Assembly (NCBI GenBank): GCA_025359865.1
Contig: JANYDH010000068.1
Location: 1-59,140, forward strand
Direction of reading: 5' to 3'
Length of the DNA: 59,140 nt
DNA from: Actinomycetes bacterium
GTDB lineage: Bacteria; Actinomycetota; Acidimicrobiia; Acidimicrobiales; Ilumatobacteraceae
Positions 1-59,140 of the stretch are shown piece after piece; the first letter of the stretch is position 1; each line of letters begins with the position of its first letter. The position numbers and the translations under genes are program-made. Below the pieces are notes generated by a model. That model had not been told where the DNA came from. It ran no database searches and was given only the letters and a program-made list of their open reading frames with translations.

Positions 1-104
1 TCCCGATCCCGGCCGTGCGGTCGCGCTGCAGCGTGAACGTTCGTTGCATGACAGGCGGGGGTGGTGGAAGTCTGGATCAGCGACCACGACGGCTGTGCGG
101 GCAC

Positions 105-153
105 GATCGCGTCGACTTTGATGTCGCCAGCGCCGATAACTCGACGCGACTCC
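105..153. repeat. 49-bp direct repeat, copy 1 (hairpin-forming)
   Basis: This copy is identical to 177-225 except for one base (g against c after the run of three t). Within the unit, cgcgtcga at 108-115 pairs with tcgacgcg at 141-148, so each copy can fold into an 8-bp stem hairpin. The copies start 72 bp apart. There is no neighbouring cas gene and only two units, so this is not a CRISPR array. Confidence 0.85.
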
Positions 154-176
154 TTCCGGAAAGGCGTAGCGGGCAG

Positions 177-225
177 GATCGCGTCGACTTTCATGTCGCC
201 AGCGCCGATAACTCGACGCGACTCC
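177..225. repeat. 49-bp direct repeat, copy 2 (hairpin-forming)
   Basis: This is the second copy of the unit at 105-153, with one substitution and the same internal cgcgtcga/tcgacgcg arms. Function is unknown. Confidence 0.85.
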
Positions 226-679
226 GCAGCGCAACAACGGGTAGGTCCGGCGGGTGGGCTGTCAGTCGCCGACGTTGAGCCGACTTGTGCGGCACAACCA
301 CGAGTTCAGCAGCACCCGTGACACCGTTGCCGACAATACGACCAGACGGCCAACCTCACCCGCCACACCACCACACCACCACACAGCATTCTGCGACAGG
401 CTGTCATTGGTAACAACCCAACGCCAAAGGTCAGCCCTGATGCACGGGTGCCGCCCGTACACCAACAGCCACCCCAACCTAGGCGAGTCAACCAAACCGT
501 CCAACCCCACGATGCGCCACCGACTGCGACCGCATCCGGGGTTCCAGTTCACTGCGATCCTGCTTTGTCAACACCAACGGTTCTACAGCACCCATCATGA
601 CCCCCACATCACACGATGAAGGCCACACCATCACATGCAATCAACCAAGGCGGGGATGCACTAGCGAAGGTCGACGTCG

Positions 680-1345
680 GTGCGGGCTACCATCGTCAGC
701 GTGGTGGATGTCGTCAGCGTGGTGGATGTCGTGGGTAGCTCGCACGGTGAGCATCTGTCCACGCGCAACGCAATCCTGATCGAGGCTCAACACCGTTTCG
801 CCGATGCGGGGTACGACGGCACATCGCTCAACGACATCGCCGCTGCGGTTGGCATCAAGCGGCCCAGCTTGTTGCACCATTTCGCATCGAAGGATGCGCT
901 GTACGTCGAGGTATTCGAACGACTGCTCGGGGAATGGTTCGAACGGTTGGCCGTGGCCGTGTCGACCAGCGAGCGCGGTTGGGAGAAAGTCGAGGTGGTG
1001 CTCGGGGCTGGTTTCGACTTCTTCGTCGAATACCCCGACTTCGTCAGGCTCGTGCGTCGCGAGGCACTCGACAACGGGGTGCGGGTCGGTGTCGACCTTG
1101 CGTCGGTCATGCGCCCGATGTTCGATGTCGCCGTCTCGTACCTAGCGCGCGAGATGGATGCCGGCACGTTCCGGAGGCACGATCCCAAGCAACTCTTGCT
1201 CACGGGCTACGGGGCGCTGCTCAGCTACTTCTCCGACTCGCCATTCCTCGGCGGGCTGCTCGACACCGACCCGTTGGCGGTGGCTGCGCTCGAGCAGCGG
1301 CGATCGCACATCACGTCGTTTTTTCGGATGGCGCTCGTACCGTAA
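680..1345 (+). CDS. TetR/AcrR family transcriptional regulator
   Basis: A DNA-binding repressor-type protein of about 200 residues. The N-terminal helix-turn-helix is clear: residues about 27-72 run from [11 protein letters not shown] through [16 protein letters not shown] to [13 protein letters not shown], the classic TetR_N pattern. The rest is a helical ligand-binding and dimerisation region with no recognisable ligand signature. The start is uncertain. GTG 680 has an AAGG about 10 bases upstream, but the first 17 residues come from a perfect 18-bp tandem duplication (694-729) and five further in-frame GTG codons follow, with GTG 731 the closest to the HTH. The next gene downstream, an acyl-CoA ligase on the same strand, is a possible target; that is inference from position only. 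Confidence 0.85.
694..729 (+). repeat. 18-bp perfect tandem duplication at the TetR start
   Basis: The unit cgtcagcgtggtggatgt occurs twice back to back (694-711 and 712-729). It encodes SVVDVV twice and multiplies in-frame GTG codons at the 5' end of the TetR gene, which makes the translation start ambiguous. Confidence 0.9.
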
Positions 1346-1421
1346 CGGCCGATGACGGCATGCCGAAGTGCGGTCGACAACCCGCAGAGCCGCAACTCGG
1401 CGAGGCTGACTGGCTACCGTT

Positions 1422-3596
1422 ATGGCGATGTCTGCTGCCGGGAACACACTGTCCGAATCCTCTTCGAAGTCGTTGCTACGTGGTTACGGCGTCTCGGTCG
1501 CCGAGGAACGAGAAGTTGCCACTCCTGAGCGGGCGGGCGCCGTAGCGACCGAACTCGGGTTCCCGGTTGTCGTGAAACTCAACGGTGACATGATTGCGCA
1601 CAAGACCGAGCGTGGCTTGGTACGACTCGGGCTGAACGACGCAGCATCTGTCGAGCTGGCTGCAACCGAACTGCTCGCAAAGGTGACTCCTCGCGATGGC
1701 GTGGTGTCCCTGCTGGTCGCTCACATGGTGTCGGGCAATCGCGAACTGATTGCAGGGGTTGTGCGCGATCCACAGTTCGGCCCCAATGTCATGGTTGGCG
1801 TAGGCGGCATTCTCGCAGAGGCGATCGCCGACGTGGTGTTTCGCCCAGTACCGATCTCGCGAGTCGACGCTGAGGAGATGATCGATTCGCTCGCCACACA
1901 GAAGTTGTTGCGGGCATTCCGAGGAGAAGCGGCCGTCGATCGCGATCTACTCGTCGCGGTGCTTTTAGGCCTGTCCGGCGCAGCGGTCGAACGGCCCGAC
2001 ATTGCCAGCATCGATGTGAACCCATTGATCGTGCGTGCCGATGGCGCGCCGATCGCGGTCGATGCGTTGATCGAACTCGATCGGGAAGGTGATGCGCCAT
2101 CCGGTAGCGCAAACGGTGGCCGGCCCCGACCTACCGATCAACAGTTCCGCGCCCTGTTCGAGCCACGCGGCGTGCTGGTGGCAGGGGCATCCACGCATCC
2201 CGGAAAGTTCGGCTTCGTCAGTCTCCACAACATTCTGGCATCGGGGTATCAAGGCAAGGTGTTCGGTACCAACTTGCAGGGTGAGAGCGTGCTCGGTGTA
2301 CAGACCGTTGCCAACATCGCTGATCTGCCCGATGGTGAGATCGACCTCGTGTTCGTCTGTACCCCTGCATCTGCGAACCTTGCCTTGCTGCAAGAGTGTG
2401 CGGCCAAGGGCATCAAGGCGGCGTTTCTTACGAGCGCCGGCTACGGGGAGGCCGGCGAAGAGGGCCGTCAGGCCGAGAATCAACTTGTGGCGTTGGCCGA
2501 TGAACTCGGCATGTTGCTCGCCGGGCCGAACGGCCAAGGGGTGGTCAGCACGCCGGCCAACCTCTGTGCTCAGATCGTTGCCCCGTTTCCTCCGGCTGGC
2601 CACATCGGGGTCGCGAGTCAGAGCGGTAACTTCGTCAGCAGCTTCCTCAACTATTCCCGCCAGACCGGGGTCGGCATCAGTCGTGCGGTCTCGGCAGGCA
2701 ATGCTGCTGCCGTCACGCCCGGCGACTACCTCGACTGGTATGCCGATGACGATGCCACAACGGTGTCGCTCGCGTACGTCGAGGGCATTGTCGATGGTCG
2801 TTCGATGCTTCAGCGATTTGCCAGTGTCGCGGCGCGTAAGCCGCTCGTGGTTGTCAAAGGCGGCTCAACCGAAGGCGGGGCAAAGGCCGCCGCAAGTCAT
2901 ACGGGTGCTCTCGCTGCCGACGACAAGGTCTTCGATGGTGCCTGCCGTCAGGCAGGAGTCACCCGCGCTGCGACGGTGGAGGAGGGGTTCGAGGCCGCAG
3001 CCACATTCGCCACGCAGCCGTTGCCGGCAGGCCCGAACGTGGTCGTGCTCACCACCGCCGGCGGTTGGGGCGTCGTCACTAGCGATGCCATCCACCGTGA
3101 GGGCAAACTCACGCTCATGCCGCTTCCCGACGACCTTCGGGCGCAGATCGACGCAAAGTTGCCACCACGCTGGAGCCGGAGCAATCCGGTGGACTGTGCC
3201 GGCGGAGAGGTACGCGACACCATCCCCGAGGTGATGGAACTCATCGCTGCTCACCCGGACGTGCACTCGATGATCTATCTCGGCCTCGGCATCCAGAGCA
3301 ACCAGGCCCGACTGATGCGCGAGGGCGGATTCCATCCCGACCACGGCCTTGACCGCATCGTCGCATATCACGAACGCCAAGATGAGCGGTTCGCACAGGC
3401 AGCGGCCGAGCTTTCGGTGCGATACGACAAGCCGATACTCACGGCCACCGAATTGGCCGTCGCCGACCCCGCGAATCCGGGTCCCGTCGCGGTTCGCGCC
3501 AGTGGACGACTCTGCTATTCGAGCGGCAACAGGGCGGTCACCGCGCTTGGCCATCTCTACCAGTACGCCGAGTTTCGGCGCCGCCGGGGGCTGTAG
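1422..3596 (+). CDS. ADP-forming acyl-CoA ligase (acetate--CoA ligase family), ATP-grasp first
   Basis: A 724-residue nucleoside-diphosphate-forming acyl-CoA synthetase-type protein. Residues about 10-225 are an ATP-grasp domain (VVKLNGDMIAHKTERGLVRLGL region). About 240-370 is a Rossmann CoA-binding domain (FEPRGVLVAGASTHPGKFGF; GPNGQGV). About 390-530 is a succinyl-CoA-ligase-like flavodoxin domain (ASQSGNFVSSFL; SHTGALAADD). The C-terminal part to about 700 is the ACS-like domain. Many fused family members carry the CoA-binding half first and ATP-grasp last, so this is the swapped order. The family makes or breaks acyl-CoA with ADP/ATP and phosphate; the acyl substrate cannot be read from the sequence. 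It lies 76 bp after the TetR gene and 5 bp before dacB. ATG 1428 is an alternative start. Confidence 0.85.
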   Translation: MAMSAAGNTLSESSSKSLLRGYGVSVAEEREVATPERAGAVATELGFPVVVKLNGDMIAHKTERGLVRLGLNDAASVELAATELLAKVTPRDGVVSLLVAHMVSGNRELIAGVVRDPQFGPNVMVGVGGILAEAIADVVFRPVPISRVDAEEMIDSLATQKLLRAFRGEAAVDRDLLVAVLLGLSGAAVERPDIASIDVNPLIVRADGAPIAVDALIELDREGDAPSGSANGGRPRPTDQQFRALFEPRGVLVAGASTHPGKFGFVSLHNILASGYQGKVFGTNLQGESVLGVQTVANIADLPDGEIDLVFVCTPASANLALLQECAAKGIKAAFLTSAGYGEAGEEGRQAENQLVALADELGMLLAGPNGQGVVSTPANLCAQIVAPFPPAGHIGVASQSGNFVSSFLNYSRQTGVGISRAVSAGNAAAVTPGDYLDWYADDDATTVSLAYVEGIVDGRSMLQRFASVAARKPLVVVKGGSTEGGAKAAASHTGALAADDKVFDGACRQAGVTRAATVEEGFEAAATFATQPLPAGPNVVVLTTAGGWGVVTSDAIHREGKLTLMPLPDDLRAQIDAKLPPRWSRSNPVDCAGGEVRDTIPEVMELIAAHPDVHSMIYLGLGIQSNQARLMREGGFHPDHGLDRIVAYHERQDERFAQAAAELSVRYDKPILTATELAVADPANPGPVAVRASGRLCYSSGNRAVTALGHLYQYAEFRRRRGL

Positions 3597-3601
3597 CCGG
3601 T

Positions 3602-5047
3602 ATGGCTCGTCGCGGCAGCCCTGTCATCGTGCTGGTATCGATGTCCATCACCGTCAGCATGGCGCTCGCTGTGGGGTGGCAATGGGCAGAGAGCAAGACC
3701 AAGTTACCCGCGGCCGAGTCGGCCGTGCTGCAACCAGGCGACACCGATGGCCTGGCACTCACCACCCCGGTGCTTTCGGTGCGGCGCGCCCCTGCTGTGC
3801 TCTCTCGGCGACTCGATGTGACGGCGTTCCAACAGTCACTTCAACCGTTGCTGGCGGGGCTCAACGACACCTCCTGTGTGGCAGTGTCGGTCGATGGGCA
3901 GCTGATCGCCCAGCGCAGCGCGACTCTGCCCGTGATTCCCGCGTCCAACATGAAACTCGTCACGGCTGCAGTCGCCGTCGAGGTCTTGGGCGCCTTCTTC
4001 ATCTACACCACGACGGTCACGGGTGAAATCGGCACCGGCGGGGTGGTCAATGGCGATATCTATCTGGTCGGCGGCGGTGATCCGTTGCTGACCACCGATG
4101 ACTGGTTGGCTGCATCGGGCGAAGCTGAGCCGCCGATCAACACCACGCGCCTCGAAGACCTTGCCGATGCCGTAGTTGCTCGGGGGGTGACACAGATCAC
4201 CGGAAACGTAGTCGGTGATGGCTCTCGCTACGACGACGAGTGGTTCGCTCCGTCTTGGGGCAACGAGGTGAAGGGTTCTGAAGGCGGTCCCTACGACGCG
4301 CTCATGGTCAACGACGTCACCGACAAGCTCGCCGATCCGGCTCTGAACGCAGCGCAAACATTTCTCACATTGCTGCAACAGCGTGGGGTTCGGATCGACG
4401 GCGAGGGGCGCAGCGGGACTGCTCTCGATGCAACAGAACTCGCCTCTGTCAACTCGCACGAGCTTGCCCTGGTCGTGCAAGAGCTTCTTACGACGAGCGA
4501 CAACAACACCGCCGAAATGCTCCTCAAGGAGATCGGCCTCGAATCCAGTGGAGTTGGTAGCCGTGAGGCAGGGAGCAAGGTCGTGCAAACCACGCTGCAA
4601 CAGTGGGATGTGCCGACCAATGGCATTGTCTTGGCGGATGGTTCCGGGCTGTCGAACGACAACCGTCTCACGTGCACGGCCGTTCTGGCTGTGCTTCAGC
4701 ATGGATCCTCCGATGACGTCGTTGGCCAAGGATTGCCGATTGCAGGAGTCAGCGGAACTCTCGCCGATTCGTTTCTCGACTCACCGCTGAAAGGTCGGCT
4801 GATTGCAAAAACCGGCACGCTCGCCAACAGTGCCAATACGACACGCACATCTGATCCGCCCGCTGTCAAGGCGCTGTCGGGCTACGTGGTGGTCGACGGG
4901 GGCGGCACGATCGAGTTCTCACTCATCTTGAACGGCCAGACCGTGACCGACATCGGCGAGTTCGGCAAGGTCTGGTACGAACAGCTCGGGCCTGCGCTCG
5001 CGTCATATCCGGCTACTGCAACGGTCGGAGATCTGTCGCCGCGCTGA
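3602..5047 (+). CDS. dacB: D-alanyl-D-alanine carboxypeptidase/endopeptidase (PBP4, peptidase S13)
   Basis: A class C penicillin-binding protein that trims or cleaves D-Ala peptides of peptidoglycan in the cell envelope. One N-terminal hydrophobic segment (residues about 7-26) acts as signal or anchor. The three active-site motifs are present: S115-N-M-K118 (nucleophile and general base), S299-D300-N301, and K403-T404-G405. The length of 481 residues fits S13 enzymes, and the insertion between the first two motifs is the usual PBP4 accessory domain. The start at 3602 is 5 bp after the ligase stop, consistent with co-transcription. No regulatory site is visible. Confidence 0.9.
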   Translation: MARRGSPVIVLVSMSITVSMALAVGWQWAESKTKLPAAESAVLQPGDTDGLALTTPVLSVRRAPAVLSRRLDVTAFQQSLQPLLAGLNDTSCVAVSVDGQLIAQRSATLPVIPASNMKLVTAAVAVEVLGAFFIYTTTVTGEIGTGGVVNGDIYLVGGGDPLLTTDDWLAASGEAEPPINTTRLEDLADAVVARGVTQITGNVVGDGSRYDDEWFAPSWGNEVKGSEGGPYDALMVNDVTDKLADPALNAAQTFLTLLQQRGVRIDGEGRSGTALDATELASVNSHELALVVQELLTTSDNNTAEMLLKEIGLESSGVGSREAGSKVVQTTLQQWDVPTNGIVLADGSGLSNDNRLTCTAVLAVLQHGSSDDVVGQGLPIAGVSGTLADSFLDSPLKGRLIAKTGTLANSANTTRTSDPPAVKALSGYVVVDGGGTIEFSLILNGQTVTDIGEFGKVWYEQLGPALASYPATATVGDLSPR

Positions 5048-5107
5048 CGGTGAATACGGGGGCTCGGCTGTGCGTCTTGCTGGCCGAGCGCGTAGAGTCG
5101 GCCAGCA

Positions 5108-5794
5108 GTGGCCGTGATGCCGATGTTTCCTCTGGAGAGTGTGTTGCTGCCCGGGGCGATGTTGCCGTTGCACGTATTCGAATCTCGGTACCGTTCGCTT
5201 GTCGTCGACTGTCTGGCCGCCGAAGAGCACGAGTTCGGTGTCACGATGATTGCGCGCGGGAGCGAGGTCGGCGGTGACGATCGTCGTATGGATGTCGGCA
5301 CCGTGGCTCGAATGATGCAGGTCGGTCAGATGGCCGATGGCCGGTACGCCATGGTCTGTGTCGGTACCCGACGTATCCGGGTCGTCCACTGGTTGCCTGA
5401 CGATCCGTACCCGCTTGCCGATGTCATCGACATGCTCGATGAGATACCGGCCGACGCAGCACAACAGGCCAATGCATGCGTTCGGCTTGCCGAAGTCGGC
5501 GCTCGCGTTCGCCGCGCTGCTGCGCTCGCAAGTGAGCTCGGCGACGCTTCGATCGACATCGACGCGTCGTCCAACCTGAGTGATGATCTGCTGCTCGCCA
5601 GCTACCAACTTGCGGCACTTGCACCACTTGGACCGGCTGATACCTACGACCTGTTATGTACCCCAGGGCCGGGCCAACGACTGGTGCTACTCGCCAACAT
5701 GCTCGACGACATCGAGGCCGTGCTCCAGTTTCGTCTGCTCCACGACTCCACCGTGCTCATCATCGACGAACCCGACGCCCCAGGCGGCTCCTGA
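5108..5794 (+). CDS. LON peptidase substrate-binding domain protein
   Basis: A 228-residue protein that corresponds only to the N-terminal substrate-recognition domain of Lon, with no AAA or protease domain. The opening MPMFPLESVLLPGAMLPLHVFE and the following YRSLVVDCL match the family pattern. The middle carries the β-rich core (VGTVARMMQVGQMADGRYAMVCVGTRRIRV) and the C-terminal half is helical. Stand-alone LON-domain proteins are common in actinobacteria and their role is not firmly known. The gene starts with GTG 5108; ATG 5114 is an in-frame alternative. It is 60 bp downstream of dacB. Confidence 0.85.
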   Translation: MAVMPMFPLESVLLPGAMLPLHVFESRYRSLVVDCLAAEEHEFGVTMIARGSEVGGDDRRMDVGTVARMMQVGQMADGRYAMVCVGTRRIRVVHWLPDDPYPLADVIDMLDEIPADAAQQANACVRLAEVGARVRRAAALASELGDASIDIDASSNLSDDLLLASYQLAALAPLGPADTYDLLCTPGPGQRLVLLANMLDDIEAVLQFRLLHDSTVLIIDEPDAPGGS

Positions 5795-5863
5795 ACGCAG
5801 TCAGTACACCACGGATCGTGGTGTACTGCGCATCGTCGGGTCTGATGTGCTACAAAGAGAAAG

Positions 5864-6238
5864 ATGGCCGACAAGCAAACGACCGCGCGCGCAACCAATC
5901 CAACTATCGCGAACCCATCCCGCAAGCGGGGTGGCAACTCGGTCGGCGAGGTGGTCGAGTTCGTCAAGGTGTACGTGCGTCAAGAGACACTCGGCCCGCT
6001 GAAGGGTGCCGGACGGTGGCTCGCGTTCGGAGCGGTCGGCGCTCTCGCACTTGCGATTGGTGTGTTGTTTTTCGTGCTTGGGCTGCTCCGAATGGTGCAG
6101 CATGAGTTTGCGCCGACGTTCCATGGGCGCTGGATGAGTTTGCTGCCGTACCTGTTCGCACTCGTGACGTGCATGATCGTCATCGGGTTGGCGGTCAGCC
6201 GGATCAACAAAAAGACGTTGCAGAAAGACTCGGAGTAG
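5864..6238 (+). CDS. Phage-holin-III-like small membrane protein
   Basis: A 124-residue protein with a basic, polar N-terminus (KPQT-rich, residues 1-45) and two hydrophobic segments (about 48-72 and 92-112) ending in a charged tail. This layout matches the 'phage holin family / actinobacteriophage holin III' membrane proteins that are widespread on actinobacterial chromosomes. No other phage gene is nearby, so a chromosomal membrane role is more likely than lysis. ATG 5864 follows an AAAGAGAAAG stretch that can serve as ribosome site. It heads a run of closely spaced genes up to 8654. Confidence 0.65.
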   Translation: MADKQTTARATNPTIANPSRKRGGNSVGEVVEFVKVYVRQETLGPLKGAGRWLAFGAVGALALAIGVLFFVLGLLRMVQHEFAPTFHGRWMSLLPYLFALVTCMIVIGLAVSRINKKTLQKDSE

Positions 6239-6247
6239 GAGCTCGCC

Positions 6248-6454
6248 ATGGCACAGCCACACATCACCCGTAACGATCTCGAGGCAAAGTTCCGCGCCCT
6301 GCAAGGTGATGTTCAGAGCAAGGTCACCGACAAGAAGCAGACGCTGCTCGCTGCGGCATCTGCAGGCGGAGCGCTGCTGCTGATCCTCATCTTTCTCCTC
6401 GGCCGCCGCAGCGGCAAGAAAAAGACCACGCTCGTCGAGATCCGACGGGTCTGA
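6248..6454 (+). CDS. Small single-pass membrane protein, unknown function
   Basis: A 68-residue protein with a charged N-terminal half, one hydrophobic helix (about 34-51, ending LLILIFLLG) and a strongly basic tail beginning RRSGKKK. AGGAG at 6237-6241, overlapping the previous stop, gives a good ribosome site for ATG 6248. The gene is embedded 9 bp after the holin-like gene and 3 bp before the next small gene, so it is almost certainly co-transcribed. I recognise no family. Confidence 0.7.
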   Translation: MAQPHITRNDLEAKFRALQGDVQSKVTDKKQTLLAAASAGGALLLILIFLLGRRSGKKKTTLVEIRRV

Positions 6455-6457
6455 TCC

Positions 6458-6715
6458 ATGGTGCCCCGTGCCAGGTCGTTGTCGCCGCTGGCGATCGTTC
6501 GCCGCAATGCCATCCATAAGGGTCTTTTCGGTGGCAGTCGTGGTTGGATGATCGTCGGTGGTGTCTTGTGGAGTGGTCGGTTCGTGCGCCGCACGCTCGG
6601 CCGACACGAAGAGGTGGTTGCCCTCGAGGTACTGAAGCCGGGACAGTTCGTACGGCTCGAGGCGATCAGCCCGCTTACACGGCGTCAACGCCGCGCTGCG
6701 AAGCGCGCTGTCTAA
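6458..6715 (+). CDS. Small basic protein, unknown function
   Basis: An 85-residue protein, very rich in Arg at both ends (beginning MVPRARSLSPLAIVRR, ending RRQRRAAKRAV), with a short hydrophobic stretch GWMIVGGVLWSGRFVRR at about 28-45 that may touch the membrane. The middle, EEVVALEVLKPGQFVRLEAI, looks β-rich. No family is recognised. It begins 3 bp after the preceding stop and ends 4 bp before the ubiquitin-like gene, which supports a real gene in one operon. Confidence 0.65.
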   Translation: MVPRARSLSPLAIVRRNAIHKGLFGGSRGWMIVGGVLWSGRFVRRTLGRHEEVVALEVLKPGQFVRLEAISPLTRRQRRAAKRAV

Positions 6716-6719
6716 CGCA

Positions 6720-6917
6720 ATGCGGGTTTTACTGCGCAATCCTTCGCGCGAGATCGAGATCGCGGGCCGCCGGCGCGTGCACGCGCTCCTCACCGAACTT
6801 GGGTTGAACCGTGAATCGCATCTCATCATCCGCAACGGCACGCTCGTGCCCGGCGATGGTCTACTCGAAGCCGACGACGTCATCGAGATTCGTCCGGTCA
6901 TTTCGGGCGGGAGTTGA
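6720..6917 (+). CDS. ThiS/MoaD/TtuB-like ubiquitin-fold sulfur-carrier protein with GGS terminus
   Basis: A 65-residue β-grasp protein. MRVLLRNPSREIEI is the first β-hairpin, RRRVHALLTELGLNRES the helix, and HLIIRNGTLVPGDGLLEADDVIEIRPVISGGS carries the last strands, ending in the family's C-terminal Gly-Gly. Such carriers are adenylated by an E1-like enzyme and hold sulfur as thiocarboxylate at the terminal glycine. It is followed by one base and then a TtuA-type tRNA thiolase, so the natural role is sulfur donor for tRNA 2-thiolation, as in Thermus TtuB; this is inference from position and fold. Odd point: one Ser follows the diglycine, so the tail would need trimming before activation. No E1 or JAMM protease gene is present in the window. 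Confidence 0.8.
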   Translation: MRVLLRNPSREIEIAGRRRVHALLTELGLNRESHLIIRNGTLVPGDGLLEADDVIEIRPVISGGS

Positions 6918-6918
6918 G

Positions 6919-7887
6919 ATGCCCGACGTCGGCTCGAAATGTCGGGTGTGCAAGCAACCGGCGATCATCGACCTACCTCGCCACAATGCGAACTTCTGTG
7001 CCGAGCATTTTCTTGAACTGTGTCGCCGTCAAGTTGTCAAGGCAATCGACCAATTCGACATGCTTACCAAGGACGATCGCATTCTGGTCGCCGTTTCAGG
7101 GGGCAAAGACAGCTTGGCCGTGTGGGACATGCTGCTCGAACTCGGCTACCACGCTGACGGTCTGTACATCGGGCTTGGTATCGGCGACTACAGCGACATC
7201 TCGGGTGACTACGCCCGGGCGTTCGCCGCAGCGCGGGGTCTGAAGCTGATCGAGATCAAGCTGCGCGACGAGTACGGCTACGACATTCCTACTGCAGCAC
7301 GAGCAACTCGCCGAGTTCCATGCTCCGCGTGCGGCCTCAGCAAGCGACACCTGTTCGACAAGGCTGCCCTTGACGGTGGCTACACGGTGCTGGTGACCGG
7401 ACACAACCTCGACGATGAGGCTGCGGTGCTGCTCGGCAACACGCTGCGGTGGGAGATTGGCTATCTGGCGCGCCAGCTTCCGGTGCTGCCGGCACGTGAC
7501 GGGCTCCCGAAGAAGGTCAAGCCGCTCGTTCGCCTCACCGAGCGCGAGACCGCCGCGTGGTGTGTGGTGCGCGGAATCGACTATCTCGTCGACGAGTGCC
7601 CGATGGCTGCCGGTAACCGACACCTCGGTCACAAAGAGACCCTCAACGCGATCGAAGCCCAATCACCGGGTTCCAAAGCCGCGTTCTACCTGAACTTCTT
7701 GGAACGAATGGCACCGTTGCTGGCGGCCCACGCCGAGCAGGAGCGCGATGCCCTCCAGACGTGCAACCAATGTGGTGCACCGAGCGGCGGCGAGCTGTGC
7801 GCCTTCTGTCGGCTTGTCGTCACGTCGTCGCAACACGAGCCCGTGCCGGTAGAACTGATCATGCGCGGCGGGAGGAATCGACGATGA
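6919..7887 (+). CDS. ttuA: TtuA/Ncs6-family tRNA 2-thiolation enzyme
   Basis: A 322-residue PP-loop ATPase that would adenylate a tRNA uridine and replace its oxygen with sulfur. An N-terminal zinc finger (C8-x2-C11 ... C27-x2-H30) is followed by the PP-loop S60-GGKD-S65. C135-x2-C138 and C227 fall where TtuA binds its catalytic [4Fe-4S] cluster, and TGHNLDDEA is the second conserved block. A C-terminal zinc ribbon (CNQCGAP ... CAFC) completes the family architecture. ATG 6919 lies one base after the stop of the ubiquitin-like carrier. The end overlaps trmI by 4 bp (ATGA), so the three genes are translationally coupled. The exact tRNA position (wobble U34 or U54) cannot be decided here. Confidence 0.88.
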   Translation: MPDVGSKCRVCKQPAIIDLPRHNANFCAEHFLELCRRQVVKAIDQFDMLTKDDRILVAVSGGKDSLAVWDMLLELGYHADGLYIGLGIGDYSDISGDYARAFAAARGLKLIEIKLRDEYGYDIPTAARATRRVPCSACGLSKRHLFDKAALDGGYTVLVTGHNLDDEAAVLLGNTLRWEIGYLARQLPVLPARDGLPKKVKPLVRLTERETAAWCVVRGIDYLVDECPMAAGNRHLGHKETLNAIEAQSPGSKAAFYLNFLERMAPLLAAHAEQERDALQTCNQCGAPSGGELCAFCRLVVTSSQHEPVPVELIMRGGRNRR

Positions 7888-8654
7888 ACCATCCATTCGC
7901 CTACGGCGAGAAGGTGCTGTTGCTCGATACGAAACAACGCCGGTATCTGATCACGCTGGTCGAGGGTGCCGAATTTCATAGCCACAACGGGTTCTTCGCT
8001 CACGGTGACCTGGTGGGCAATCTGGAAGGTTTCATCGCCCGCAGCACCAAAGGGGCCCTCTACACCGCTCTACGGCCGACACTCGAGGACTTCGTGGTTC
8101 AAATGCCCCGGGGTGCTCAGGTCATCTACCCGAAAGACTTGGCGCCGATTTGCATGCTCGCCGATATCGGCCCTGGCGTGCGCGTGTTCGAGAGCGGCGT
8201 CGGTTCTGGGGCGTTGTCGATGACGATGCTGCGCTGGGGTGCCGAGATCGTGGGCTACGAACTGCGTGAAGACTTCGCCAATCGGGCGAGGACCAATGTT
8301 CGGTCCTTCCTCGGTGAGGCTGCGCTCGACAAGTACAAGGTCGAGTTGCGCGATTGCTATGACGGTATTGATGAGCGCGGGGTCGATCGAGTGGTGCTCG
8401 ATCTTCCCGAACCGTGGAAGGTGGTGCCGCACGCGATGGAGGCACTTCGCCCTGGGGGCATCTTCATTTCGTACTCGCCATCCATCATCCAGGTCTCGCA
8501 GACACGCGACGCCTTGGCGTCAAAGGCGTGGAACAGCACGCGCTCGTTGGAAGTGCTCCATCGAGGCTGGTATGTCGAAGGAGCGGCGGTTCGCCCCGAT
8601 CACCGCATGGTTGCCCATACCGGCTTCTTGACGGTCAGCCGATTTCTCGGCTGA
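7884..8654 (+). CDS. trmI: tRNA (adenine-58-N1)-methyltransferase TrmI
   Basis: A 256-residue SAM-dependent methyltransferase that makes m1A58 in the tRNA T-loop. An N-terminal β-domain (FAYGEKVLLLDTKQRRYLI) is followed by QVIYPKDLAPICMLADIGPG, the SAM motif FESGVGSGALSMTML, the second motif GYELRED, and the catalytic DLPEPW (DxPxPW) signature. Length and motifs match actinobacterial TrmI (Rv2118c type), which in mycobacteria also sits close to the proteasome ATPase gene. ATG 7884 overlaps the ttuA stop; GGAGG at 7870-7875 is the ribosome site. Confidence 0.93.
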   Translation: MNHPFAYGEKVLLLDTKQRRYLITLVEGAEFHSHNGFFAHGDLVGNLEGFIARSTKGALYTALRPTLEDFVVQMPRGAQVIYPKDLAPICMLADIGPGVRVFESGVGSGALSMTMLRWGAEIVGYELREDFANRARTNVRSFLGEAALDKYKVELRDCYDGIDERGVDRVVLDLPEPWKVVPHAMEALRPGGIFISYSPSIIQVSQTRDALASKAWNSTRSLEVLHRGWYVEGAAVRPDHRMVAHTGFLTVSRFLG

Positions 8655-8701
8655 CCCCTCGGCTGGCCGGTGTCACTGCAATCAGTGATTCGAACTCGCC
8701 A

Positions 8702-8947
8702 CTACGGCTCGATGAAGATGCACTCTCCGGGGCATTCTTCGGCGCTCTCGATCACGCCATCGAGTTGATTGTCAGGGATGTTGGCCATGCCATCGGCACC
8801 CTGTGCGTTGCCCTTGGCGGTCGCATACACGGTCGCGCCTTCGCGCACGTAGGCCAAGCCGTCGTCGAGCAGCGTGAAGACATCCGGAGCGATTTCCTCG
8901 CAGAGGCCGTCGCCGGTGCACAGATCCTGATCGATCCAGACCTTCAT
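8702..8947 (-). CDS. Single-cluster ferredoxin with Asp in place of the second Cys
   Basis: An 81-residue electron-transfer ferredoxin. The cluster-binding pattern is C10-x2-D13-x2-C16 near the N-terminus and C72-P at the C-terminus, followed by C76. The CTGDGLCEEIAPDVF stretch closely resembles the Pyrococcus-type ferredoxin, in which Asp is the fourth ligand and the cluster can switch between [3Fe-4S] and [4Fe-4S]. Compared with 60-65-residue relatives it carries an insertion (residues about 38-58, rich in Ala and Gly). It lies between trmI and arc on the opposite strand. The partner enzyme is not evident; similar ferredoxins serve cytochromes P450. Confidence 0.87.
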   Translation of the reverse strand: MKVWIDQDLCTGDGLCEEIAPDVFTLLDDGLAYVREGATVYATAKGNAQGADGMANIPDNQLDGVIESAEECPGECIFIEP

Positions 8948-9042
8948 GATGTAAGAGTCTCCTCAGTAGACACGATGTACCCGCGGAAGTGTACAAGGCG
9001 AGAGTGGCCGCACGGGGTATCGGCCGCGTGTAGGTTCGTGAC

Positions 9043-10755
9043 ATGGCAGACAACGACGACGAGATGCTCGACGTCCTGCGCGCTCAGGCAGTGTTGCTCG
9101 ACCAAGAGATCACTGATCTGCGCCGTAAGCTCGCGGACGCACCAAAACGGATGAGAGCGGTCGAGGAACGACTCCTCGAGACCAAGGGCCAACTATCTAA
9201 CGCGGTATCGCAGAACGAGAAGCTCAGCTACACGCTGCGCGAGGCTCGCGACCACATTGCTACGTTGCGCGACGAGGTCGACAAGCTCAGCCAACCCCCG
9301 TCCGCGTACGGGGTCATCGTCGGCAAGAACACCGATGGGACCGTCGATGTGCTGACGAGTGGGCGCAAGATGCGCGTCGGTCTGCATCCCGACATCGACC
9401 ACGACGCGCTCGAACGTGGCGCCGAGGTGGTGTTGAACGAAAGCTTCAACGTGGTGTCGGCCCGTGAGTCTGAGGTCACCGGCGAGGTGGTGACCATCAA
9501 GGAGCTCATGGAAGACGGCGTCCGCGCGCTCGTGGTTGGACGCGCGGACGAGGAACGCGTCTGCGAGCTGGCCGACAACCTCCGTGGTGTACATCTCCGT
9601 AGCGGCGACTCGATGCGCCTCGACACCCGCAGCAACCTGCTACTCGAGAAGTTGCCGCGGCCCGAGGTAGAAGACCTCCTCCTCGAAGAGGTGCCCGACA
9701 TCTCCTACGCCGACATCGGTGGGCTCGATTCCCAGATCGAAGAGATTGCCGACGCGGTGGAGCTGCCGTTCCTCTACGCCGACCTGTTCGCCGAACATCA
9801 TCTACCGGCACCGAAAGGCATTTTGCTGTACGGGCCACCGGGATGCGGGAAGACCCTGATTGCAAAAGCAGTTGCCAACTCGCTGGCGAAGAAGGTGGCC
9901 GAAAAGACAGGGGGCGAAAAGGGCCGAAGCTACTTCATCAACATCAAAGGTCCGGAACTCCTGAACAAGTACGTCGGCGAGACCGAGCGCCAGATTCGGC
10001 TTGTCTTTCAACGAGCTCGTGAAAAGAGCGAGGAAGGCTGGCCGGTCATCGTGTTCTTCGACGAGATGGACTCGATGTTCCGTATTCGCGGGTCCGGTAT
10101 CTCCTCCGACATGGAATCGACCATCGTGCCTCAACTGCTTGCCGAGATCGACGGTGTCGAAGGGTTGCGCAACGTCATCGTGATCGGTGCCACCAACCGC
10201 GAGGACTTGATCGACCCAGCCATCTTGCGACCAGGTCGCCTCGACGTGAAAATCAAGATCGAGCGCCCCAATGCCAAGGCCGCCCGCCAGATCTTTGCGC
10301 AGTATCTCACCACCGAGATCCCTATCGCCGAAGGCAGCGACATTGCCGCAATGATCGACGAAACGGTCACCGAGATGTACCGCGACGACGAGGCCAACCA
10401 GTTCCTCGAGGTCACCTACCAAAACGGTGACAAGGAGATCTTGTACTACAAGGACTTCTCCTCGGGAGCGATGATCGAGAACATCGTTCGCCGTGCCAAG
10501 AAGCTGGCGATCAAGCGAGTCATCGCTGGAGGTGCCCGAGGGGTGAACACCCAAGACCTGCTCGACTCCATCCGGCAGGAGTACAAAGAGCACGAAGATT
10601 TGCCCAACACGACCAACCCCGACGACTGGGCCAAGATCTCCGGTAAGAAGGGCGAGCGGATCGTGTTCATCCGCACCCTCGTGAAGAGCCGAGAACGAAC
10701 CGATCGCGAGGGTGGCCGTGCCATCGAGCGCGTGGCGACCGGGCAGTACCTGTAG
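9043..10755 (+). CDS. arc: Proteasome-associated AAA+ ATPase (ARC/Mpa)
   Basis: A 570-residue hexameric unfoldase that recognises pupylated proteins and feeds them into the 20S proteasome. The N-terminal coiled coil (residues about 8-85) binds Pup. An OB-fold region (about 86-235) precedes the AAA+ domain, with Walker A GPPGCGKT at about 264-271, Walker [11 protein letters not shown] at about 336-345 and the GATNRED sensor segment. The extreme C-terminus GQYL is the penultimate-Tyr docking tail that opens the proteasome α-ring. In mycobacteria this gene is close to dop-pup-prcBA; here two unrelated genes separate them. Confidence 0.95.
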
Positions 10756-10766
10756 CGCTACGGGCG

Positions 10767-11984
10767 TCAGGCCGCCGCCAGATGGCGTGCCGGAGTCCCC
10801 ATCAGCTCGAGGAAGTTGTCACTATAAAACCGTCGACGAACATCGTCGGTGGCCTCGCCCAGGCTTGCCTCGAACCGTTCGATCGGCCTGCGGCCGCCTT
10901 CGACATGCGGGTAGTCGGAGTTGAACAGCAGTACACCGGGACCTGCCTGACTCGTGATCCAGCCGATGTCCTCGGTGGGATACGGAGTGAACTTCATCTG
11001 CCGGCGGACGTAGTCGCTGGGGCGCATCCGAAGGGACCGGATGCGGTCCTCGTGTTTGTGGAACGCGTCGAAGGCGCTCTCCATCTGACGCATCCAACTC
11101 GGCACCCAGATCGCGCCCTGCTCGATGACACCGACCCTCAGACGCGGGAACCGGTCGAGGACGCCGTCGAACACCAGCGTTGCAAGCGTCTGCATCGGCG
11201 GGAACGCGATGGCCATGTAGTCGATCGACCTGAAGTTCTCCTCGCCACCATGGAAGTCGGGTGGAACTGGCAGACCATTGACGAAGTAGTTGGGGTCGAT
11301 CAGGTCGCCGGTGCCCCCGACATGGAACACCACGGGGATGTCTGCTTCCTGTGCCTGAGCCCACACCGGGTCGAGGCCGCGATGGCTGGGCGAGTGCCCG
11401 GGTGGGCAGCTGCTCGCGATGAGCAGGGCGGAGGCACCCATGCTGATCGCCTCAGTGGCCATCGAAGTCGCTCGGTCGAAGTCGACGAGCGGCACATAGC
11501 ACGTCGACAGCAAGCGTTGATCGACGCTACAGAACTCGGTCATCGCCCGATTGTGAGCACGAGCGGCGCCGTAGGCGAGATCGAGATCACCGCTGTGCTC
11601 CCAGTCGCGCAGGCGGCGGTTGTGAAAGGTGTTGAACACGAGTTGGCTCGAAAAGCCCAACAGGTCGAGCGCTCGCGAGCGGTCGGCCGCGACGAACGAT
11701 CCGGTAGCTGCGAAGTTTTTCCGGCTCATGATCTCGGCCGCCTCCGTCGACCGGTAGGCCTCCGAAGCGTGGCGTTGAGCCAGAAGTTCGAACGTGGACT
11801 TCAGGTCGGCAAGCTGCTCGGCGGGATCGCCGGTCTGCTTCAGCTCGCTTCCCCCGCTGAGCTCGAGCGGCCTGATTCGGTCACGCAGGGCTGGGTCGGC
11901 GTGATCGAAGAGCCAGGTGGGAGTCTCCATGATGTGAGCGTCGGCATCGTGCACGACACGCCCGAGTTGGTTGTATGCCATCAT
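10767..11984 (-). CDS. Amidohydrolase 2 family metal-dependent hydrolase
   Basis: A protein of about 405 residues with the TIM-barrel amidohydrolase-2 (ACMSD-like) signature. VVHDADAHIMETP gives the N-terminal metal-binding DxH, AQEADIPVVFHVGG a second His, and LLFNSDYPHVEGG near residue 350 is the typical SDYPH ending. Members are decarboxylases or hydrolases of aromatic and related compounds; the substrate here is unknown. The start is ambiguous: ATG 11984, ATG 11981 and ATG 12014 are in frame and none has a strong ribosome site. I chose the start closest to the conserved HDADAH motif. It is convergent with arc (12-bp gap) and divergent from the ceramidase-like gene. Confidence 0.82.
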   Translation of the reverse strand: MMAYNQLGRVVHDADAHIMETPTWLFDHADPALRDRIRPLELSGGSELKQTGDPAEQLADLKSTFELLAQRHASEAYRSTEAAEIMSRKNFAATGSFVAADRSRALDLLGFSSQLVFNTFHNRRLRDWEHSGDLDLAYGAARAHNRAMTEFCSVDQRLLSTCYVPLVDFDRATSMATEAISMGASALLIASSCPPGHSPSHRGLDPVWAQAQEADIPVVFHVGGTGDLIDPNYFVNGLPVPPDFHGGEENFRSIDYMAIAFPPMQTLATLVFDGVLDRFPRLRVGVIEQGAIWVPSWMRQMESAFDAFHKHEDRIRSLRMRPSDYVRRQMKFTPYPTEDIGWITSQAGPGVLLFNSDYPHVEGGRRPIERFEASLGEATDDVRRRFYSDNFLELMGTPARHLAAA

Positions 11985-12046
11985 CCACGATGCCACAAAC
12001 CGGCGCACGCTCATAACGTTGTCGGTCGAGGCACAAAGGGGAACCG

Positions 12047-14134
12047 ATGAGACGAACATGGGGAATGCTTGCTGCACTTGCCTTGGCCGCTGGAGCCTGT
12101 TCAAACAGTGATGGGAGTCCGGCCATTACGACGGCCACGCTCCCGACTACGCCGCTGACCACCGAGGTCACCTCCACCGAGGTCACCTCCACCGACGTAC
12201 CTGACACTGCTATGCCCGCTACCCCCGCTACCACTGCCACCCCCGCTACCCCCGAGAGTGCACCATCCGAAACCGCGGAGGTGACGTCGTCGACCGCGGT
12301 CTTCGATCCGAGTGCGTTGTTCGCAGGGGCGGCGAGTCGCAGCGTGCTGCCAACCGTGGGAGGCGCACGCGACTATCTCGGCAACGCTCCCGGCTGGGAC
12401 GATCTTGATCCGGACGATCCCGGTGTGTTCGTTCCCACGTGGGATCAGGGCAGGGTCGATGTCGGTAACGGCAACGAATCTGGCAGTTGGGTCCACGATG
12501 ACCTGCGCGTCTCGGCGCTCGCGTTGCGCAAGGGCGCCCAGCTGGTGGTGTTCGCCACCGCCGACGTGTACATGATCTTCGCCGCCGATGCAGCCGAGAT
12601 CATCAGGCGGGCACGGGCACTCCTGCCGGTTGACGTGGCGCCCACCGTTCAGATCGTGATCAGCGCCACTCACAATCACCATGGTCCCGATACCGCCTTC
12701 AGCGTGAACGACAAGTGGTATGACATGATGGCTGATCAAGCCGCACAAGCCATCGCCGAGTCCGTCGCCAACCTGGTGCCCACCACCATGGGTGCTGCTG
12801 CCGGTGAGTACCGCTTCGGTGTCGCCGATGCCCGCGACCCGTTGATCATCGATCCGGCCCTGAATCTGATCACGTTCAACTCGGTCACTTCGGGGGACAC
12901 CATCGCAACGGTCGTCCAGTGGACCAGTCACCCCGAAACCACGCTGGGTTGGGCACCACCGGTCGATCTCACGGCTGCTTGTGCCATCAAGGAATGGACC
13001 GGAGATAACTGCAGCGCAGAGGGTCGCTATTTCACGGCCGACTATCCAGGTGTCGTCCGCGAGCAGATCCATGCCCTGACCGGCGGTGAGGTGTTGTATT
13101 TCAACGGCCCGCTCGGCAGCCAGATCGGGCCAGGCCAGGCCGATGTGTGGCTGGTCGACGACGCACATCCCGTAGGCGATGGTGTCACCCCTCCGGAGGG
13201 AGCAAAACCCGTTCCCGGTGCGGCTGACTTTCGAGACCGCAACCTTGCACGGACGCTGGCGATCGGTACACAGTTGTCGGTTGCGGTGCAGGGCCTGCTG
13301 GAATCACCTACAGCGGAGGTGGTCGATGCCATCAGGGTCCGCGAGCAGCCGTTCTATACCCGGCTCACCAACATCGGGTTCCGGGTGCTGCTGGCCGACG
13401 GTGATCTCGGATGGCAATCGCCGAATGTCTACAACTGCGGCGCGAAACCGTTCACCGACGACACCTGTGTCGATGATGCAGGCGAGTTGCTCGACGACCC
13501 GGTGCTCACACCGCTCGTCCATAGCCAGATTCGCAAAGGCGACGTATTGAAAACGCAGATCATTCATGTCGACCTCGGTGATGTCGGCCTGCTGTTCATG
13601 CCTGGTGAGCTACCACCTGAACTCGTCATCGGGTTGCCCGCAGATTTTGAGTCCAACACGGCCGCTTACTACTCCGCCGAGAGCGACGGCGAACGCGGTG
13701 TGCACGCTGTAGGAGCGAACTATGAGATCCCTGGCTACCTCCTGCAGTTGGTTCACGAGGCCATCACTATCACCGTCGGGTTGGGAGGCGATGAGCTCGG
13801 CTATTGGGTACCGATCAACGACGCTCGCCTGAAGTGTCTCGACCTGGCGTTGCCGCCGGGCACGACCTGCCGACAGCTGTTCGAGGCGGGGGCGCTCGTC
13901 GCCCCAGACGCCATCGGCGGGCCATTGTGTCGGCAGATCACTGATGATCCAGCCGCGCTCGACGCGTTTGCCGCCGACATCGCCGGGGGCATCGCGGCGA
14001 CCTGCCGATACGGGCAGGCACTCGGGCGTGAACTCGGTGAGCCCAGCGGCCACTACGAGGAGACGAACTCGGCCGGGTGGGATCTCGTCGACGACACGTG
14101 GGCTGCGGCACAAGTGTTGTTGCGCGAGGGTTGA
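12047..14134 (+). CDS. Neutral/alkaline ceramidase-like lipoprotein
   Basis: A 695-residue exported protein. MRRTWGMLAALALAAGAC ends in a lipobox Cys (C18), so it is probably a lipoprotein, followed by a Thr/Pro/Ala low-complexity linker (residues about 25-85, with imperfect TEVTS and ATPAT repeats). The body carries ceramidase-type features: metal-site ISATHNHHGPDTA at about 205-217, a second segment around VVQWTSHPET, and late blocks such as LLFMPGELPPEL. Family members hydrolyse the amide bond of ceramide; many bacterial homologues are of unknown substrate. AAAGGGG upstream of ATG 12047 is a good ribosome site. It sits inside the proteasome locus, 48 bp before dop, with no obvious functional link. 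Confidence 0.78.
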   Translation: MRRTWGMLAALALAAGACSNSDGSPAITTATLPTTPLTTEVTSTEVTSTDVPDTAMPATPATTATPATPESAPSETAEVTSSTAVFDPSALFAGAASRSVLPTVGGARDYLGNAPGWDDLDPDDPGVFVPTWDQGRVDVGNGNESGSWVHDDLRVSALALRKGAQLVVFATADVYMIFAADAAEIIRRARALLPVDVAPTVQIVISATHNHHGPDTAFSVNDKWYDMMADQAAQAIAESVANLVPTTMGAAAGEYRFGVADARDPLIIDPALNLITFNSVTSGDTIATVVQWTSHPETTLGWAPPVDLTAACAIKEWTGDNCSAEGRYFTADYPGVVREQIHALTGGEVLYFNGPLGSQIGPGQADVWLVDDAHPVGDGVTPPEGAKPVPGAADFRDRNLARTLAIGTQLSVAVQGLLESPTAEVVDAIRVREQPFYTRLTNIGFRVLLADGDLGWQSPNVYNCGAKPFTDDTCVDDAGELLDDPVLTPLVHSQIRKGDVLKTQIIHVDLGDVGLLFMPGELPPELVIGLPADFESNTAAYYSAESDGERGVHAVGANYEIPGYLLQLVHEAITITVGLGGDELGYWVPINDARLKCLDLALPPGTTCRQLFEAGALVAPDAIGGPLCRQITDDPAALDAFAADIAGGIAATCRYGQALGRELGEPSGHYEETNSAGWDLVDDTWAAAQVLLREG

Positions 14135-14182
14135 CCGCGTCGGTTGTCAGGGGTGCGGATCGTGCGCCGATAGGGTTCGCCC

Positions 14183-15667
14183 ATGGCAATCCCGAAGGTC
14201 TGCGGCATAGAGACCGAGTACGGAATTCTGGTGCGTGGGGCCGACAACAATCCTGTGTCTGCGTCATCGCTGCTCATCAACGCCTACCTGCACACGCACA
14301 TGCGCAAGGTCGGGTGGGACTTTGGTGGTGAGCACCCCGGCAATGACGCCAGGGGCTTCAGTCTGGGCGACGGATTCGCCCCCGACGTCGAACTCCATTT
14401 GGTGAACGCCGTACTGACCAATGGCGCCCGCTACTACGTCGACCACGCACACCCTGAGATCAGCACTCCCGAGTGCCTCGACGCACGGGAGGTGGTGGTG
14501 TGGGATCGGGCCGGCGAGCAGATCGTGCGTGCCAGCATGCACGCCGCCAGGGCCATGCTGCCCGACGACGCCGAGATTCTCTGCCATAAGAACAACTCCG
14601 ACGGTAAGGGCAACAGCTACGGCTGTCACGAGAACTACCTCGTTTCTCGCGACGTGCCGTTCGGTCGCATCGTGTCGCAGATCACCCCTCACTTCGTGAC
14701 TCGCCAGGTTGTCGTAGGGGCAGGCAAAGTCGGCTGTGAACTTCCAGGGATGGACTTCGACGAGGTGCCGTTCCAAATCAGCCAGCGTGCCGACTTCTTC
14801 GAAGAAGAGGTCGGGCTCGAGACCACGATGAAGCGGCCGATCGTCAACACCCGCGACGAACCCCATTGCGACGCAGCGAAGTATCGACGTCTGCACGTGA
14901 TCGTCGGCGATGCCAACATGAGCGAAGTGGCCACGTTCCTGAAGGTTGGCGCAACCGCGATCGTCTTGGCAATGATCGAAGATGACGAGATGGGAGACGA
15001 TTTCGCGCTGGCCAATCCGGTCGCTGCGATCCGCCAGATCAGCCATGATCCGTCGCTGAAACGAACCGTGTTGTTGCGATCTGGTCGGCGCCTCACAGCG
15101 CTCGATTTGCAATGGGGGCTCCTCGAACGGGCACGCAAGTACGAGCGGTCGCGCGGTCTCGTGTCCGTCGGTGAAGCGGTCGGTGCTGAGGTGCTCGACA
15201 GCTGGGAGTCGGTGCTCACCGGGCTCGAAAGCGATCGTGACAGCGTGGCAGACGTCGTCGACTGGGTGGCCAAGCAGCGGGTGATCGAAGGCTTTGCCGA
15301 ACGCCATGGTCTGCGCAGCGCCGACCCACGGCTCAAGGCGGTCGACCTGCAGTATCACGATATGCGCGTCGACAAGTGCCTGGCCGATCGCGTGGGACTA
15401 CGGACCATCGTCGACAACGACGAGGTGACCCACGCGATGACCAACCCACCTACCACGACCCGCGCCTACTTTCGTGGGCGCTGCCTGGCGAAGTGGCCGG
15501 GCAACGTGGTGGCGGCTAACTGGGATTCACTCGTGTTCGATGTGGGTCGGGATCCGCTTCGTCGTGTGCCAATGATGGAACCGCTACGCGGTACAGCAGA
15601 ACATGTGGCTAACTTGATCGACAGCAGCGACACGGCTGCCGAACTGCTGCAACGGCTCGGTGCGTGA
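14183..15667 (+). CDS. dop: Dop: Pup deamidase/depupylase
   Basis: A 494-residue carboxylate-amine-ligase-fold enzyme. It deamidates the C-terminal Gln of Pup to Glu and also removes Pup from conjugates. The N-terminus KVCGIETEYGIL holds the nucleotide/Mg-binding glutamates. The Dop-specific loop is present at about 52-72 (NDARGFSLGDGFAPDVE). D87 in GARYYVDHAHPE aligns with the catalytic Asp of the family. [20 protein letters not shown] and HVIVGDANMSE are further conserved blocks. The adjacent pup ends in Gln, so this activity is needed. It is directly upstream of pup (36 bp). Confidence 0.95.
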   Translation: MAIPKVCGIETEYGILVRGADNNPVSASSLLINAYLHTHMRKVGWDFGGEHPGNDARGFSLGDGFAPDVELHLVNAVLTNGARYYVDHAHPEISTPECLDAREVVVWDRAGEQIVRASMHAARAMLPDDAEILCHKNNSDGKGNSYGCHENYLVSRDVPFGRIVSQITPHFVTRQVVVGAGKVGCELPGMDFDEVPFQISQRADFFEEEVGLETTMKRPIVNTRDEPHCDAAKYRRLHVIVGDANMSEVATFLKVGATAIVLAMIEDDEMGDDFALANPVAAIRQISHDPSLKRTVLLRSGRRLTALDLQWGLLERARKYERSRGLVSVGEAVGAEVLDSWESVLTGLESDRDSVADVVDWVAKQRVIEGFAERHGLRSADPRLKAVDLQYHDMRVDKCLADRVGLRTIVDNDEVTHAMTNPPTTTRAYFRGRCLAKWPGNVVAANWDSLVFDVGRDPLRRVPMMEPLRGTAEHVANLIDSSDTAAELLQRLGA

Positions 15668-15703
15668 CCATGCGGGCCGCGCCTAGAGAGAGGGAAGACC
15701 GGA

Positions 15704-15898
15704 ATGGTTGAGCGCACACAGAAGCAGAAGCCGGTTTCGAGCCGAGCGGAGGACGACGTTGTCGAAGCCCCCGCCAGCACAGTCACGGGCGAGAAGCTCA
15801 AGGCTGAACTCGATGACCTGCTCGACGAAATCGACGGCGTACTTGAAACCAATGCAGAGGACTTCGTGAAGTCGTACGTTCAAAAGGGTGGGCAGTGA
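15704..15898 (+). CDS. pup: Pup, prokaryotic ubiquitin-like protein
   Basis: A 64-residue intrinsically disordered tag that PafA attaches to lysines of target proteins for degradation. The N-terminal half is polar; residues about 28-51 (EKLKAELDDLLDEIDGVLETN) form the helix that pairs with the ARC coiled coil. The C-terminus YVQKGGQ carries the diglycine plus Gln that Dop converts to Glu. GAGGGAAGA upstream of ATG 15704 is a strong ribosome site. The 3' end overlaps the GTG start proposed for prcB. Confidence 0.96.
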   Translation: MVERTQKQKPVSSRAEDDVVEAPASTVTGEKLKAELDDLLDEIDGVLETNAEDFVKSYVQKGGQ

Positions 15899-16730
15899 CC
15901 CATCGTGGTTCGATCACGAGCCGTTACGCTGGCTGATACCCATGTCCATGCCCTTCTTCTCACCAAGCGACGACCCCGGTTCCAATTTTCCTGATCTGCT
16001 TCGGCGACTGGGTTTGACTTCGGTAGCACAGCCCGGGGGGAACGCCGCTCATCTGTCCATCCCACATGCCACCACGTGCGTTGCGTTGCGATATGCCGAC
16101 GGTGTCGTCATGGCTGGCGACCGTCGGGCTACGAGTGGCAACCTCATCAGCCACCGATCGATGGAGAAAGTGGTCCAAGCCGACCGCCACAGTGGTGTAG
16201 CAATTGCCGGGGCCGCCGGCCCAGCAATCGAGATGATCAAGTTGTTCGCGTTGCAGCTCGAGCACTACGAAAAGGTCGAGGGATCCGCGCTCAGTCTCGA
16301 GGGCAAGGCCAACCAATTGTCGATGATGGTTCGCGGCAACCTGTCGGCGGCCATGATGGGCATGATCGTGATCCCACTGTTCGCCGGCTACGACCTGCGC
16401 CGCCAGATTGGGCGGCTGTGGAACTACGATGCCACCGGCGGCCGATACGAAGAGCGCGACTACGTTGCCACGGGCTCGGGAAGCCTGCACGCTGGTACCG
16501 TTATCAAGGTCGGCTTCCGCGATGCTCTCGACCGCGACGAAGCTGTGAACCTGGCATGTCGAAGCCTGTGGGAGGCCGCCGACGCCGACTCCGCGACTGG
16601 CGGACCCGACGTGTTGCGCGGTATCTACCCGGTGGTGGCCACGATTACCGAAGCAGGTTGGCAGCGACTGGACGACGCCGACCTCATCACTCGGTACGAG
16701 ATGATCATGCAAGCGGTGCGACCGCGATGA
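15888..16730 (+). CDS. prcB: 20S proteasome β-subunit (catalytic)
   Basis: Ntn-hydrolase subunit of the 20S core. From GTG 15888 the precursor is 280 residues, with a propeptide of about 61 residues removed autocatalytically before Thr62 (HA|TTCVALRYADGVVMAGDRRAT). The new N-terminal Thr is the nucleophile, and the conserved Asp and Lys follow in GDRRAT and MEKVVQ. ATG 15942 or ATG 15948 would give a propeptide of about 40 residues and is also plausible. The GTG start overlaps pup by 11 bp, while the ATG starts leave a short gap. The stop overlaps the prcA start (ATGA), so the two subunits are coupled. Confidence 0.95.
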   Translation: MGSDPSWFDHEPLRWLIPMSMPFFSPSDDPGSNFPDLLRRLGLTSVAQPGGNAAHLSIPHATTCVALRYADGVVMAGDRRATSGNLISHRSMEKVVQADRHSGVAIAGAAGPAIEMIKLFALQLEHYEKVEGSALSLEGKANQLSMMVRGNLSAAMMGMIVIPLFAGYDLRRQIGRLWNYDATGGRYEERDYVATGSGSLHAGTVIKVGFRDALDRDEAVNLACRSLWEAADADSATGGPDVLRGIYPVVATITEAGWQRLDDADLITRYEMIMQAVRPR

Positions 16731-17407
16731 GCATGCCGTTTTACGTCGCACCCGAACAGGTGATGAAAGACCGGGCTGATTACGCCCGCAAGGGCATCGC
16801 CCGCGGTCGTGCTCTTGTTGCGATCCGGTACGCCGATGGCATTGCCCTCGTGGCCGAGAACCCGTCGAACACCCTGCGCAAGATCAGCGAAATCTACGAC
16901 CGAATTGCGTTTGCCGGTGTCGGAAAGTACAACGAGTTCGATCAGTTGCGTGTCGCGGGTGTGCGTGCTGCCGATCTGAAGGGGTACCAGTACTCACGTG
17001 ACGATGTCGACGCACGGAGCCTCGCTAATCAGTACGCGCAGATTCTCGGCCAGATCTTCACGCATGAAATGAAGCCGATGGAAGTCGAGATTCTCGTCGC
17101 CGAGGTTGGCCATGACGGTTCACCCGATCAACTGTTTCACATCTTGTACGACGGCACGGTGATGGACGGTGGTCGGTTTCGAGTGCTCGGTGGCGATGCC
17201 GAAGGCATCAACGCCCGCTTGGACAAGACATACGCAGTCGACCTCACGCTCGGGGCCGCTGTCCGAGCGGCCACTGCGGCGTTGTGCGGACCCGACCGGA
17301 CGCTAGAAGCCACAGATCTAGAGGTTGCCGTACTCTCCAGGTCGAATGGTCGGCGGTGCTTCCAGCGCCTCTCCGACGACGTCGTCGCGCTGCTGCTGGC
17401 CGGTTGA
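16727..17407 (+). CDS. prcA: 20S proteasome α-subunit
   Basis: A 226-residue structural subunit that forms the outer heptameric rings and gate of the 20S proteasome. The N-terminal gate segment MSMPFYVAPEQVMKDRADYA and the following RKGIARGRALVAIRYADGIALVAEN are typical of actinobacterial PrcA; there is no catalytic Thr at a cleavage site. ATG 16727 overlaps the prcB stop by 4 bp. It ends 19 bp before the 5-oxoprolinase genes, so they may be transcribed together. Confidence 0.95.
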   Translation: MSMPFYVAPEQVMKDRADYARKGIARGRALVAIRYADGIALVAENPSNTLRKISEIYDRIAFAGVGKYNEFDQLRVAGVRAADLKGYQYSRDDVDARSLANQYAQILGQIFTHEMKPMEVEILVAEVGHDGSPDQLFHILYDGTVMDGGRFRVLGGDAEGINARLDKTYAVDLTLGAAVRAATAALCGPDRTLEATDLEVAVLSRSNGRRCFQRLSDDVVALLLAG

Positions 17408-17426
17408 TCGCGGACATTCCTCCCCG

Positions 17427-18152
17427 ATGACGCGCCCGATCGATCTCAATGCCGACCTGGGGGAAGGATTCGGGCGTTGGGTGCTGGGCGACGACCTGAC
17501 ACTTCTGTCGCTGGTCACGTCGGCCAATGTCGCCTGTGGGTTTCACGCCGGTGATCCATCGGTCATGCGCCGTACCTGTCTGGCTGCTGTCGAGCGTGGG
17601 GTTCGGGTCGGAGCTCACGTGAGTTATCCGGATCTGGCCGGTTTCGGTAGGCGCTTTATCGACATGCAGCCCGATGAATTGACCGACGCAGTGCTGTATC
17701 AGTTGGGGGCACTCGACGGCATCGCCCGAGCGTCGGGCACGCGGGTGACCTATGTCAAGCCCCATGGGGCGCTGTACAACGCCATCGTCGACCATGAGCA
17801 GCAAGCGGCTGCAGTGGTGGCTGCGGTTGGGTTGTACGACTCAATGCTGCCGGTGGTGGGTCTTGCCGGCTCTGCCGCACAGCGTGCCGCCAACCATCGC
17901 GGCGTTCGATTCGTCGTTGAAGGGTTCGCCGACCGCGGCTATACATCTGACCGGCAGCTGCTGGCGCGCACGATGCCAGGGGCATTGCTCACCGAGCCGG
18001 CGACCGTCGCCCGCCAAGCGGTGCAGTTGTTGTCGTGGGGCGTCGAGTCGATCTGTGTGCACGGTGATACCCCCAATGCTGCGGCGTCGGCAGCTGCGGT
18101 TCGTGCAGCTCTGGTCAAGATCGGTGCAACGCTGCAACCGTTCGCTTCGTGA
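17427..18152 (+). CDS. pxpA: 5-oxoprolinase subunit A (LamB/YcsF family)
   Basis: A 241-residue subunit of the PxpABC complex, which opens 5-oxoproline (pyroglutamate) to glutamate at the cost of ATP. The family signature is complete: IDLNADLGEGFGRW at the N-terminus, ANVACGFHAGDP, VGAHVSYPDLAGFGRR, YVKPHGALYN and ICVHGDTPNA near the end. ATG 17427 lies 19 bp after prcA. The end overlaps the GTG start of pxpB by 4 bp. Confidence 0.93.
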   Translation: MTRPIDLNADLGEGFGRWVLGDDLTLLSLVTSANVACGFHAGDPSVMRRTCLAAVERGVRVGAHVSYPDLAGFGRRFIDMQPDELTDAVLYQLGALDGIARASGTRVTYVKPHGALYNAIVDHEQQAAAVVAAVGLYDSMLPVVGLAGSAAQRAANHRGVRFVVEGFADRGYTSDRQLLARTMPGALLTEPATVARQAVQLLSWGVESICVHGDTPNAAASAAAVRAALVKIGATLQPFAS

Positions 18153-18757
18153 AGCCCGCCGTGCGACTGCTGCCCTACGGGCCGCGTGCGGTGTTGGCCG
18201 AGTACGACAACCTCGACCAGGTGTTGGGTATGGCAGCGCACCTCCGTTCGCTGGGTCTGCCCGGCGTGATCGACGTGGTGCCCGCAGCGCGAACCGTGCT
18301 TGTGCACCACGATGGAGGCGACATTGCCGACCTCGTTGTCGTCTTACACGAACGCCACGTTGCGCCGAGCGCCACAGGCGAGCCCATCGAGTTGCCGGTC
18401 ACCTACGATGGAGCCGACCTCACTGTCGTCGCCAGCGCGTGCAGACTCTCGGCCGGTGAGGTTGTCGATATCCACTCGGGGGCGCTCTATACGGTGGCGT
18501 TCTGCGGCTTCATGCCTGGATTCGCCTACCTGATCGGGCTCGACCCGCGACTTCATCTTCCGCGCCGCAACTCACCTCGGCCGCGAGTGCCTGCCGGCTC
18601 GGTCGCTGTCGCGGCGGAGTACACCGCGGTCTACCCGTCGGCCAGTCCGGGCGGGTGGCATCTACTCGGTCATACCAATGCTGAGATGTGGAACATCGAC
18701 CAAAGTCGTCCAGCGCTGTTGGAGCCTGGTTCGATTGTCAGATTTGTTCCGATGTGA
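18149..18757 (+). CDS. pxpB: 5-oxoprolinase subunit B (KipI-like)
   Basis: A 202-residue subunit with the allophanate-hydrolase-subunit-1/KipI cyclophilin-like fold. Conserved blocks are LLPYGPRAVLAEY, YTVAFCGFMPGFAYLIGLD, and the PAGSVAVAAEYTAVYPSASPG segment, followed by GGWHLLGHT. The GTG start at 18149 overlaps pxpA, and the stop overlaps the GTG of pxpC, so all three subunits are translationally coupled. Confidence 0.93.
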   Translation: MKPAVRLLPYGPRAVLAEYDNLDQVLGMAAHLRSLGLPGVIDVVPAARTVLVHHDGGDIADLVVVLHERHVAPSATGEPIELPVTYDGADLTVVASACRLSAGEVVDIHSGALYTVAFCGFMPGFAYLIGLDPRLHLPRRNSPRPRVPAGSVAVAAEYTAVYPSASPGGWHLLGHTNAEMWNIDQSRPALLEPGSIVRFVPM

Positions 18758-19554
18758 TTCACGTCGTCGCATGGGGCATCGCCGGATCGATTCGTGATGC
18801 CGGACGTCCCGGTCTCGCCCACCTCGGTCAGGGTCGTGGGGGAGCGCTAGACCTTGCCTCGCTTGCGCTCGCCAATCGACTGGTCGGCAATCCTGAGGGC
18901 ATCGCGGCGATCGAGTCATGCGGCGGCCTGCAACTGCGGCTCGATCGCCCGACGATGGTGGCCGTCACAGGCGCCCAGGCAGATCTTTCCGTCCTGAGCG
19001 GCCCCCCGCTCGGGTGGGGGGTGCCGGTGGTGTTGCCGGCTGGGGCGATCGTTCGTATCGGTCGCGTGAACAGCGGCGTACGCATCTACCTTGCTGTCCG
19101 CGGTGGCATTCGACGTATCGGGGGCGACACGCTGGTGGCAGGGCCAGACCCGGGCCGACCAGCCTCGACAGCGATCGCCAGTCCCCACCTGTGGCCGGAT
19201 GCCGTGCACCTCTGGCCTGGTCCCCGAATCGACTGGTTCGCTCCAGGGGCGTGGCACACGCTGATCTCGAGTACGTTCACCGTGCTCGCCGACAGCAACC
19301 GTGTCGGCGTGCGCCTCGCGGGGCCGCTGCTCGAACGGACCGATGCCCGTGAGTTGCCGTCCGAGGGCCTGATCGAAGGCGCGGTGCAGGTGCTGCCCGA
19401 TGGTGGGCCGATCATCATGCTCGCTGATCATCCGACAACGGGCGGCTACCCGGTGATCGGGATCGTCGATCCCGCGGACGTGGCGGTGCTCGCCCAAACC
19501 CCGATTGGTGCAGCGATCCGGTTTCTCCCTGCCAAGCCGGTCTACGAACGCTAG
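18754..19554 (+). CDS. pxpC: 5-oxoprolinase subunit C (KipA-like, biotin-dependent carboxyltransferase fold)
   Basis: A 266-residue subunit with the KipA/allophanate-hydrolase-subunit-2 fold. GSIRDAGRPGLAHLGQGRGGALD at the start is diagnostic, followed by NPEGIAAIESCGGL, GAQADL, SNRVGVRLAGPLLER and ADHPTTGGYPVIGIV. Start GTG 18754 overlaps the pxpB stop (GTGA). The neighbour 9 bp downstream is pafA, so pxpABC is wedged inside the pupylation locus. Confidence 0.92.
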   Translation: MIHVVAWGIAGSIRDAGRPGLAHLGQGRGGALDLASLALANRLVGNPEGIAAIESCGGLQLRLDRPTMVAVTGAQADLSVLSGPPLGWGVPVVLPAGAIVRIGRVNSGVRIYLAVRGGIRRIGGDTLVAGPDPGRPASTAIASPHLWPDAVHLWPGPRIDWFAPGAWHTLISSTFTVLADSNRVGVRLAGPLLERTDARELPSEGLIEGAVQVLPDGGPIIMLADHPTTGGYPVIGIVDPADVAVLAQTPIGAAIRFLPAKPVYER

Positions 19555-19563
19555 GTTGTCGGA

Positions 19564-20922
19564 ATGGAGCGCCGCATCTTCGGGCTCGAGAACGAGTACG
19601 GCGTTACCTGCACGTTGCGCGGGCAGCGTCGCCTGAGTCCCGACGAGGTCGCCCGATATTTGTTCAGGCGTGTTGTCAGCTGGGGACGCAGCAGCAACGT
19701 CTTTCTGCAGAACGGCGCACGGTTGTACCTCGACGTCGGCTCGCACCCCGAGTACGCCACACCCGAATGCGACAGTCTGTACGACCTGGTCGTTCACGAC
19801 CGGGCCGGAGAGCGGATCCTCGAGAGCCTGGTCGAGTCTGCCGAGCAACGACTGCGTGAGGAGGGTATCCGGGGCACCGTCTACCTGTTCAAGAACAACA
19901 CTGATTCGGCTGGCAACAGCTACGGCTGCCACGAGAACTACCTCACCAGACGAAGCGACGACCTCGGCCACTATGCCGAGGTCTTGATCCCGTTCCTCGT
20001 CAGTCGTCAGATCTACACTGGCGCCGGCAAGGTGTTGCAAACGGCTCGGGGGCCGCTCTACTCCATGGCCCAGCGCGCCGAGCACATCTGGGAAGGCGTC
20101 TCAAGCGCCACCACTCGCAGCCGGCCGATCATCAATACGCGTGACGAGCCTCATGCCGACGCCGAGCGCTACCGCAGGTTGCATGTCATCGTCGGCGACT
20201 CCAACATGAGCGAGTACACCACGTTCTTGAAGGTCGGAGCCGTGGCCTGCATGCTCCGGATGCTGGAAGACCCGTCCGTGGTGCTTCGTGACATGACACT
20301 CGAGAACCCGATCAGGGCAATCAGAGATATCAGTCACGACATGACCTGTCGTCGGCGTGTGCGCCTGTCCAATGGTCGCGAAGTCAGTGCCCTCGACATC
20401 CAACGCGAGTACCTCGACCGGGCGCTGCGTTACGCCGACACCAAGGGGTTCCCACCGCTCGAGCAACGGGCGCTCGAGATGTGGGAGCACTGCGTTTCCA
20501 CCATCGAAAACGACCCGCTGAAACTCGATCGCGAAGTCGACTGGGTGATCAAGTACCGGCTCATCGAGGCATACCGGGCACGACATGATCTGCCGCTCGG
20601 CGACGCGCGTGTGCAGCTACTCGACCTGCAGTACCACGACATCAGTCGCTATCGAAGCCCGTTCTACAAACTCCAAGACCGCGGGTTGGTCGAACGTATT
20701 TGTACCGACGCCGATATCGATATCGCGGTCGATCTACCACCGCAGACCACGCGCGCTCGTCTGCGTGGCGAGTTCATCAAGAAGGCCAAGGAACGCAAAC
20801 GTGACTACACCGTCGACTGGGTCCATCTCAAGATCAACGATCAAGCACAACGCACCGTGCTGTGCAAGGACCCCTTCAAGAGCCGCGACGAGCGTGTCGA
20901 GAAACTCATCGCCTCGCTGTGA
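19564..20922 (+). CDS. pafA: PafA: Pup--protein ligase
   Basis: A 452-residue ligase that uses ATP to join the C-terminal Glu of Pup to lysine side chains. It shares the fold of Dop but lacks the Dop loop. The N-terminus [14 protein letters not shown] holds nucleotide-site residues; D57 in [19 protein letters not shown] is the conserved catalytic Asp; [19 protein letters not shown] and [12 protein letters not shown] follow. The C-terminal small domain (about 390-452) contains the Lys/Arg-rich Pup-groove region. ATG 19564 is 9 bp after pxpC. Confidence 0.95.
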
Positions 20923-20966
20923 AACACGCGCCTTTGAACCATCCGACACTGAAGCCCAACTGAACG

Positions 20967-22013
20967 GTGACGTCGTTTCGCACAGCGCGTGTTGTCGAAA
21001 TCCTGTCTGAACGACCGGGTTTGCAGCGTGTCCGACTTGACGATGCAAGCTGCGCGTATGCGCTCACACAGTTGATCGGACGGGTGGCGGTCGATGATGA
21101 CGTGATCATCAACACCACTGCCGTCGAACTCAGGCTGGGAACGGGTGGTTGGCACGTGGTGCACTGGAATCTCAGCCGACGAGAACTGCATCAGCCAGGC
21201 CCTGGACACATCATGAAAGTGCGTTACACCAGCCTCCAGGTCGATACGGGTGCGGCAGAGGAGCAGCTCATCGAGCCGGTCGAGCATCTGCCGAACCTCG
21301 GTGGGGTTCCTGTTCTCGTGGGCGGCCTGCACAGCCAGATCGGTGTGGTCGCCGTCGTGCTGCGGGCCCTACGCCCCGACCTGCGCGTGAGCTATGTCAT
21401 GACCGATGGTGCCGCATTGCCACTGGCGCTGAGTGATCTCGTCGCCGACCTCCGTGAACTTGGCTTCCTGGCCGGGACAGTCACGGCCGGTCATGCATTC
21501 GGCGGAGAACTCGAGGCGGTGAGCGTGCCGTCGGCACTGCACCTTGCTATCGCGCTCCAGCACGCCGATGTCGTCCTCTGTGCGATGGGTCCAGGAGTGG
21601 TCGGTACGAACACAGCGCTTGGCACCACAAGCGTCGAGGTGGCCGCCATCTTGACCGCGGCAGCGCAGTTGGGGGGAAGGCCGATTGCCATCGCGCGCGC
21701 CAGCAGTGGCGACGAGCGGCCACGCCATCAAAGCATCAGCCATCACACGATCACGTCGCTCAAGCTCACCCCTACGCCGGTCACCGTTCCAGTTCCCATC
21801 GACAGCGGGCTGGGAGCGCAGGTACCACGTCCTCACCGTGCGGTGGAAGTGGAAGTGCCAGATGTCGCAGCGTTGTTGGCCGAGGCGGGCATGACCATCA
21901 CCACCATGGGTCGTGGTCCTGCCAGTGACCGATTGTTCTTCGATGTAGCGGCAGCCGCCGCCGTGCATGCCGCCAAGGTGGCCCCCATGGGCGATACGGT
22001 GACACCCGCATGA
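20967..22013 (+). CDS. DUF3866 family protein
   Basis: A 348-residue cytoplasmic-looking protein of a conserved family without known function, found mainly in actinobacteria and Firmicutes. Family blocks are GPGHIMKVRYTSLQVDTGAAEE (residues about 78-100), LPNLGGVPVLVGGLHSQIGVVA, AGHAFGGELEAVSVPSAL and GPGVVGTNTALGTTSVEVA. No transmembrane segment or catalytic motif is evident. GTG 20967 is used as start. The stop overlaps the lepB ATG (ATGA), so it is coupled to the signal peptidase gene. Confidence 0.82.
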   Translation: MTSFRTARVVEILSERPGLQRVRLDDASCAYALTQLIGRVAVDDDVIINTTAVELRLGTGGWHVVHWNLSRRELHQPGPGHIMKVRYTSLQVDTGAAEEQLIEPVEHLPNLGGVPVLVGGLHSQIGVVAVVLRALRPDLRVSYVMTDGAALPLALSDLVADLRELGFLAGTVTAGHAFGGELEAVSVPSALHLAIALQHADVVLCAMGPGVVGTNTALGTTSVEVAAILTAAAQLGGRPIAIARASSGDERPRHQSISHHTITSLKLTPTPVTVPVPIDSGLGAQVPRPHRAVEVEVPDVAALLAEAGMTITTMGRGPASDRLFFDVAAAAAVHAAKVAPMGDTVTPA

Positions 22014-22684
22014 CCGACGAGCCGTATTCCAACCCTGGTACGGAGGCAGGCGGACACGTCCCTGCGGCCCATGTTCCGCCTGGCACGGTCAGTACCGAAC
22101 TCGACGAGTTGATGATCGAGGAAGAGTACGTGACGGTCAAGAAACCCAAGAAGCGAAAGTTGAATCCGCTTGTCGAGTGGCTGGTGGTCGTCGCTGTCGC
22201 GATCACCTCGGCGCTGTTGGTACGGGCGTTCGTGGTGCAGCAGTTCGCCGTCGAGGGCGAGTCGATGATGAGCACGCTGCACGACGGCGACCGCGTCCTT
22301 GTCAACCGCCTCAGCTATCGCCTCCACGATCCGCGCCGCGGCGACGTGGTAGTGCTGAAGCGGTTCGACGGCGCAAGCGCGGAACGCGATCTCATCAAGC
22401 GTGTCATCGGTCTTCCCGGCGAGAACATCGAGTTCCGTTCATGTGTGGCCTACATCAACGACGTGCCCCTCGACGAGCCGTACATCGATCCCGTGCTTCA
22501 GGCCCGTGACGGGTGTGGCGGCGACCAGCCGAAGCTGCTTGTCCCAAAAGACCAGGTCTTCGTGATGGGCGATCATCGGGGCCGTTCGAGTGACAGTCGC
22601 GCCTTCGGGCCTGTGCCATACGATTTGTTGATCGGTCGAGCGTTCGTCATCATCTGGCCGTTCGCGGACTGGGGCTGGTTGTAG
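22010..22684 (+). CDS. lepB: Signal peptidase I
   Basis: A 224-residue membrane-bound serine protease that removes signal peptides from exported proteins. A polar N-terminal tail of about 50 residues precedes one transmembrane helix (about 53-75). The Ser/Lys dyad is S85 (VEGESMMSTL) and K130 (RDLIKRVIGLPGE); the C-terminal block VFVMGDHRGRSSDSRAFGPV is the family box E. Export genes tatB and tatC lie nearby. A palindromic repeat follows 18 bp after the stop. Confidence 0.94.
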   Translation: MTDEPYSNPGTEAGGHVPAAHVPPGTVSTELDELMIEEEYVTVKKPKKRKLNPLVEWLVVVAVAITSALLVRAFVVQQFAVEGESMMSTLHDGDRVLVNRLSYRLHDPRRGDVVVLKRFDGASAERDLIKRVIGLPGENIEFRSCVAYINDVPLDEPYIDPVLQARDGCGGDQPKLLVPKDQVFVMGDHRGRSSDSRAFGPVPYDLLIGRAFVIIWPFADWGWL

Positions 22685-22701
22685 TACCGGTGACCCGCCG
22701 G

Positions 22702-22742
22702 TTGTGAGGTTCCGGCAGTCCAGTCCGCACCGAAACTCACAA
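22702..22742. repeat. Dispersed palindromic repeat, family B, copy 1
   Basis: 41 bp beginning ttgtgaggttccgg and ending gaaactcacaa. The ends form an imperfect inverted repeat, so transcripts can fold into a hairpin. It lies between the convergent lepB and glycerophosphodiesterase genes, where a bidirectional terminator would be expected, but no T-run follows. A second copy in opposite orientation is at 47372-47412, with about 34 of 41 positions identical by eye. Confidence 0.75.
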
Positions 22743-22789
22743 GACACGCCGGACCGCACCACCCGCTGGAACGGCGGCAGACCAGGTTT

Positions 22790-23521
22790 TCAGCTGATGA
22801 CGGGCGGCGCGCCCAATTCGTGCCGGTAGGCCTCGATCATCCGGTCGACCCAGTTGCTGTAGATGCCGTCGAGGCCCATCCGTAGCGCGGACCTTAGGAT
22901 TTCGTCGAACTGCATATCCCACCCGAACGCAACCCGGTCGAAGCGGTGGAACAGGGCTGCGAGTCCGCCCGTCCAGTCGGTGTGATGCATGTTCACCGCG
23001 TCGATACCCTCGTTCGCCAATGTGGCAGCGCGCCGCTCGGGACCCTCCTTGATGCGCGCCAGTCGGGTCGAATCGACCAACTTGGCACCTTGGCCGCGTA
23101 GTTCGAGCAGGGTCTGCCAACTCGGTGAACACAGCCACAAGCGAGGCAGCATGTCCTGCGATGCCTGCCGGGTGGCGTCGATGACCGCCTGGCCGGTACC
23201 GGGTGCCTTCAGATCGAGCGACAGGTGGTATGCGGTACCACAGCTCTCGAATAGCTCGGCGAGCGAAGGGATGTGGGTAGGCAGTTGGCGGCGAGATACC
23301 TCGCCGATCGGACGCTTGCGCAGGCGTGTCGAGACGACTCCGTCGTGGTCGAGCACTGCCACGCCATCGGCGGTGAGCCAAACGTCGCTCTCTAGTCCGG
23401 GCGCTCCAAGGCGAAGTGCAAGCGTGAACGCCTCGAGCGTATTTTCTCGAGCGTGTGCGCTGGCTCCTCGGTGCGCAAATGGGATGGGCGCGGCCAACAA
23501 TGAGGGAAGGCGTTGTTGCAC
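22790..23521 (-). CDS. Glycerophosphodiester phosphodiesterase
   Basis: A protein of about 243 residues that hydrolyses glycerophosphodiesters to glycerol-3-phosphate and an alcohol. The GDPD signature is clear: IPFAHRGASAHARENTLEAF with catalytic HRG and EN residues, LESDVWLTADGVAVLDHDG (metal-binding E-x-D and catalytic HD), then LSLDLK further on. The C-terminal GLDGIYSNWVDRM is also typical. The reading frame runs far upstream through the tatB region, but that part is only antisense shadow. GTG 23521 or the paired TTG codons just before the AHRG motif are the likely starts. It is divergent from tatB. Confidence 0.87.
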   Translation of the reverse strand: MQQRLPSLLAAPIPFAHRGASAHARENTLEAFTLALRLGAPGLESDVWLTADGVAVLDHDGVVSTRLRKRPIGEVSRRQLPTHIPSLAELFESCGTAYHLSLDLKAPGTGQAVIDATRQASQDMLPRLWLCSPSWQTLLELRGQGAKLVDSTRLARIKEGPERRAATLANEGIDAVNMHHTDWTGGLAALFHRFDRVAFGWDMQFDEILRSALRMGLDGIYSNWVDRMIEAYRHELGAPPVIS

Positions 23522-23593
23522 GTCGCGATACTGCCACCTAGCGACGCAGGATCCGCCCCCGACTTTTGGCAACGACGTCCTAGACTGCGCTCT

Positions 23594-24112
23594 GTGTTCA
23601 ACTTCAGTGGCAGCGAAATCGTTTTTCTGCTCCTGATCGCTCTCATCGTGCTCGGTCCAGAAAAGCTGCCCGACGCTGTGCGCAAGTTCGGCAAGACGTA
23701 TGCCGAGTTCAAGAAGGTCACCTCCGGTTTTCAATCCGAGCTCAAGTCTGCTCTTGACGAACCAATGAGGGAGATGCGCGAAACTGCCGACGCATTCAAG
23801 AAGGCAGCGAGCTTCGACATCGACACCGATCTGGGCTTGAAGGACCTGTTCATACAGGGTGCCGCTAGCGCGGAGCCCTCGCCGCCGACAGATTTGCCGG
23901 ATGCGGTCCCGCCAGTCGCAATCGGTGAGGAGCCACCGATCGAGATCGTTCGCGACGCAGGTCCACGGTTCACCAGTGCTGCTCCTGCGCAGCCGGCATG
24001 GACATCGGTCGTGTACCCGAATACTCCGGCTGCGGCGGATCCTCCAGCTGCTAGTGCCGAGCCGGCTGCTAAGGTCGCGTTGAGCGATGAGTCCGGAGTG
24101 GCCGGACCATGA
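23594..24112 (+). CDS. tatB: Sec-independent translocase subunit TatB
   Basis: A 172-residue component of the Tat export system, which carries folded proteins across the membrane. GTG 23594 opens VFNFSGSEIVFLLLIALIVLGPEKLPDAVR: one short transmembrane helix, the GPE hinge, then an amphipathic helix (to about residue 60). A long acidic, Ala/Pro-rich tail follows. The GPEKLP motif and long tail favour TatB over TatA. The stop overlaps tatC by 4 bp. A separate tatA is not present in this window. Confidence 0.88.
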   Translation: MFNFSGSEIVFLLLIALIVLGPEKLPDAVRKFGKTYAEFKKVTSGFQSELKSALDEPMREMRETADAFKKAASFDIDTDLGLKDLFIQGAASAEPSPPTDLPDAVPPVAIGEEPPIEIVRDAGPRFTSAAPAQPAWTSVVYPNTPAAADPPAASAEPAAKVALSDESGVAGP

Positions 24113-24909
24113 AGTTCCCGTTTCGTCGAGGTGCCAAACCTCCGGTCGCATCGTCCGAAGACCGGATGACGCTCACCCAGCATCTGGCCGAACTACGCAC
24201 GCGGGTCATCCGGAGCATGCTCGCGGTGGTACTCGGAGTGATCTTGATGCTCGCCTTCTACGACCCGGTCCTGCGGTTCATCAAGCGGCCCTATGTGAGC
24301 CTGTGCAACGAACGCGGTCCCGATTTCTGTACGGCCGACTTGTTCTCGCTGGGACCGCTCGACGGCTTCACGACACGGCTTTCGATTTCCACCTACGGGG
24401 GCATCATCTTGGCGCTGCCCGTGATCCTGTGGCAGATCTGGCGATTTATCGTGCCAGCGTTGCACGCCAAGGAAAAAAAGTATGCGATTCCGTTCGTGTT
24501 CAGTTCCGTCGCGCTGTTCGCACTCGGTGGGGTCATCGCCTACTGGACGCTCGACAAAGCGCTCGAGTTCCTGATTTCGTGGTCTGGTGAGAATGTCAAA
24601 CAGGTCTTCCCGGTCGATAAGTACGTCAGCCTCGTCGGTCTGATGGTGGCAGCGTTCGGCATCGGGTTCGAGTTCCCTGTGCTCTTGGTTTTTCTGCAAC
24701 TCGCCGGTGTGCTCACACCACAGATGCTGCTCAAGCAATGGCGGTACGCGATCCTGATCATCTTCGTTCTGGCAGCAGTGATCACGCCGAGTGGCGACCC
24801 ATACAGCATGATGGCTCTCGCGGGGCCGATGACGGTCTTTTATTTCATTGCAGTACTCATCGGCTATCTCAATCAACGACGCAAGCGCGCGGCCGAAGCC
24901 GCAGCCTGA
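24109..24909 (+). CDS. tatC: Sec-independent translocase subunit TatC
   Basis: A 266-residue polytopic protein with six hydrophobic segments that binds twin-arginine signal peptides. The N-terminal signature MTLTQHLAELRTRVIRSM contains the conserved HLxELRxR motif. Later blocks include FALGGVIAYW and GFGIGFEFPVLLVFLQLAGVLT-like stretches typical of the fifth and sixth helices. ATG 24109 overlaps the tatB stop, so the two proteins are coupled. The C-terminal tail is basic. Confidence 0.94.
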   Translation: MKFPFRRGAKPPVASSEDRMTLTQHLAELRTRVIRSMLAVVLGVILMLAFYDPVLRFIKRPYVSLCNERGPDFCTADLFSLGPLDGFTTRLSISTYGGIILALPVILWQIWRFIVPALHAKEKKYAIPFVFSSVALFALGGVIAYWTLDKALEFLISWSGENVKQVFPVDKYVSLVGLMVAAFGIGFEFPVLLVFLQLAGVLTPQMLLKQWRYAILIIFVLAAVITPSGDPYSMMALAGPMTVFYFIAVLIGYLNQRRKRAAEAAA

Positions 24910-24922
24910 CACGAGTGATGCC

Positions 24923-27586
24923 GTGCGCTCCAACCGCGCCGACCTGACGGATCTTTTCGACTTTCCCCTCGACGGGTTCCAACTCCAGGCGATCGCTGCG
25001 ATCGATGAGGGACACTCGGTCTTGGTTGCTGCGCCAACCGGCAGTGGTAAGACCGTGGTCGCCGAGTATGCGATCGAGGTGGCAAGGCAAGCGGGCAAGC
25101 GCTCGTTCTACACCGCCCCGATCAAAGCACTGTCGAATCAGAAGTATCACGATCTTGTTGAGCGTTATGGCTCTGACGAGGTCGGACTGCTGACGGGCGA
25201 CAACACGATCAACGGCGACGCAGCGACGGTCGTGATGACCACCGAGGTGCTGCGCAACATGATCTACGCGCGTAGCGCGGCCCTGGACGATCTCGCAGTG
25301 GTGATCCTCGACGAGGTGCACTTCTTGCAAGACACGTATCGTGGCCCGGTCTGGGAAGAGGTGATCATCCACTTGCCACCGGCTGTGCGCCTGGTGTGTC
25401 TCTCGGCAACGGTCAGCAACGCTGGCGAACTCACCCAATGGATATCGACGGTACGTGGACCCACTACCGCCGTCGTCGAAGACCGTCGCCCCGTCCGTCT
25501 GGAGAATCTCTACTACGTCGGCGACAAGACCAACGACCGGATGCATCTCCTGCCGGTGCTCGTGGACGCTCGAGCTAACAACGATGCCTTGCGACTCGAC
25601 AGCGAAGCGCTGCGCGCCGGCAAGGGTCGTAGTCGGGCAGGTGTCCACGGTCGACGCCGCCTGTTCACTCCATCGCGAAGCGAAGTGGTGGAGATGCTCG
25701 ACCGCAACCGGATGCTCCCTGCGATCGTGTTCATCTTCAGTCGCAACCAATGCGATGAAGCCGCCCGCTCCTGCCTCGTTGGAGGAGTGCATCTCACGAC
25801 CAGCGACGAACAGGACCAGATCCGCGAGATTGTCCACGCCCGGCTCGGAGCGATCGAGTCGGCAGATCTCGACGTACTCGGGTATGGCCAATTCGTGCAG
25901 CAGCTTGAGGCTGGAGTCGCTGCTCACCACGCCGGAATGGTGCCCCCGTTCAAAGAGGTGGTCGAGGCCTGCTTTGCCAAGGGTCTGATCAAGGTGGTGT
26001 TCGCCACAGAGACGCTTGCAGTAGGCATCAACATGCCAGCGCGTTGCGTGGTGATTGAGAAGCTCTCGAAGTTCACGGGCGATCACCATGCCTTCCTGAC
26101 ACCGGGGGAGTACACCCAACTCACTGGACGCGCCGGCCGACGGGGCATCGATGAACTCGGCCAGGCGGTGGTGTTGTGGAGTCCGTTCGTGCCATTCGAC
26201 CAGGTAGCCACGCTTGCTGCGAGTCGCTCGTTTCATTTGAACTCCGCATTCAGACCGACATACAACATGGCTGCAAATCTTGTCCGCTCGTACACGAGCG
26301 AACACGCTCATCACTTGCTCAACTTGTCGTTCGCCCAGTATCAAACCGATCGCGAGGTGGTCAAGATCGAGGCGCGGCTTGAGCAACGCCAGGTGTACTT
26401 GCGCGGGCTCATCGAAACCGCTACGTCACCATACGGAGACCTTGACGAATATCGCGGCCTGCTGAAAGGGGTCGAGTCTGCGTCACGGACCGCCACGAGC
26501 GATGGCGACAACCCGATCGAATTGGCGATGATGAAGCTTCGTCCCGGCGATGTGATCTACATCGAAAAGGGCCGCTACGCCGGCCGTGCGGCCGTGCTCG
26601 CGACCGCCTACCGTAAGGGTGGGATCCGGATCACCGTCGTCACCACCGGACGAGAAACGGTGCATCTCACCGAACTCGATTTCGACGACCCACCGAGGTC
26701 ATTGGGCAGCGTCGACATGCCGAGCGAGTTCGTCGCAGGCCGTCATGATCTACAACGCGAGGTCGTCCAACGTCTACAACGGGCCGACATGACACCGTCG
26801 ACCCGGACCGGCCAAACGGGTCGCGCGAGGGCCGACGATCATGCCGGGTTCGGACATCCGGTGGAGGACGATCCCGACCTCGACGAGCGGATGAGCGCTG
26901 CCGTGCAACGCGAACGCGTTTCGCGGGAGATCGCCGAGCTACGCCAACGCGTGCGCGGTCGAAGCCAGACCATCGCTCGGCAGTTCGATCAGGTTCTACA
27001 GATGCTCACCGACCGCGGGTTTGTGTCGGGTTGGCAACTCACGCCGGCTGGTGAGATCCTGGCCCGCACGTTTCACGAGTGCGATCTGCTGATCGTCGAG
27101 TGCGTGCGCCTCGGACTACTGGACGACCTACGTCCAGCCGCGCTGGCCGCCTTGGTATCGGTCTTTGTGTATGAGCACCGCAGTTCCGACCCACCGCCGA
27201 CACCATGGTTCCCTTCGCCGCTAGTACGCAAGCGGTGGCAACGCATACTCGCGGTGAGCGAACAACTCCAAGCTGACGAACACGAGGCTGGCCTCTCCAT
27301 ACATCGCGGGCCAGACCCGACCTTCGTAGCAATCGCGTTCGCGTGGGCCGCAGGCGAGGAGTTTGCCGAGGTCGTCGAACAGGAAGAGCTCTCCGGTGGT
27401 GACTTCGTCCGCACGACCAAGCAACTCATCGACCTGCTCCGCCAACTCGCGATCGTTGCGCCGGAGCGGGAAACGCGCCGTAGTGCGGAGCAAGCGGCAG
27501 CGCAGTTGTTTCGCGGGGTTGTGGCGGCATCCAGCTCCGTCGATGTCGAAGACGACGGGGGTACAGGTGATGATCCGCAAGGGTGA
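24923..27586 (+). CDS. helY: Ski2-like DEAD/DEAH-box RNA helicase (HelY type)
   Basis: An 887-residue superfamily II helicase. FPLDGFQLQAIAAIDEG (Q-motif-like) and Walker A APTGSGKT lie at about 32-58; motif II is VVILDEVHFLQD; motif III LSATVSN; motif VI QLTGRAGRRG. A central rRNA-processing-arch-like insertion and a C-terminal DSHCT-type helical domain follow, as in mycobacterial HelY and eukaryotic Ski2/Mtr4. A role in RNA turnover or rRNA processing is known for relatives, inferred here. GTG 24923 is 14 bp after tatC. The 3' end overlaps the next gene by 17 bp. Confidence 0.9.
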   Translation: MRSNRADLTDLFDFPLDGFQLQAIAAIDEGHSVLVAAPTGSGKTVVAEYAIEVARQAGKRSFYTAPIKALSNQKYHDLVERYGSDEVGLLTGDNTINGDAATVVMTTEVLRNMIYARSAALDDLAVVILDEVHFLQDTYRGPVWEEVIIHLPPAVRLVCLSATVSNAGELTQWISTVRGPTTAVVEDRRPVRLENLYYVGDKTNDRMHLLPVLVDARANNDALRLDSEALRAGKGRSRAGVHGRRRLFTPSRSEVVEMLDRNRMLPAIVFIFSRNQCDEAARSCLVGGVHLTTSDEQDQIREIVHARLGAIESADLDVLGYGQFVQQLEAGVAAHHAGMVPPFKEVVEACFAKGLIKVVFATETLAVGINMPARCVVIEKLSKFTGDHHAFLTPGEYTQLTGRAGRRGIDELGQAVVLWSPFVPFDQVATLAASRSFHLNSAFRPTYNMAANLVRSYTSEHAHHLLNLSFAQYQTDREVVKIEARLEQRQVYLRGLIETATSPYGDLDEYRGLLKGVESASRTATSDGDNPIELAMMKLRPGDVIYIEKGRYAGRAAVLATAYRKGGIRITVVTTGRETVHLTELDFDDPPRSLGSVDMPSEFVAGRHDLQREVVQRLQRADMTPSTRTGQTGRARADDHAGFGHPVEDDPDLDERMSAAVQRERVSREIAELRQRVRGRSQTIARQFDQVLQMLTDRGFVSGWQLTPAGEILARTFHECDLLIVECVRLGLLDDLRPAALAALVSVFVYEHRSSDPPPTPWFPSPLVRKRWQRILAVSEQLQADEHEAGLSIHRGPDPTFVAIAFAWAAGEEFAEVVEQEELSGGDFVRTTKQLIDLLRQLAIVAPERETRRSAEQAAAQLFRGVVAASSSVDVEDDGGTGDDPQG

Positions 27587-28196
27587 AGACTGGGGCCGGA
27601 TCGAGTCCATTCCAGTCGGCGCTGTCGCGGTGCATACCACTGCCGAACTTGGCCGCCTCGTGCAGGGGTCGCGCCGTGAGGGCGCATCGATTCCTCCGGT
27701 CATGCTCCTGGGCGGCGACCTCATGCGCGCGACCGGCGGTACCGGCCAGCGGTCGGTAGACAGCCCGAGAGCCACCGTTTTTCCCGTCGATCTCGTAAGG
27801 GTTCAGTGCGGCGAGCGAATCGGCTGGTTCGCCTCCCACCTTGTTGCCCGTGGTCCGTGGTGGCGAGGATCATGGTGGCGCGGTGAGATCGTTGCGGTGG
27901 TCAATGCGCAGTTCATCGGACGGTGGGATGTCGCCCCACGGAGCCATCCCAATGACGGTCGGATCGAAGTGATCCAGGTAGCGTCGGCGATGCCGGTACG
28001 CGAGCGCCTGCGGGCTCGGCGGCGGCTCAGAACCGGTACGCATGTGCCCCACCCGGCGATCGAAGTACGGTCAATGGCCGCCTCGACCATCTCGCTCGGG
28101 GCACCGCTGCGACTCTGGCTGGACGGACAGGCATGGGGCCGGGCCACGTCCATCACGCTCACCGTTGAGCCTGATGCACTCATCGCGTGCGTGTGA
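27570..28196 (+). CDS. YegS/diacylglycerol-kinase-like C-terminal domain protein, catalytic domain absent
   Basis: A 208-residue protein that matches only the β-sandwich half of lipid/diacylglycerol kinases. It shows the DGRIEVIQVASAMPVRERLRARRRL block, then GTHVPHPAIEVRSM and a run of β-strands at the C-terminus, in the same order as in the YegS C-terminal domain. The first 90 residues do not show the kinase glycine-rich GGDGT motif, so activity as a kinase is unlikely. ATG 27570 lies inside the helY 3' end (17-bp overlap, other frame), which suggests coupling. Function unknown; the family call rests on motif similarity by eye. Confidence 0.65.
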   Translation: MIRKGEDWGRIESIPVGAVAVHTTAELGRLVQGSRREGASIPPVMLLGGDLMRATGGTGQRSVDSPRATVFPVDLVRVQCGERIGWFASHLVARGPWWRGSWWRGEIVAVVNAQFIGRWDVAPRSHPNDGRIEVIQVASAMPVRERLRARRRLRTGTHVPHPAIEVRSMAASTISLGAPLRLWLDGQAWGRATSITLTVEPDALIACV

Positions 28197-28275
28197 TCTG
28201 CGGCCGGGGTTGCCTACGCCGCGACCTACCGACATGATCGTGTCGAGCCGTGCACAGAGGGAAGGACCGATCGCC

Positions 28276-29478
28276 ATGACCATCGATGCCGAATCGCTGA
28301 AGCTGCGGGTGTGTGCCGAAGTCGATCGGCTCGCTGATCGTCTCATCGACGCCAGCCACCAGATTCACGCCCACCCCGAACTCAACTATCACGAGGTGTT
28401 CGCTCACGACCTGCTGACCGGGATACTCGACGACTGCGAACTGCCGCCAGCACGCCATGCCTACGGAGTCGAAACCGCATTCGAAGCCCGGGCGGGTTCA
28501 AGTGGGCCCGACATCGCTGTACTGTGCGAATACGACGCTCTGCCAGGTATCGGGCATGCCTGTGGCCACAACGTGATCGCCACCGCAGGACTGGGCGCCG
28601 GGCTTGCGGCCGCCGCCATCGCCGACGAAGCCGGCGGGCGGATCCGGATCTTGGGCACACCTGCTGAAGAAGGTGGTGGCGGCAAGATCCAGATGGCGCG
28701 TCAAGGAGCGTTCGAGGGACTCTCGGCGGCGATGATGGTGCATCCGGCCGATGCCGATTTGATTCGGATGGACTGCATTGCTGTCCAGGAGTTGTACGTC
28801 GACTACCACGGTCGTGCGGCGCATGCAGCGGCAGCGCCGCATGAAGGGCGCAATGCCCTCGACGCCGCAGTCCTCGGCTACATGAATGTTGCCGCACTTC
28901 GACAACACATCTTGCCCAGCGAGCGAATCCACGGAATCTTCACGAAGGCGGGCGACAAGGCCAACATCGTGCCTGCGGAAACTTCGATGACGTGGATGGT
29001 GCGGTCGCCGAACATAGCCTCGCTGCAACCGCTCAAGCAGCGTGTGGTCGACTGCCTGGAAGCATCGGCCTCAGCTACCGGATGCGGGTGTTCTCACCGC
29101 TGGCAGGGCGTCACCTATGCCGACATGATCGACAACGCTCCGATGGTGCAGTCCTACGTGGCGAACGCAGCACGTCTCGGACGTACTGTGCATGACCCGC
29201 GCTCGATTGGCCGAGCGGTGGTCGGGTCGACCGACATGGGCAACATCAGTTACCTCGTGCCGTCGATCCACCCGATGATCAAGGTGGCCGGTGACGGTGT
29301 GCCGATCCATACGGTCGAGTTCGCCGAGTGGGCTCGCGGCCCGGAGGGCGACCTGGCCGTGCTCGACGGTGCCAAGGCGATGGCGATGACGGTGGTCGAC
29401 CTGTGGGTGTCTGCCAGCCTGCGTGAGTCGGTCACCGCGGCCTTTGCCACCCGACCGGAATCGCAAGAAGTGCTGTAG
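28276..29478 (+). CDS. M20 family metallo-amidohydrolase/peptidase
   Basis: A 400-residue zinc-dependent hydrolase of the M20D (amidohydrolase, AbgB-like) group, which cleaves N-acyl or aminobenzoyl-glutamate type amide bonds. HQIHAHPELNYHE opens the protein; VLCEYDALPGIGHACGHNV contains the metal ligands; GTPAEEGGGGK holds the catalytic Glu pair; MVHPADAD follows. The dimerisation domain includes YHGRAAHAAAAPHEGRNALDA. The substrate cannot be assigned. GAGGGAAGGA upstream of ATG 28276 is a strong ribosome site. Confidence 0.88.
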   Translation: MTIDAESLKLRVCAEVDRLADRLIDASHQIHAHPELNYHEVFAHDLLTGILDDCELPPARHAYGVETAFEARAGSSGPDIAVLCEYDALPGIGHACGHNVIATAGLGAGLAAAAIADEAGGRIRILGTPAEEGGGGKIQMARQGAFEGLSAAMMVHPADADLIRMDCIAVQELYVDYHGRAAHAAAAPHEGRNALDAAVLGYMNVAALRQHILPSERIHGIFTKAGDKANIVPAETSMTWMVRSPNIASLQPLKQRVVDCLEASASATGCGCSHRWQGVTYADMIDNAPMVQSYVANAARLGRTVHDPRSIGRAVVGSTDMGNISYLVPSIHPMIKVAGDGVPIHTVEFAEWARGPEGDLAVLDGAKAMAMTVVDLWVSASLRESVTAAFATRPESQEVL

Positions 29479-29542
29479 TGCCAGGTCAGCTGGCGTCAGG
29501 AATCCCAGGCGAAGGAGTCGTCGTTCCGTAAGCTGTCATGTT

Positions 29543-31138
29543 GTGACGGTCTACGTCCCCGAAGAATTCTCCGCTGGCGAGTCCGACATTCTCCGTCGTT
29601 ACTTCACCAATCTCGACGGTCCGGTGTTTGCCTTGGTCAATCTGCCCGAGGTTGTCAAGGGCGCGCTGTTCGCCCGCTACAGCCGTAGCCCGAAGAGTCT
29701 GCGCCGGTTGTTCCTCGACGAGTTCGTCGGCGATCTCGACATCAGCGGTGACCAAACCGTCGACGCCACGATTGGGCTGGCCCGCGCCGAGGAACTCTAC
29801 GAGAAGGTGTTTTTCGAATACGGCGACGACTCGGTTGCTCAACTCGGCGGCGTCCACCTCGCCTGTGAGCAGTCGTCGAACATTCTCACCAAGGTGCTCG
29901 AGTGGGGGCGGCTGATGAGCTATCTCGAGCAGAGCACTCGGTATGTCGCGTACGACGCTCGGCTGGGTGGCAGGTTCCGCTACTTCCGCGATCCGGCGGT
30001 GTTGTCGAGTCGGTTCGGTACCCGTTACGTAGGCGACATGGACCGCATGTTCGATGCCTACAGCCTGCTGTTGCACAAAGTCACCGAACACGTGCGGGCA
30101 ACGGTTGCCCACGACCCCGGGGATTCTGATTTTGTCTTTCGTCAGGCCACTCGCGCAAAGGCACTCGATGCGGTCCGCGGTGTTCTGCCAGCGGCGTCGT
30201 TGTCCAATCTGGGCATCTATGGCACCGGCCAATCGTTCGAGGCGTTGCTCTTGCGAATGAAGGCGCATCCGCTACCCGAGGCTCGGTACTACGCCGATCT
30301 CATGCTCCACGAGTTGCGTAAGGTGATCCCCAGCTTCCTCCGGCGTGTCGACGTGGCCGACCGGGGTGGTCGGTGGGTGTCGTACATGTCCGCCAACCGT
30401 GACCGCTCGGCCGAACTCGTCGACACCATGTTTGGTGCCACGCCGGTCGACCAGGTCGACGCTGTCCGACTCGTCGATTTCGATCCGGAGGCCGAAGACA
30501 AACTCCTCACCGCGATCTGTTACCCGCTCACCAACCTGCCCGAGCATCAGATCATCGAGCGGGTACGGCAGATGAGCCTGCATGAGCGGCAGTCGCTCCT
30601 GCAGGCGTATATCGGAGATCGTGAGAACCGCCGCCACAAGCCGGGGCGGGCATTCGAACGCGTCGACTACCGCTTCGACGTGTTGTCCGACTACGGCGCG
30701 TTCCGTGACATGCAGCGCCACCGAATGCTCACGGTGGAGTGGCAGTCGCTCACCCCAAATCATGGTTATGTGCGCCCAGAACTCATCGACGAGGCGGGTC
30801 TTGCACATGTTTTCGATGACGCAATGGCGAGGTCGGCGGCGCTGTACGACGCCTTGAAGCACGACTTTCCGCAACAGGCTGCGTATGCGGTGTCGATGGC
30901 GTACCGGCTTCGGTATTCCATGCAGTTCAACGCTCGCGAAGCAATTCACCTACTCGAACTGCGCTCATCCCCTCAAGGGCATCCCGCGTATCGCCGTCTT
31001 GCAATCGAGATGCATCGCCTCATCGGTGAGCAGGCGGGGCACCGTGCAGTGGCCGACGCAATGGTCCACCTCACCACCGAAGTTCCCGAACTCGAGCGAC
31101 TCGAAGCCGAACGACGGGCCGAGTCGCGCCGCGGTTGA
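29543..31138 (+). CDS. thyX: Tandem-domain FAD-dependent thymidylate synthase (ThyX-like)
   Basis: A 531-residue protein, twice the normal ThyX length of about 220-250, with two ThyX-like halves. Residues about 30-270 contain EWGRLMSYLEQSTRYV (from residue 120), which aligns with the RHR...S..Q.S.RY block but lacks the RHR. Residues about 300-520 contain QRHRMLTVEWQSLTPNHGYV with R392-H393-R394 intact, followed by a different serine region. ThyX makes dTMP from dUMP with FAD, NADPH and methylene-THF at sites shared between subunits, so the fusion may be a built-in dimer. GTG 29543 is the best start; the frame upstream has no ribosome site. Confidence 0.85.
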   Translation: MTVYVPEEFSAGESDILRRYFTNLDGPVFALVNLPEVVKGALFARYSRSPKSLRRLFLDEFVGDLDISGDQTVDATIGLARAEELYEKVFFEYGDDSVAQLGGVHLACEQSSNILTKVLEWGRLMSYLEQSTRYVAYDARLGGRFRYFRDPAVLSSRFGTRYVGDMDRMFDAYSLLLHKVTEHVRATVAHDPGDSDFVFRQATRAKALDAVRGVLPAASLSNLGIYGTGQSFEALLLRMKAHPLPEARYYADLMLHELRKVIPSFLRRVDVADRGGRWVSYMSANRDRSAELVDTMFGATPVDQVDAVRLVDFDPEAEDKLLTAICYPLTNLPEHQIIERVRQMSLHERQSLLQAYIGDRENRRHKPGRAFERVDYRFDVLSDYGAFRDMQRHRMLTVEWQSLTPNHGYVRPELIDEAGLAHVFDDAMARSAALYDALKHDFPQQAAYAVSMAYRLRYSMQFNAREAIHLLELRSSPQGHPAYRRLAIEMHRLIGEQAGHRAVADAMVHLTTEVPELERLEAERRAESRRG

Positions 31139-31251
31139 TGGTGCATCAGCCGGCAACGTGACGGCTGTCACAGGCCAGAAGAGTCGGCATCGGCGAGCAC
31201 CCTCGTATCATCCGCGGCCGCGCTCGGCTCTCGAACGAAAGGAATCGACCG

Positions 31252-31770
31252 ATGGCTTCCACAGATGATGAGGAAATGGTAGAGCCCGATGAGGCCGACG
31301 CCGACGAAGAGTTGAACGCGGATGATCTCGAGGGTCCAGGCCTCGACGATGCCGAATTGGTTGAAGGTGATCTCGAAGACGGTGATCTCGAAGAGGTCGA
31401 CGCGTTCGGCGACGACGACGAGGAGTTCGAAGCAGCCGACTCCGACGACGATGACGACGACGATGACGACGATGCGACGAGCGGTCCTGTCCGCAAGTCG
31501 GTCGGGTCGGACGACGACGATGACGACGACGACATGATCGCGCCTGACGATGTCGAAGCTGACCTCGACATGATTCTGAAGGACCGCATGGTGGCGGCCG
31601 AAGACGAAGCCAACGAAGACGATGAAGAGCCCGAGGACCGTAGCGACCCGGGCGATCGTCTGCAGCCCAAGCGGGCCGACGAACAGTTGTGCCCAAGCTG
31701 TTTCCTGCTGGTCCGCCAGATTGCTCCGATCTGCCCTGTCGGCGACGATGAGTGCCCGATGTTCAGGTGA
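31252..31770 (+). CDS. DUF4193-like acidic protein with C-terminal zinc ribbon
   Basis: A 172-residue, extremely acidic protein. Residues 1-105 are mostly Asp and Glu, including a run of ten Asp. Residues about 107-135 carry the LDMILKDRMVAAEDE block typical of actinobacterial DUF4193. The C-terminus has QPKRADEQLCPSCFLLV and CPVGDDECP, a probable four-Cys zinc site. AAAGGA upstream of ATG 31252 is a good ribosome site. The Asp tract is much longer than in typical DUF4193 proteins of about 100 residues. Function unknown. Confidence 0.75.
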   Translation: MASTDDEEMVEPDEADADEELNADDLEGPGLDDAELVEGDLEDGDLEEVDAFGDDDEEFEAADSDDDDDDDDDDATSGPVRKSVGSDDDDDDDDMIAPDDVEADLDMILKDRMVAAEDEANEDDEEPEDRSDPGDRLQPKRADEQLCPSCFLLVRQIAPICPVGDDECPMFR

Positions 31771-32246
31771 ACGTCGTTGGCCCCTTAGCTGGCGTGTGCA
31801 GCGATCTGTCCAAGCAACTTCGCCAACGGCGTCAGGCCGTGGAGAATCGCATCCAACTGGCCCACTGGATCGGCAGAATCGCCGTGCAGCAGGGCCAGAA
31901 GGAACTCATCAAGAGAATCGAGGCTGGTCGACTAGCGAGCGCACCGGCGTCGGACATCAACCACGACGACTCGGCTGCATTGGAGCCGGTCCTCGTGAAG
32001 CCATTCGATACGGTGGCTTCGGAAGCGCCGGCATCGGAAGCATCCGTCGGAACGCCCAACGCCGATCGCATCTCAGGCACGGATCAGCTTCCCATTGCTG
32101 GGTACGAAAGCCTGGCCGCGTTACATGTGGTACAGCGGCTCGCTGGATTGCGACCGGATGAGCTCGAGGCCGTGCGGGCATTCGAACAGGACCACCGCGG
32201 TCGGCGTACGATCCTCGCAAAGATTGATCAACTTCAAGGGGTCTGA
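31767..32246 (+). CDS. Conserved actinobacterial protein, unknown function
   Basis: A protein of 159 residues from GTG 31767 (GTGA overlap with the previous stop). The N-terminal part (about 8-55) is a charged helix rich in Gln and Arg, the middle is an Ala/Ser/Pro linker, and the C-terminal 48 residues (IAGYESLAALHVVQRLAGLRPDELEAVRAFEQDHRGRRTI region) form a small helical module. I have the impression that this module recurs in other actinobacterial hypothetical proteins, but I cannot name the family. It ends 2 bp before the GNAT gene, so the three genes 31252-32716 look like one unit. Confidence 0.7.
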   Translation: MNVVGPLAGVCSDLSKQLRQRRQAVENRIQLAHWIGRIAVQQGQKELIKRIEAGRLASAPASDINHDDSAALEPVLVKPFDTVASEAPASEASVGTPNADRISGTDQLPIAGYESLAALHVVQRLAGLRPDELEAVRAFEQDHRGRRTILAKIDQLQGV

Positions 32247-32248
32247 CG

Positions 32249-32716
32249 ATGTCGTTTCGTGTCCGGCTTGCCCATCCCGACGATGCTGTGGTCTTGGATT
32301 GGCTCGAGACGCAAGCCCGTACCGCCCTTGTCGACGCCCGGGGAGGGCCCCAGCTGCTCGCTGAGCAACCTGCAGTCGGTGACTGGCTACTGGCGTTGCA
32401 GATGAACGGCCGGAGGGTCTGGGTGGCCGAGATCGATCAGGTGGTGGTCGGCTATTTGGAGCTGATGCTGCCGGCGGTCGGCGGGGTCGGCGGGGTCGGC
32501 GGGGTCGGTGTGGTCCGTCAGGTCTACGTCGACCCGGAGGCCCGCGAACTTGGGTTCGGCGACGATCTGCTGGCGTGCGCGATGCAGGCCATCCGTGACG
32601 CTGGTGGAACGACGATCGAGTCGTTCGCATTGCCGGGTGATCGAAACACCAAGAACCTGTTCGAGCGTGCCGCTGTGACGGCCCGCAAGCTGATCGTGTC
32701 CAAGCGGCTCGACTGA
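32249..32716 (+). CDS. GNAT family N-acetyltransferase
   Basis: A 155-residue acetyl-CoA-dependent acetyltransferase. VRLAHPDDAVVLDWL opens the fold; VWVAEIDQVVVGYLELML is the central β-hairpin; VVRQVYVDPEARELGFGDDLLACAMQ matches motif A with a weak acetyl-CoA loop (ELGFGDDL in place of the usual Q/R-x-x-G-x-G/A). The final GDRNTKNLFERAAVTARKL corresponds to motif B. The loop before motif A is expanded by a 9-bp in-frame repeat (GGVGGVGGVG). Substrate unknown. Confidence 0.82.
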   Translation: MSFRVRLAHPDDAVVLDWLETQARTALVDARGGPQLLAEQPAVGDWLLALQMNGRRVWVAEIDQVVVGYLELMLPAVGGVGGVGGVGVVRQVYVDPEARELGFGDDLLACAMQAIRDAGGTTIESFALPGDRNTKNLFERAAVTARKLIVSKRLD

Positions 32717-32740
32717 GTCCGTGCAGCGTTGGTCTTGAGA

Positions 32741-32788
32741 GCGTTTGGTAGGTACAGCCCCCTGCGGGGGGCTGTACCTACCAAACGC
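32741..32788. terminator. Perfect 22-bp inverted repeat, likely bidirectional terminator
   Basis: The left arm 32741-32762 (gcgtttggtaggtacagccccc) pairs without mismatch with 32767-32788 around a TGCG tetraloop. It lies between the convergent GNAT gene (stop 32716) and the crotonase gene (stop 32821), where a two-way terminator is expected. No T-run flanks it, so Rho-independent termination of the classical type is not assured. It could also be a mobile palindrome. Confidence 0.8.
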
Positions 32789-32820
32789 CGTAGCATCGCG
32801 GTGACGGTGGGGGAGACGGG

Positions 32821-33606
32821 CTAGCGCCCCTGCCAGTTCGGGAGGCGCTTTTCGATGAACGCCGTCAGACCCTCTTTGGTGTCTTCGGAGGACATGACCC
32901 CGGCGAACTCCTCGTTCGTCATCCGCTTCAGGGTGTCATCATCTTCACATGCTGCAGCAAGGACGACCTTGCGACTGGCGTACACGGCGAGTGGCGCAGC
33001 AGCGGTGACCTGGTTCGCGAGGGCCACGGCTTCATCGAACGCCTTGCCCGGTTCCACGAGCCGATTCACGAGACCGAGGTCGTACGCCCGTTGGGCCGAC
33101 AACGGCTCACCGGTAAGAATCATCTCCATCGCCGCGGACCTTCCGATTGCGCGGGGCAACCGAAACAGACCCCCGGCACCTGCGATGAGGTTTCGCTTCA
33201 CCTCGGCAAGGCCGAAGGCTGACCTCGTCGTAGCTACGACGAGATCGGCAGCGAGCACGATCTCGCAACCTCCTGCGGTGGCAAGACCGTCGACAGCGAC
33301 GATGACGGGCTTCACTCGGTCACGGTAGGCAAAGCCCGCGAACCCGCCACGCTTGGTCGCCAAGGCGGCAGCGTTGCCGGAGTTGATCGCTTTGAGGTCG
33401 GCGCCAGCACAGAACACCGGACGGTCCTGGCCCTCGGTGTTGGCCCGAATGATGCCAACCCACACGCCGGGGTCGGCTTCGAGTTGGTCGATCGCCGCCT
33501 CAACGCCTGCGGCAACGTCACCATTGACGGCGTTACGCGCCTCGGGACGATTGAGTGTGATGACCCCGATACGACCTTGTACTTCGTACTGCACGATGTC
33601 TGACAT
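32821..33606 (-). CDS. Enoyl-CoA hydratase/isomerase family protein (crotonase)
   Basis: A 261-residue crotonase-fold enzyme. The N-terminal strand IGVITLNRPEARNAV and the oxyanion-hole segment RPVFCAGADLKAI are canonical; a second hole residue lies in VDGLATAGGCEIVLAADLV. The glutamates of GLAEVKRNLIAGAGG sit where the catalytic Glu pair is found, with the second position altered, so the exact reaction (hydratase, isomerase or hydrolase) is uncertain. A role in fatty-acid or related acyl-CoA catabolism is inferred from the fold only. The start at 33606 gives MSDIVQYEVQGR. Confidence 0.88.
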   Translation of the reverse strand: MSDIVQYEVQGRIGVITLNRPEARNAVNGDVAAGVEAAIDQLEADPGVWVGIIRANTEGQDRPVFCAGADLKAINSGNAAALATKRGGFAGFAYRDRVKPVIVAVDGLATAGGCEIVLAADLVVATTRSAFGLAEVKRNLIAGAGGLFRLPRAIGRSAAMEMILTGEPLSAQRAYDLGLVNRLVEPGKAFDEAVALANQVTAAAPLAVYASRKVVLAAACEDDDTLKRMTNEEFAGVMSSEDTKEGLTAFIEKRLPNWQGR

Positions 33607-33648
33607 ATGCCCGATCGTAGGGGCACACTGCAGACGAGGACGAACCCG

Positions 33649-35382
33649 TTAGTCGGTTGCGCTGGCGGGTTCGACCGCTTCCGTGTCAGCGGGAGCGTCG
33701 ATCGCTTCGGCATCCGGCACGACGGCTTCGGCTTCGACCTCAACGGCTTCCGGCACGACGGCTTCGGCTTCGACCTCAACGGCTTCCGGCACGACGGCTT
33801 CCGGCACGACGGCTGCTGCTTCGACCTCAACGGCTTCCGGCACGACGACTGCTGCTTCGACCTCGACGTCTTCCGGCACGACGGCTTCGGTGGGGGCCGG
33901 CTCGGTGACCGGTACTGCAGCGGAGGCCACAGACGTTGGTGACCGCGGGGTTGGCGCTGGCTTCTTGGCAGGCGGCGCCGGTCGTGTAGGACGCAGCGGC
34001 TTGGGTGCAGCGACGCCCTCGGCGTTGACGATGCCGAACAATGCGGCGATGTGAGGCAACAGTGGCGCAACGCGCTTGACGGTCGCGAGCAGATCGTCAC
34101 TGGCAGGATCCGGCCTGGTAGTCGGAACGACCTGGCTACGGATCGGCGAGAATGCGGTAGCTTCGAGCAGCGCCGACCACCGATCGCTGATGGTGTCGGT
34201 GTTGAACGAATGGGTGGCCGCTTCGGCCAGCTTGTGCGCCAATTCGACCGGGAACCGGACGCCGGCCTTCGGTGGCTGGGATGACAGCTTCAAGGCTCGG
34301 ATCACACGGCCCACGCCGATAGCCGAATCAATGTCGGCGAACCACAGCTTGAGTTCCTTCTCTTGCTTTTCGGCCAGACCCAGCTTCAGTTCGTTACTGA
34401 GCGCGCGGGTGGTCTCGTCGCGGGCGACCATCGGGTCGTCGCCAGAGGCAACGACACTGCGCAGGTCGCGTAGGTCGAGCTCATCGAGGTCTGCCTTTGC
34501 GGCATCGGCACGGTCGAGCCACTCGGCCACGCGGAGACGGGGAAGCAACGACTCGGCCATCGAGAGCAGCCCGGCTGCAGGAATCTCCGGCTTTCCTTCT
34601 GCCTTCAACCGTGTGTTCTGCTCGGAAACGGCCTGGCGTACCGCGGGGATTCCACCCTGCAGTGCACGTTCGGCGACTGGGCGCTGTTCTTCTGGAAGCT
34701 CGGCCAAAACCGCATTGCGGTGGGCGCGACCAGGCTTGAGGCGCTTCGCTTTTGGCCGCTGCGGCAGCTCGGGGGGAGGGGTGAAGTTCGGGCGGCCGCG
34801 ATGCTCGGGCCGGGGTCCGCGCCGCTCGCCACCATCGGATTGTCCCTCACGTGGACGACGATCACCGCCGGGCCGGTCACTGCCGGGCCGGTCACCACGC
34901 GGACGATCACCACCGGGTCGATCACCACTGGGACGATCACCACGCGGACGATCACCACTGGGACGATCACCACTGGGACGATCACCACCGGGGCGGTCAC
35001 TACGTGGACGATCACCACGCGGACGATCACCACGCGGACGATCACCACCGGGCCGGTCTCCCCGCGGACGATCACCACCGGGTCGATCGCCACGATCACG
35101 CTTGGCCAACTGCTGTGTGACGCCCTCGAACGGCTTGTCGTTGGTGATCATCGTCAGCAAACCCGACTTGTCGCTCTTAGCCTTCGGATCGGTGACGGAC
35201 ATGATGGTGATGCCATCCATCTCGATCTCAGCGTCGGCCTTGAAGATGGCGCCAGCCTTCGCGTTGCCGGGCAACAGCGCGCCGTCGACCACACCTTTCG
35301 GTGCCTTGGCGCCCGCAGCTCGCCAGGTCCAGGACCCGTCCGGGCGCGCGCTTGTGAGTTCGATGTCGATCCGTCGGGACAT
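33649..35382 (-). CDS. RG/GDRP-repeat protein with conserved flanking domains, probable RNA-associated
   Basis: A protein of about 577 residues. Residues 1-75 (MSRRIDIELTSARPDGSWTW onward, to GITIMSVTDP) form a small β-rich domain seen in actinobacterial hypothetical proteins. Residues about 97-190 hold roughly fifteen copies of a five-residue GDRP unit. A helical domain follows (about 200-420; includes SEQNTRLKAEGKPEIP and LDELDLRDLRSVV). The C-terminal 150 residues are Pro/Ala then Val-Pro-Glu-Ala repeats and acidic. Arg-Gly-rich disordered tracts often bind RNA, so an RNA role is inference. ATG 35382 is chosen; TTG 35391 is in frame. It is divergent from the carbonic anhydrase gene. Confidence 0.75.
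   Translation of the reverse strand: MSRRIDIELTSARPDGSWTWRAAGAKAPKGVVDGALLPGNAKAGAIFKADAEIEMDGITIMSVTDPKAKSDKSGLLTMITNDKPFEGVTQQLAKRDRGDRPGGDRPRGDRPGGDRPRGDRPRGDRPRSDRPGGDRPSGDRPSGDRPRGDRPSGDRPGGDRPRGDRPGSDRPGGDRRPREGQSDGGERRGPRPEHRGRPNFTPPPELPQRPKAKRLKPGRAHRNAVLAELPEEQRPVAERALQGGIPAVRQAVSEQNTRLKAEGKPEIPAAGLLSMAESLLPRLRVAEWLDRADAAKADLDELDLRDLRSVVASGDDPMVARDETTRALSNELKLGLAEKQEKELKLWFADIDSAIGVGRVIRALKLSSQPPKAGVRFPVELAHKLAEAATHSFNTDTISDRWSALLEATAFSPIRSQVVPTTRPDPASDDLLATVKRVAPLLPHIAALFGIVNAEGVAAPKPLRPTRPAPPAKKPAPTPRSPTSVASAAVPVTEPAPTEAVVPEDVEVEAAVVVPEAVEVEAAAVVPEAVVPEAVEVEAEAVVPEAVEVEAEAVVPDAEAIDAPADTEAVEPASATD
33707..33888. repeat. Coding minisatellite (Val-Pro-Glu-Ala tract)
   Basis: Imperfect tandem repeats with gcttcggcttcgacctcaac- and ttccggcacgacggct-like pieces, reading VVPEAVEVEAEA on the minus strand. 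The repeats stay in frame and encode the acidic C-terminal tail of the RG-rich protein. Confidence 0.85.
34855..35100. repeat. 15-bp coding minisatellite (GDRP tract)
   Basis: About sixteen degenerate 15-bp units (core cgatcaccac plus five variable bases on the plus strand) encode x-G/S-D-R-P on the minus strand. Unit length is a multiple of three, so copy-number change would keep the frame. The pattern superficially resembles a CRISPR but has no spacers. Confidence 0.9.
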
Positions 35383-35444
35383 GAGGATCAACCGTATCGT
35401 GCGAGGTGGGGGTTCCGCACTGCCACAGCTTGTACCGTGTCGTC

Positions 35445-35963
35445 GTGCCCATCTATGCCCTCGGTGATCAGGTGCCCGATATCCACCCGGAAGCGTTCGT
35501 GCATCCCGATGCGGTGGTCATCGGCTCGGTCACCATCGGCGCTCAGAGCTCGATCTGGCCGGGGGCGGTTTTACGCGGCGACGATGGACAGATCCGGATT
35601 GGTGAACGCACGTCGGTCCAGGACAACTGCGTGCTCCACACCACTGCCGACCACCCGACCATCGTGGGCGATGATTGTGTGATCGGTCATCTCGTCCATC
35701 TTGAAGGCTGCACGATCGAGTCCGGCTCGCTCGTCGGGAGCGGCTCGATCGTGTTGCACCGTGTGATCGTGCGTACAGGTGCGATGGTGGCGGCTAATGC
35801 CGTGGTGCTGAACGACTCCGAGGTGCCATCCGGCGCAATCGCTGTCGGTATCCCCGCCACCATCAAGGCCGGACGGGCGCGCCGGGCCGACATCGAGGCC
35901 GGCGTGGAGAGCTATCTCCACAAGACACACCGCTTTCGAACCGAATTGCGGAGAATCGGTTGA
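35445..35963 (+). CDS. Gamma-class carbonic anhydrase family protein
   Basis: A 172-residue left-handed β-helix protein. The hexapeptide repeats begin at HPEAFVHPDAVVIGSVTIGAQSSIWPGAVLRGD. DNCVLHTTADHPTIVGDDCVIGHLVHLEGCTIESG carries candidate His ligands for the active-site metal between subunits. GIPATIKAGRARR precedes the C-terminal helix. The family includes carbonic anhydrases and relatives without proven activity, so catalysis is likely but not certain. GTG 35445 is used, 62 bp from the divergent RG-repeat gene. The stop overlaps the prmA ATG by one base. Confidence 0.87.
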   Translation: MPIYALGDQVPDIHPEAFVHPDAVVIGSVTIGAQSSIWPGAVLRGDDGQIRIGERTSVQDNCVLHTTADHPTIVGDDCVIGHLVHLEGCTIESGSLVGSGSIVLHRVIVRTGAMVAANAVVLNDSEVPSGAIAVGIPATIKAGRARRADIEAGVESYLHKTHRFRTELRRIG

Positions 35964-36787
35964 TGCTTGCGTTCGTCGTCAGCGTTCCTCGCGTCGACGC
36001 GGAGTTGGCATCGGACGCGTTGTGGGCGCTCGGTGTCGTAGCGATCGAAGAACGCGACCCTGCCGGGCAAGCCGAGGATCAATTCGTTGAGTTGTGGACA
36101 TCGCTCGGCGACGACGTGTATGTCGTTGAGCGGGCCACCGCAGGGTTTTCTCCCGAGTGGCGCTGGCGGCTGGTCGAGGTCGACGAATCCGTGGCTGATA
36201 CGTGGCGGATCCACGCTGTACCGACGTGGGTCGACGCCGACCTCGTGGTCTGCCCAGCGTGGGTCTCATTCGAACCGCCAGCCAACGTGCAGGTCATCCG
36301 CATCGAGCCAGGAGCCACGTTCGGCCTCGGCGATCATCCCACCACGGTGCTGTCGATTCGGGCGCTTCGCAGTGAAGTATTCGCGGGGGCATCCGTGCTC
36401 GACGTGGGTTGCGGATCGGGTGTTCTTGGGGTGGCAGCAGCGTTGTTCGGCGCGAGACGCGTTGATGCGATCGACCTTTCACCGGCAGCGCCCGCGGTCA
36501 CCCACCACAACGCAGCGGCCAACCACGTGGCCGGTGTGGTGTCGGCCACCACCACTGCGCTCGCGGAGATGGACGGCCCCTACGACGTGGTCGTTGCCAA
36601 TATCCTGGCACCCACCTTGGTCGACTTGGCACCGGAACTCCAGCGTGTTACATCGCTATCGGGCGTGCTCATCATCAGCGGTGTGCTCGCCGACCGCCAC
36701 GAGCACGTACAAGCGGCACTTGCGCCGATGCGCACTGTGAGCCGAGACGTGATCGACGTGTGGGCAGCTATCACCCTGAGGTGGTGA
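35963..36787 (+). CDS. prmA: Ribosomal protein L11 methyltransferase
   Basis: A 274-residue SAM-dependent enzyme that methylates ribosomal protein L11. The N-terminal substrate-binding domain (1-110) is followed by the linker FGLGDHPTTVLSIRALR, motif I VLDVGCGSGVLGVAA, motif II AIDLSP, and the diagnostic VVANILAPTLVDLAPEL (NILA motif). Its last 17 bp overlap the convergent ribokinase gene. The start ATG 35963 shares its A with the preceding stop. Confidence 0.9.
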   Translation: MLAFVVSVPRVDAELASDALWALGVVAIEERDPAGQAEDQFVELWTSLGDDVYVVERATAGFSPEWRWRLVEVDESVADTWRIHAVPTWVDADLVVCPAWVSFEPPANVQVIRIEPGATFGLGDHPTTVLSIRALRSEVFAGASVLDVGCGSGVLGVAAALFGARRVDAIDLSPAAPAVTHHNAAANHVAGVVSATTTALAEMDGPYDVVVANILAPTLVDLAPELQRVTSLSGVLIISGVLADRHEHVQAALAPMRTVSRDVIDVWAAITLRW

Positions 36788-37670
36788 GCAGAGCCTCGAC
36801 CTCGTCGCAGTATGGCACCGACGGGACCGCACCCCGACGCGTCGTACTGAGGGCGGCCGCGGCAGAGGCGAAACGGAGCGCTGCTTCGATCGGTTCGCCG
36901 ATTGCCAGACGAGCGCAGAACGCACCACAAAAAGTGTCGCCCGCGGCCGTGGTGTCGATGGTCGCTACGGTGAATGGTGCGATGGTCGTGACGCCATCAG
37001 CTGTATGCAGCTGCGCACCGCGCTCGCCGAGCGTCACGACGACGGCGCGAACGCCATGAGCGAGGAGGCGGTCGACCCCACCGAGCAGTTCGGCTTCGTG
37101 CTCGTTCGGTATCACCACGTCGCACAGTGACAGTAGCTCGGCGTCGAGGGCGACGGCCGGAGCAGGGTTGAGTACCGTGGTCGCACCGTTCGATCTGGCC
37201 AGTCGGAACGCATCGACGATTGCTTGGCGCGGCACCTCTAGTTGGGCTAGCACAACCTGTGCTGTGGGTAGGCTGCCGATCTCCACCAGTGCGTTGGCAC
37301 CTGGGACCACGATGATCGAGTTCTCGCCGGAGGAGCCGACGCCGATGAGCGCGCGGCCTGTGGCAATGTCCGCCAGACAGCGGACGCGACCGGCGTCGAT
37401 CGAGTCGACCGCCAGCACGGCGAGAAGCCGGTGTCCGGCAGCATCATCGCCGACGGCGCCTACGAAGGCGGTATGTGCGCCTGATCGTGCAGCCGCGACC
37501 GCTTGGTTCAGCCCCTTTCCTCCCGGATATTCGGCGTAGTCAGTTCCGAGCACCGTCTCGCCGGGTTGCGGTAGCCGTTGTGCAGTTGCGACCAAATCGA
37601 GGTTCGCGCTTCCGACCACGCACACACCGACCAGATCAGTGTCGAGGCGACCTACCAGGTCTGCGGTCAT
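36771..37670 (-). CDS. rbsK: Ribokinase (PfkB family sugar kinase)
   Basis: A 299-residue PfkB-fold kinase. VVGSANLDLVATAQRLPQPGETV and EYPGGKGLNQAVAAAR form the sugar-binding N-terminal signature (the GGKG-N motif favours ribokinase). The anion-hole and catalytic motif is DTTAAGDTFCGAF near residue 240, with the general-base Asp in AAGD. NPAPA and VIPNEHEAELLGG are also typical. It would phosphorylate ribose to ribose-5-phosphate; a related nucleoside or sugar cannot be excluded. The start overlaps the end of the crotonase gene upstream by 4 bp, so the two minus-strand genes are coupled. Confidence 0.88.
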   Translation of the reverse strand: MTADLVGRLDTDLVGVCVVGSANLDLVATAQRLPQPGETVLGTDYAEYPGGKGLNQAVAAARSGAHTAFVGAVGDDAAGHRLLAVLAVDSIDAGRVRCLADIATGRALIGVGSSGENSIIVVPGANALVEIGSLPTAQVVLAQLEVPRQAIVDAFRLARSNGATTVLNPAPAVALDAELLSLCDVVIPNEHEAELLGGVDRLLAHGVRAVVVTLGERGAQLHTADGVTTIAPFTVATIDTTAAGDTFCGAFCARLAIGEPIEAALRFASAAAALSTTRRGAVPSVPYCDEVEALLTTSG

Positions 37671-38527
37671 GCCGAGGTTCCTTGCGGCGCCGGGCGGAAC
37701 CTGGGTGTCCGTTTGGCCAAGAACGCCGACACGGCTTCGGCATGTTCCGGCGAAGCCCAGCAGGCCGCTAGCAACTCCTGCTCGCGGCGCTGGATGACTG
37801 AGAGATCGGTTTCGACCATGTTGGTGGTCAACAACTGCTTCGTCATCCGCAGTTGCGGGTCCGGGTTGGCGGCGTAGCTGCGAGCGACCTCGATCGCCGC
37901 GTCGACTAGCTGATCCTGTCCGTCAAGTCGATCCGAGTCGGAGCGTTGATCTGCATCGACCAACTGATCAACCAGGCCGATGCGGTGAGCTTCTGCGGCT
38001 GAGATCAACCGTCCGGACAAGAACATGTCGCTCGCCCGTCCGAACCCGACTCGAGCAGCCAAGAGGCGGGTGCTTGCCAGCTCGGGGACGAGTCCCATCT
38101 TGATGAACCCCATGCCGAACTTCGCTCTGGTGGAGGCGACGATCTGATCGGCAGGAAGGCACATCGTGACGCCGATGCCTACTGCTGCGCCGTTGACCGC
38201 ACACACCACCGGTTTGCTGTCGCGTAGTAGTTGCACCCAGTCGAGGCCGGCCGGCATGCCACCTACGCCGTGAGCGGTATCTGCGCCCGGGTCCGTGCCG
38301 TCGAGCCGCGTTTTGAACGTGGCGTCCATGTCGGCGCCTGCGCAGAATCCCCGCCCGGCCCCAGTCATCACGATGGCTCCGACCGCACGGTCGTCGTTGG
38401 CCGCCGTGATCGCATGTGCCTGCTCGGCGGCCATCGTGGGCGTCCAAGCATTGAGCTTTTCGGGCCGATTCAGGGTGATGATGGTGATCTCACCGGAACG
38501 AGCAACTGAGATCTGCGTGTAGTCCAT
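37667..38527 (-). CDS. Enoyl-CoA hydratase (crotonase family)
   Basis: A 286-residue crotonase. EITIITLNRPEKLNAW, GAGRGFCAGADMDATF (oxyanion hole), VCAVNGAAVGIGVTMCLPAD and GLVPELASTRLLAARVG with a catalytic-position Glu are all present. An acidic insertion with DQRSDSDRLDGQDQ at about 200-215 is unusual. The C-terminal helix EHAEAVSAFLAKRTPRF is typical. A role in acyl-CoA catabolism is inferred. It is the second crotonase in this window. Confidence 0.9.
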   Translation of the reverse strand: MDYTQISVARSGEITIITLNRPEKLNAWTPTMAAEQAHAITAANDDRAVGAIVMTGAGRGFCAGADMDATFKTRLDGTDPGADTAHGVGGMPAGLDWVQLLRDSKPVVCAVNGAAVGIGVTMCLPADQIVASTRAKFGMGFIKMGLVPELASTRLLAARVGFGRASDMFLSGRLISAAEAHRIGLVDQLVDADQRSDSDRLDGQDQLVDAAIEVARSYAANPDPQLRMTKQLLTTNMVETDLSVIQRREQELLAACWASPEHAEAVSAFLAKRTPRFRPAPQGTSA

Positions 38528-38560
38528 CCACTCATCGTGCCACGTCGGCGTCGCGCGATC

Positions 38561-39667
38561 TCAGAGTTCGTACAACGCCGAGAAATCGAGTTGGTCAAAT
38601 GCCGGTAGGTAGGTCCTCACCGCATCTCGGCGAAACGTTGCGCAGAGATCGGGGCGGAAGAACCGGGCGCCTTCGCGGACCACGTAGTTGAGGATGAAGA
38701 AGCGGTAGACCTCGGGTAGGAAACGGAGTTCGTCCTGGTCGAGCGGAAACACCGCACGATACGCGCGGAGCATCGCCAGGAACGATGGTTCGAGCAATGT
38801 GTGAGCACCGTACGAGAAGCGTGTGCGGTCACCGGTTCTGCTCGACACACGTGACAGGAAGTAGAAGTCGAGCATCCGTGGTTCGATGCGGAACCAGTCG
38901 TAGTCCCACCGGTTGAGTAAACGGAACCCATCGGTCGTCGCAGTCACCGAGAAGTTGCCGAGGTTCCAGTCGATGAGTACCGGGATGCGCGGCCATTCGT
39001 CGTAACCGAGGTCGACGAGACGCATGAGGAATCGGTGGGTGTGTTGCCACAACCGACCGATTGCTTCAGGTGGCAGGTCGAAGTTCTTCGGTGCGAATGG
39101 GCTCTCCAACAGGTCGAGAAGATGGATGGCGTCGCTTTTGATGGTCTTCGATCCAGCTGGGATCTGCGGCGCAAGGTCGGTGCACGCAAGATGAAACTCT
39201 GCGATCTCTCTACCGAGGTTCTCGATCACCGGGATCGACAACACCCGCGGCAGCGACTCGCCGCGCTGCACATCGTCGTAGAAGACCGCCCACATCGACT
39301 GGTCGTACCAGGTGAAGATCCTCGGAGGTCGCTGCCCCGTCTGCGCCGTTGGGGGGTGAGGGACAGTCCAGATGTCAGCAAGCATTCCGGCAAAGCGGGT
39401 GCGGTCGAGCAAGGTCGCGCACCGATGCAGCCGCTCGTGATCTTCGAGGAACAAAAAGTACGACCCATACGACGACACCTTCGACACCAGCGTGGAGCCG
39501 TCGTCGAGGAAAATTCGGTAGACCCGGTTGGTCGACACATTCGCGCTGACCTCGTCGACCCGTGTGATCACGCGTTGGTCGCCGAATGCCGCCCATGCAG
39601 CCCACGCTGCGTCGACGGCTTCACGATGGCGCAGCGATCCGGTCACACGCGTGAGCGTAGGTCGCAA
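38561..39667 (-). CDS. Aminoglycoside-phosphotransferase-fold kinase-like protein
   Basis: A 368-residue protein with a kinase-like layout. An N-lobe contains VYRIFLDDGSTLVSKVSSYGSYF (candidate ATP lysine). The catalytic-loop equivalent is PVLIDWNLGNFSV and the metal-binding segment is NRWDYDWFRIEPRMLDFYFL. The usual HGDxxxxN is replaced by LIDWNLGN, keeping Asp and the distal Asn. The family ranges from antibiotic kinases to sugar, homoserine and choline kinases; this protein's substrate is unknown and resistance should not be assumed. The start at 39667 is at the first ATG. Confidence 0.7.
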   Translation of the reverse strand: MRPTLTRVTGSLRHREAVDAAWAAWAAFGDQRVITRVDEVSANVSTNRVYRIFLDDGSTLVSKVSSYGSYFLFLEDHERLHRCATLLDRTRFAGMLADIWTVPHPPTAQTGQRPPRIFTWYDQSMWAVFYDDVQRGESLPRVLSIPVIENLGREIAEFHLACTDLAPQIPAGSKTIKSDAIHLLDLLESPFAPKNFDLPPEAIGRLWQHTHRFLMRLVDLGYDEWPRIPVLIDWNLGNFSVTATTDGFRLLNRWDYDWFRIEPRMLDFYFLSRVSSRTGDRTRFSYGAHTLLEPSFLAMLRAYRAVFPLDQDELRFLPEVYRFFILNYVVREGARFFRPDLCATFRRDAVRTYLPAFDQLDFSALYEL

Positions 39668-39695
39668 CCGGGCTTACGGCAGTGCCGTTGCCGGT

Positions 39696-40001
39696 TCAGA
39701 CTGCATCGCGGGCGCGAACGCCGATGGGTGCGATGAGGCGGAAACCGGCCTCGTGCCGCTCATCTTCGCTCTCGCCACCCCAGAATCCGTATTCGTGGTT
39801 GGAGCGGGCGAACTCGCGGCAGGTGCGATTGATCGAGCAGTTCGCGCACACCCCCTTGGCCATCGCCTCACGCCGTTCGCGGGCTTGTGGACGCTCGGCA
39901 GGTGGCGGGAAGAACAGATGTGTCAGCCCTTTACAGGCTGCATCGTTCATCCAGCGATCATCAGTGAGCTGGCGATGAAATAGCGTCTCGACTGCGGCCA
40001 T
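39696..40001 (-). CDS. WhiB-family iron-sulfur transcriptional regulator
   Basis: A 101-residue WhiB-like protein. Four cysteines bind a [4Fe-4S] cluster (DAACKG, then CANCSINRTC), followed by the GFWGGESEDER turn (the family G-x-W-G-G motif) and a basic C-terminal tail. WhiB proteins control development, redox or stress responses through the primary sigma factor. GAGGGGG seven bases before ATG 40001 (reading the minus strand) decides the start over upstream in-frame codons. Which WhiB subclass it belongs to is not determinable here. Confidence 0.92.
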   Translation of the reverse strand: MAAVETLFHRQLTDDRWMNDAACKGLTHLFFPPPAERPQARERREAMAKGVCANCSINRTCREFARSNHEYGFWGGESEDERHEAGFRLIAPIGVRARDAV

Positions 40002-40132
40002 GGAACCCCCTCGTCCGTCGGCAATGATTTTCGACCCGTAGCCACCCACAAGAACGATTGCCCTTGGTGGCCTTGGCGAACCAAGGCCGGCGGGTGGCTC
40101 GACTGACACAATACGAAGAATTGACTCCCCAG

Positions 40133-41197
40133 TCAATTGCACTCAGCAAGGAATATTCGAACGCCCTCGGCGAAGCGGTCGACGTCGGCTGGTGTGGTAT
40201 CCCACGCGGTCATCCAGCGCACCTGGTCACGCGCGGCATTCCAGTTCCAAAAAAAGCACCACTCTTGCAACGGAACGATGGCCTCGGGCGAAAGACAGGG
40301 AAAGACGCTGTTGACCTGTGGTGCTGCGTCGAAGCTCAGCCCATCGATCGACCGCGTGGCTTCGTACAGCCGGGTTCCCATCGCGTTGGAGTGTTCGGCG
40401 AGCCGTATCCAGAGATCATCGTGGAGTAACGCGTTGAACTGCGCGGCAATGAACCGCATCTTCGACGGCAACTGGTTGACCTGCTTACGGACGTATTTGG
40501 CGCGAGATGCCAAGGCTGGGTTCAAAAACACCACTGCTTCGCCGCCGACAAGACCGGCCTTGGTACCACCGAAGCTGACGACGTCGACACCGGCGTCGAC
40601 AGTGAACGAGCGCAGCGCCTGAATTGTTCCGCCTAGAGCCGCAGTGGCGTTGGCGATCCGCGCGCCGTCGAGATGAACTCGCATGCCCAATCGGTGAGCC
40701 GTGTCGCATAACGCGGCTACCTCGTCGGGCGTATACACGGTTCCGAGTTCGGTGCTCTGCGTGATCGACAAGACTCCGGGCTGCGCGTGGTGCTGGTCGC
40801 CGATGAAGTGGGCGAGTGCATCCAATTGCTCTGGTCGGACTTTTCCATCCACTGAGGGAAGAGTCATCACCTTGGCACCGAGCGCTCGTTCGGGTGCCCC
40901 CGTCTCGTCAACGGCGATGTGGGCCCACTCCGAGCACACCACGGCCTCGGCTGGGTGGATGACGGTGGCGAGCGACATCACGTTGGCGCCGGTTCCGTTC
41001 CAGACAAGAAACGACTCGGCCGTCGGGCCGAATAGATCACGGAATCGTGCCCCGGCCTCTGCAGTATGCGCATCCGAACCGTACGCCAGTTGATGGCCGA
41101 CATTTGCCCGGACGATCGCGTCGATCACACTGGGATGGGCGCCGGCAGCGTTGTCGCTGGCGAAGGCACAGGCCGGGGCGGGAGGAAGCTCGATCAT
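40133..41197 (-). CDS. Low-specificity threonine aldolase-like PLP enzyme
   Basis: A 354-residue fold-type I PLP enzyme that would cleave threonine to glycine and acetaldehyde. FASDNAAGAHPSVIDAI opens the protein; GTGANVMSLATV binds the cofactor phosphate; MRVHLDGARIANA provides the PLP-ring Asp and Arg; the Schiff-base lysine is K213 in VVSFGGTKAGLVGGE. ATG 41197 is placed before the conserved SDN motif. Threonine cleavage would yield glycine, the GcvP substrate encoded at 55620, but the genes are far apart. β-eliminating relatives are an alternative. Confidence 0.88.
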   Translation of the reverse strand: MIELPPAPACAFASDNAAGAHPSVIDAIVRANVGHQLAYGSDAHTAEAGARFRDLFGPTAESFLVWNGTGANVMSLATVIHPAEAVVCSEWAHIAVDETGAPERALGAKVMTLPSVDGKVRPEQLDALAHFIGDQHHAQPGVLSITQSTELGTVYTPDEVAALCDTAHRLGMRVHLDGARIANATAALGGTIQALRSFTVDAGVDVVSFGGTKAGLVGGEAVVFLNPALASRAKYVRKQVNQLPSKMRFIAAQFNALLHDDLWIRLAEHSNAMGTRLYEATRSIDGLSFDAAPQVNSVFPCLSPEAIVPLQEWCFFWNWNAARDQVRWMTAWDTTPADVDRFAEGVRIFLAECN

Positions 41198-41294
41198 GGA
41201 ACCAAGTATGGTGCGCGAGCAACACAAGCGGTGTTGGCCACAGTCTCGAAGGGTCGGAGATCTCTACCCGTCGAATCCGTAAAAGGGGGGTTCC

Positions 41295-42305
41295 GTGGTA
41301 CGTCAACGAATGAAGGTAACGGTGCTTGGTGCCGGCTCGTGGGGCACCACGGTTGCCACCATTGCCAGCCGCACCAACGACACGATCCTGTGGGCGCGCA
41401 ACACCGACACGGTCGATGAGGTGAACAAGCGGCACACCAACGCGGCGTACCTGAAGGGCTTTACGTTGCCGAGCGATTTGCGGGCCTCGAGCGATCTTGC
41501 CGACGCGGTGTCGATGTGTGATGTGCTGATCGTCGGTGTGCCCTCGCACGGGTTTCGTGATGTGATCACCCAGGCCGCGCCACACATCCGACCGTGGATC
41601 CCGGTGGTCTCACTCACCAAGGGCTTCGAGCGCGGCACCCTGTTGCGGATGACGCAAGTGGTCAAGGAGGTCTTGCCCGGACATCCAGCTGCGGCCCTCA
41701 CCGGACCGAATCTCGCCAAGGAGATCATGTCGGGACTCGCTTCGGCCAGTGTCATCGCCACCGAGGACCGTGCCGTTGCCGGCAAACTCCAAGAGGTGCT
41801 CCACCGATCGATGTTTCGCCTGTACACGAATCACGACGTGGTCGGGTGCGAGGTGGCCGGCGCCTTGAAGAACGTGGTGGCAATCGCTGCAGGCATGGCC
41901 GAGGGGTTGAGTGCGGGCGACAACACCCGCGCGGCGGTGATCTCGCGAGGCCTGTCGGAACTGATGCGCCTTGGTGTGGCGATGGGTGGCGAGCCGGCGA
42001 CGTTTTCTGGCCTCGCCGGAATGGGCGACCTGATCGCCACGTGCATGAGCCCCCTGAGCCGAAACAGGTACGTCGGCGAGCAACTCGGCAAAGGCCGCCG
42101 GTTGGAAGACATCCTGGCCGAGATGAACATGGTGGCTGAAGGCGTGAAGACTGCGGAAACGGTGTCGTATCTCGCTGAACGCCATGGCATCGAGGTGCCG
42201 ATCTGCTCCAGCATCCACGCGGTGATCACCGGTGCCATCACGGCCTACGACGCTTACGCTGGGCTGCTGCAAGCCCGTCCCGGTTCGGAGGATGAACCGA
42301 TGTGA
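41295..42305 (+). CDS. gpsA: Glycerol-3-phosphate dehydrogenase [NAD(P)+]
   Basis: A 336-residue enzyme that reduces dihydroxyacetone phosphate to sn-glycerol-3-phosphate for phospholipid synthesis. The Rossmann motif VTVLGAGSWGTTVATI is at the N-terminus. SLTKGFE, ALTGPNLAKEI and the catalytic Lys in CEVAGALKNVVAIAAGMAEGL are canonical, as is GDNTRAAVISRGLSEL. AGGGGGG just upstream supports GTG 41295; ATG 41310 is the alternative. Confidence 0.93.
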   Translation: MVRQRMKVTVLGAGSWGTTVATIASRTNDTILWARNTDTVDEVNKRHTNAAYLKGFTLPSDLRASSDLADAVSMCDVLIVGVPSHGFRDVITQAAPHIRPWIPVVSLTKGFERGTLLRMTQVVKEVLPGHPAAALTGPNLAKEIMSGLASASVIATEDRAVAGKLQEVLHRSMFRLYTNHDVVGCEVAGALKNVVAIAAGMAEGLSAGDNTRAAVISRGLSELMRLGVAMGGEPATFSGLAGMGDLIATCMSPLSRNRYVGEQLGKGRRLEDILAEMNMVAEGVKTAETVSYLAERHGIEVPICSSIHAVITGAITAYDAYAGLLQARPGSEDEPM

Positions 42306-42327
42306 CGCCCGTCCGGAGTCGTACCAG

Positions 42328-43305
42328 TCAGACGCCGAACAAGGTGGTGATGACCCGACCGTCGCGGTCGGCAGCGCTCGGTGCCAAACTTTCGACGACC
42401 ATCACTCGCTGTAACCAACGGTCGGTACCGTCGAAGCGAGGCATGAACGAAGTTCGTCCATGCACCGCAACGGCGTTGTCGACCACGAGCAGGTCGCCCG
42501 GCTGCAGTACCACTGCGGTGTGGAACGATGCGACGGCCGCCGAGAGCCGTTGTAGGGCTTCGTCGGCCTCCGGGTCTGTTCCGACCATGAGATCGGCGTC
42601 GAACACCATGGTCGGATGATCGAGTTGCCCGCTCAGCACCGCCATCGGTGCGCCGAGCACGTTTTGGCGGCCATGCAGGTGGCTCGTATCGACCGCAGTA
42701 CGAAAGCGTGGCTCGAACAACACCGCACGCGTGTCGGGCTCCAATCGGGGGAGTACCTCGTGAATGGACGACAATGTGGTGCCCGCAGCGGGATCGCCAC
42801 GCAAGCACAGCAGTAGCAGGTAGCGCGGCCGGTACGGATGGAATGCCGCCTCGGTGTGGAACATGAGCGTGACCTTCGACGACGTTGACACCTGCTGATT
42901 CGACGATAACGCAGTGGGCACGATGTTCTGGATCAGATCGCCGCCGTGTTCGGCTGCATAGCCGACGGGCTGGCCCAATCGTCGAGCGACCGTGAGTAGC
43001 GTGAACTCGCTGACGTTGTCCTTGTCTGTCGGGGTGGTCGGTGTCGCCGGTGTCGCTGGCAGTCGACCAAGTGGCATGTTGCGCAACAGGAGTGCACCGC
43101 TGCGGTGCGGGCTATCGACGAAATCGACCAGCGCGTCGTGCACTGCGGGGGCAAGTAACCGTCCGGCGTGGCCGGCAGCGGTGATGAACTGCTCGGTGCC
43201 CGGACACGCAGTAGGCGGAGGCGCACTGACATGGTGCTGTCCGCCGATGACGGGTGGGAGTACGTGTTCGATCGTGCGGGTGGAAGCCAACAGAATGGAA
43301 GACAT
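42328..43305 (-). CDS. TauD/TfdA or clavaminate-synthase-like Fe(II)/2-oxoglutarate dioxygenase
   Basis: A protein of about 325 residues in the clavaminate-synthase-like superfamily. FHTEAAFHPYRPRYLLLLCLRGD supplies the HxE metal pair near the middle. LLVVDNAVAVHGRTSFMPRFDGTDRWLQR near the C-terminus supplies the distal His and the Arg that binds 2-oxoglutarate. The layout resembles amino-acid oxygenases such as L-asparagine oxygenase, but the substrate is unknown. An insertion of repeated Thr/Pro-Ala (PATPATPTTPT) lies at about residue 85. The start is uncertain: ATG 43305 or 43326. It is divergent from the RpiR-type regulator, a likely but unproven control partner. Confidence 0.82.
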   Translation of the reverse strand: MSSILLASTRTIEHVLPPVIGGQHHVSAPPPTACPGTEQFITAAGHAGRLLAPAVHDALVDFVDSPHRSGALLLRNMPLGRLPATPATPTTPTDKDNVSEFTLLTVARRLGQPVGYAAEHGGDLIQNIVPTALSSNQQVSTSSKVTLMFHTEAAFHPYRPRYLLLLCLRGDPAAGTTLSSIHEVLPRLEPDTRAVLFEPRFRTAVDTSHLHGRQNVLGAPMAVLSGQLDHPTMVFDADLMVGTDPEADEALQRLSAAVASFHTAVVLQPGDLLVVDNAVAVHGRTSFMPRFDGTDRWLQRVMVVESLAPSAADRDGRVITTLFGV

Positions 43306-43401
43306 GTTCCAGATTGTATCTGCCATGGAATGTATATGTCCAACTCGTGGCGGTCATGCGGCCACTGGTTCAGACTGGTGTGGGCGAGTAGTGTCGCAGG
43401 G

Positions 43402-44244
43402 GTGGAGGCGGCAACCCGGATCAGCCAAATGGGCTCCATGCTGACGCGGGCTGAGCGACGAATCGCCGAGGTTGTGCTGATGAGTCCGCAACTCGTTGCG
43501 TTCGGCACCGTGGCCGAGTTGGCCGAGGCTGCGGGTGCAGGGGGGGCCACTGTCGTCCGCCTTGCTACGAAGCTTGGCTACGACGGTTTCACTGCGCTCC
43601 AGACATCCATCCAGCTCGACCTGGCGAATCAGCTACGGCCTGCAGCCGTTCGCATCCACGAGCAGAGCCCCACCGATGCGGTCGACACACATCTGCGGCT
43701 CGAGGTCGAAAACGTGCGGGCCACTCTCCAGGGCGAATCGGCGGGAGCGCTCGGACACGTCGTCGAACTGCTGTCGTCGTTGTCGATGCGACTCCACGTG
43801 CTTTCAGGAGATGCCTCTCGCGGTGTGGCACTTCAGTTTCACGATGATCTTGCGGCGCTCCGGCCCGACGTCGGGGTCATCGGCGGCAATGGCATCCGCG
43901 TTACTCGTGACATCGCGTTGTTGTCGTCGCGAGACATCATCATCGCGGTCGATCTCCGCCGCTACGACGCGTGGCTGGTCGATGCAGTCAGGCTCGCGAG
44001 GGAGTCTGGGGCTCGAGTCATCGCGGTCACCGACAGCTTGCTTTCGCCGCTCGCCGTACTCGCCGATCAGAACCTTGTCGTGCACGCTGCCGGCGCCGGC
44101 CCGTTCGATAGCCACGTCGGCACGCTCGCCATCTTCAATTTGGTGGTCGCCGGCGTCGCTGAACGATTGCGGTCCAGCGCCGCCGACCGATTGGAACGCG
44201 TCGAAGGCGCTTGGCGACGGGCCGACTCGCTGATCGACCGGTAG
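43402..44244 (+). CDS. MurR/RpiR family transcriptional regulator
   Basis: A protein of about 280 residues. The N-terminal HTH_6 domain (ISQMGSMLTRAERRIAEVVLMSPQLVAFGTVAELAEAAG, then GATVVRLATKLGYDGF) binds DNA. The C-terminal SIS-like domain (about 120-250: RLHVLSGDASRGVALQF, DIIIAVDLRRYDAWLVDAVRLARESGARVIAVTDS) should bind a phosphosugar or related effector. GTG 43402 is the likely start; GTG 43378 is possible. It is separated by about 100 bp from the divergent dioxygenase gene. Confidence 0.85.
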   Translation: MEAATRISQMGSMLTRAERRIAEVVLMSPQLVAFGTVAELAEAAGAGGATVVRLATKLGYDGFTALQTSIQLDLANQLRPAAVRIHEQSPTDAVDTHLRLEVENVRATLQGESAGALGHVVELLSSLSMRLHVLSGDASRGVALQFHDDLAALRPDVGVIGGNGIRVTRDIALLSSRDIIIAVDLRRYDAWLVDAVRLARESGARVIAVTDSLLSPLAVLADQNLVVHAAGAGPFDSHVGTLAIFNLVVAGVAERLRSSAADRLERVEGAWRRADSLIDR

Positions 44245-44351
44245 CCGGACGTTGTTGTTGCATTTGTGTTGCCGATATCGACCTCGGTGGCTCCCACCCA
44301 TGACATCCACCGCGTGGCCATCCTGGCCCGCTGCCATGAAGGAGCACCCAC

Positions 44352-47003
44352 ATGATCGGTCATTCACGCCCTGCTAGGCACGCAATGCGTACCTGGACCC
44401 GACGAACCGCCTTCGCCACACTGGCTGGCATCATGGCGTCAGCCATGCTCGGGCTCGCCCCTGGCGCCACCGGCATCGCGGCTGCAGCGCCGGTGAATCC
44501 ATTTCCATCCACCCTGATCCTCGATGACACGACCAACGTCGACAGCTTCAAACTCTCGTCCGACGGGTTGTGGGTCGTCTACCTCACCGCAGGCGGACAG
44601 ATCCGTTCGGTGCCGGCCGCCGGCGGCCGGGTGCGTCAGATCTCCATCGGCTTCGGCAACTACGAGATCAGCCCCGATGGGTCCCGAATCGTCTATGGCG
44701 ATGCACACCACCTGTATAGCGTTCCCATCGCGAGCGGTGCTCCTGTGACCACACTGGTCGACGACCCGGCACACGACATTCTCACCTGGAACATCACCGG
44801 GGATGGGCAACGAGTGTTCTACGTGATCAACGGCGGCGCCAATGACCCCACGAGCGCAAGCCTGTCGACCATCTCGATCGACGGCGGGGCATCGGTACGA
44901 ATCAGCCCGATCATGCCTGCCGGCCAAGGCGTCGAGTATGCGCAGCCCTCACCCGATGGTCGTTGGATTGCGTACACCGCCGATCAGGACACCAACGATG
45001 TAAAGGAGACGTACGTCGCCCCGATCGGTGGGGGAGCGGTGGTCAAGGCCAACCTTGGTCTGCCCGCGGCGAACTACTTCTCGAATGAGTGGTCGGCTGA
45101 CAGCTTGTACCTCGGGTTGCGGATGAATGCGCCAGCGCCGGTCGACCTGTACAGCTGGAGCGTGATCGACCACAGTACGCGGGCGATGACGTCCGGCCCG
45201 CTCGGTCACACGTTGGCGAACTGGACGACCAATGGCGACTCAGTGATCTCGGTCGTCGCCAGTGGAACCTCCAAGGTGATGCGTCGAGTTCGGTTCGACG
45301 GTGCCGGTTCGGCGACCCTCGCGGTCACAACGGGCGTCATTTCGATCAAGAACGTGTTCGACTCGAACATCGTCTACACCGATACGGCAACCTCATCGCT
45401 GTACCTGCAGGCCTTGAACGGCTCACCAGCCAGCGTGCTCGACAACGTCAATGCGTTGACGAGCAGTTCGGTGATCGCGTCGTTCAGTGAGGACCGGGTG
45501 TTTTGGACTGGCGGCGATACTCGCGTCCACTCCACAACCATCTCGATGACCGGACCGATCGGCGCAACGGTGATCTCCGGAAACCTCGCCTTCGCCCAGG
45601 GGCAGTACACGACGGCGACGTCGCCGCTGGTCTACCGCGAAGACACCGACCTGCGGGTCTCGGATCCGACTGCCACCAACTCGACGTTGTCGATCCTGCC
45701 GAGTCGGCTGTCCACCGCCGCCGTCCGCCAAGCCACTCGCACAGCAGATGGCCGCCGGGTCGTCTACCTGATGGACAACCAGGTCGATGAGAAGTACGAC
45801 CTGTACGTTGCCCAGCCGACACCGTCGCCCACCAACAACACGAGCAAGTACGTCCCGTTGACGCCGTTCCGAGCACTCGACACACGTATCGACGGCCCGC
45901 AATTGAACTATGTCGGCCCGAAGCCCGTCGGCGGCCAGACCGTGCAACTCAAGGTACAGGGCCTGCCAGGCATCCCCGACAACGGTGATGTGAAGGCGGT
46001 CGTGCTCAACGTGACCGCCACCAACACCGATGGTTCGGGTTTCGTCACGGTCTACCCGAACGGTCAGCCCCGCCCCTTGGCGTCGAGCCTCAACCTCACC
46101 ACCGCAGGGCAGACGCGCCCCAATCTGGTGACGGTACAGGTAGGCACTGGCGGCATCGTCAACCTGTTCACCCTGACAGGCGCCGATCTCGTCATCGATG
46201 TACAGGGCTTCTACCAGTTCGCTGTGAACTCCACCGACGGCCGTTTCTTCCCACTACCGCCGGCACGGATGCTCGACACACGCATAGATGGCCCGCAGGT
46301 GGGTTTCACCGGACCGAAGCCCGGCATCGGCACCACGTTCGACCTTCAAGTACGTGGACGAGGGGGAATTCCCGTGACAGGGGTCTCTGCCGTGGTCTTG
46401 AACGTTGCTGCGACCGATTCCAGCGCTGCAGGGTTCGTGACCGTGTGGCCTGCAGGGTTGCCGCGTCCACTCGCTGCCAACTTGAACCTCGTTCGTGCCG
46501 GACAGACGATCTCCAACCAGGTCATCGTTCCGGTGGGCGTCGATGGCAAGGTCAGCTTCTTCACCCAGAACGGTACGCACCTGGTTGCTGATGTGGCCGG
46601 ATGGTTCACCAACTCGACCGAGGGCACGGGTAGCTCCGGGCTGTTCGTCCCCACGGCACCCGTGCGCAAGCTCGACACCCGAATCGATGGTCCGCAGGTC
46701 GGCTACACCGGTGGCAAGCCGGGCGCTGGTGCGGTGGTCGACGTGCAGTGGCTCGGCATCGCTCAGGGCGTGTCGGCAGTGGTCATGAACGTGACGGTCG
46801 TCGAGGCCACCCAGTCTGGCTTCATCACCGCCTATCCGAACGGTACGACCCGGCCGTTGGCCGCCAACGTGAACGCTGAAGCCAACGACACCATCGGAAA
46901 CCACTCGACGGTGAAGGTCGGCCAGCCGGAGGAGTTCGTGCAACTGTTCACCCAGAACGGGGGACACCTCGTGGTCGATGTAGTCGGTCACTACACGAGC
47001 TGA
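44352..47003 (+). CDS. Secreted TolB/WD-like protein with three C-terminal LDTR repeats
   Basis: An 883-residue exported protein. A long signal peptide ends near GIAAAAPVNPF (residues about 1-47). Residues about 50-490 hold PD40/TolB-like β-propeller strands (repeated SPDGSRIVYGD, SPDGRWIAYTAD type segments). Three repeats of about 133 residues start near 497, 629 and 762, each opening with a P-x-R-x-LDTRIDGPQ motif followed by VVLNVTAT, then NGQPRPLA-like and DVxGxY segments. I know this repeat from secreted proteins of high-GC actinobacteria; a cell-surface adhesion or anchoring role is plausible but unproven. AAGGAG before ATG 44352 is a strong ribosome site. No catalytic motif is visible. 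Confidence 0.82.
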   Translation: MIGHSRPARHAMRTWTRRTAFATLAGIMASAMLGLAPGATGIAAAAPVNPFPSTLILDDTTNVDSFKLSSDGLWVVYLTAGGQIRSVPAAGGRVRQISIGFGNYEISPDGSRIVYGDAHHLYSVPIASGAPVTTLVDDPAHDILTWNITGDGQRVFYVINGGANDPTSASLSTISIDGGASVRISPIMPAGQGVEYAQPSPDGRWIAYTADQDTNDVKETYVAPIGGGAVVKANLGLPAANYFSNEWSADSLYLGLRMNAPAPVDLYSWSVIDHSTRAMTSGPLGHTLANWTTNGDSVISVVASGTSKVMRRVRFDGAGSATLAVTTGVISIKNVFDSNIVYTDTATSSLYLQALNGSPASVLDNVNALTSSSVIASFSEDRVFWTGGDTRVHSTTISMTGPIGATVISGNLAFAQGQYTTATSPLVYREDTDLRVSDPTATNSTLSILPSRLSTAAVRQATRTADGRRVVYLMDNQVDEKYDLYVAQPTPSPTNNTSKYVPLTPFRALDTRIDGPQLNYVGPKPVGGQTVQLKVQGLPGIPDNGDVKAVVLNVTATNTDGSGFVTVYPNGQPRPLASSLNLTTAGQTRPNLVTVQVGTGGIVNLFTLTGADLVIDVQGFYQFAVNSTDGRFFPLPPARMLDTRIDGPQVGFTGPKPGIGTTFDLQVRGRGGIPVTGVSAVVLNVAATDSSAAGFVTVWPAGLPRPLAANLNLVRAGQTISNQVIVPVGVDGKVSFFTQNGTHLVADVAGWFTNSTEGTGSSGLFVPTAPVRKLDTRIDGPQVGYTGGKPGAGAVVDVQWLGIAQGVSAVVMNVTVVEATQSGFITAYPNGTTRPLAANVNAEANDTIGNHSTVKVGQPEEFVQLFTQNGGHLVVDVVGHYTS

Positions 47004-47042
47004 CCGCCCCCGATTCCACCACCTCCCCTCAACCCGCACCTC

Positions 47043-47091
47043 CAGCTTTGGTCGTGAGATGTTGCTGAGCGACATCTCACGACCAAAGCTG
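47043..47091. repeat. Dispersed palindrome, family A, full copy (20-bp perfect stem)
   Basis: cagctttggtcgtgagatgt (47043-47062) pairs perfectly with 47072-47091 around a nine-base loop. It lies 39 bp after the stop of the large secreted protein, where it could act as terminator. The first 16 bases, counted from 47041, recur at the window's right edge (59125-59140), also just after a stop codon, so this is a repeat family and not a one-off terminator. Confidence 0.85.
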
Positions 47092-47235
47092 CTGGCCGTT
47101 ATCATTTCGTCATGACGACACTGAGCGGGCCGTCGCCGCCGGAATCTCACCCGCCGAAGCAATGACAGCGCTCCAGTGGCTCCTAGAAGCAGCAACCCCC
47201 CTAACAAAAAGACAAATCCCCCCAGCGGAGACGAT

Positions 47236-47283
47236 GAGCCCAAAGGAGCCCAGGAGCCCAAAGGAGCCCAAAGGAGCCCAAAG
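47236..47283. repeat. 10-bp tandem repeat, about five units
   Basis: Units of gagcccaaag (four exact, one shortened to eight bases at 47246-47253) run head to tail and end at gagcatt. It lies in non-coding DNA between two palindromes; slipped-strand variation is expected. Confidence 0.9.
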
Positions 47284-47371
47284 GAGCATTGATCGGCGAT
47301 ACGAAGTAACGCCGATAATGCTCGTTATGTCACAATGAACGCCCGGTCCGGTCCCCGATGCGCCGAGGGCT

Positions 47372-47412
47372 TTGTGAGGTTCGGTGTTGGCTGCACTGCC
47401 GGAACCTCACAC
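47372..47412. repeat. Dispersed palindromic repeat, family B, copy 2 (inverted)
   Basis: ttgtgaggttcggtg ... gccggaacctcacac; its reverse complement matches the copy at 22702-22742 at about 34 of 41 positions, counted by eye. The ends are inverted repeats of each other. It lies upstream of the aminotransferase gene. Confidence 0.75.
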
Positions 47413-47520
47413 ACCGAGGGTTCGCACGAAGTTGCCAGGCGATCGAGAGAGCCCCAAATGGTGCGGCGTGCATGCCGAGCGACTCGTAGCATGATTGCAG
47501 CGTTCCCCCGAGGAGAATCT

Positions 47521-48747
47521 GTGAAGCCGGTTCAGAAGTCCAGCAAGCTTGCCAACGTCTGCTACGACATCCGTGGTCCCGTGCTCGACCGCGCCCGCCA
47601 GATGGAGGAAGAAGGTCACAAGATCATCAAGCTGAACATCGGCAATCTTGCCGTGTTCGGCCTCGATCCCCCGGATGAGATTGTGCAAGACATGATCCGC
47701 AACCTCCCGCACGCTGCCGGTTACACCGACAGCAAGGGCATGTTTGCGCCGCGCAAGTCCGTCGTGCACTACACCCAGGAAAAGCACATCGCCGCTGTCA
47801 CCGTCGACGACGTGTATCTCGGCAACGGCGCGTCCGAGTTGATCGTGATGAGCCTCAACGCTCTCCTCGATGACGGCGACGAAGTGCTCGTACCGGCACC
47901 GGACTATCCGTTGTGGACCGCTGGGGTGTCGCTGTCGGGCGGTAACCCGGTGCACTACTTGTGCGACGAGCAGGCCGATTGGTACCCCGACATCGATGAC
48001 ATGCGTGACAAGATCACGGTCAACACGCGGGCGATCGTGGTGATCAACCCGAACAACCCGACGGGTGCCCTCTACCCGCCAGAACTGTTGATCCAGATCG
48101 TCGAGTTGGCCCGCCAACACCAGCTGATCATCTTTGCAGACGAGATCTACGACAAGACCTTGTACGACGGCAACACGCATACAAGCATCGCCTCGCTCGC
48201 CGACGACGTGCTGTTCGTTACCTTCAACGGCCTCTCCAAGAACTACCGGGCATGCGGCTACCGCGCCGGTTGGATGGTGGTTTCGGGCGAGAAACGTCAT
48301 GCCCTCGATTACATCGAAGGCCTCGACATGTTGGCATCGATGCGGTTGTGTTCCAACACACCCGGGCAATTGGCGATCCAAACCGCGCTCGGCGGCTACC
48401 AGAGCATCAACGACCTTGTTGCGCCGGGTGGCAGGCTGTGCCATCAGCGCGATCTCGCCTACGAGATGTTGACCCAGATCCCTGGCGTGAGCTGTGTCAA
48501 GCCGCGGGCAGCGTTGTACATGTTCCCTCGGCTGGACCCGGTGATGTATCCGATCGCCGATGATCAAGACTTCGCCTACGAGTTGCTGGCCGAGGAGAAG
48601 TTGCTCATCGTGCAGGGCACGGGCTTCAACTGGCCCGCTCCCGATCACTTCCGGCTCGTGTTTCTCCCCAACTCCGACGACCTCGCCGAGGCGCTCACGC
48701 GTATCGAGCGATTTCTGTCGCACTATCGCAAACGCCACGGGGCCTGA
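47521..48747 (+). CDS. Alanine/aspartate-type aminotransferase (class I/II, PLP)
   Basis: A 408-residue fold-type I aminotransferase, closest by eye to AlaA-type alanine transaminases (mycobacterial AspC/Rv0337c type). KIIKLNIGNLAVFGLDPPDEI, GYTDSKGMFAPRKSVVHY, YLGNGASELIVMSLNALLD, VVINPNNPTGALYPPE, FADEIYDK and the Schiff-base K240 in FNGLSKNYRACGYRAGWMV are all present. GAGGAGAAT just before GTG 47521 decides the start. Substrate is inferred, not proven. A palindromic repeat lies about 110 bp upstream. Confidence 0.88.
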   Translation: MKPVQKSSKLANVCYDIRGPVLDRARQMEEEGHKIIKLNIGNLAVFGLDPPDEIVQDMIRNLPHAAGYTDSKGMFAPRKSVVHYTQEKHIAAVTVDDVYLGNGASELIVMSLNALLDDGDEVLVPAPDYPLWTAGVSLSGGNPVHYLCDEQADWYPDIDDMRDKITVNTRAIVVINPNNPTGALYPPELLIQIVELARQHQLIIFADEIYDKTLYDGNTHTSIASLADDVLFVTFNGLSKNYRACGYRAGWMVVSGEKRHALDYIEGLDMLASMRLCSNTPGQLAIQTALGGYQSINDLVAPGGRLCHQRDLAYEMLTQIPGVSCVKPRAALYMFPRLDPVMYPIADDQDFAYELLAEEKLLIVQGTGFNWPAPDHFRLVFLPNSDDLAEALTRIERFLSHYRKRHGA

Positions 48748-48782
48748 CACTCACGGCTGCGCAACCAGCGAAAGGCCGAGCT

Positions 48783-48908
48783 ATGCCGCGCCGAACATGG
48801 TCACATGTGGTGATTCTCGTGTGGTTCCTGACGACCGTTGTCGTCGGCGGCAACTCTGGGGGCGCGGCAACGGTGGCCGATCGATTCGCTGTAACAGCGA
48901 CGTCGTAG
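48783..48908 (+). CDS. Possible 41-residue membrane or signal-peptide-like small ORF
   Basis: ATG 48783 to TAG 48908 encodes MPRRTWSHVVILVWFLTTVV and 21 further residues: a basic start, one hydrophobic stretch and a short polar tail, like a small membrane protein or a truncated exported protein. The ribosome site is poor (ggccgag). It fills the gap between the aminotransferase and the DUF202 pair. Without conservation data it could be chance. Confidence 0.3.
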   Translation: MPRRTWSHVVILVWFLTTVVVGGNSGGAATVADRFAVTATS

Positions 48909-48917
48909 GCTCCGTGA

Positions 48918-49292
48918 ATGGCTCTCAGCGCGCGTACCAAGACCTCGGAGGTCGGCACCGATCCCGACGTACGGTTCTCCTATGCCAACGAGCGCACGTT
49001 TCTCGCCTGGAATCGTACGGCGCTCGCGCTCGTCACCGCAGGGCTGGCCGTCACCCAACTACTCCCCCCGTTTCATGTTCCGGGGGGTCGTCGAATGATC
49101 GGGCTGCCGTTGATCGCTACCGGCACTCTGATCTCGATCGCGAGTGTGGTGCAATGGCGGCGTAACGAACTGGCGATGCGCCTCGGCCGGCCGCTGCCAC
49201 CATCGCTGCTCCCGCGAATTGTTGCCGGTGTGGTGGCGCTCAGTTCGATCGTAGCGATCGTGTTGGTCATCATCGGTGATGGAAAGTCGTGA
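48918..49292 (+). CDS. DUF202/YidH family membrane protein
   Basis: A 124-residue inner-membrane protein. RFSYANERTFLAWNRTALALVTAGLAV is the family signature (NERTFLAW-RT), followed by transmembrane segments at about 35-52, 60-78 and 100-120. The central loop WRRNELAMRLGRPLP is basic. Family function is unknown. The stop overlaps the start of the second DUF202 gene, so the two are co-translated and may form a complex. Confidence 0.88.
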   Translation: MALSARTKTSEVGTDPDVRFSYANERTFLAWNRTALALVTAGLAVTQLLPPFHVPGGRRMIGLPLIATGTLISIASVVQWRRNELAMRLGRPLPPSLLPRIVAGVVALSSIVAIVLVIIGDGKS

Positions 49293-49624
49293 ACGACCAC
49301 CACGCACATCGCGACCCAGGCCTTGCCGCCGAGCGCACCGAACTCGCCTGGGGTCGCAGCGCGATGGCGCTCATAGCATGTGGCGCAGCGGTGACAAAGG
49401 GAATCCCGAAGGTCACCGGAGCAGGTCGGCCGGTGCTCGGTGTCTTGATCCTGATGCTCGGAGGTGTCACCTGGCTGGTGGGTATTCCGTTGGAACGGGC
49501 TCGTCGCTCCACACACCAACGCGCGCGTCTCGTGGTACGAACGCGTGAACTCATGCCCGTCGCCTTCGGCACAGCGTTCGTTGGCGCGGCCGCATTCGTT
49601 CTCGCAGCGTTCTTCCCCAACTGA
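49289..49624 (+). CDS. DUF202 family membrane protein, second copy
   Basis: A 111-residue membrane protein. GLAAERTELAWGRSAMALIACGAAVTKG is the divergent DUF202 motif (ERTELAW-RS), with three hydrophobic segments ending in FVGAAAFVLAAFFPN. GTG 49289 overlaps the previous stop by 4 bp. Paired DUF202 genes of unequal type are common in actinobacteria. Confidence 0.85.
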   Translation: MNDHHAHRDPGLAAERTELAWGRSAMALIACGAAVTKGIPKVTGAGRPVLGVLILMLGGVTWLVGIPLERARRSTHQRARLVVRTRELMPVAFGTAFVGAAAFVLAAFFPN

Positions 49625-49652
49625 CCGCGGACGAGAAGCAGAGCGGCGAGGG

Positions 49653-50030
49653 CTAGCGCAGGCCGACGAGATCAACCACGAACACCAACGTCTCGCCGCC
49701 CTTGATGGCACCCCCAGCCCCACGGCTGCCGTAGCCGAGGTGCGCCGGGATGGTCAGCCGGCGGCGACCGCCGATGCGCATGCCGGCCACGCCTTGATCC
49801 CATCCGGCGATCACTTCGCTGGCGCCGAGCTTGAAGTCGAACGTGTCGCCCCGATTCCAGCTGGCATCGAACTCTTGACCAGTGCTCCACGCCACACCCG
49901 CATAGTGGACGATGACGCGCTTTCCGCTGACGGCCTCGTCTCCGTCTCCGACGATCTCGTCTTCGATCAGCAAGTCGGTGGGCGCGTCGCCCTCTGGAAT
50001 GGTGATGGACGGCTTCGTGCGATCAGACAT
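49653..50030 (-). CDS. FKBP-type peptidyl-prolyl cis-trans isomerase
   Basis: A 125-residue single-domain FKBP. KRVIVHYAGVAWSTGQEFDASWNRGDTFDFKLGASEVIAGWDQGVAGMRIGGRRRLTIPAHLGYGSRGAGGAIKGGETLVFVVDLVGL region gives the full fold (VIxGWDxG and GYG motifs). No signal peptide, so it probably acts in the cytoplasm on prolyl bonds. The start ATG 50030 is chosen over an upstream frame that reads into the thioesterase gene. The C-terminus ends exactly with the fold. Confidence 0.93.
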   Translation of the reverse strand: MSDRTKPSITIPEGDAPTDLLIEDEIVGDGDEAVSGKRVIVHYAGVAWSTGQEFDASWNRGDTFDFKLGASEVIAGWDQGVAGMRIGGRRRLTIPAHLGYGSRGAGGAIKGGETLVFVVDLVGLR

Positions 50031-50067
50031 GCCTCGAGGATATCGCCATGGCCGGCCACTGAACCGA

Positions 50068-50472
50068 TCACATCGGCGGCATGTAGGTGCCCTGCGCCGC
50101 AGCAATCGGTTTCGACTGGTCGTCGGTCCATGCGAGCATGTTGCCGATAATCGCGCGTCGGCCGACCTTCACCAGATCGGCACGGGCCCGCACGACAGGC
50201 CCGCGTGCAGGACGCAGGAAGCGGATCGACAACTCGCTCGTGAGCGCCATCGGTTCGATACCGAGCACACTGAAGCACGCGTAGTACAGCGCTGCGTCGC
50301 ACACCCCGAACACCGTTGGACCGCTGATGATCCCGCCAGGGCGCAGGCCGATCATCGATGTGTCGAGGCGGGCGACGGCCCACCCGTCACCGATGTCGTC
50401 GCACACATTTCCCGTATCAGGGAAGTCGCGGGCGAGGAATTCGTTGATCTGCTGGACGGTTGCTCGACTCAT
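50068..50472 (-). CDS. Hotdog-fold thioesterase (PaaI/YigI type)
   Basis: A 134-residue acyl-CoA thioesterase-like protein. RPGGIISGPTVFGVCDAALYYACFS carries the hotdog helix with the catalytic-position Asp, and LTSELSIRFLRPARGPVVRARADLVKVGRRAIIGNMLAWT is the β-sheet half. It would hydrolyse acyl-CoA; substrate unknown. ATG 50472 is the first good start. It is 48 bp downstream of the EamA gene on the same strand. Confidence 0.85.
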   Translation of the reverse strand: MSRATVQQINEFLARDFPDTGNVCDDIGDGWAVARLDTSMIGLRPGGIISGPTVFGVCDAALYYACFSVLGIEPMALTSELSIRFLRPARGPVVRARADLVKVGRRAIIGNMLAWTDDQSKPIAAAQGTYMPPM

Positions 50473-50519
50473 GGCATTGTGTCCTAGCAGGTCGGGCTGG
50501 GAGTAGCGGAGTGGTCCCC

Positions 50520-51353
50520 TCAACCGCCAAGCGCCATCAGCGCCACACCAACCGCCGTAGCGCCAACACCGATGGCCTGCCACCACCGCATCCGTTCGCG
50601 GTTGAAGACCACCGACAGAATCACCGCGACCGTGGCGAACTGCGATGCCGCCACCGACACCGGCCCGGACGAGCCTCGCTGGAAGCCGAGTTGCAACGCT
50701 CCCATCGCTACTGTCGCGAAAACGGCCGCTGCCACGACCGCGCGACGACCGGAGCGCTCGGTCGCGAAGAATGGCGCCGACCCGGTGAAGTGGAGCACGA
50801 GCAACAGCACCAGACCGGTGATGCGCTGCATGACGATCGGAACCAGCCCTGATGCCGCGGAGGCTGCTCCGAGCAGCGTGAACGCAACGCCGAACGCAAC
50901 GCCGGACGCCACGCCGAGCACGATGCCGATCGACGCGCTGCCGTGTCCGCCCGGCTGCCAGGAGGTGAGCACCAACGCCCCCAGCCCGACAGCGATCCCC
51001 ACCGCGGCAACGGGCCCGGGCCGAACTCCCCGAACAGCGTCGTACAACACTGGAACGAGACCGAGCAACACCGATGACATCGGCGCGACGATCCCCATGC
51101 GCGCGACGGAGTATCCCCGGTAGAGCATCAGGAGTCCGGAGATCATCGTGAGGCCCGCAAGCCCACCGATCACGACGTCGCGCAGTATCCACGCCGATGG
51201 GGTGAGTAGGAGCAGCAGCGGCGACAGCGCAGTCGACACGATGATCGCCGACCGTGTCACTGTGACCGACGGAGTCGTGCGGGCTGCACGAGCGGCCCAG
51301 AAGTCGGAGGATCCGAGCAGGATTGCTGCGGCGATTCCGAGGAGAACCGCCAC
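50520..51353 (-). CDS. EamA/DMT superfamily transporter
   Basis: A 277-residue integral membrane protein with about ten hydrophobic segments in two five-helix halves, the EamA arrangement. The first half ends near TSWQPGGHGSASI and the second contains GPVSVAASQFATVAVILSVVFNRERMRWWQAIGVGATAVGVALMAL, the typical EamA C-terminal stretch with the basic-residue turn. The transported metabolite (often an amino acid or sugar) cannot be told. It starts 10 bp after the VWA gene stop on the minus strand, suggesting co-transcription. Confidence 0.85.
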   Translation of the reverse strand: MAVLLGIAAAILLGSSDFWAARAARTTPSVTVTRSAIIVSTALSPLLLLLTPSAWILRDVVIGGLAGLTMISGLLMLYRGYSVARMGIVAPMSSVLLGLVPVLYDAVRGVRPGPVAAVGIAVGLGALVLTSWQPGGHGSASIGIVLGVASGVAFGVAFTLLGAASAASGLVPIVMQRITGLVLLLVLHFTGSAPFFATERSGRRAVVAAAVFATVAMGALQLGFQRGSSGPVSVAASQFATVAVILSVVFNRERMRWWQAIGVGATAVGVALMALGG

Positions 51354-51363
51354 GTGCGAGATG

Positions 51364-52806
51364 CTACTGACCGGGTGGGTTGGTCACCGGTACCGTGGTG
51401 GTGGTCGGGGCTTCGAATACGTCGCCAGTGAGCGTGGCGAGTTCTTCGCCGACGAGCCTCACGATGAGATCGTCCAGGCTGAGCGCTTCGTAATCGGTCG
51501 ACGAGATGTCAGAGTTCGCTCCGACGGCTGCCCCTGCGGCACCGTAGGCGAGGAACACGAACCGGCCCCCTGTGCCCATGGCGATCTCGCGGAACGCGTG
51601 CTCGGCCGGATCATCGGTCTGCGATGCGGCGATGACGTTGACCGTGACGCCGCGGCTCGCAGCCTCGCGAATGGACGCCGTGTACGGCTGTTGCAGTTGC
51701 CGTCCTACCTGTGGTGCTGCATCGCCGACGAGGAAGATCATCTGCACCGTCGAGGCTGGATCACGCCACGACGGGTCGCTGAGCGCAGCGGCAAACGCCT
51801 CGTCAACGGCCTCCGGTGTATCGCCCCCGCCGTCGGCAGCGACGTCGTCGAGCGCCGATTGGAAGGAGGCGATGTTGTTCGTGAAGTCGAAGGTGGACGT
51901 GACGAACGTGTCGCCTTCGTCGCGGAACAGCGTCATCCCGAAGCGGATGTCGGGTTGTTGCGGTAGTACACCGAGACGGGCCGACACGTCGGCGATGGTG
52001 GCCTTCAGCTGCGCGATCTCGTCACCCATCGAGCCGGTCACATCGAGCAGGAACAACACATCGACGGGCATCCCCGCCGCCGCTCCCCCGTTCGTGGACA
52101 ACGTCATGGTGACCGGGGTTCCGGGTACGGCATCTGCGTGTGCATCGCCTGCGGAGACTTGGTAGCCAGCTTGCGGGGCACCGTACTCGGCGGGCAGAAA
52201 GATCGCCTGTCCATCTGCTGAGGTGCGCAGCTGCGCCACCGGCTGGTCAGCAGCGCTGAGGGTCACTGCGGTTCCCGCCACTGGTAGACCATTGGCGCCG
52301 GTGGCCGTGATCACGATTCGCCCTGATGGGTCGAATGGTCGACTGGGTTGGCCCAAGGTCTCGTAGCGGGCTAGATAGTCGAGGAAACCTGCAAAGTCTG
52401 CGTTGTCGTCCACGCTGCCCGCTTGCAATGACGAGTTGTCTCCGGGAGTTCCGCTCGTCGAGTCCGACAGCACAACATCACCAATGGGTGCCTCCAGCGG
52501 GCTGGGTACGACTCCACCGTCCGACTCCGGTCCGACGCCCGGCGCAGCTCCCAACATCGGCCCGCCTCCCGATGCCGACGCTGCCCAGTCGGGCTCGCCG
52601 TGCACCCACCCGCCGCCGACGCTCGACGACACCGAGGTCGTGGTGCTGGTGCTGGTGCCGGAAACCGTAGAGCCTGTCGGGCTCACCGTCGCGGGTGGGC
52701 CACTGGTGACGGAGGAGGAACTTCCGCCGCCCGAGCCGCACGATGCGAATGCGGCGGTCATCGCGATCACAACGAAGGTCGGCAGAGTTGAACGACGGTG
52801 GCGCAT
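51364..52806 (-). CDS. VWA-domain lipoprotein with Ser/Thr-rich linker
   Basis: A 480-residue exported protein. The signal MRHRRSTLPTFVVIAMTAAFASC has a lipobox-like FASC at 20-23, so it is probably lipidated. Residues about 24-150 are a Ser/Thr/Gly/Pro linker. About 155-245 is a β-sandwich-like segment (VITATGANGLPVAGTAVTLSA). The von Willebrand A domain (about 248-430) has MIDAS motif DVLFLLDVTGSMGDEI, the threonine segment DGGGDTPEAVDEAF and the acidic loop in FLVGDAAPQ. Metal-dependent protein binding at the cell surface is the family role. The tail TTTTVPVTNPPGQ is disordered. Confidence 0.87.
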   Translation of the reverse strand: MRHRRSTLPTFVVIAMTAAFASCGSGGGSSSSVTSGPPATVSPTGSTVSGTSTSTTTSVSSSVGGGWVHGEPDWAASASGGGPMLGAAPGVGPESDGGVVPSPLEAPIGDVVLSDSTSGTPGDNSSLQAGSVDDNADFAGFLDYLARYETLGQPSRPFDPSGRIVITATGANGLPVAGTAVTLSAADQPVAQLRTSADGQAIFLPAEYGAPQAGYQVSAGDAHADAVPGTPVTMTLSTNGGAAAGMPVDVLFLLDVTGSMGDEIAQLKATIADVSARLGVLPQQPDIRFGMTLFRDEGDTFVTSTFDFTNNIASFQSALDDVAADGGGDTPEAVDEAFAAALSDPSWRDPASTVQMIFLVGDAAPQVGRQLQQPYTASIREAASRGVTVNVIAASQTDDPAEHAFREIAMGTGGRFVFLAYGAAGAAVGANSDISSTDYEALSLDDLIVRLVGEELATLTGDVFEAPTTTTVPVTNPPGQ

Positions 52807-52861
52807 GCCTGTTCGACGTTTCGTGCAGACCGCTCAGTTCCCGTCGCTGTAGGTTTCCTTG

Positions 52862-54109
52862 ATGGCGCTTTCCGTAACCGGTGTTCCCCGAGAGCAACTC
52901 CTTCAGCAACTCGAGGTGATGAAGGCCCACGATGTGGATTGGCGCAACGGCCGGGCATTCACCCTTGCGTACAACGCAGGCGCCGACGTGCTTGCCGTCG
53001 CCGAAGACGCGTACCGGGCATTCGGTACGGAGAACGCTCTCAACACCGATGCCTTTCCCAGTTTGCGCCACATTCAGGCCGACGTGGTCGGCTTCGTCGG
53101 TGAGTGGTTGCAGGCAGGTCCAGAGGCCGCCGGGTTCATGACCACGGGAGGTACCGAGAGCATCCTGATGGCCGTCAAAGCGGCGCGCGAACGCGGTCGC
53201 AACGAGCGCGGCATCAGCGCGCCCAACGTCGTGCTGCCGACCAGCGCCCACGCAGCGTTCGAGAAGGGTTGTTACTACTTCGGTCTCGAGAGTCGCCGGG
53301 TGCCGGTGCGGGCCGATTGGCGTGCCGATCCCGACGCGATGGCTGATGCGATCGATGATCAGACGGTGCTCGTGGTCGGCTCTGCCCCGCAGTACCCACA
53401 GGGTGTGATCGACCCCATCGCGTCGATTGCTGCGCTGGCCGCAGAACGTGACATCAACTGCCATGTCGACGCCTGCATGGGCGGGGTCACGCTCACCTAC
53501 TTGGCGCGGCTGGGGCACGACATTCCACCCTGGAACTTCACTGTGCCCGGCGTGACGAGCATCTCGATCGACCTCCACAAGTACGGCTACACGGCCAAAG
53601 GCGCCTCGGTGATCATGCATCGCTCGAAGCAACTCCGTGCATACCAGACCTTCGTCACCGACAACTGGCTCGGCGGGTTCTACGGGTCGTCCGGCGTGCT
53701 CGGCACCAAGGGCGGCGGATCGATGGCTGCGGCTTGGGCAGTAATGCAGTACCTGGGCGATGAGGGATACCTCCGGCTCACAGCGGCAGCGCGGCGCGCC
53801 ACTGAGGAACTCGTCGAGGTGATCCGCTCACTTCCCGAACTGCAACTGCGGGCAGAACCGGAGACGACGTTGGTGTCGTTCAGCTCGTCGAATCCAACGA
53901 CGTTCGACGTGTTCGCCTTGGCCGACGCACTTTGGCGCCGCGGCTGGTACCTCGACCGCCAGGGCCCGCCCGCATCGTTGCATTGCACGGTCAATGCCAT
54001 CCACGAGGGTAAAATCGCAGTTTTTGCGGATGATCTGCGCACCTCCATCGCCGAGGTCCACGCCGCAGCGGCGAGTGGTGAGCAAGGCGCCTACGGCACC
54101 GTCGAGTAA
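52862..54109 (+). CDS. Sphingosine-1-phosphate-lyase-like PLP-dependent decarboxylase
   Basis: A 415-residue group-II decarboxylase-fold enzyme. GFMTTGGTESILMAVKAARERGR binds the cofactor phosphate, CHVDACMGGVTLTYL gives the PLP-ring Asp, and K240 in SISIDLHKYGYTAKGASV is the Schiff-base lysine; the HKYGYxxKG block is characteristic of sphingosine-1-phosphate lyases and glutamate-decarboxylase relatives. The N-terminal NGRAFTLAYNAGADV and TENALNTDAFPSL also match S1P lyase. Soluble, with no membrane helix. ATG 52862 (TTG 52859 precedes it). Could act on phosphorylated amino-alcohols or other amines. Confidence 0.82.
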   Translation: MALSVTGVPREQLLQQLEVMKAHDVDWRNGRAFTLAYNAGADVLAVAEDAYRAFGTENALNTDAFPSLRHIQADVVGFVGEWLQAGPEAAGFMTTGGTESILMAVKAARERGRNERGISAPNVVLPTSAHAAFEKGCYYFGLESRRVPVRADWRADPDAMADAIDDQTVLVVGSAPQYPQGVIDPIASIAALAAERDINCHVDACMGGVTLTYLARLGHDIPPWNFTVPGVTSISIDLHKYGYTAKGASVIMHRSKQLRAYQTFVTDNWLGGFYGSSGVLGTKGGGSMAAAWAVMQYLGDEGYLRLTAAARRATEELVEVIRSLPELQLRAEPETTLVSFSSSNPTTFDVFALADALWRRGWYLDRQGPPASLHCTVNAIHEGKIAVFADDLRTSIAEVHAAAASGEQGAYGTVE

Positions 54110-54135
54110 CGGTGATGGCGAGTAACGGTGATGGG
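54104..54135 (+). repeat. 16-bp tandem duplication spanning a stop codon
   Basis: gagtaacggtgatggc (54104-54119) is followed directly by a near-identical copy (54120-54135, last base g). The first copy contains the TAA stop of the S1P-lyase-like gene; the duplicate carries the same TAA just beyond it. Looks like a recent slippage event. Confidence 0.85.
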
Positions 54136-54182
54136 ATACGGCCCACGTCGGATCTAGACACCACGCTGTGCGAGCATGGCGC

Positions 54183-55370
54183 ATGCCTCGTCTGCAGCCG
54201 CACCCGTCCCCGCTCCGCTTCGGCATCTTCTTGCCGCCAATGCACAAGACGGGCATCAACCCGACGCTGGCGCTGCACCGCGACCTTCAACTGATCGAGC
54301 ATCTCGACCGTCTCGGCTATGCCGAGGCGTGGATCGGTGAGCACCATTCTGCAGGCAGCGAGCTGATCGCCAGTCCCGAGGTGTTCATCGCCGCTGCGTC
54401 GCAACGCACCCAGCACATCAAGCTCGGCACGGGTGTGAACTCGCTCCCCTATCACCACCCCTTCATCCTTGCCGACCGGATCGTGATGCTCGACCACCTC
54501 ACCCGCGGTCGGATGATGTTTGGTGCTGGACCCGGGCAGCTCACGAGCGATGCGGCAATGCTCGGGATCGATCCCATGCAGCAGCGTCCGAGGATGGAAC
54601 AGGCTTTCGATGTGATCATGCGCTTGTTCCAGGGCGAGACCGTCACAGAACAAACCGACTGGTTCACCTGCGACGAAGCCGTGCTACAGGTTCGCCCCTA
54701 TAGCGATTTCGATATTGCGGTCGCATCGTCGATGTCGCCGGCCGGGTCGAAGCTCGCCGGACGATACGGCACCGGGCTGTTGTCGATTGCGGCCACAGAG
54801 CCCGCCGCGTTCGAGGTACTCGACTACAACTACCAGGTATGGCAGGACGAGGCACAGCGCAACGGTTTCAGCGCGCCTCGCGAGCAGTGGCGGCTGATGG
54901 GGCCGATGCACATCGCCGAAACCGTCGAGCAGGCGAAGGCCAACTGTCGGTATGGACTCCAATGGGTGTTCGAGTACCTGAGCCACATCATCCCGATGGG
55001 TGACCCGTCGGCGCCGCCGCCCCCGTCGGACTACGACGAATTCATCGACTTCGCCAACGAGTCGGGGCGGATGGTGATCGGTACGCCGGAGATGGCGATC
55101 GAACAGATCGAGCGGCTGGTCGACAAGACCGGAGGGTTCGGCGCATATCTGTTCCTTGGGGCCGACCTCGCCGACTTCCCCGCAACCTTGCGCAGCTACG
55201 AACTGTTCGCCGAGCAAGTGATGCCGCACTTCACCGGACAGCTCGGCCCGGTTCAGACCAGCTACGACCGGATCGTCGGCGCCGGCTCACGGTGGGTCGA
55301 CGCCACCTTGGGCGCACAGCTCACTGCGATCGCCGCCTACGAGGACGAAAAAGCCGCCCGCCCGAGCTGA
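54183..55370 (+). CDS. LLM-class flavin-dependent oxidoreductase
   Basis: A 395-residue bacterial luciferase-like monooxygenase-fold protein. LRFGIFLPPMHKTGINPTLAL opens the barrel; DRLGYAEAWIGEHHSAGSELIASPEVFIAAASQRT is the FMN/substrate region; KLGTGVNSLPYHHPFILADRIVMLDHLTRGRMMFGAGPGQLTSDAAMLG is the strongest family block. ARSS-like segments at about 175-190 (SSMSPAGSKLAGRYG) also fit. It uses FMN or F420; substrate unknown. ATG 54183 is placed before the barrel; GTG 54168 is in frame. It ends about 34 bp before the glycine riboswitch. Confidence 0.87.
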   Translation: MPRLQPHPSPLRFGIFLPPMHKTGINPTLALHRDLQLIEHLDRLGYAEAWIGEHHSAGSELIASPEVFIAAASQRTQHIKLGTGVNSLPYHHPFILADRIVMLDHLTRGRMMFGAGPGQLTSDAAMLGIDPMQQRPRMEQAFDVIMRLFQGETVTEQTDWFTCDEAVLQVRPYSDFDIAVASSMSPAGSKLAGRYGTGLLSIAATEPAAFEVLDYNYQVWQDEAQRNGFSAPREQWRLMGPMHIAETVEQAKANCRYGLQWVFEYLSHIIPMGDPSAPPPPSDYDEFIDFANESGRMVIGTPEMAIEQIERLVDKTGGFGAYLFLGADLADFPATLRSYELFAEQVMPHFTGQLGPVQTSYDRIVGAGSRWVDATLGAQLTAIAAYEDEKAARPS

Positions 55371-55403
55371 CGTCGGTTAGCCTTTCGGTACGCCGCACAC
55401 CCC

Positions 55404-55580
55404 GCGCGGGAGAGTGCCCACGCTGCCAGCGTGGGCACGCCGAAGGAGCAACCTCCCCGGAATCTCTCAGGCCAACGGACCGTTCGGGCAGGCGTCGCTG
55501 GAAAGTAGGAGGGCAACCTCCTCGCCGACGGGGAAACGGCCGCATCTTGCGGCCGGAAGCTCTCAGGCATCCATGACAGC
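55404..55580 (+). promoter_or_regulatory. Tandem glycine riboswitch upstream of gcvP
   Basis: Aptamer 1 (about 55404-55485) shows gcgggagag, a long hairpin stem (gcccacgctg/cagcgtgggc), then cgccgaaggagcaa and aatctctcaggccaacggacc. Aptamer 2 (about 55497-55580) shows gctggaaag, a short stem (aggagg.../cctcct), cgccgacggggaaac, a ggccgc/gcggcc hairpin, then gaagctctcaggcatc and gacagc. These are the known glycine-binding core blocks in the right order, twice, with a linker of about 12 bases. Cooperative glycine sensing in cis to gcvP, typically an on-switch, is the known role of such tandem riboswitches. Confidence 0.95.
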
Positions 55581-55619
55581 GGGGGAAGTACACCTGGTTC
55601 ACCGACCCCGGAGGCTTCC

Positions 55620-58520
55620 ATGCCCGAACAGACTTCCCATGCCCGTCCCACCCTGTCGGAACTGGTCGGCGCAGACGACTTCATCGGCCGACACATCGGA
55701 ACCACAGCCGACGACCAGCAGTTGATGCTCGCGCTCATCGGCGTCGACTCGGTCGAGGCATTGTTGAACGAAACCGTCCCCGACTCGATCCTGATGCGCG
55801 ACGGCCTCGCACTCCCCGGTGCCCGCACAGCCGACGATGTGCTCACCGAACTACGCTCGATCGCACAGCAGAACCTGCCACGAACGAGCCTGATCGGCAC
55901 TGGCTACTACGGCACGATCACACCGCCCGTCGTGCAGCGCAACGTACTCGAGAACCCGGCGTGGTACACCGCGTACACGCCGTATCAGCCCGAGATCAGC
56001 CAGGGCAGGCTCGAAGCATTGCTCAACTTTCAGACAATGATCGCCGACCTCACCGGGTTTGGTATCGCCAATGCATCGCTACTCGACGAGGCCACCGCTG
56101 CAGCGGAAGCGATGACCATGGCGCGACGGTTGTCGAAGAACCCAAGCGACCGGTTCGTCGTCCACCGCGACACGCACCCGCAAACCATCGCGGTGCTTCG
56201 CACACGCGCCGAGCCGGTCGGGATCGAGCTGGTAGTGGGCGACACCGATTCCATGGCCGAGCCGTGTTTCGGCGCATTGTTCAGCCTTCCGACTTCCAGC
56301 GGCGCAGTGGCCGATTGGTCGGGCGCGATCGAACACGTAAAGAGCCAGGGTGGAGTGACGGTGATTGCGACCGACTTGTTGGCATGCGTGCTCATGCCGT
56401 CGCCAGCCTTTTTGGGCGCAGATATTGCCATCGGTTCCGCCCAGCGGTTCGGCGTACCGATGGGCTTCGGTGGCCCACATGCTGGCTTCATCGCTGCCGA
56501 TGAAACGGCCGCTCGCGCGTTGCCCGGCAGGCTCATCGGTGTCAGCACCGATACTGTCGGGCGTCCAGCGCTACGGCTGGCGTTGCAGACCAGAGAGCAA
56601 CACATCCGACGCGAGAAAGCCACCTCCAACATCTGTACTGCTCAGGTGCTGCTGGCCAACATGGCCGGGTTCTATGCCAGCTGGCATGGCCCGGACGGTT
56701 TACGCCGGATTGCCGACCGGGTCCATCGGCTCACGTCGATCGTCGCCGATGCCGTGCGTCGCGGAGGCGGCGAACTCGTCAACGGTTCGTGGTTCGACAC
56801 GTTGCAGGTTCGTGTCACCGACGCCGCTGCCGTTCACGACCGTGCCCGTTCAGCCGGCTACGACCTCAGGCCGGTCAATGCCACAACGGTCGGTCTGAGC
56901 CTCGACGAAACGTCGAGCCTGCAAACCGTGCACGACCTGCTCGGGATTCTCGGCCTCAGCGACGTTCAACCCGACACCGAAGCGGCTGACGGCCTACCGT
57001 CACGACGTACCGACGACATCTTGGCTCAGGCGGTGTTCCGTCGGTATCACAGCGAGCACGAAATGTTGCGCTATCTACGACGTCTCGCCGACAAAGACCT
57101 GGCGCTCGACCGCACCATGATCCCACTCGGGTCGTGCACGATGAAGCTCAATGCGACTGTCGAGATGATTCCCATCACCTGGCCGGAGTTCGCTCACGTC
57201 CACCCGTTCGCTCCCGACGACGAGACCATCGGCTACCGGTTGATGATCACCCAACTCGAACAGATGCTCATCGCCATCACTGGCTACGACGCCGTCAGTC
57301 TGCAACCCAATGCTGGTAGCCAGGGCGAATTCGCCGGGTTGCTGGCCATCCGGGCATATCACCACAGCCGCGGTGACCATCAGCGCACGGTGTGTTTGAT
57401 TCCCTCGAGCGCGCACGGAACGAATGCCGCCAGCGCTGTGATGGCCGGGTTCGACGTGGAAGTCGTGGCTTGCGACAGCCAGGGCAACGTCGACATCACT
57501 GCCCTCGAAGCCAAGCTCGCCAGCGCCGGCGCACGGCTTGGGGCCGTGATGGTCACGTACCCGTCGACCCATGGCGTGTTTGAGGAAGCGATCACCGAGA
57601 TCTGTCGGTTGGTGCATCACGGAGGCGGCCAGGTGTATGTCGATGGGGCAAACCTCAACGCGCTGGTCGGCGTTGCTCAGCCTGGATCGTTCGGCGCCGA
57701 CGTGAGCCACCTCAACCTCCACAAGACGTTTTGTATCCCCCACGGCGGCGGCGGTCCCGGTGTGGGCCCGGTTGCGGTGAAGGCTCATCTCGCTCCATTC
57801 CTGCCGGGGCATCCGTTGGCAGCCGAACGGGCCGGAGCAACAGGTTCGACCGTCGGACTCATCGGATCATCCGTCGGCCCTGTGTCAGCCGCACCATACG
57901 GATCTGCCGGTATTCTCCCGATCTCCTGGGTGTACATCGCGCTCATGGGTACACAAGGACTCCGGGCCGCAACAGCCGCTGCGATCTTGAGCGCCAACTA
58001 CATCGCCGCCCGCCTTGGCGATTCCTTTCCTGTGCTGTACACCAATCATCTCGGTCGGGTCGCACATGAGTGCATTGTCGATCTGCGACCAATCACCAAA
58101 GCCACGGGTGTCACGGTCGACGACGTGGCCAAACGTCTCATCGACTACGGCTTCCACGCCCCGACGATGAGCTTTCCGGTGGCTGGCACGTTCATGATCG
58201 AGCCCACTGAAAGCGAGACACTGCACGAGATCGAGCGTTTCTGCGATGCACTGCTCGCCATTCGCGCGGAGATCGATCATGTCGAGAACGGGACGTGGCC
58301 ACTCGACCAGAGTCCGCTACGGATGGCTCCGCACACGGCGGAAGATCTGCTCGGCACGTGGGACCGTCCGTACCCTCGCGAACTCGGTGCCTATCCGGTC
58401 GCTGCACTGCGTGGTTCGAAGTATTTCCCACCGGTCTCGCGGATCGATTCGGCGTACGGAGACCGTCATCTGATCTGTAGTTGTGAACCACTCGAGGCAT
58501 ACGCCAACCACCACGGTTGA
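55620..58520 (+). CDS. gcvP: Glycine dehydrogenase (decarboxylating), P-protein
   Basis: A 966-residue full-length fused P-protein of the glycine cleavage system. It decarboxylates glycine with PLP and passes the aminomethyl group to lipoyl H-protein. [21 protein letters not shown] opens the N-terminal half. [28 protein letters not shown] and [19 protein letters not shown] follow. The C-terminal half has the Schiff-base K702 in [26 protein letters not shown] seven bases upstream supports ATG 55620. It is controlled by the tandem glycine riboswitch directly in front. gcvT and gcvH are not in the window. Confidence 0.97.
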
Positions 58521-58541
58521 ACTTGACTACGGTGAGCATGC

Positions 58542-59123
58542 ATGTCAGACAGTTCGCTCGGCCTCAGTGATCTCTTTTCGTTGTTCGGTGGCTCCAACCC
58601 GCTCGGCGGGATCAGCAAATCGATCGCCCAGTTCCAAAAGGGGGTAAGCGACTTCCTTCAGGCGGTTCAGAACTTCAACGACGCGATGGCACAACTCAAC
58701 GGCATCGCAGCTCGGGTCAACACGCTCCTCGATGACATCGAGCCCCCGGTTAGGGCGCTGATGCCACAGGTAACTCGTACCTTGAAGGCGGCCGACAAAC
58801 TGGTCGAGCAGATGAATGCACCGATCGAGCGGGTCGCGCCTGGCCTCACCCGGCTGGCCGAGACCTTGTCGTCACCGATGCTCACCAGCATTCCCAAAGA
58901 TCTCGGTGAGTTCATGAACATCATCAGCGATCTCACGCGGCGGTTGCAGCCGCTCGGTCAGTTGGCTGAGACCACATCGGGCCTGTTCGGTCTGCGTCCA
59001 CTCGCTGCGCTTCGATCCGGTGGCGGACGTCCAGACCACGTACCGCCGCCCCCCGCACCGCCTGCGAAGAAGACACCGGCCAAGAAGACACCAGCGAAGA
59101 AGACCCCCGCCAAGAAAGCCTGA
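58542..59123 (+). CDS. Helical hypothetical protein with Lys/Ala/Pro repeat tail
   Basis: A 193-residue soluble-looking protein. Residues about 20-150 are predicted long helices (FQKGVSDFLQAVQNFNDAMAQLN, PPVRALMPQVTRTLKAADKLVEQM), phasin- or apolipoprotein-like in character. A Pro-rich segment (about 160-175) is followed by a tail of four KKTPA-type units, basic like histone-H1-like or phasin tails that bind DNA or polyhydroxyalkanoate granules. No family is firmly recognised; the function is open. ATG 58542 is used, 21 bp after gcvP. A family A palindrome begins right after its stop. Confidence 0.7.
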   Translation: MSDSSLGLSDLFSLFGGSNPLGGISKSIAQFQKGVSDFLQAVQNFNDAMAQLNGIAARVNTLLDDIEPPVRALMPQVTRTLKAADKLVEQMNAPIERVAPGLTRLAETLSSPMLTSIPKDLGEFMNIISDLTRRLQPLGQLAETTSGLFGLRPLAALRSGGGRPDHVPPPPAPPAKKTPAKKTPAKKTPAKKA

Positions 59124-59124
59124 A

Positions 59125-59140
59125 TCCAGCTTTGGTCGTG
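59125..59140. repeat. Family A palindrome, left arm, cut by window end
   Basis: tccagctttggtcgtg is identical over 16 bases to 47041-47056, the start of the full 20-bp-stem palindrome. It begins two bases after the stop of the last gene. The right arm lies beyond the window. Confidence 0.75.

Follow-up and report, generated by a model that had tools for sequence, protein, structure and literature searches.

The TtuB-type sulfur carrier encoded in the window (the whole stretch of DNA analyzed, 59,140 nucleotides) is probably made as a precursor that is cut after Gly-Gly and then serves in thiolation of the tRNA T-loop, with a JAMM peptidase perhaps acting as the cutter. The carrier gene codes for an extra piece past the working end of the protein, and a sister class has the carrier and its partner enzyme TtuA as one fused protein; a cutting step is hence probably needed before the carrier works. 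The features of the locus are given in Table 1.

Table 1. Features of the ttuB locus, in positions of the window
Feature	Position	Strand	Basis
LON substrate-binding-domain protein, conserved upstream neighbor	5108..5794	+	domain match, comparison of loci
124-aa membrane protein	5864..6238	+	Holin-X (PF07332) via relatives
68-aa protein, one hydrophobic stretch, conserved VEIRR end, family without assignment	6248..6454	+	conservation among loci
85-aa conserved protein, family without assignment	6458..6715	+	conservation among loci
ttuB, ubiquitin-like sulfur carrier, 65 aa, C-terminus ...RPVISGGS	6720..6917	+	ORF, TtuB/Pfam matches, predicted fold
Gly-Gly codons GGC GGG, extra Ser codon AGT, stop TGA (6915-6917)	6906..6917	+	sequence
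ttuA, tRNA 2-thiolation enzyme, N-terminal zinc finger, PP-loop SGGKDS, C135/C138/C227	6919..7887	+	alignment to solved TtuA, domain matches
trmI, tRNA m1A58 methyltransferase, overlapping ttuA stop	7884..8654	+	GCD14, TrmI-like_N matches
ferredoxin, between trmI and arc	8702..8947	-	domain match, comparison of loci
arc/mpa proteasome ATPase, neighbor outside the carrier system	9043..10755	+	TIGR03689

The window TtuB was matched by sequence search to Thermus thermophilus TtuB (PDB 5ztb and 5gha) with an E value of about 1e-6, and the Pfam models ThiS and SAMP2 were both above cut-off. The predicted fold showed a mean pLDDT of 90.9, and its top PDB match was TtuB itself (5ztb_E, TM-score 0.86). 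Both the sequence and the β-grasp fold are those of a TtuB, which bears out the earlier note in its description of a 65-residue β-grasp carrier and supports the carrier fold that it had set down for checking. The free C-terminal Gly-Gly of TtuB is absent as encoded, the window protein ending in SGGS, and would be reached only after a putative cut. The ttuB stop codon is followed by a 1-base gap and the ttuA ATG, and GGCGGGAG within 6906..6917 could possibly also be read as the ribosome-binding site for ttuA. The claim that a TtuA with C135/C138/C227 and SGGKDS lies 1 base after ttuB was likewise confirmed, as alignment with solved TtuA (E 2e-85) located all of these residues; zinc finger, PP-loop and the three catalytic cysteines are all present. 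As regards U54 rather than U34 as the putative target, the window TtuA scored 267 bits with the NCBIfam TtuA model (cut-off, 450) and 103 bits with the NcsA model, each under its own cut-off, and trmI adjoins the gene. As regards a possible conjugation of TtuB to lysines, the Lys after the third CxxC, the position of K137 in Thermus TtuA (PMC3980101), is retained.

Residues beyond Gly-Gly were found to be frequent among relatives. Out of 79 TtuBs (78 of 80 loci and the window; L071, where the contig begins inside ttuA, and L077, with no TtuB match, were excluded), 8 ended in plain Gly-Gly, 66 carried 1-24 extra residues and 5 continued into TtuA; the commonest tail was of two residues (45/79). 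In the class of the window, 56 of the 75 TtuB-bearing genomes (90% complete or more) were tailed and 19 had plain GG. The analysis that gave these counts took in 139 distinct TtuBs, including the five fusions among the 79, with one weak second match (L196) dropped. Tails of up to 64 residues were seen among tailed relatives. The TtuB of the nearest relative ends in GGT, and tails also occur in the one-contig genomes G053, G143 and G186. A sequencing, frame or annotation error, which would have undone the earlier note's case for a genuine extra residue, was rejected on account of these tails, nothing having been found in its favor, and is a negligible prospect.

SGG is invariant in tailed, plain and fused forms, while the residues that follow are variable. 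Chance can be considered excluded as the source of the window tail, since most relatives likewise have SGG and a short tail behind it. As in precursors of the MoaX type, residues beyond Gly-Gly are encoded and the residue after the putative cut is constrained: Ala or Ser stands first after Gly-Gly in 94 of 113 tails and second in 25 of 103, counts that ignore relatedness, and the site is looser near the window, where Phe, Thr and Cys are also found. The preference looks like a protease site. The Ser was coded TCN 20 times and AGY 6 times, which points to the residue and not the codon. The idea that tail and plain GG often replaced each other was rejected; on the TtuA tree (78 rows; L040 dropped owing to a short frame, the class loci lying outside the tree), three changes are enough and the 8 plain-GG rows all fall inside one 20-row set, so that the tail is the common state on that tree.

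In the class of one fused relative, G043 (labelled Nitriliruptorales), 41 of 44 TtuBs were fused to TtuA. The linker up to the first CxxC measured 4-8 residues in 40 fusions and 31 in one, and an in-frame ATG, GTG or TTG was absent from all 41 linkers. Gly-Gly was followed by Ala or Ser in all 41, of which three (L199, L218 and L229) are short, reaching contig ends. In the model of the fused protein, the sole internal run of three or more residues with pLDDT below 50 was 63-65, Gly-Gly-Ala. The earlier note had offered processing of the extra Ser as one of two readings; longer tails, fusions and the Ala/Ser after Gly-Gly make it the best one.

The tails accompany the overlap of ttuB and ttuA, and their length may thus reflect translational coupling alone, the ttuB stop having come to overlap the start of ttuA, the Gly-Gly codons acting as ribosome-binding site and the extra residues being trimmed by general peptidases or tolerated. 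This origin is unlikely. In its favor, a 4-base stop/start overlap was counted in 39 or more of the 66 tailed loci and 1 of 8 plain loci (a lower bound, as 21 tailed loci were unplaced, some with a match starting before the start codon), GGAGG lies inside the Gly-Gly codons in 21 of 74 unfused loci, and the predominance of two-residue tails agrees with it. However, L008 and G066 combine plain GG with that overlap, the overlap accounts for neither the Ala/Ser after Gly-Gly, the long tails nor the fusions without a start codon, and the activated form in the Thermus pathway has a free C-terminal Gly (PMC3980101). The retention of SGG in all forms is also hard to square with a docking or regulatory TtuB domain that has lost its donor role, TtuA using sulfide or the sulfur of another carrier and the tail or fusion being harmless. 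In vitro, sulfide can serve TtuA as sulfur source, and TtuB is absent from some organisms (PMC7138817, PMC11323500), and the window's own genome holds three further ThiS-family carriers, two of them with a plain GG end; yet TtuB and TtuA stay together: of 80 loci retrieved by TtuA, 78 also have TtuB (one of the two exceptions begins inside ttuA), and all 75 class loci retrieved by TtuB also have TtuA. Such a loss of the donor role is considered improbable.

Altered activation would call for an E1 with an N-terminal rhodanese domain that accepts residues past Gly-Gly or itself breaks the Gly-Ser bond. The one strong E1 (ThiF) match in the genome does comprise rhodanese (residues 28-116) and ThiF (135-367) domains, but E1 enzymes are known to adenylate a Gly at the C-terminus (PMC3980101), and in the fusions the feat would have to be repeated with about 320 residues behind the Gly. 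This explanation is very improbable.

Under the preferred reading, a cleaved precursor, TtuB would be translated with its extra residue in the window species and a peptidase would cleave after the second Gly, at the site seen in the sequence, releasing the Ser there, as many as 64 residues from tailed relatives and, where the two proteins are fused, the entire TtuA. The cutter would most likely be a Mec-type JAMM metallopeptidase. The freed Gly would be adenylated and thiocarboxylated by the rhodanese-ThiF enzyme found in the genome and, by extension from the Thermus pathway, TtuA would pass the sulfur via an Fe-S cluster to U54 of the T-loop, which would lie near the site of m1A58 formation by the co-encoded TrmI. 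Thermus cells without JAMM formed aberrant TtuB conjugates and had their thiouridine reduced to about half (PMC3980101).

The search of genomes for JAMM and MoeB proposed in the earlier note turned up the above E1 and a JAMM above cut-off in 156 of 178 genomes, comprising 71 of 75 with TtuB and 85 of 103 without, and no JAMM match in the window's own assembly. JAMM presence was rejected as a predictor of the tail, since 53 of 56 genomes with a tail and 18 of 19 with plain GG have the gene. JAMM was above cut-off in 35 of 41 genomes with a fusion, six being without it, and in 59 of 66 genomes of unstated completeness in the fused-class survey. Among 50 of the 80 loci surveyed it was above cut-off in 40 (plain GG 6/8, tailed 29/37, fused 5/5). 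The JAMM genes of relatives adjoin cysM-, cysO- or smpB-like genes. An assembly gap may account for the absence of JAMM from the window's own assembly, which is also without smpB, a gene that 15 of 18 family relatives have no more than 130 bases from JAMM. Against a gap, the nearest relative (G001) likewise lacks smpB, its JAMM standing by a cysM-like gene and murI with the other flank beyond the contig end, and the window genome's own murI-rph-rdgB stretch is present with no JAMM in the surrounding 20 kb.

The three small upstream proteins noted earlier as unexplained are conserved neighbors, at the positions in Table 1 and not 6238-6715. Among loci with at least 2.5 kb upstream, the 124-aa, 68-aa and 85-aa proteins were kept in 56, 55 and 30 of 69, respectively. 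Holin-X was matched by 8 of 10 members of the 124-aa protein alignment; the window's own copy gave no family match at E 0.01, and the protein is predicted to be Holin-X-like through its relatives. The 68-aa and 85-aa proteins gave no confident match in family searches. The order trmI and then proteasome ATPase also held, but not their direct adjacency, as the minus-strand ferredoxin gene intervenes. Of the loci with at least 1.2 kb downstream, 64 of 66 have trmI after ttuA, and of those with at least 3.8 kb, 46 of 53 have arc downstream. With both so conserved, the closeness of ttuB to the Pup genes looks like old gene order, and a functional link between TtuB and the Pup-proteasome, raised by their proximity, is not supported.

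Ubiquitin and SUMO arise from precursors by cleavage after Gly-Gly. No description of TtuB tails or of a TtuB-TtuA fusion was found in the titles and abstract starts of open-licence literature. Here, extra residues appear as the common state of a tRNA-thiolation carrier across a class, and almost every TtuB in a sister class is fused. This large natural set allows roles of bacterial JAMM peptidases beside CysO to be tested, and bears on whether maturation controls tRNA thiolation and on the reason these bacteria retain a T-loop thiolation that has been described for thermophiles. Tentatively, and at somewhat less than an even chance, two actinobacterial classes may need the carrier cut free before tRNA thiolation, the fused class making TtuA and carrier 1:1, with an Ala/Ser-requiring peptidase, possibly not always JAMM (the window's genome may lack one), as the on-switch of T-loop thiolation in bacteria not known to us to be thermophiles.

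The closest known system is TtuA/TtuB/TtuC of T. thermophilus (m5s2U54), similar in carrier sequence and fold, TtuA motifs and ISGG core; its TtuB ends at Gly-Gly (5ztb alignment), whereas the window TtuB has one more residue and its relatives are tailed or fused to TtuA. TtuB also resembles SAMP2, of which a structure with archaeal JAMM1 exists (5lda), although SAMP2 there ends at Gly-Gly. CysO/Mec of actinobacteria involves the same JAMM family, which some relatives encode next to PALP (cysM-like) or ThiS-family genes; two carriers beside such JAMM genes are also tailed (L088, L091). CysO/Mec differs by its role in cysteine synthesis, and we know of no tRNA role for it. In HcyS/HcyD and QbsE/QbsD, JAMM removes the residues after Gly-Gly of the carrier, much as proposed for tailed TtuB, but in methionine and siderophore pathways, respectively. 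Fusions of ThiS-ThiG, MoaD-MoaE and ThiS-sulfite reductase have been named, with JAB peptidases already suggested to free such carriers (PMC1779556). Among bacterial sulfur carriers, precursor cleavage was previously shown for MoaD-MoaE fusions: mycobacterial MoaX is cut at Gly82/Ser83 and requires the cut, by a protease that the paper does not identify (PMC4326299), and DRJAMM of Deinococcus radiodurans cleaves MoaD-MoaE (PMC8832034). Both share with TtuB an internal Gly-Gly before the partner enzyme; they differ in belonging to the molybdopterin pathway, in the partner enzyme and in that their cut is demonstrated, while that of TtuB is proposed.

The window carries a same-strand gene run encoding a LON-domain protein, three small proteins, TtuB (a ubiquitin-like sulfur carrier), TtuA and TrmI, followed downstream by an opposite-strand ferredoxin gene and then the proteasome ATPase gene (arc) and Pup genes. 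TtuB has 65 residues with the C-terminus VISGGS, and one base separates its stop codon from the ttuA start. The solved Thermus TtuB matched it in sequence and, among PDB structures, also came closest to its predicted fold. Alignment of TtuA to solved TtuA showed conserved catalytic positions which, with the reading of the window, bears out the earlier claim of an SGGS-ending carrier one base ahead of a TtuA retaining its catalytic residues.

Residues encoded after Gly-Gly (the tail) were surveyed in two sets that share species. Among 80 loci fetched with TtuA, TtuB was readable in 78 (79 with the window); it was plain, ending at Gly-Gly, in 8, and carried one residue in 8, two in 45, three in 4, four in 2 and six to 24 in 7, the frame continuing into TtuA in the remaining 5. 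Three tailed TtuBs came from records titled Bacillota (L074), Chloroflexota (L075) and Rokuibacteriota (L079). In the second set, 178 genomes of the window's class with completeness of at least 90%, TtuB was present in 75, each with TtuA in the stretch read; 19 were plain, 56 tailed (1–64 residues) and none fused. The GG-x tail that the earlier note proposed to look for in close genomes is thus common, and a frame or annotation error behind the Ser was rejected, since relatives carry tails too. The additional residue is genuine and widespread.

Ala or Ser was the first residue after Gly-Gly in 94 of 113 distinct tails and the following one in 25 of 103 (Fisher odds ratio 15), and a paired test for small residues at the first versus next position gave 40 to 5; shared ancestry inflates these numbers and those given below for the fusions. 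Ser was encoded through two unrelated codon groups. Close to the window the rule was looser, with T, C and F also occurring. In the sister class (record titled Nitriliruptorales, the genome behind L068), TtuB was found in 44 of 66 genomes, forming a single reading frame with TtuA in 41 (three running off contig ends past the PP-loop), and the residue after Gly-Gly was Ala in 37 and Ser in 4. Up to the first CxxC the linker spanned 31 residues in a single fusion and 4–8 in the other 40, and no in-frame ATG, GTG or TTG occurred in any of them, so full-length TtuA would lack a separate start via these codons. Catalytic motifs were retained in the five fusions checked. The structure model of one fusion comprised two domains predicted well, of which the TtuA one matched 5ztb; in this model, the termini aside, pLDDT fell below 50 over at least three consecutive residues just once, at the Gly-Gly-Ala of the joint. 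Coupled ttuB-ttuA translation can explain why tails usually have two residues, as the ttuB stop and the ttuA start overlap by four bases in 1 of 8 plain loci but in no fewer than 39 of the 66 tailed ones and GGAGG lay within the Gly-Gly codons in 21 of 74 loci; however, it leaves the Ala/Ser rule in fusions unexplained. The preference may instead be read as a cut-site rule, which the window Ser fits.

JAMM peptidases cleave carrier-enzyme joints of this kind (PMC8832034), as predicted in PMC1779556, and JAMM deletion in Thermus disturbed TtuB conjugates and lowered thiouridine by about half (PMC3980101, in excerpt). The JAMM search proposed earlier succeeded among relatives, with matches in 71 of 75 class genomes with TtuB (85 of 103 without), but not in the window's own assembly (96.6% complete), nor beside its murI-rph-rdgB, the site of JAMM (mec) in the nearest relative. 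The 41 fused genomes gave 35 matches over cut-off, 4 weak only and 2 none. Because having a JAMM is unrelated to having a tail (53 of 56 tailed vs 18 of 19 plain class genomes carry one), its genes also adjoin cysM-, cysO- or smpB-like genes, and the own assembly gave no match, JAMM is the leading candidate for the cutter rather than a result. An smpB query positive in 20 of 23 genomes (one weakly) found none in the own assembly (G000) or the nearest relative (G001).

The arc gene followed ttuA-trmI in 46 of 53 loci, and trmI and mpa are neighbours in mycobacteria as well; nothing in the present data points to a TtuB-proteasome tie. The own genome has one strong match to E1, the carrier-activating enzyme, with rhodanese N-terminal to ThiF, the reverse of the MoeZ order. 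It also encodes three further ThiS-family carriers ending SGGCA, AVAGG and LSGG, the first being a second tailed carrier besides TtuB. Nor are tails confined to TtuB elsewhere: of two CysO-like carriers encoded near JAMM, the one in L088, whose ThiS-family membership was confirmed, ends AGGLA and the one in L091 ends AGGSGSS.

Coordinates of features in the window and in fetched loci
Feature	Location	Strand	Coordinates	Remark
Pup-ligase-type gene	window		14183-15667	confirmed by Pfam
Pup-ligase-type gene	window		19564-20922	read by eye; DNA patches 75% (119 bases) and 97% (33 bases) identical to the other
Dispersed intergenic repeat	window		1-450	
Repeat copy	L247 (own genome, another contig)		11049-11496	83-91% identical stretches; ~1.3 kb upstream of murI, the side holding mec and a cysM-like gene in the nearest relative
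Shorter repeat copy	L081		3453-3628	85-86%
Shorter repeat copy	L118		~1832-1884	85-86%
CTGCGGTGAAGTGCCGGG, two close copies	L049		~4883-5010	after ttuB Gly-Gly codons, around ttuB stop/ttuA start
E1-like protein	L081	-	1420-2601	rhodanese then ThiF
SGGCA-ending carrier (MoaD-like)	L117 (own genome C115)	-		

The order ttuA then trmI was kept in 64 of 66 loci. As TrmI-made m1A58 accelerates TtuA in Thermus (PMC6418473, in excerpt), ttuB-ttuA-trmI reads, by analogy, as a T-loop cassette. In mycobacterial MoaX, whose protease PMC4326299 did not identify, Ser is likewise the residue after the cut, the same as the extra residue of the window TtuB.
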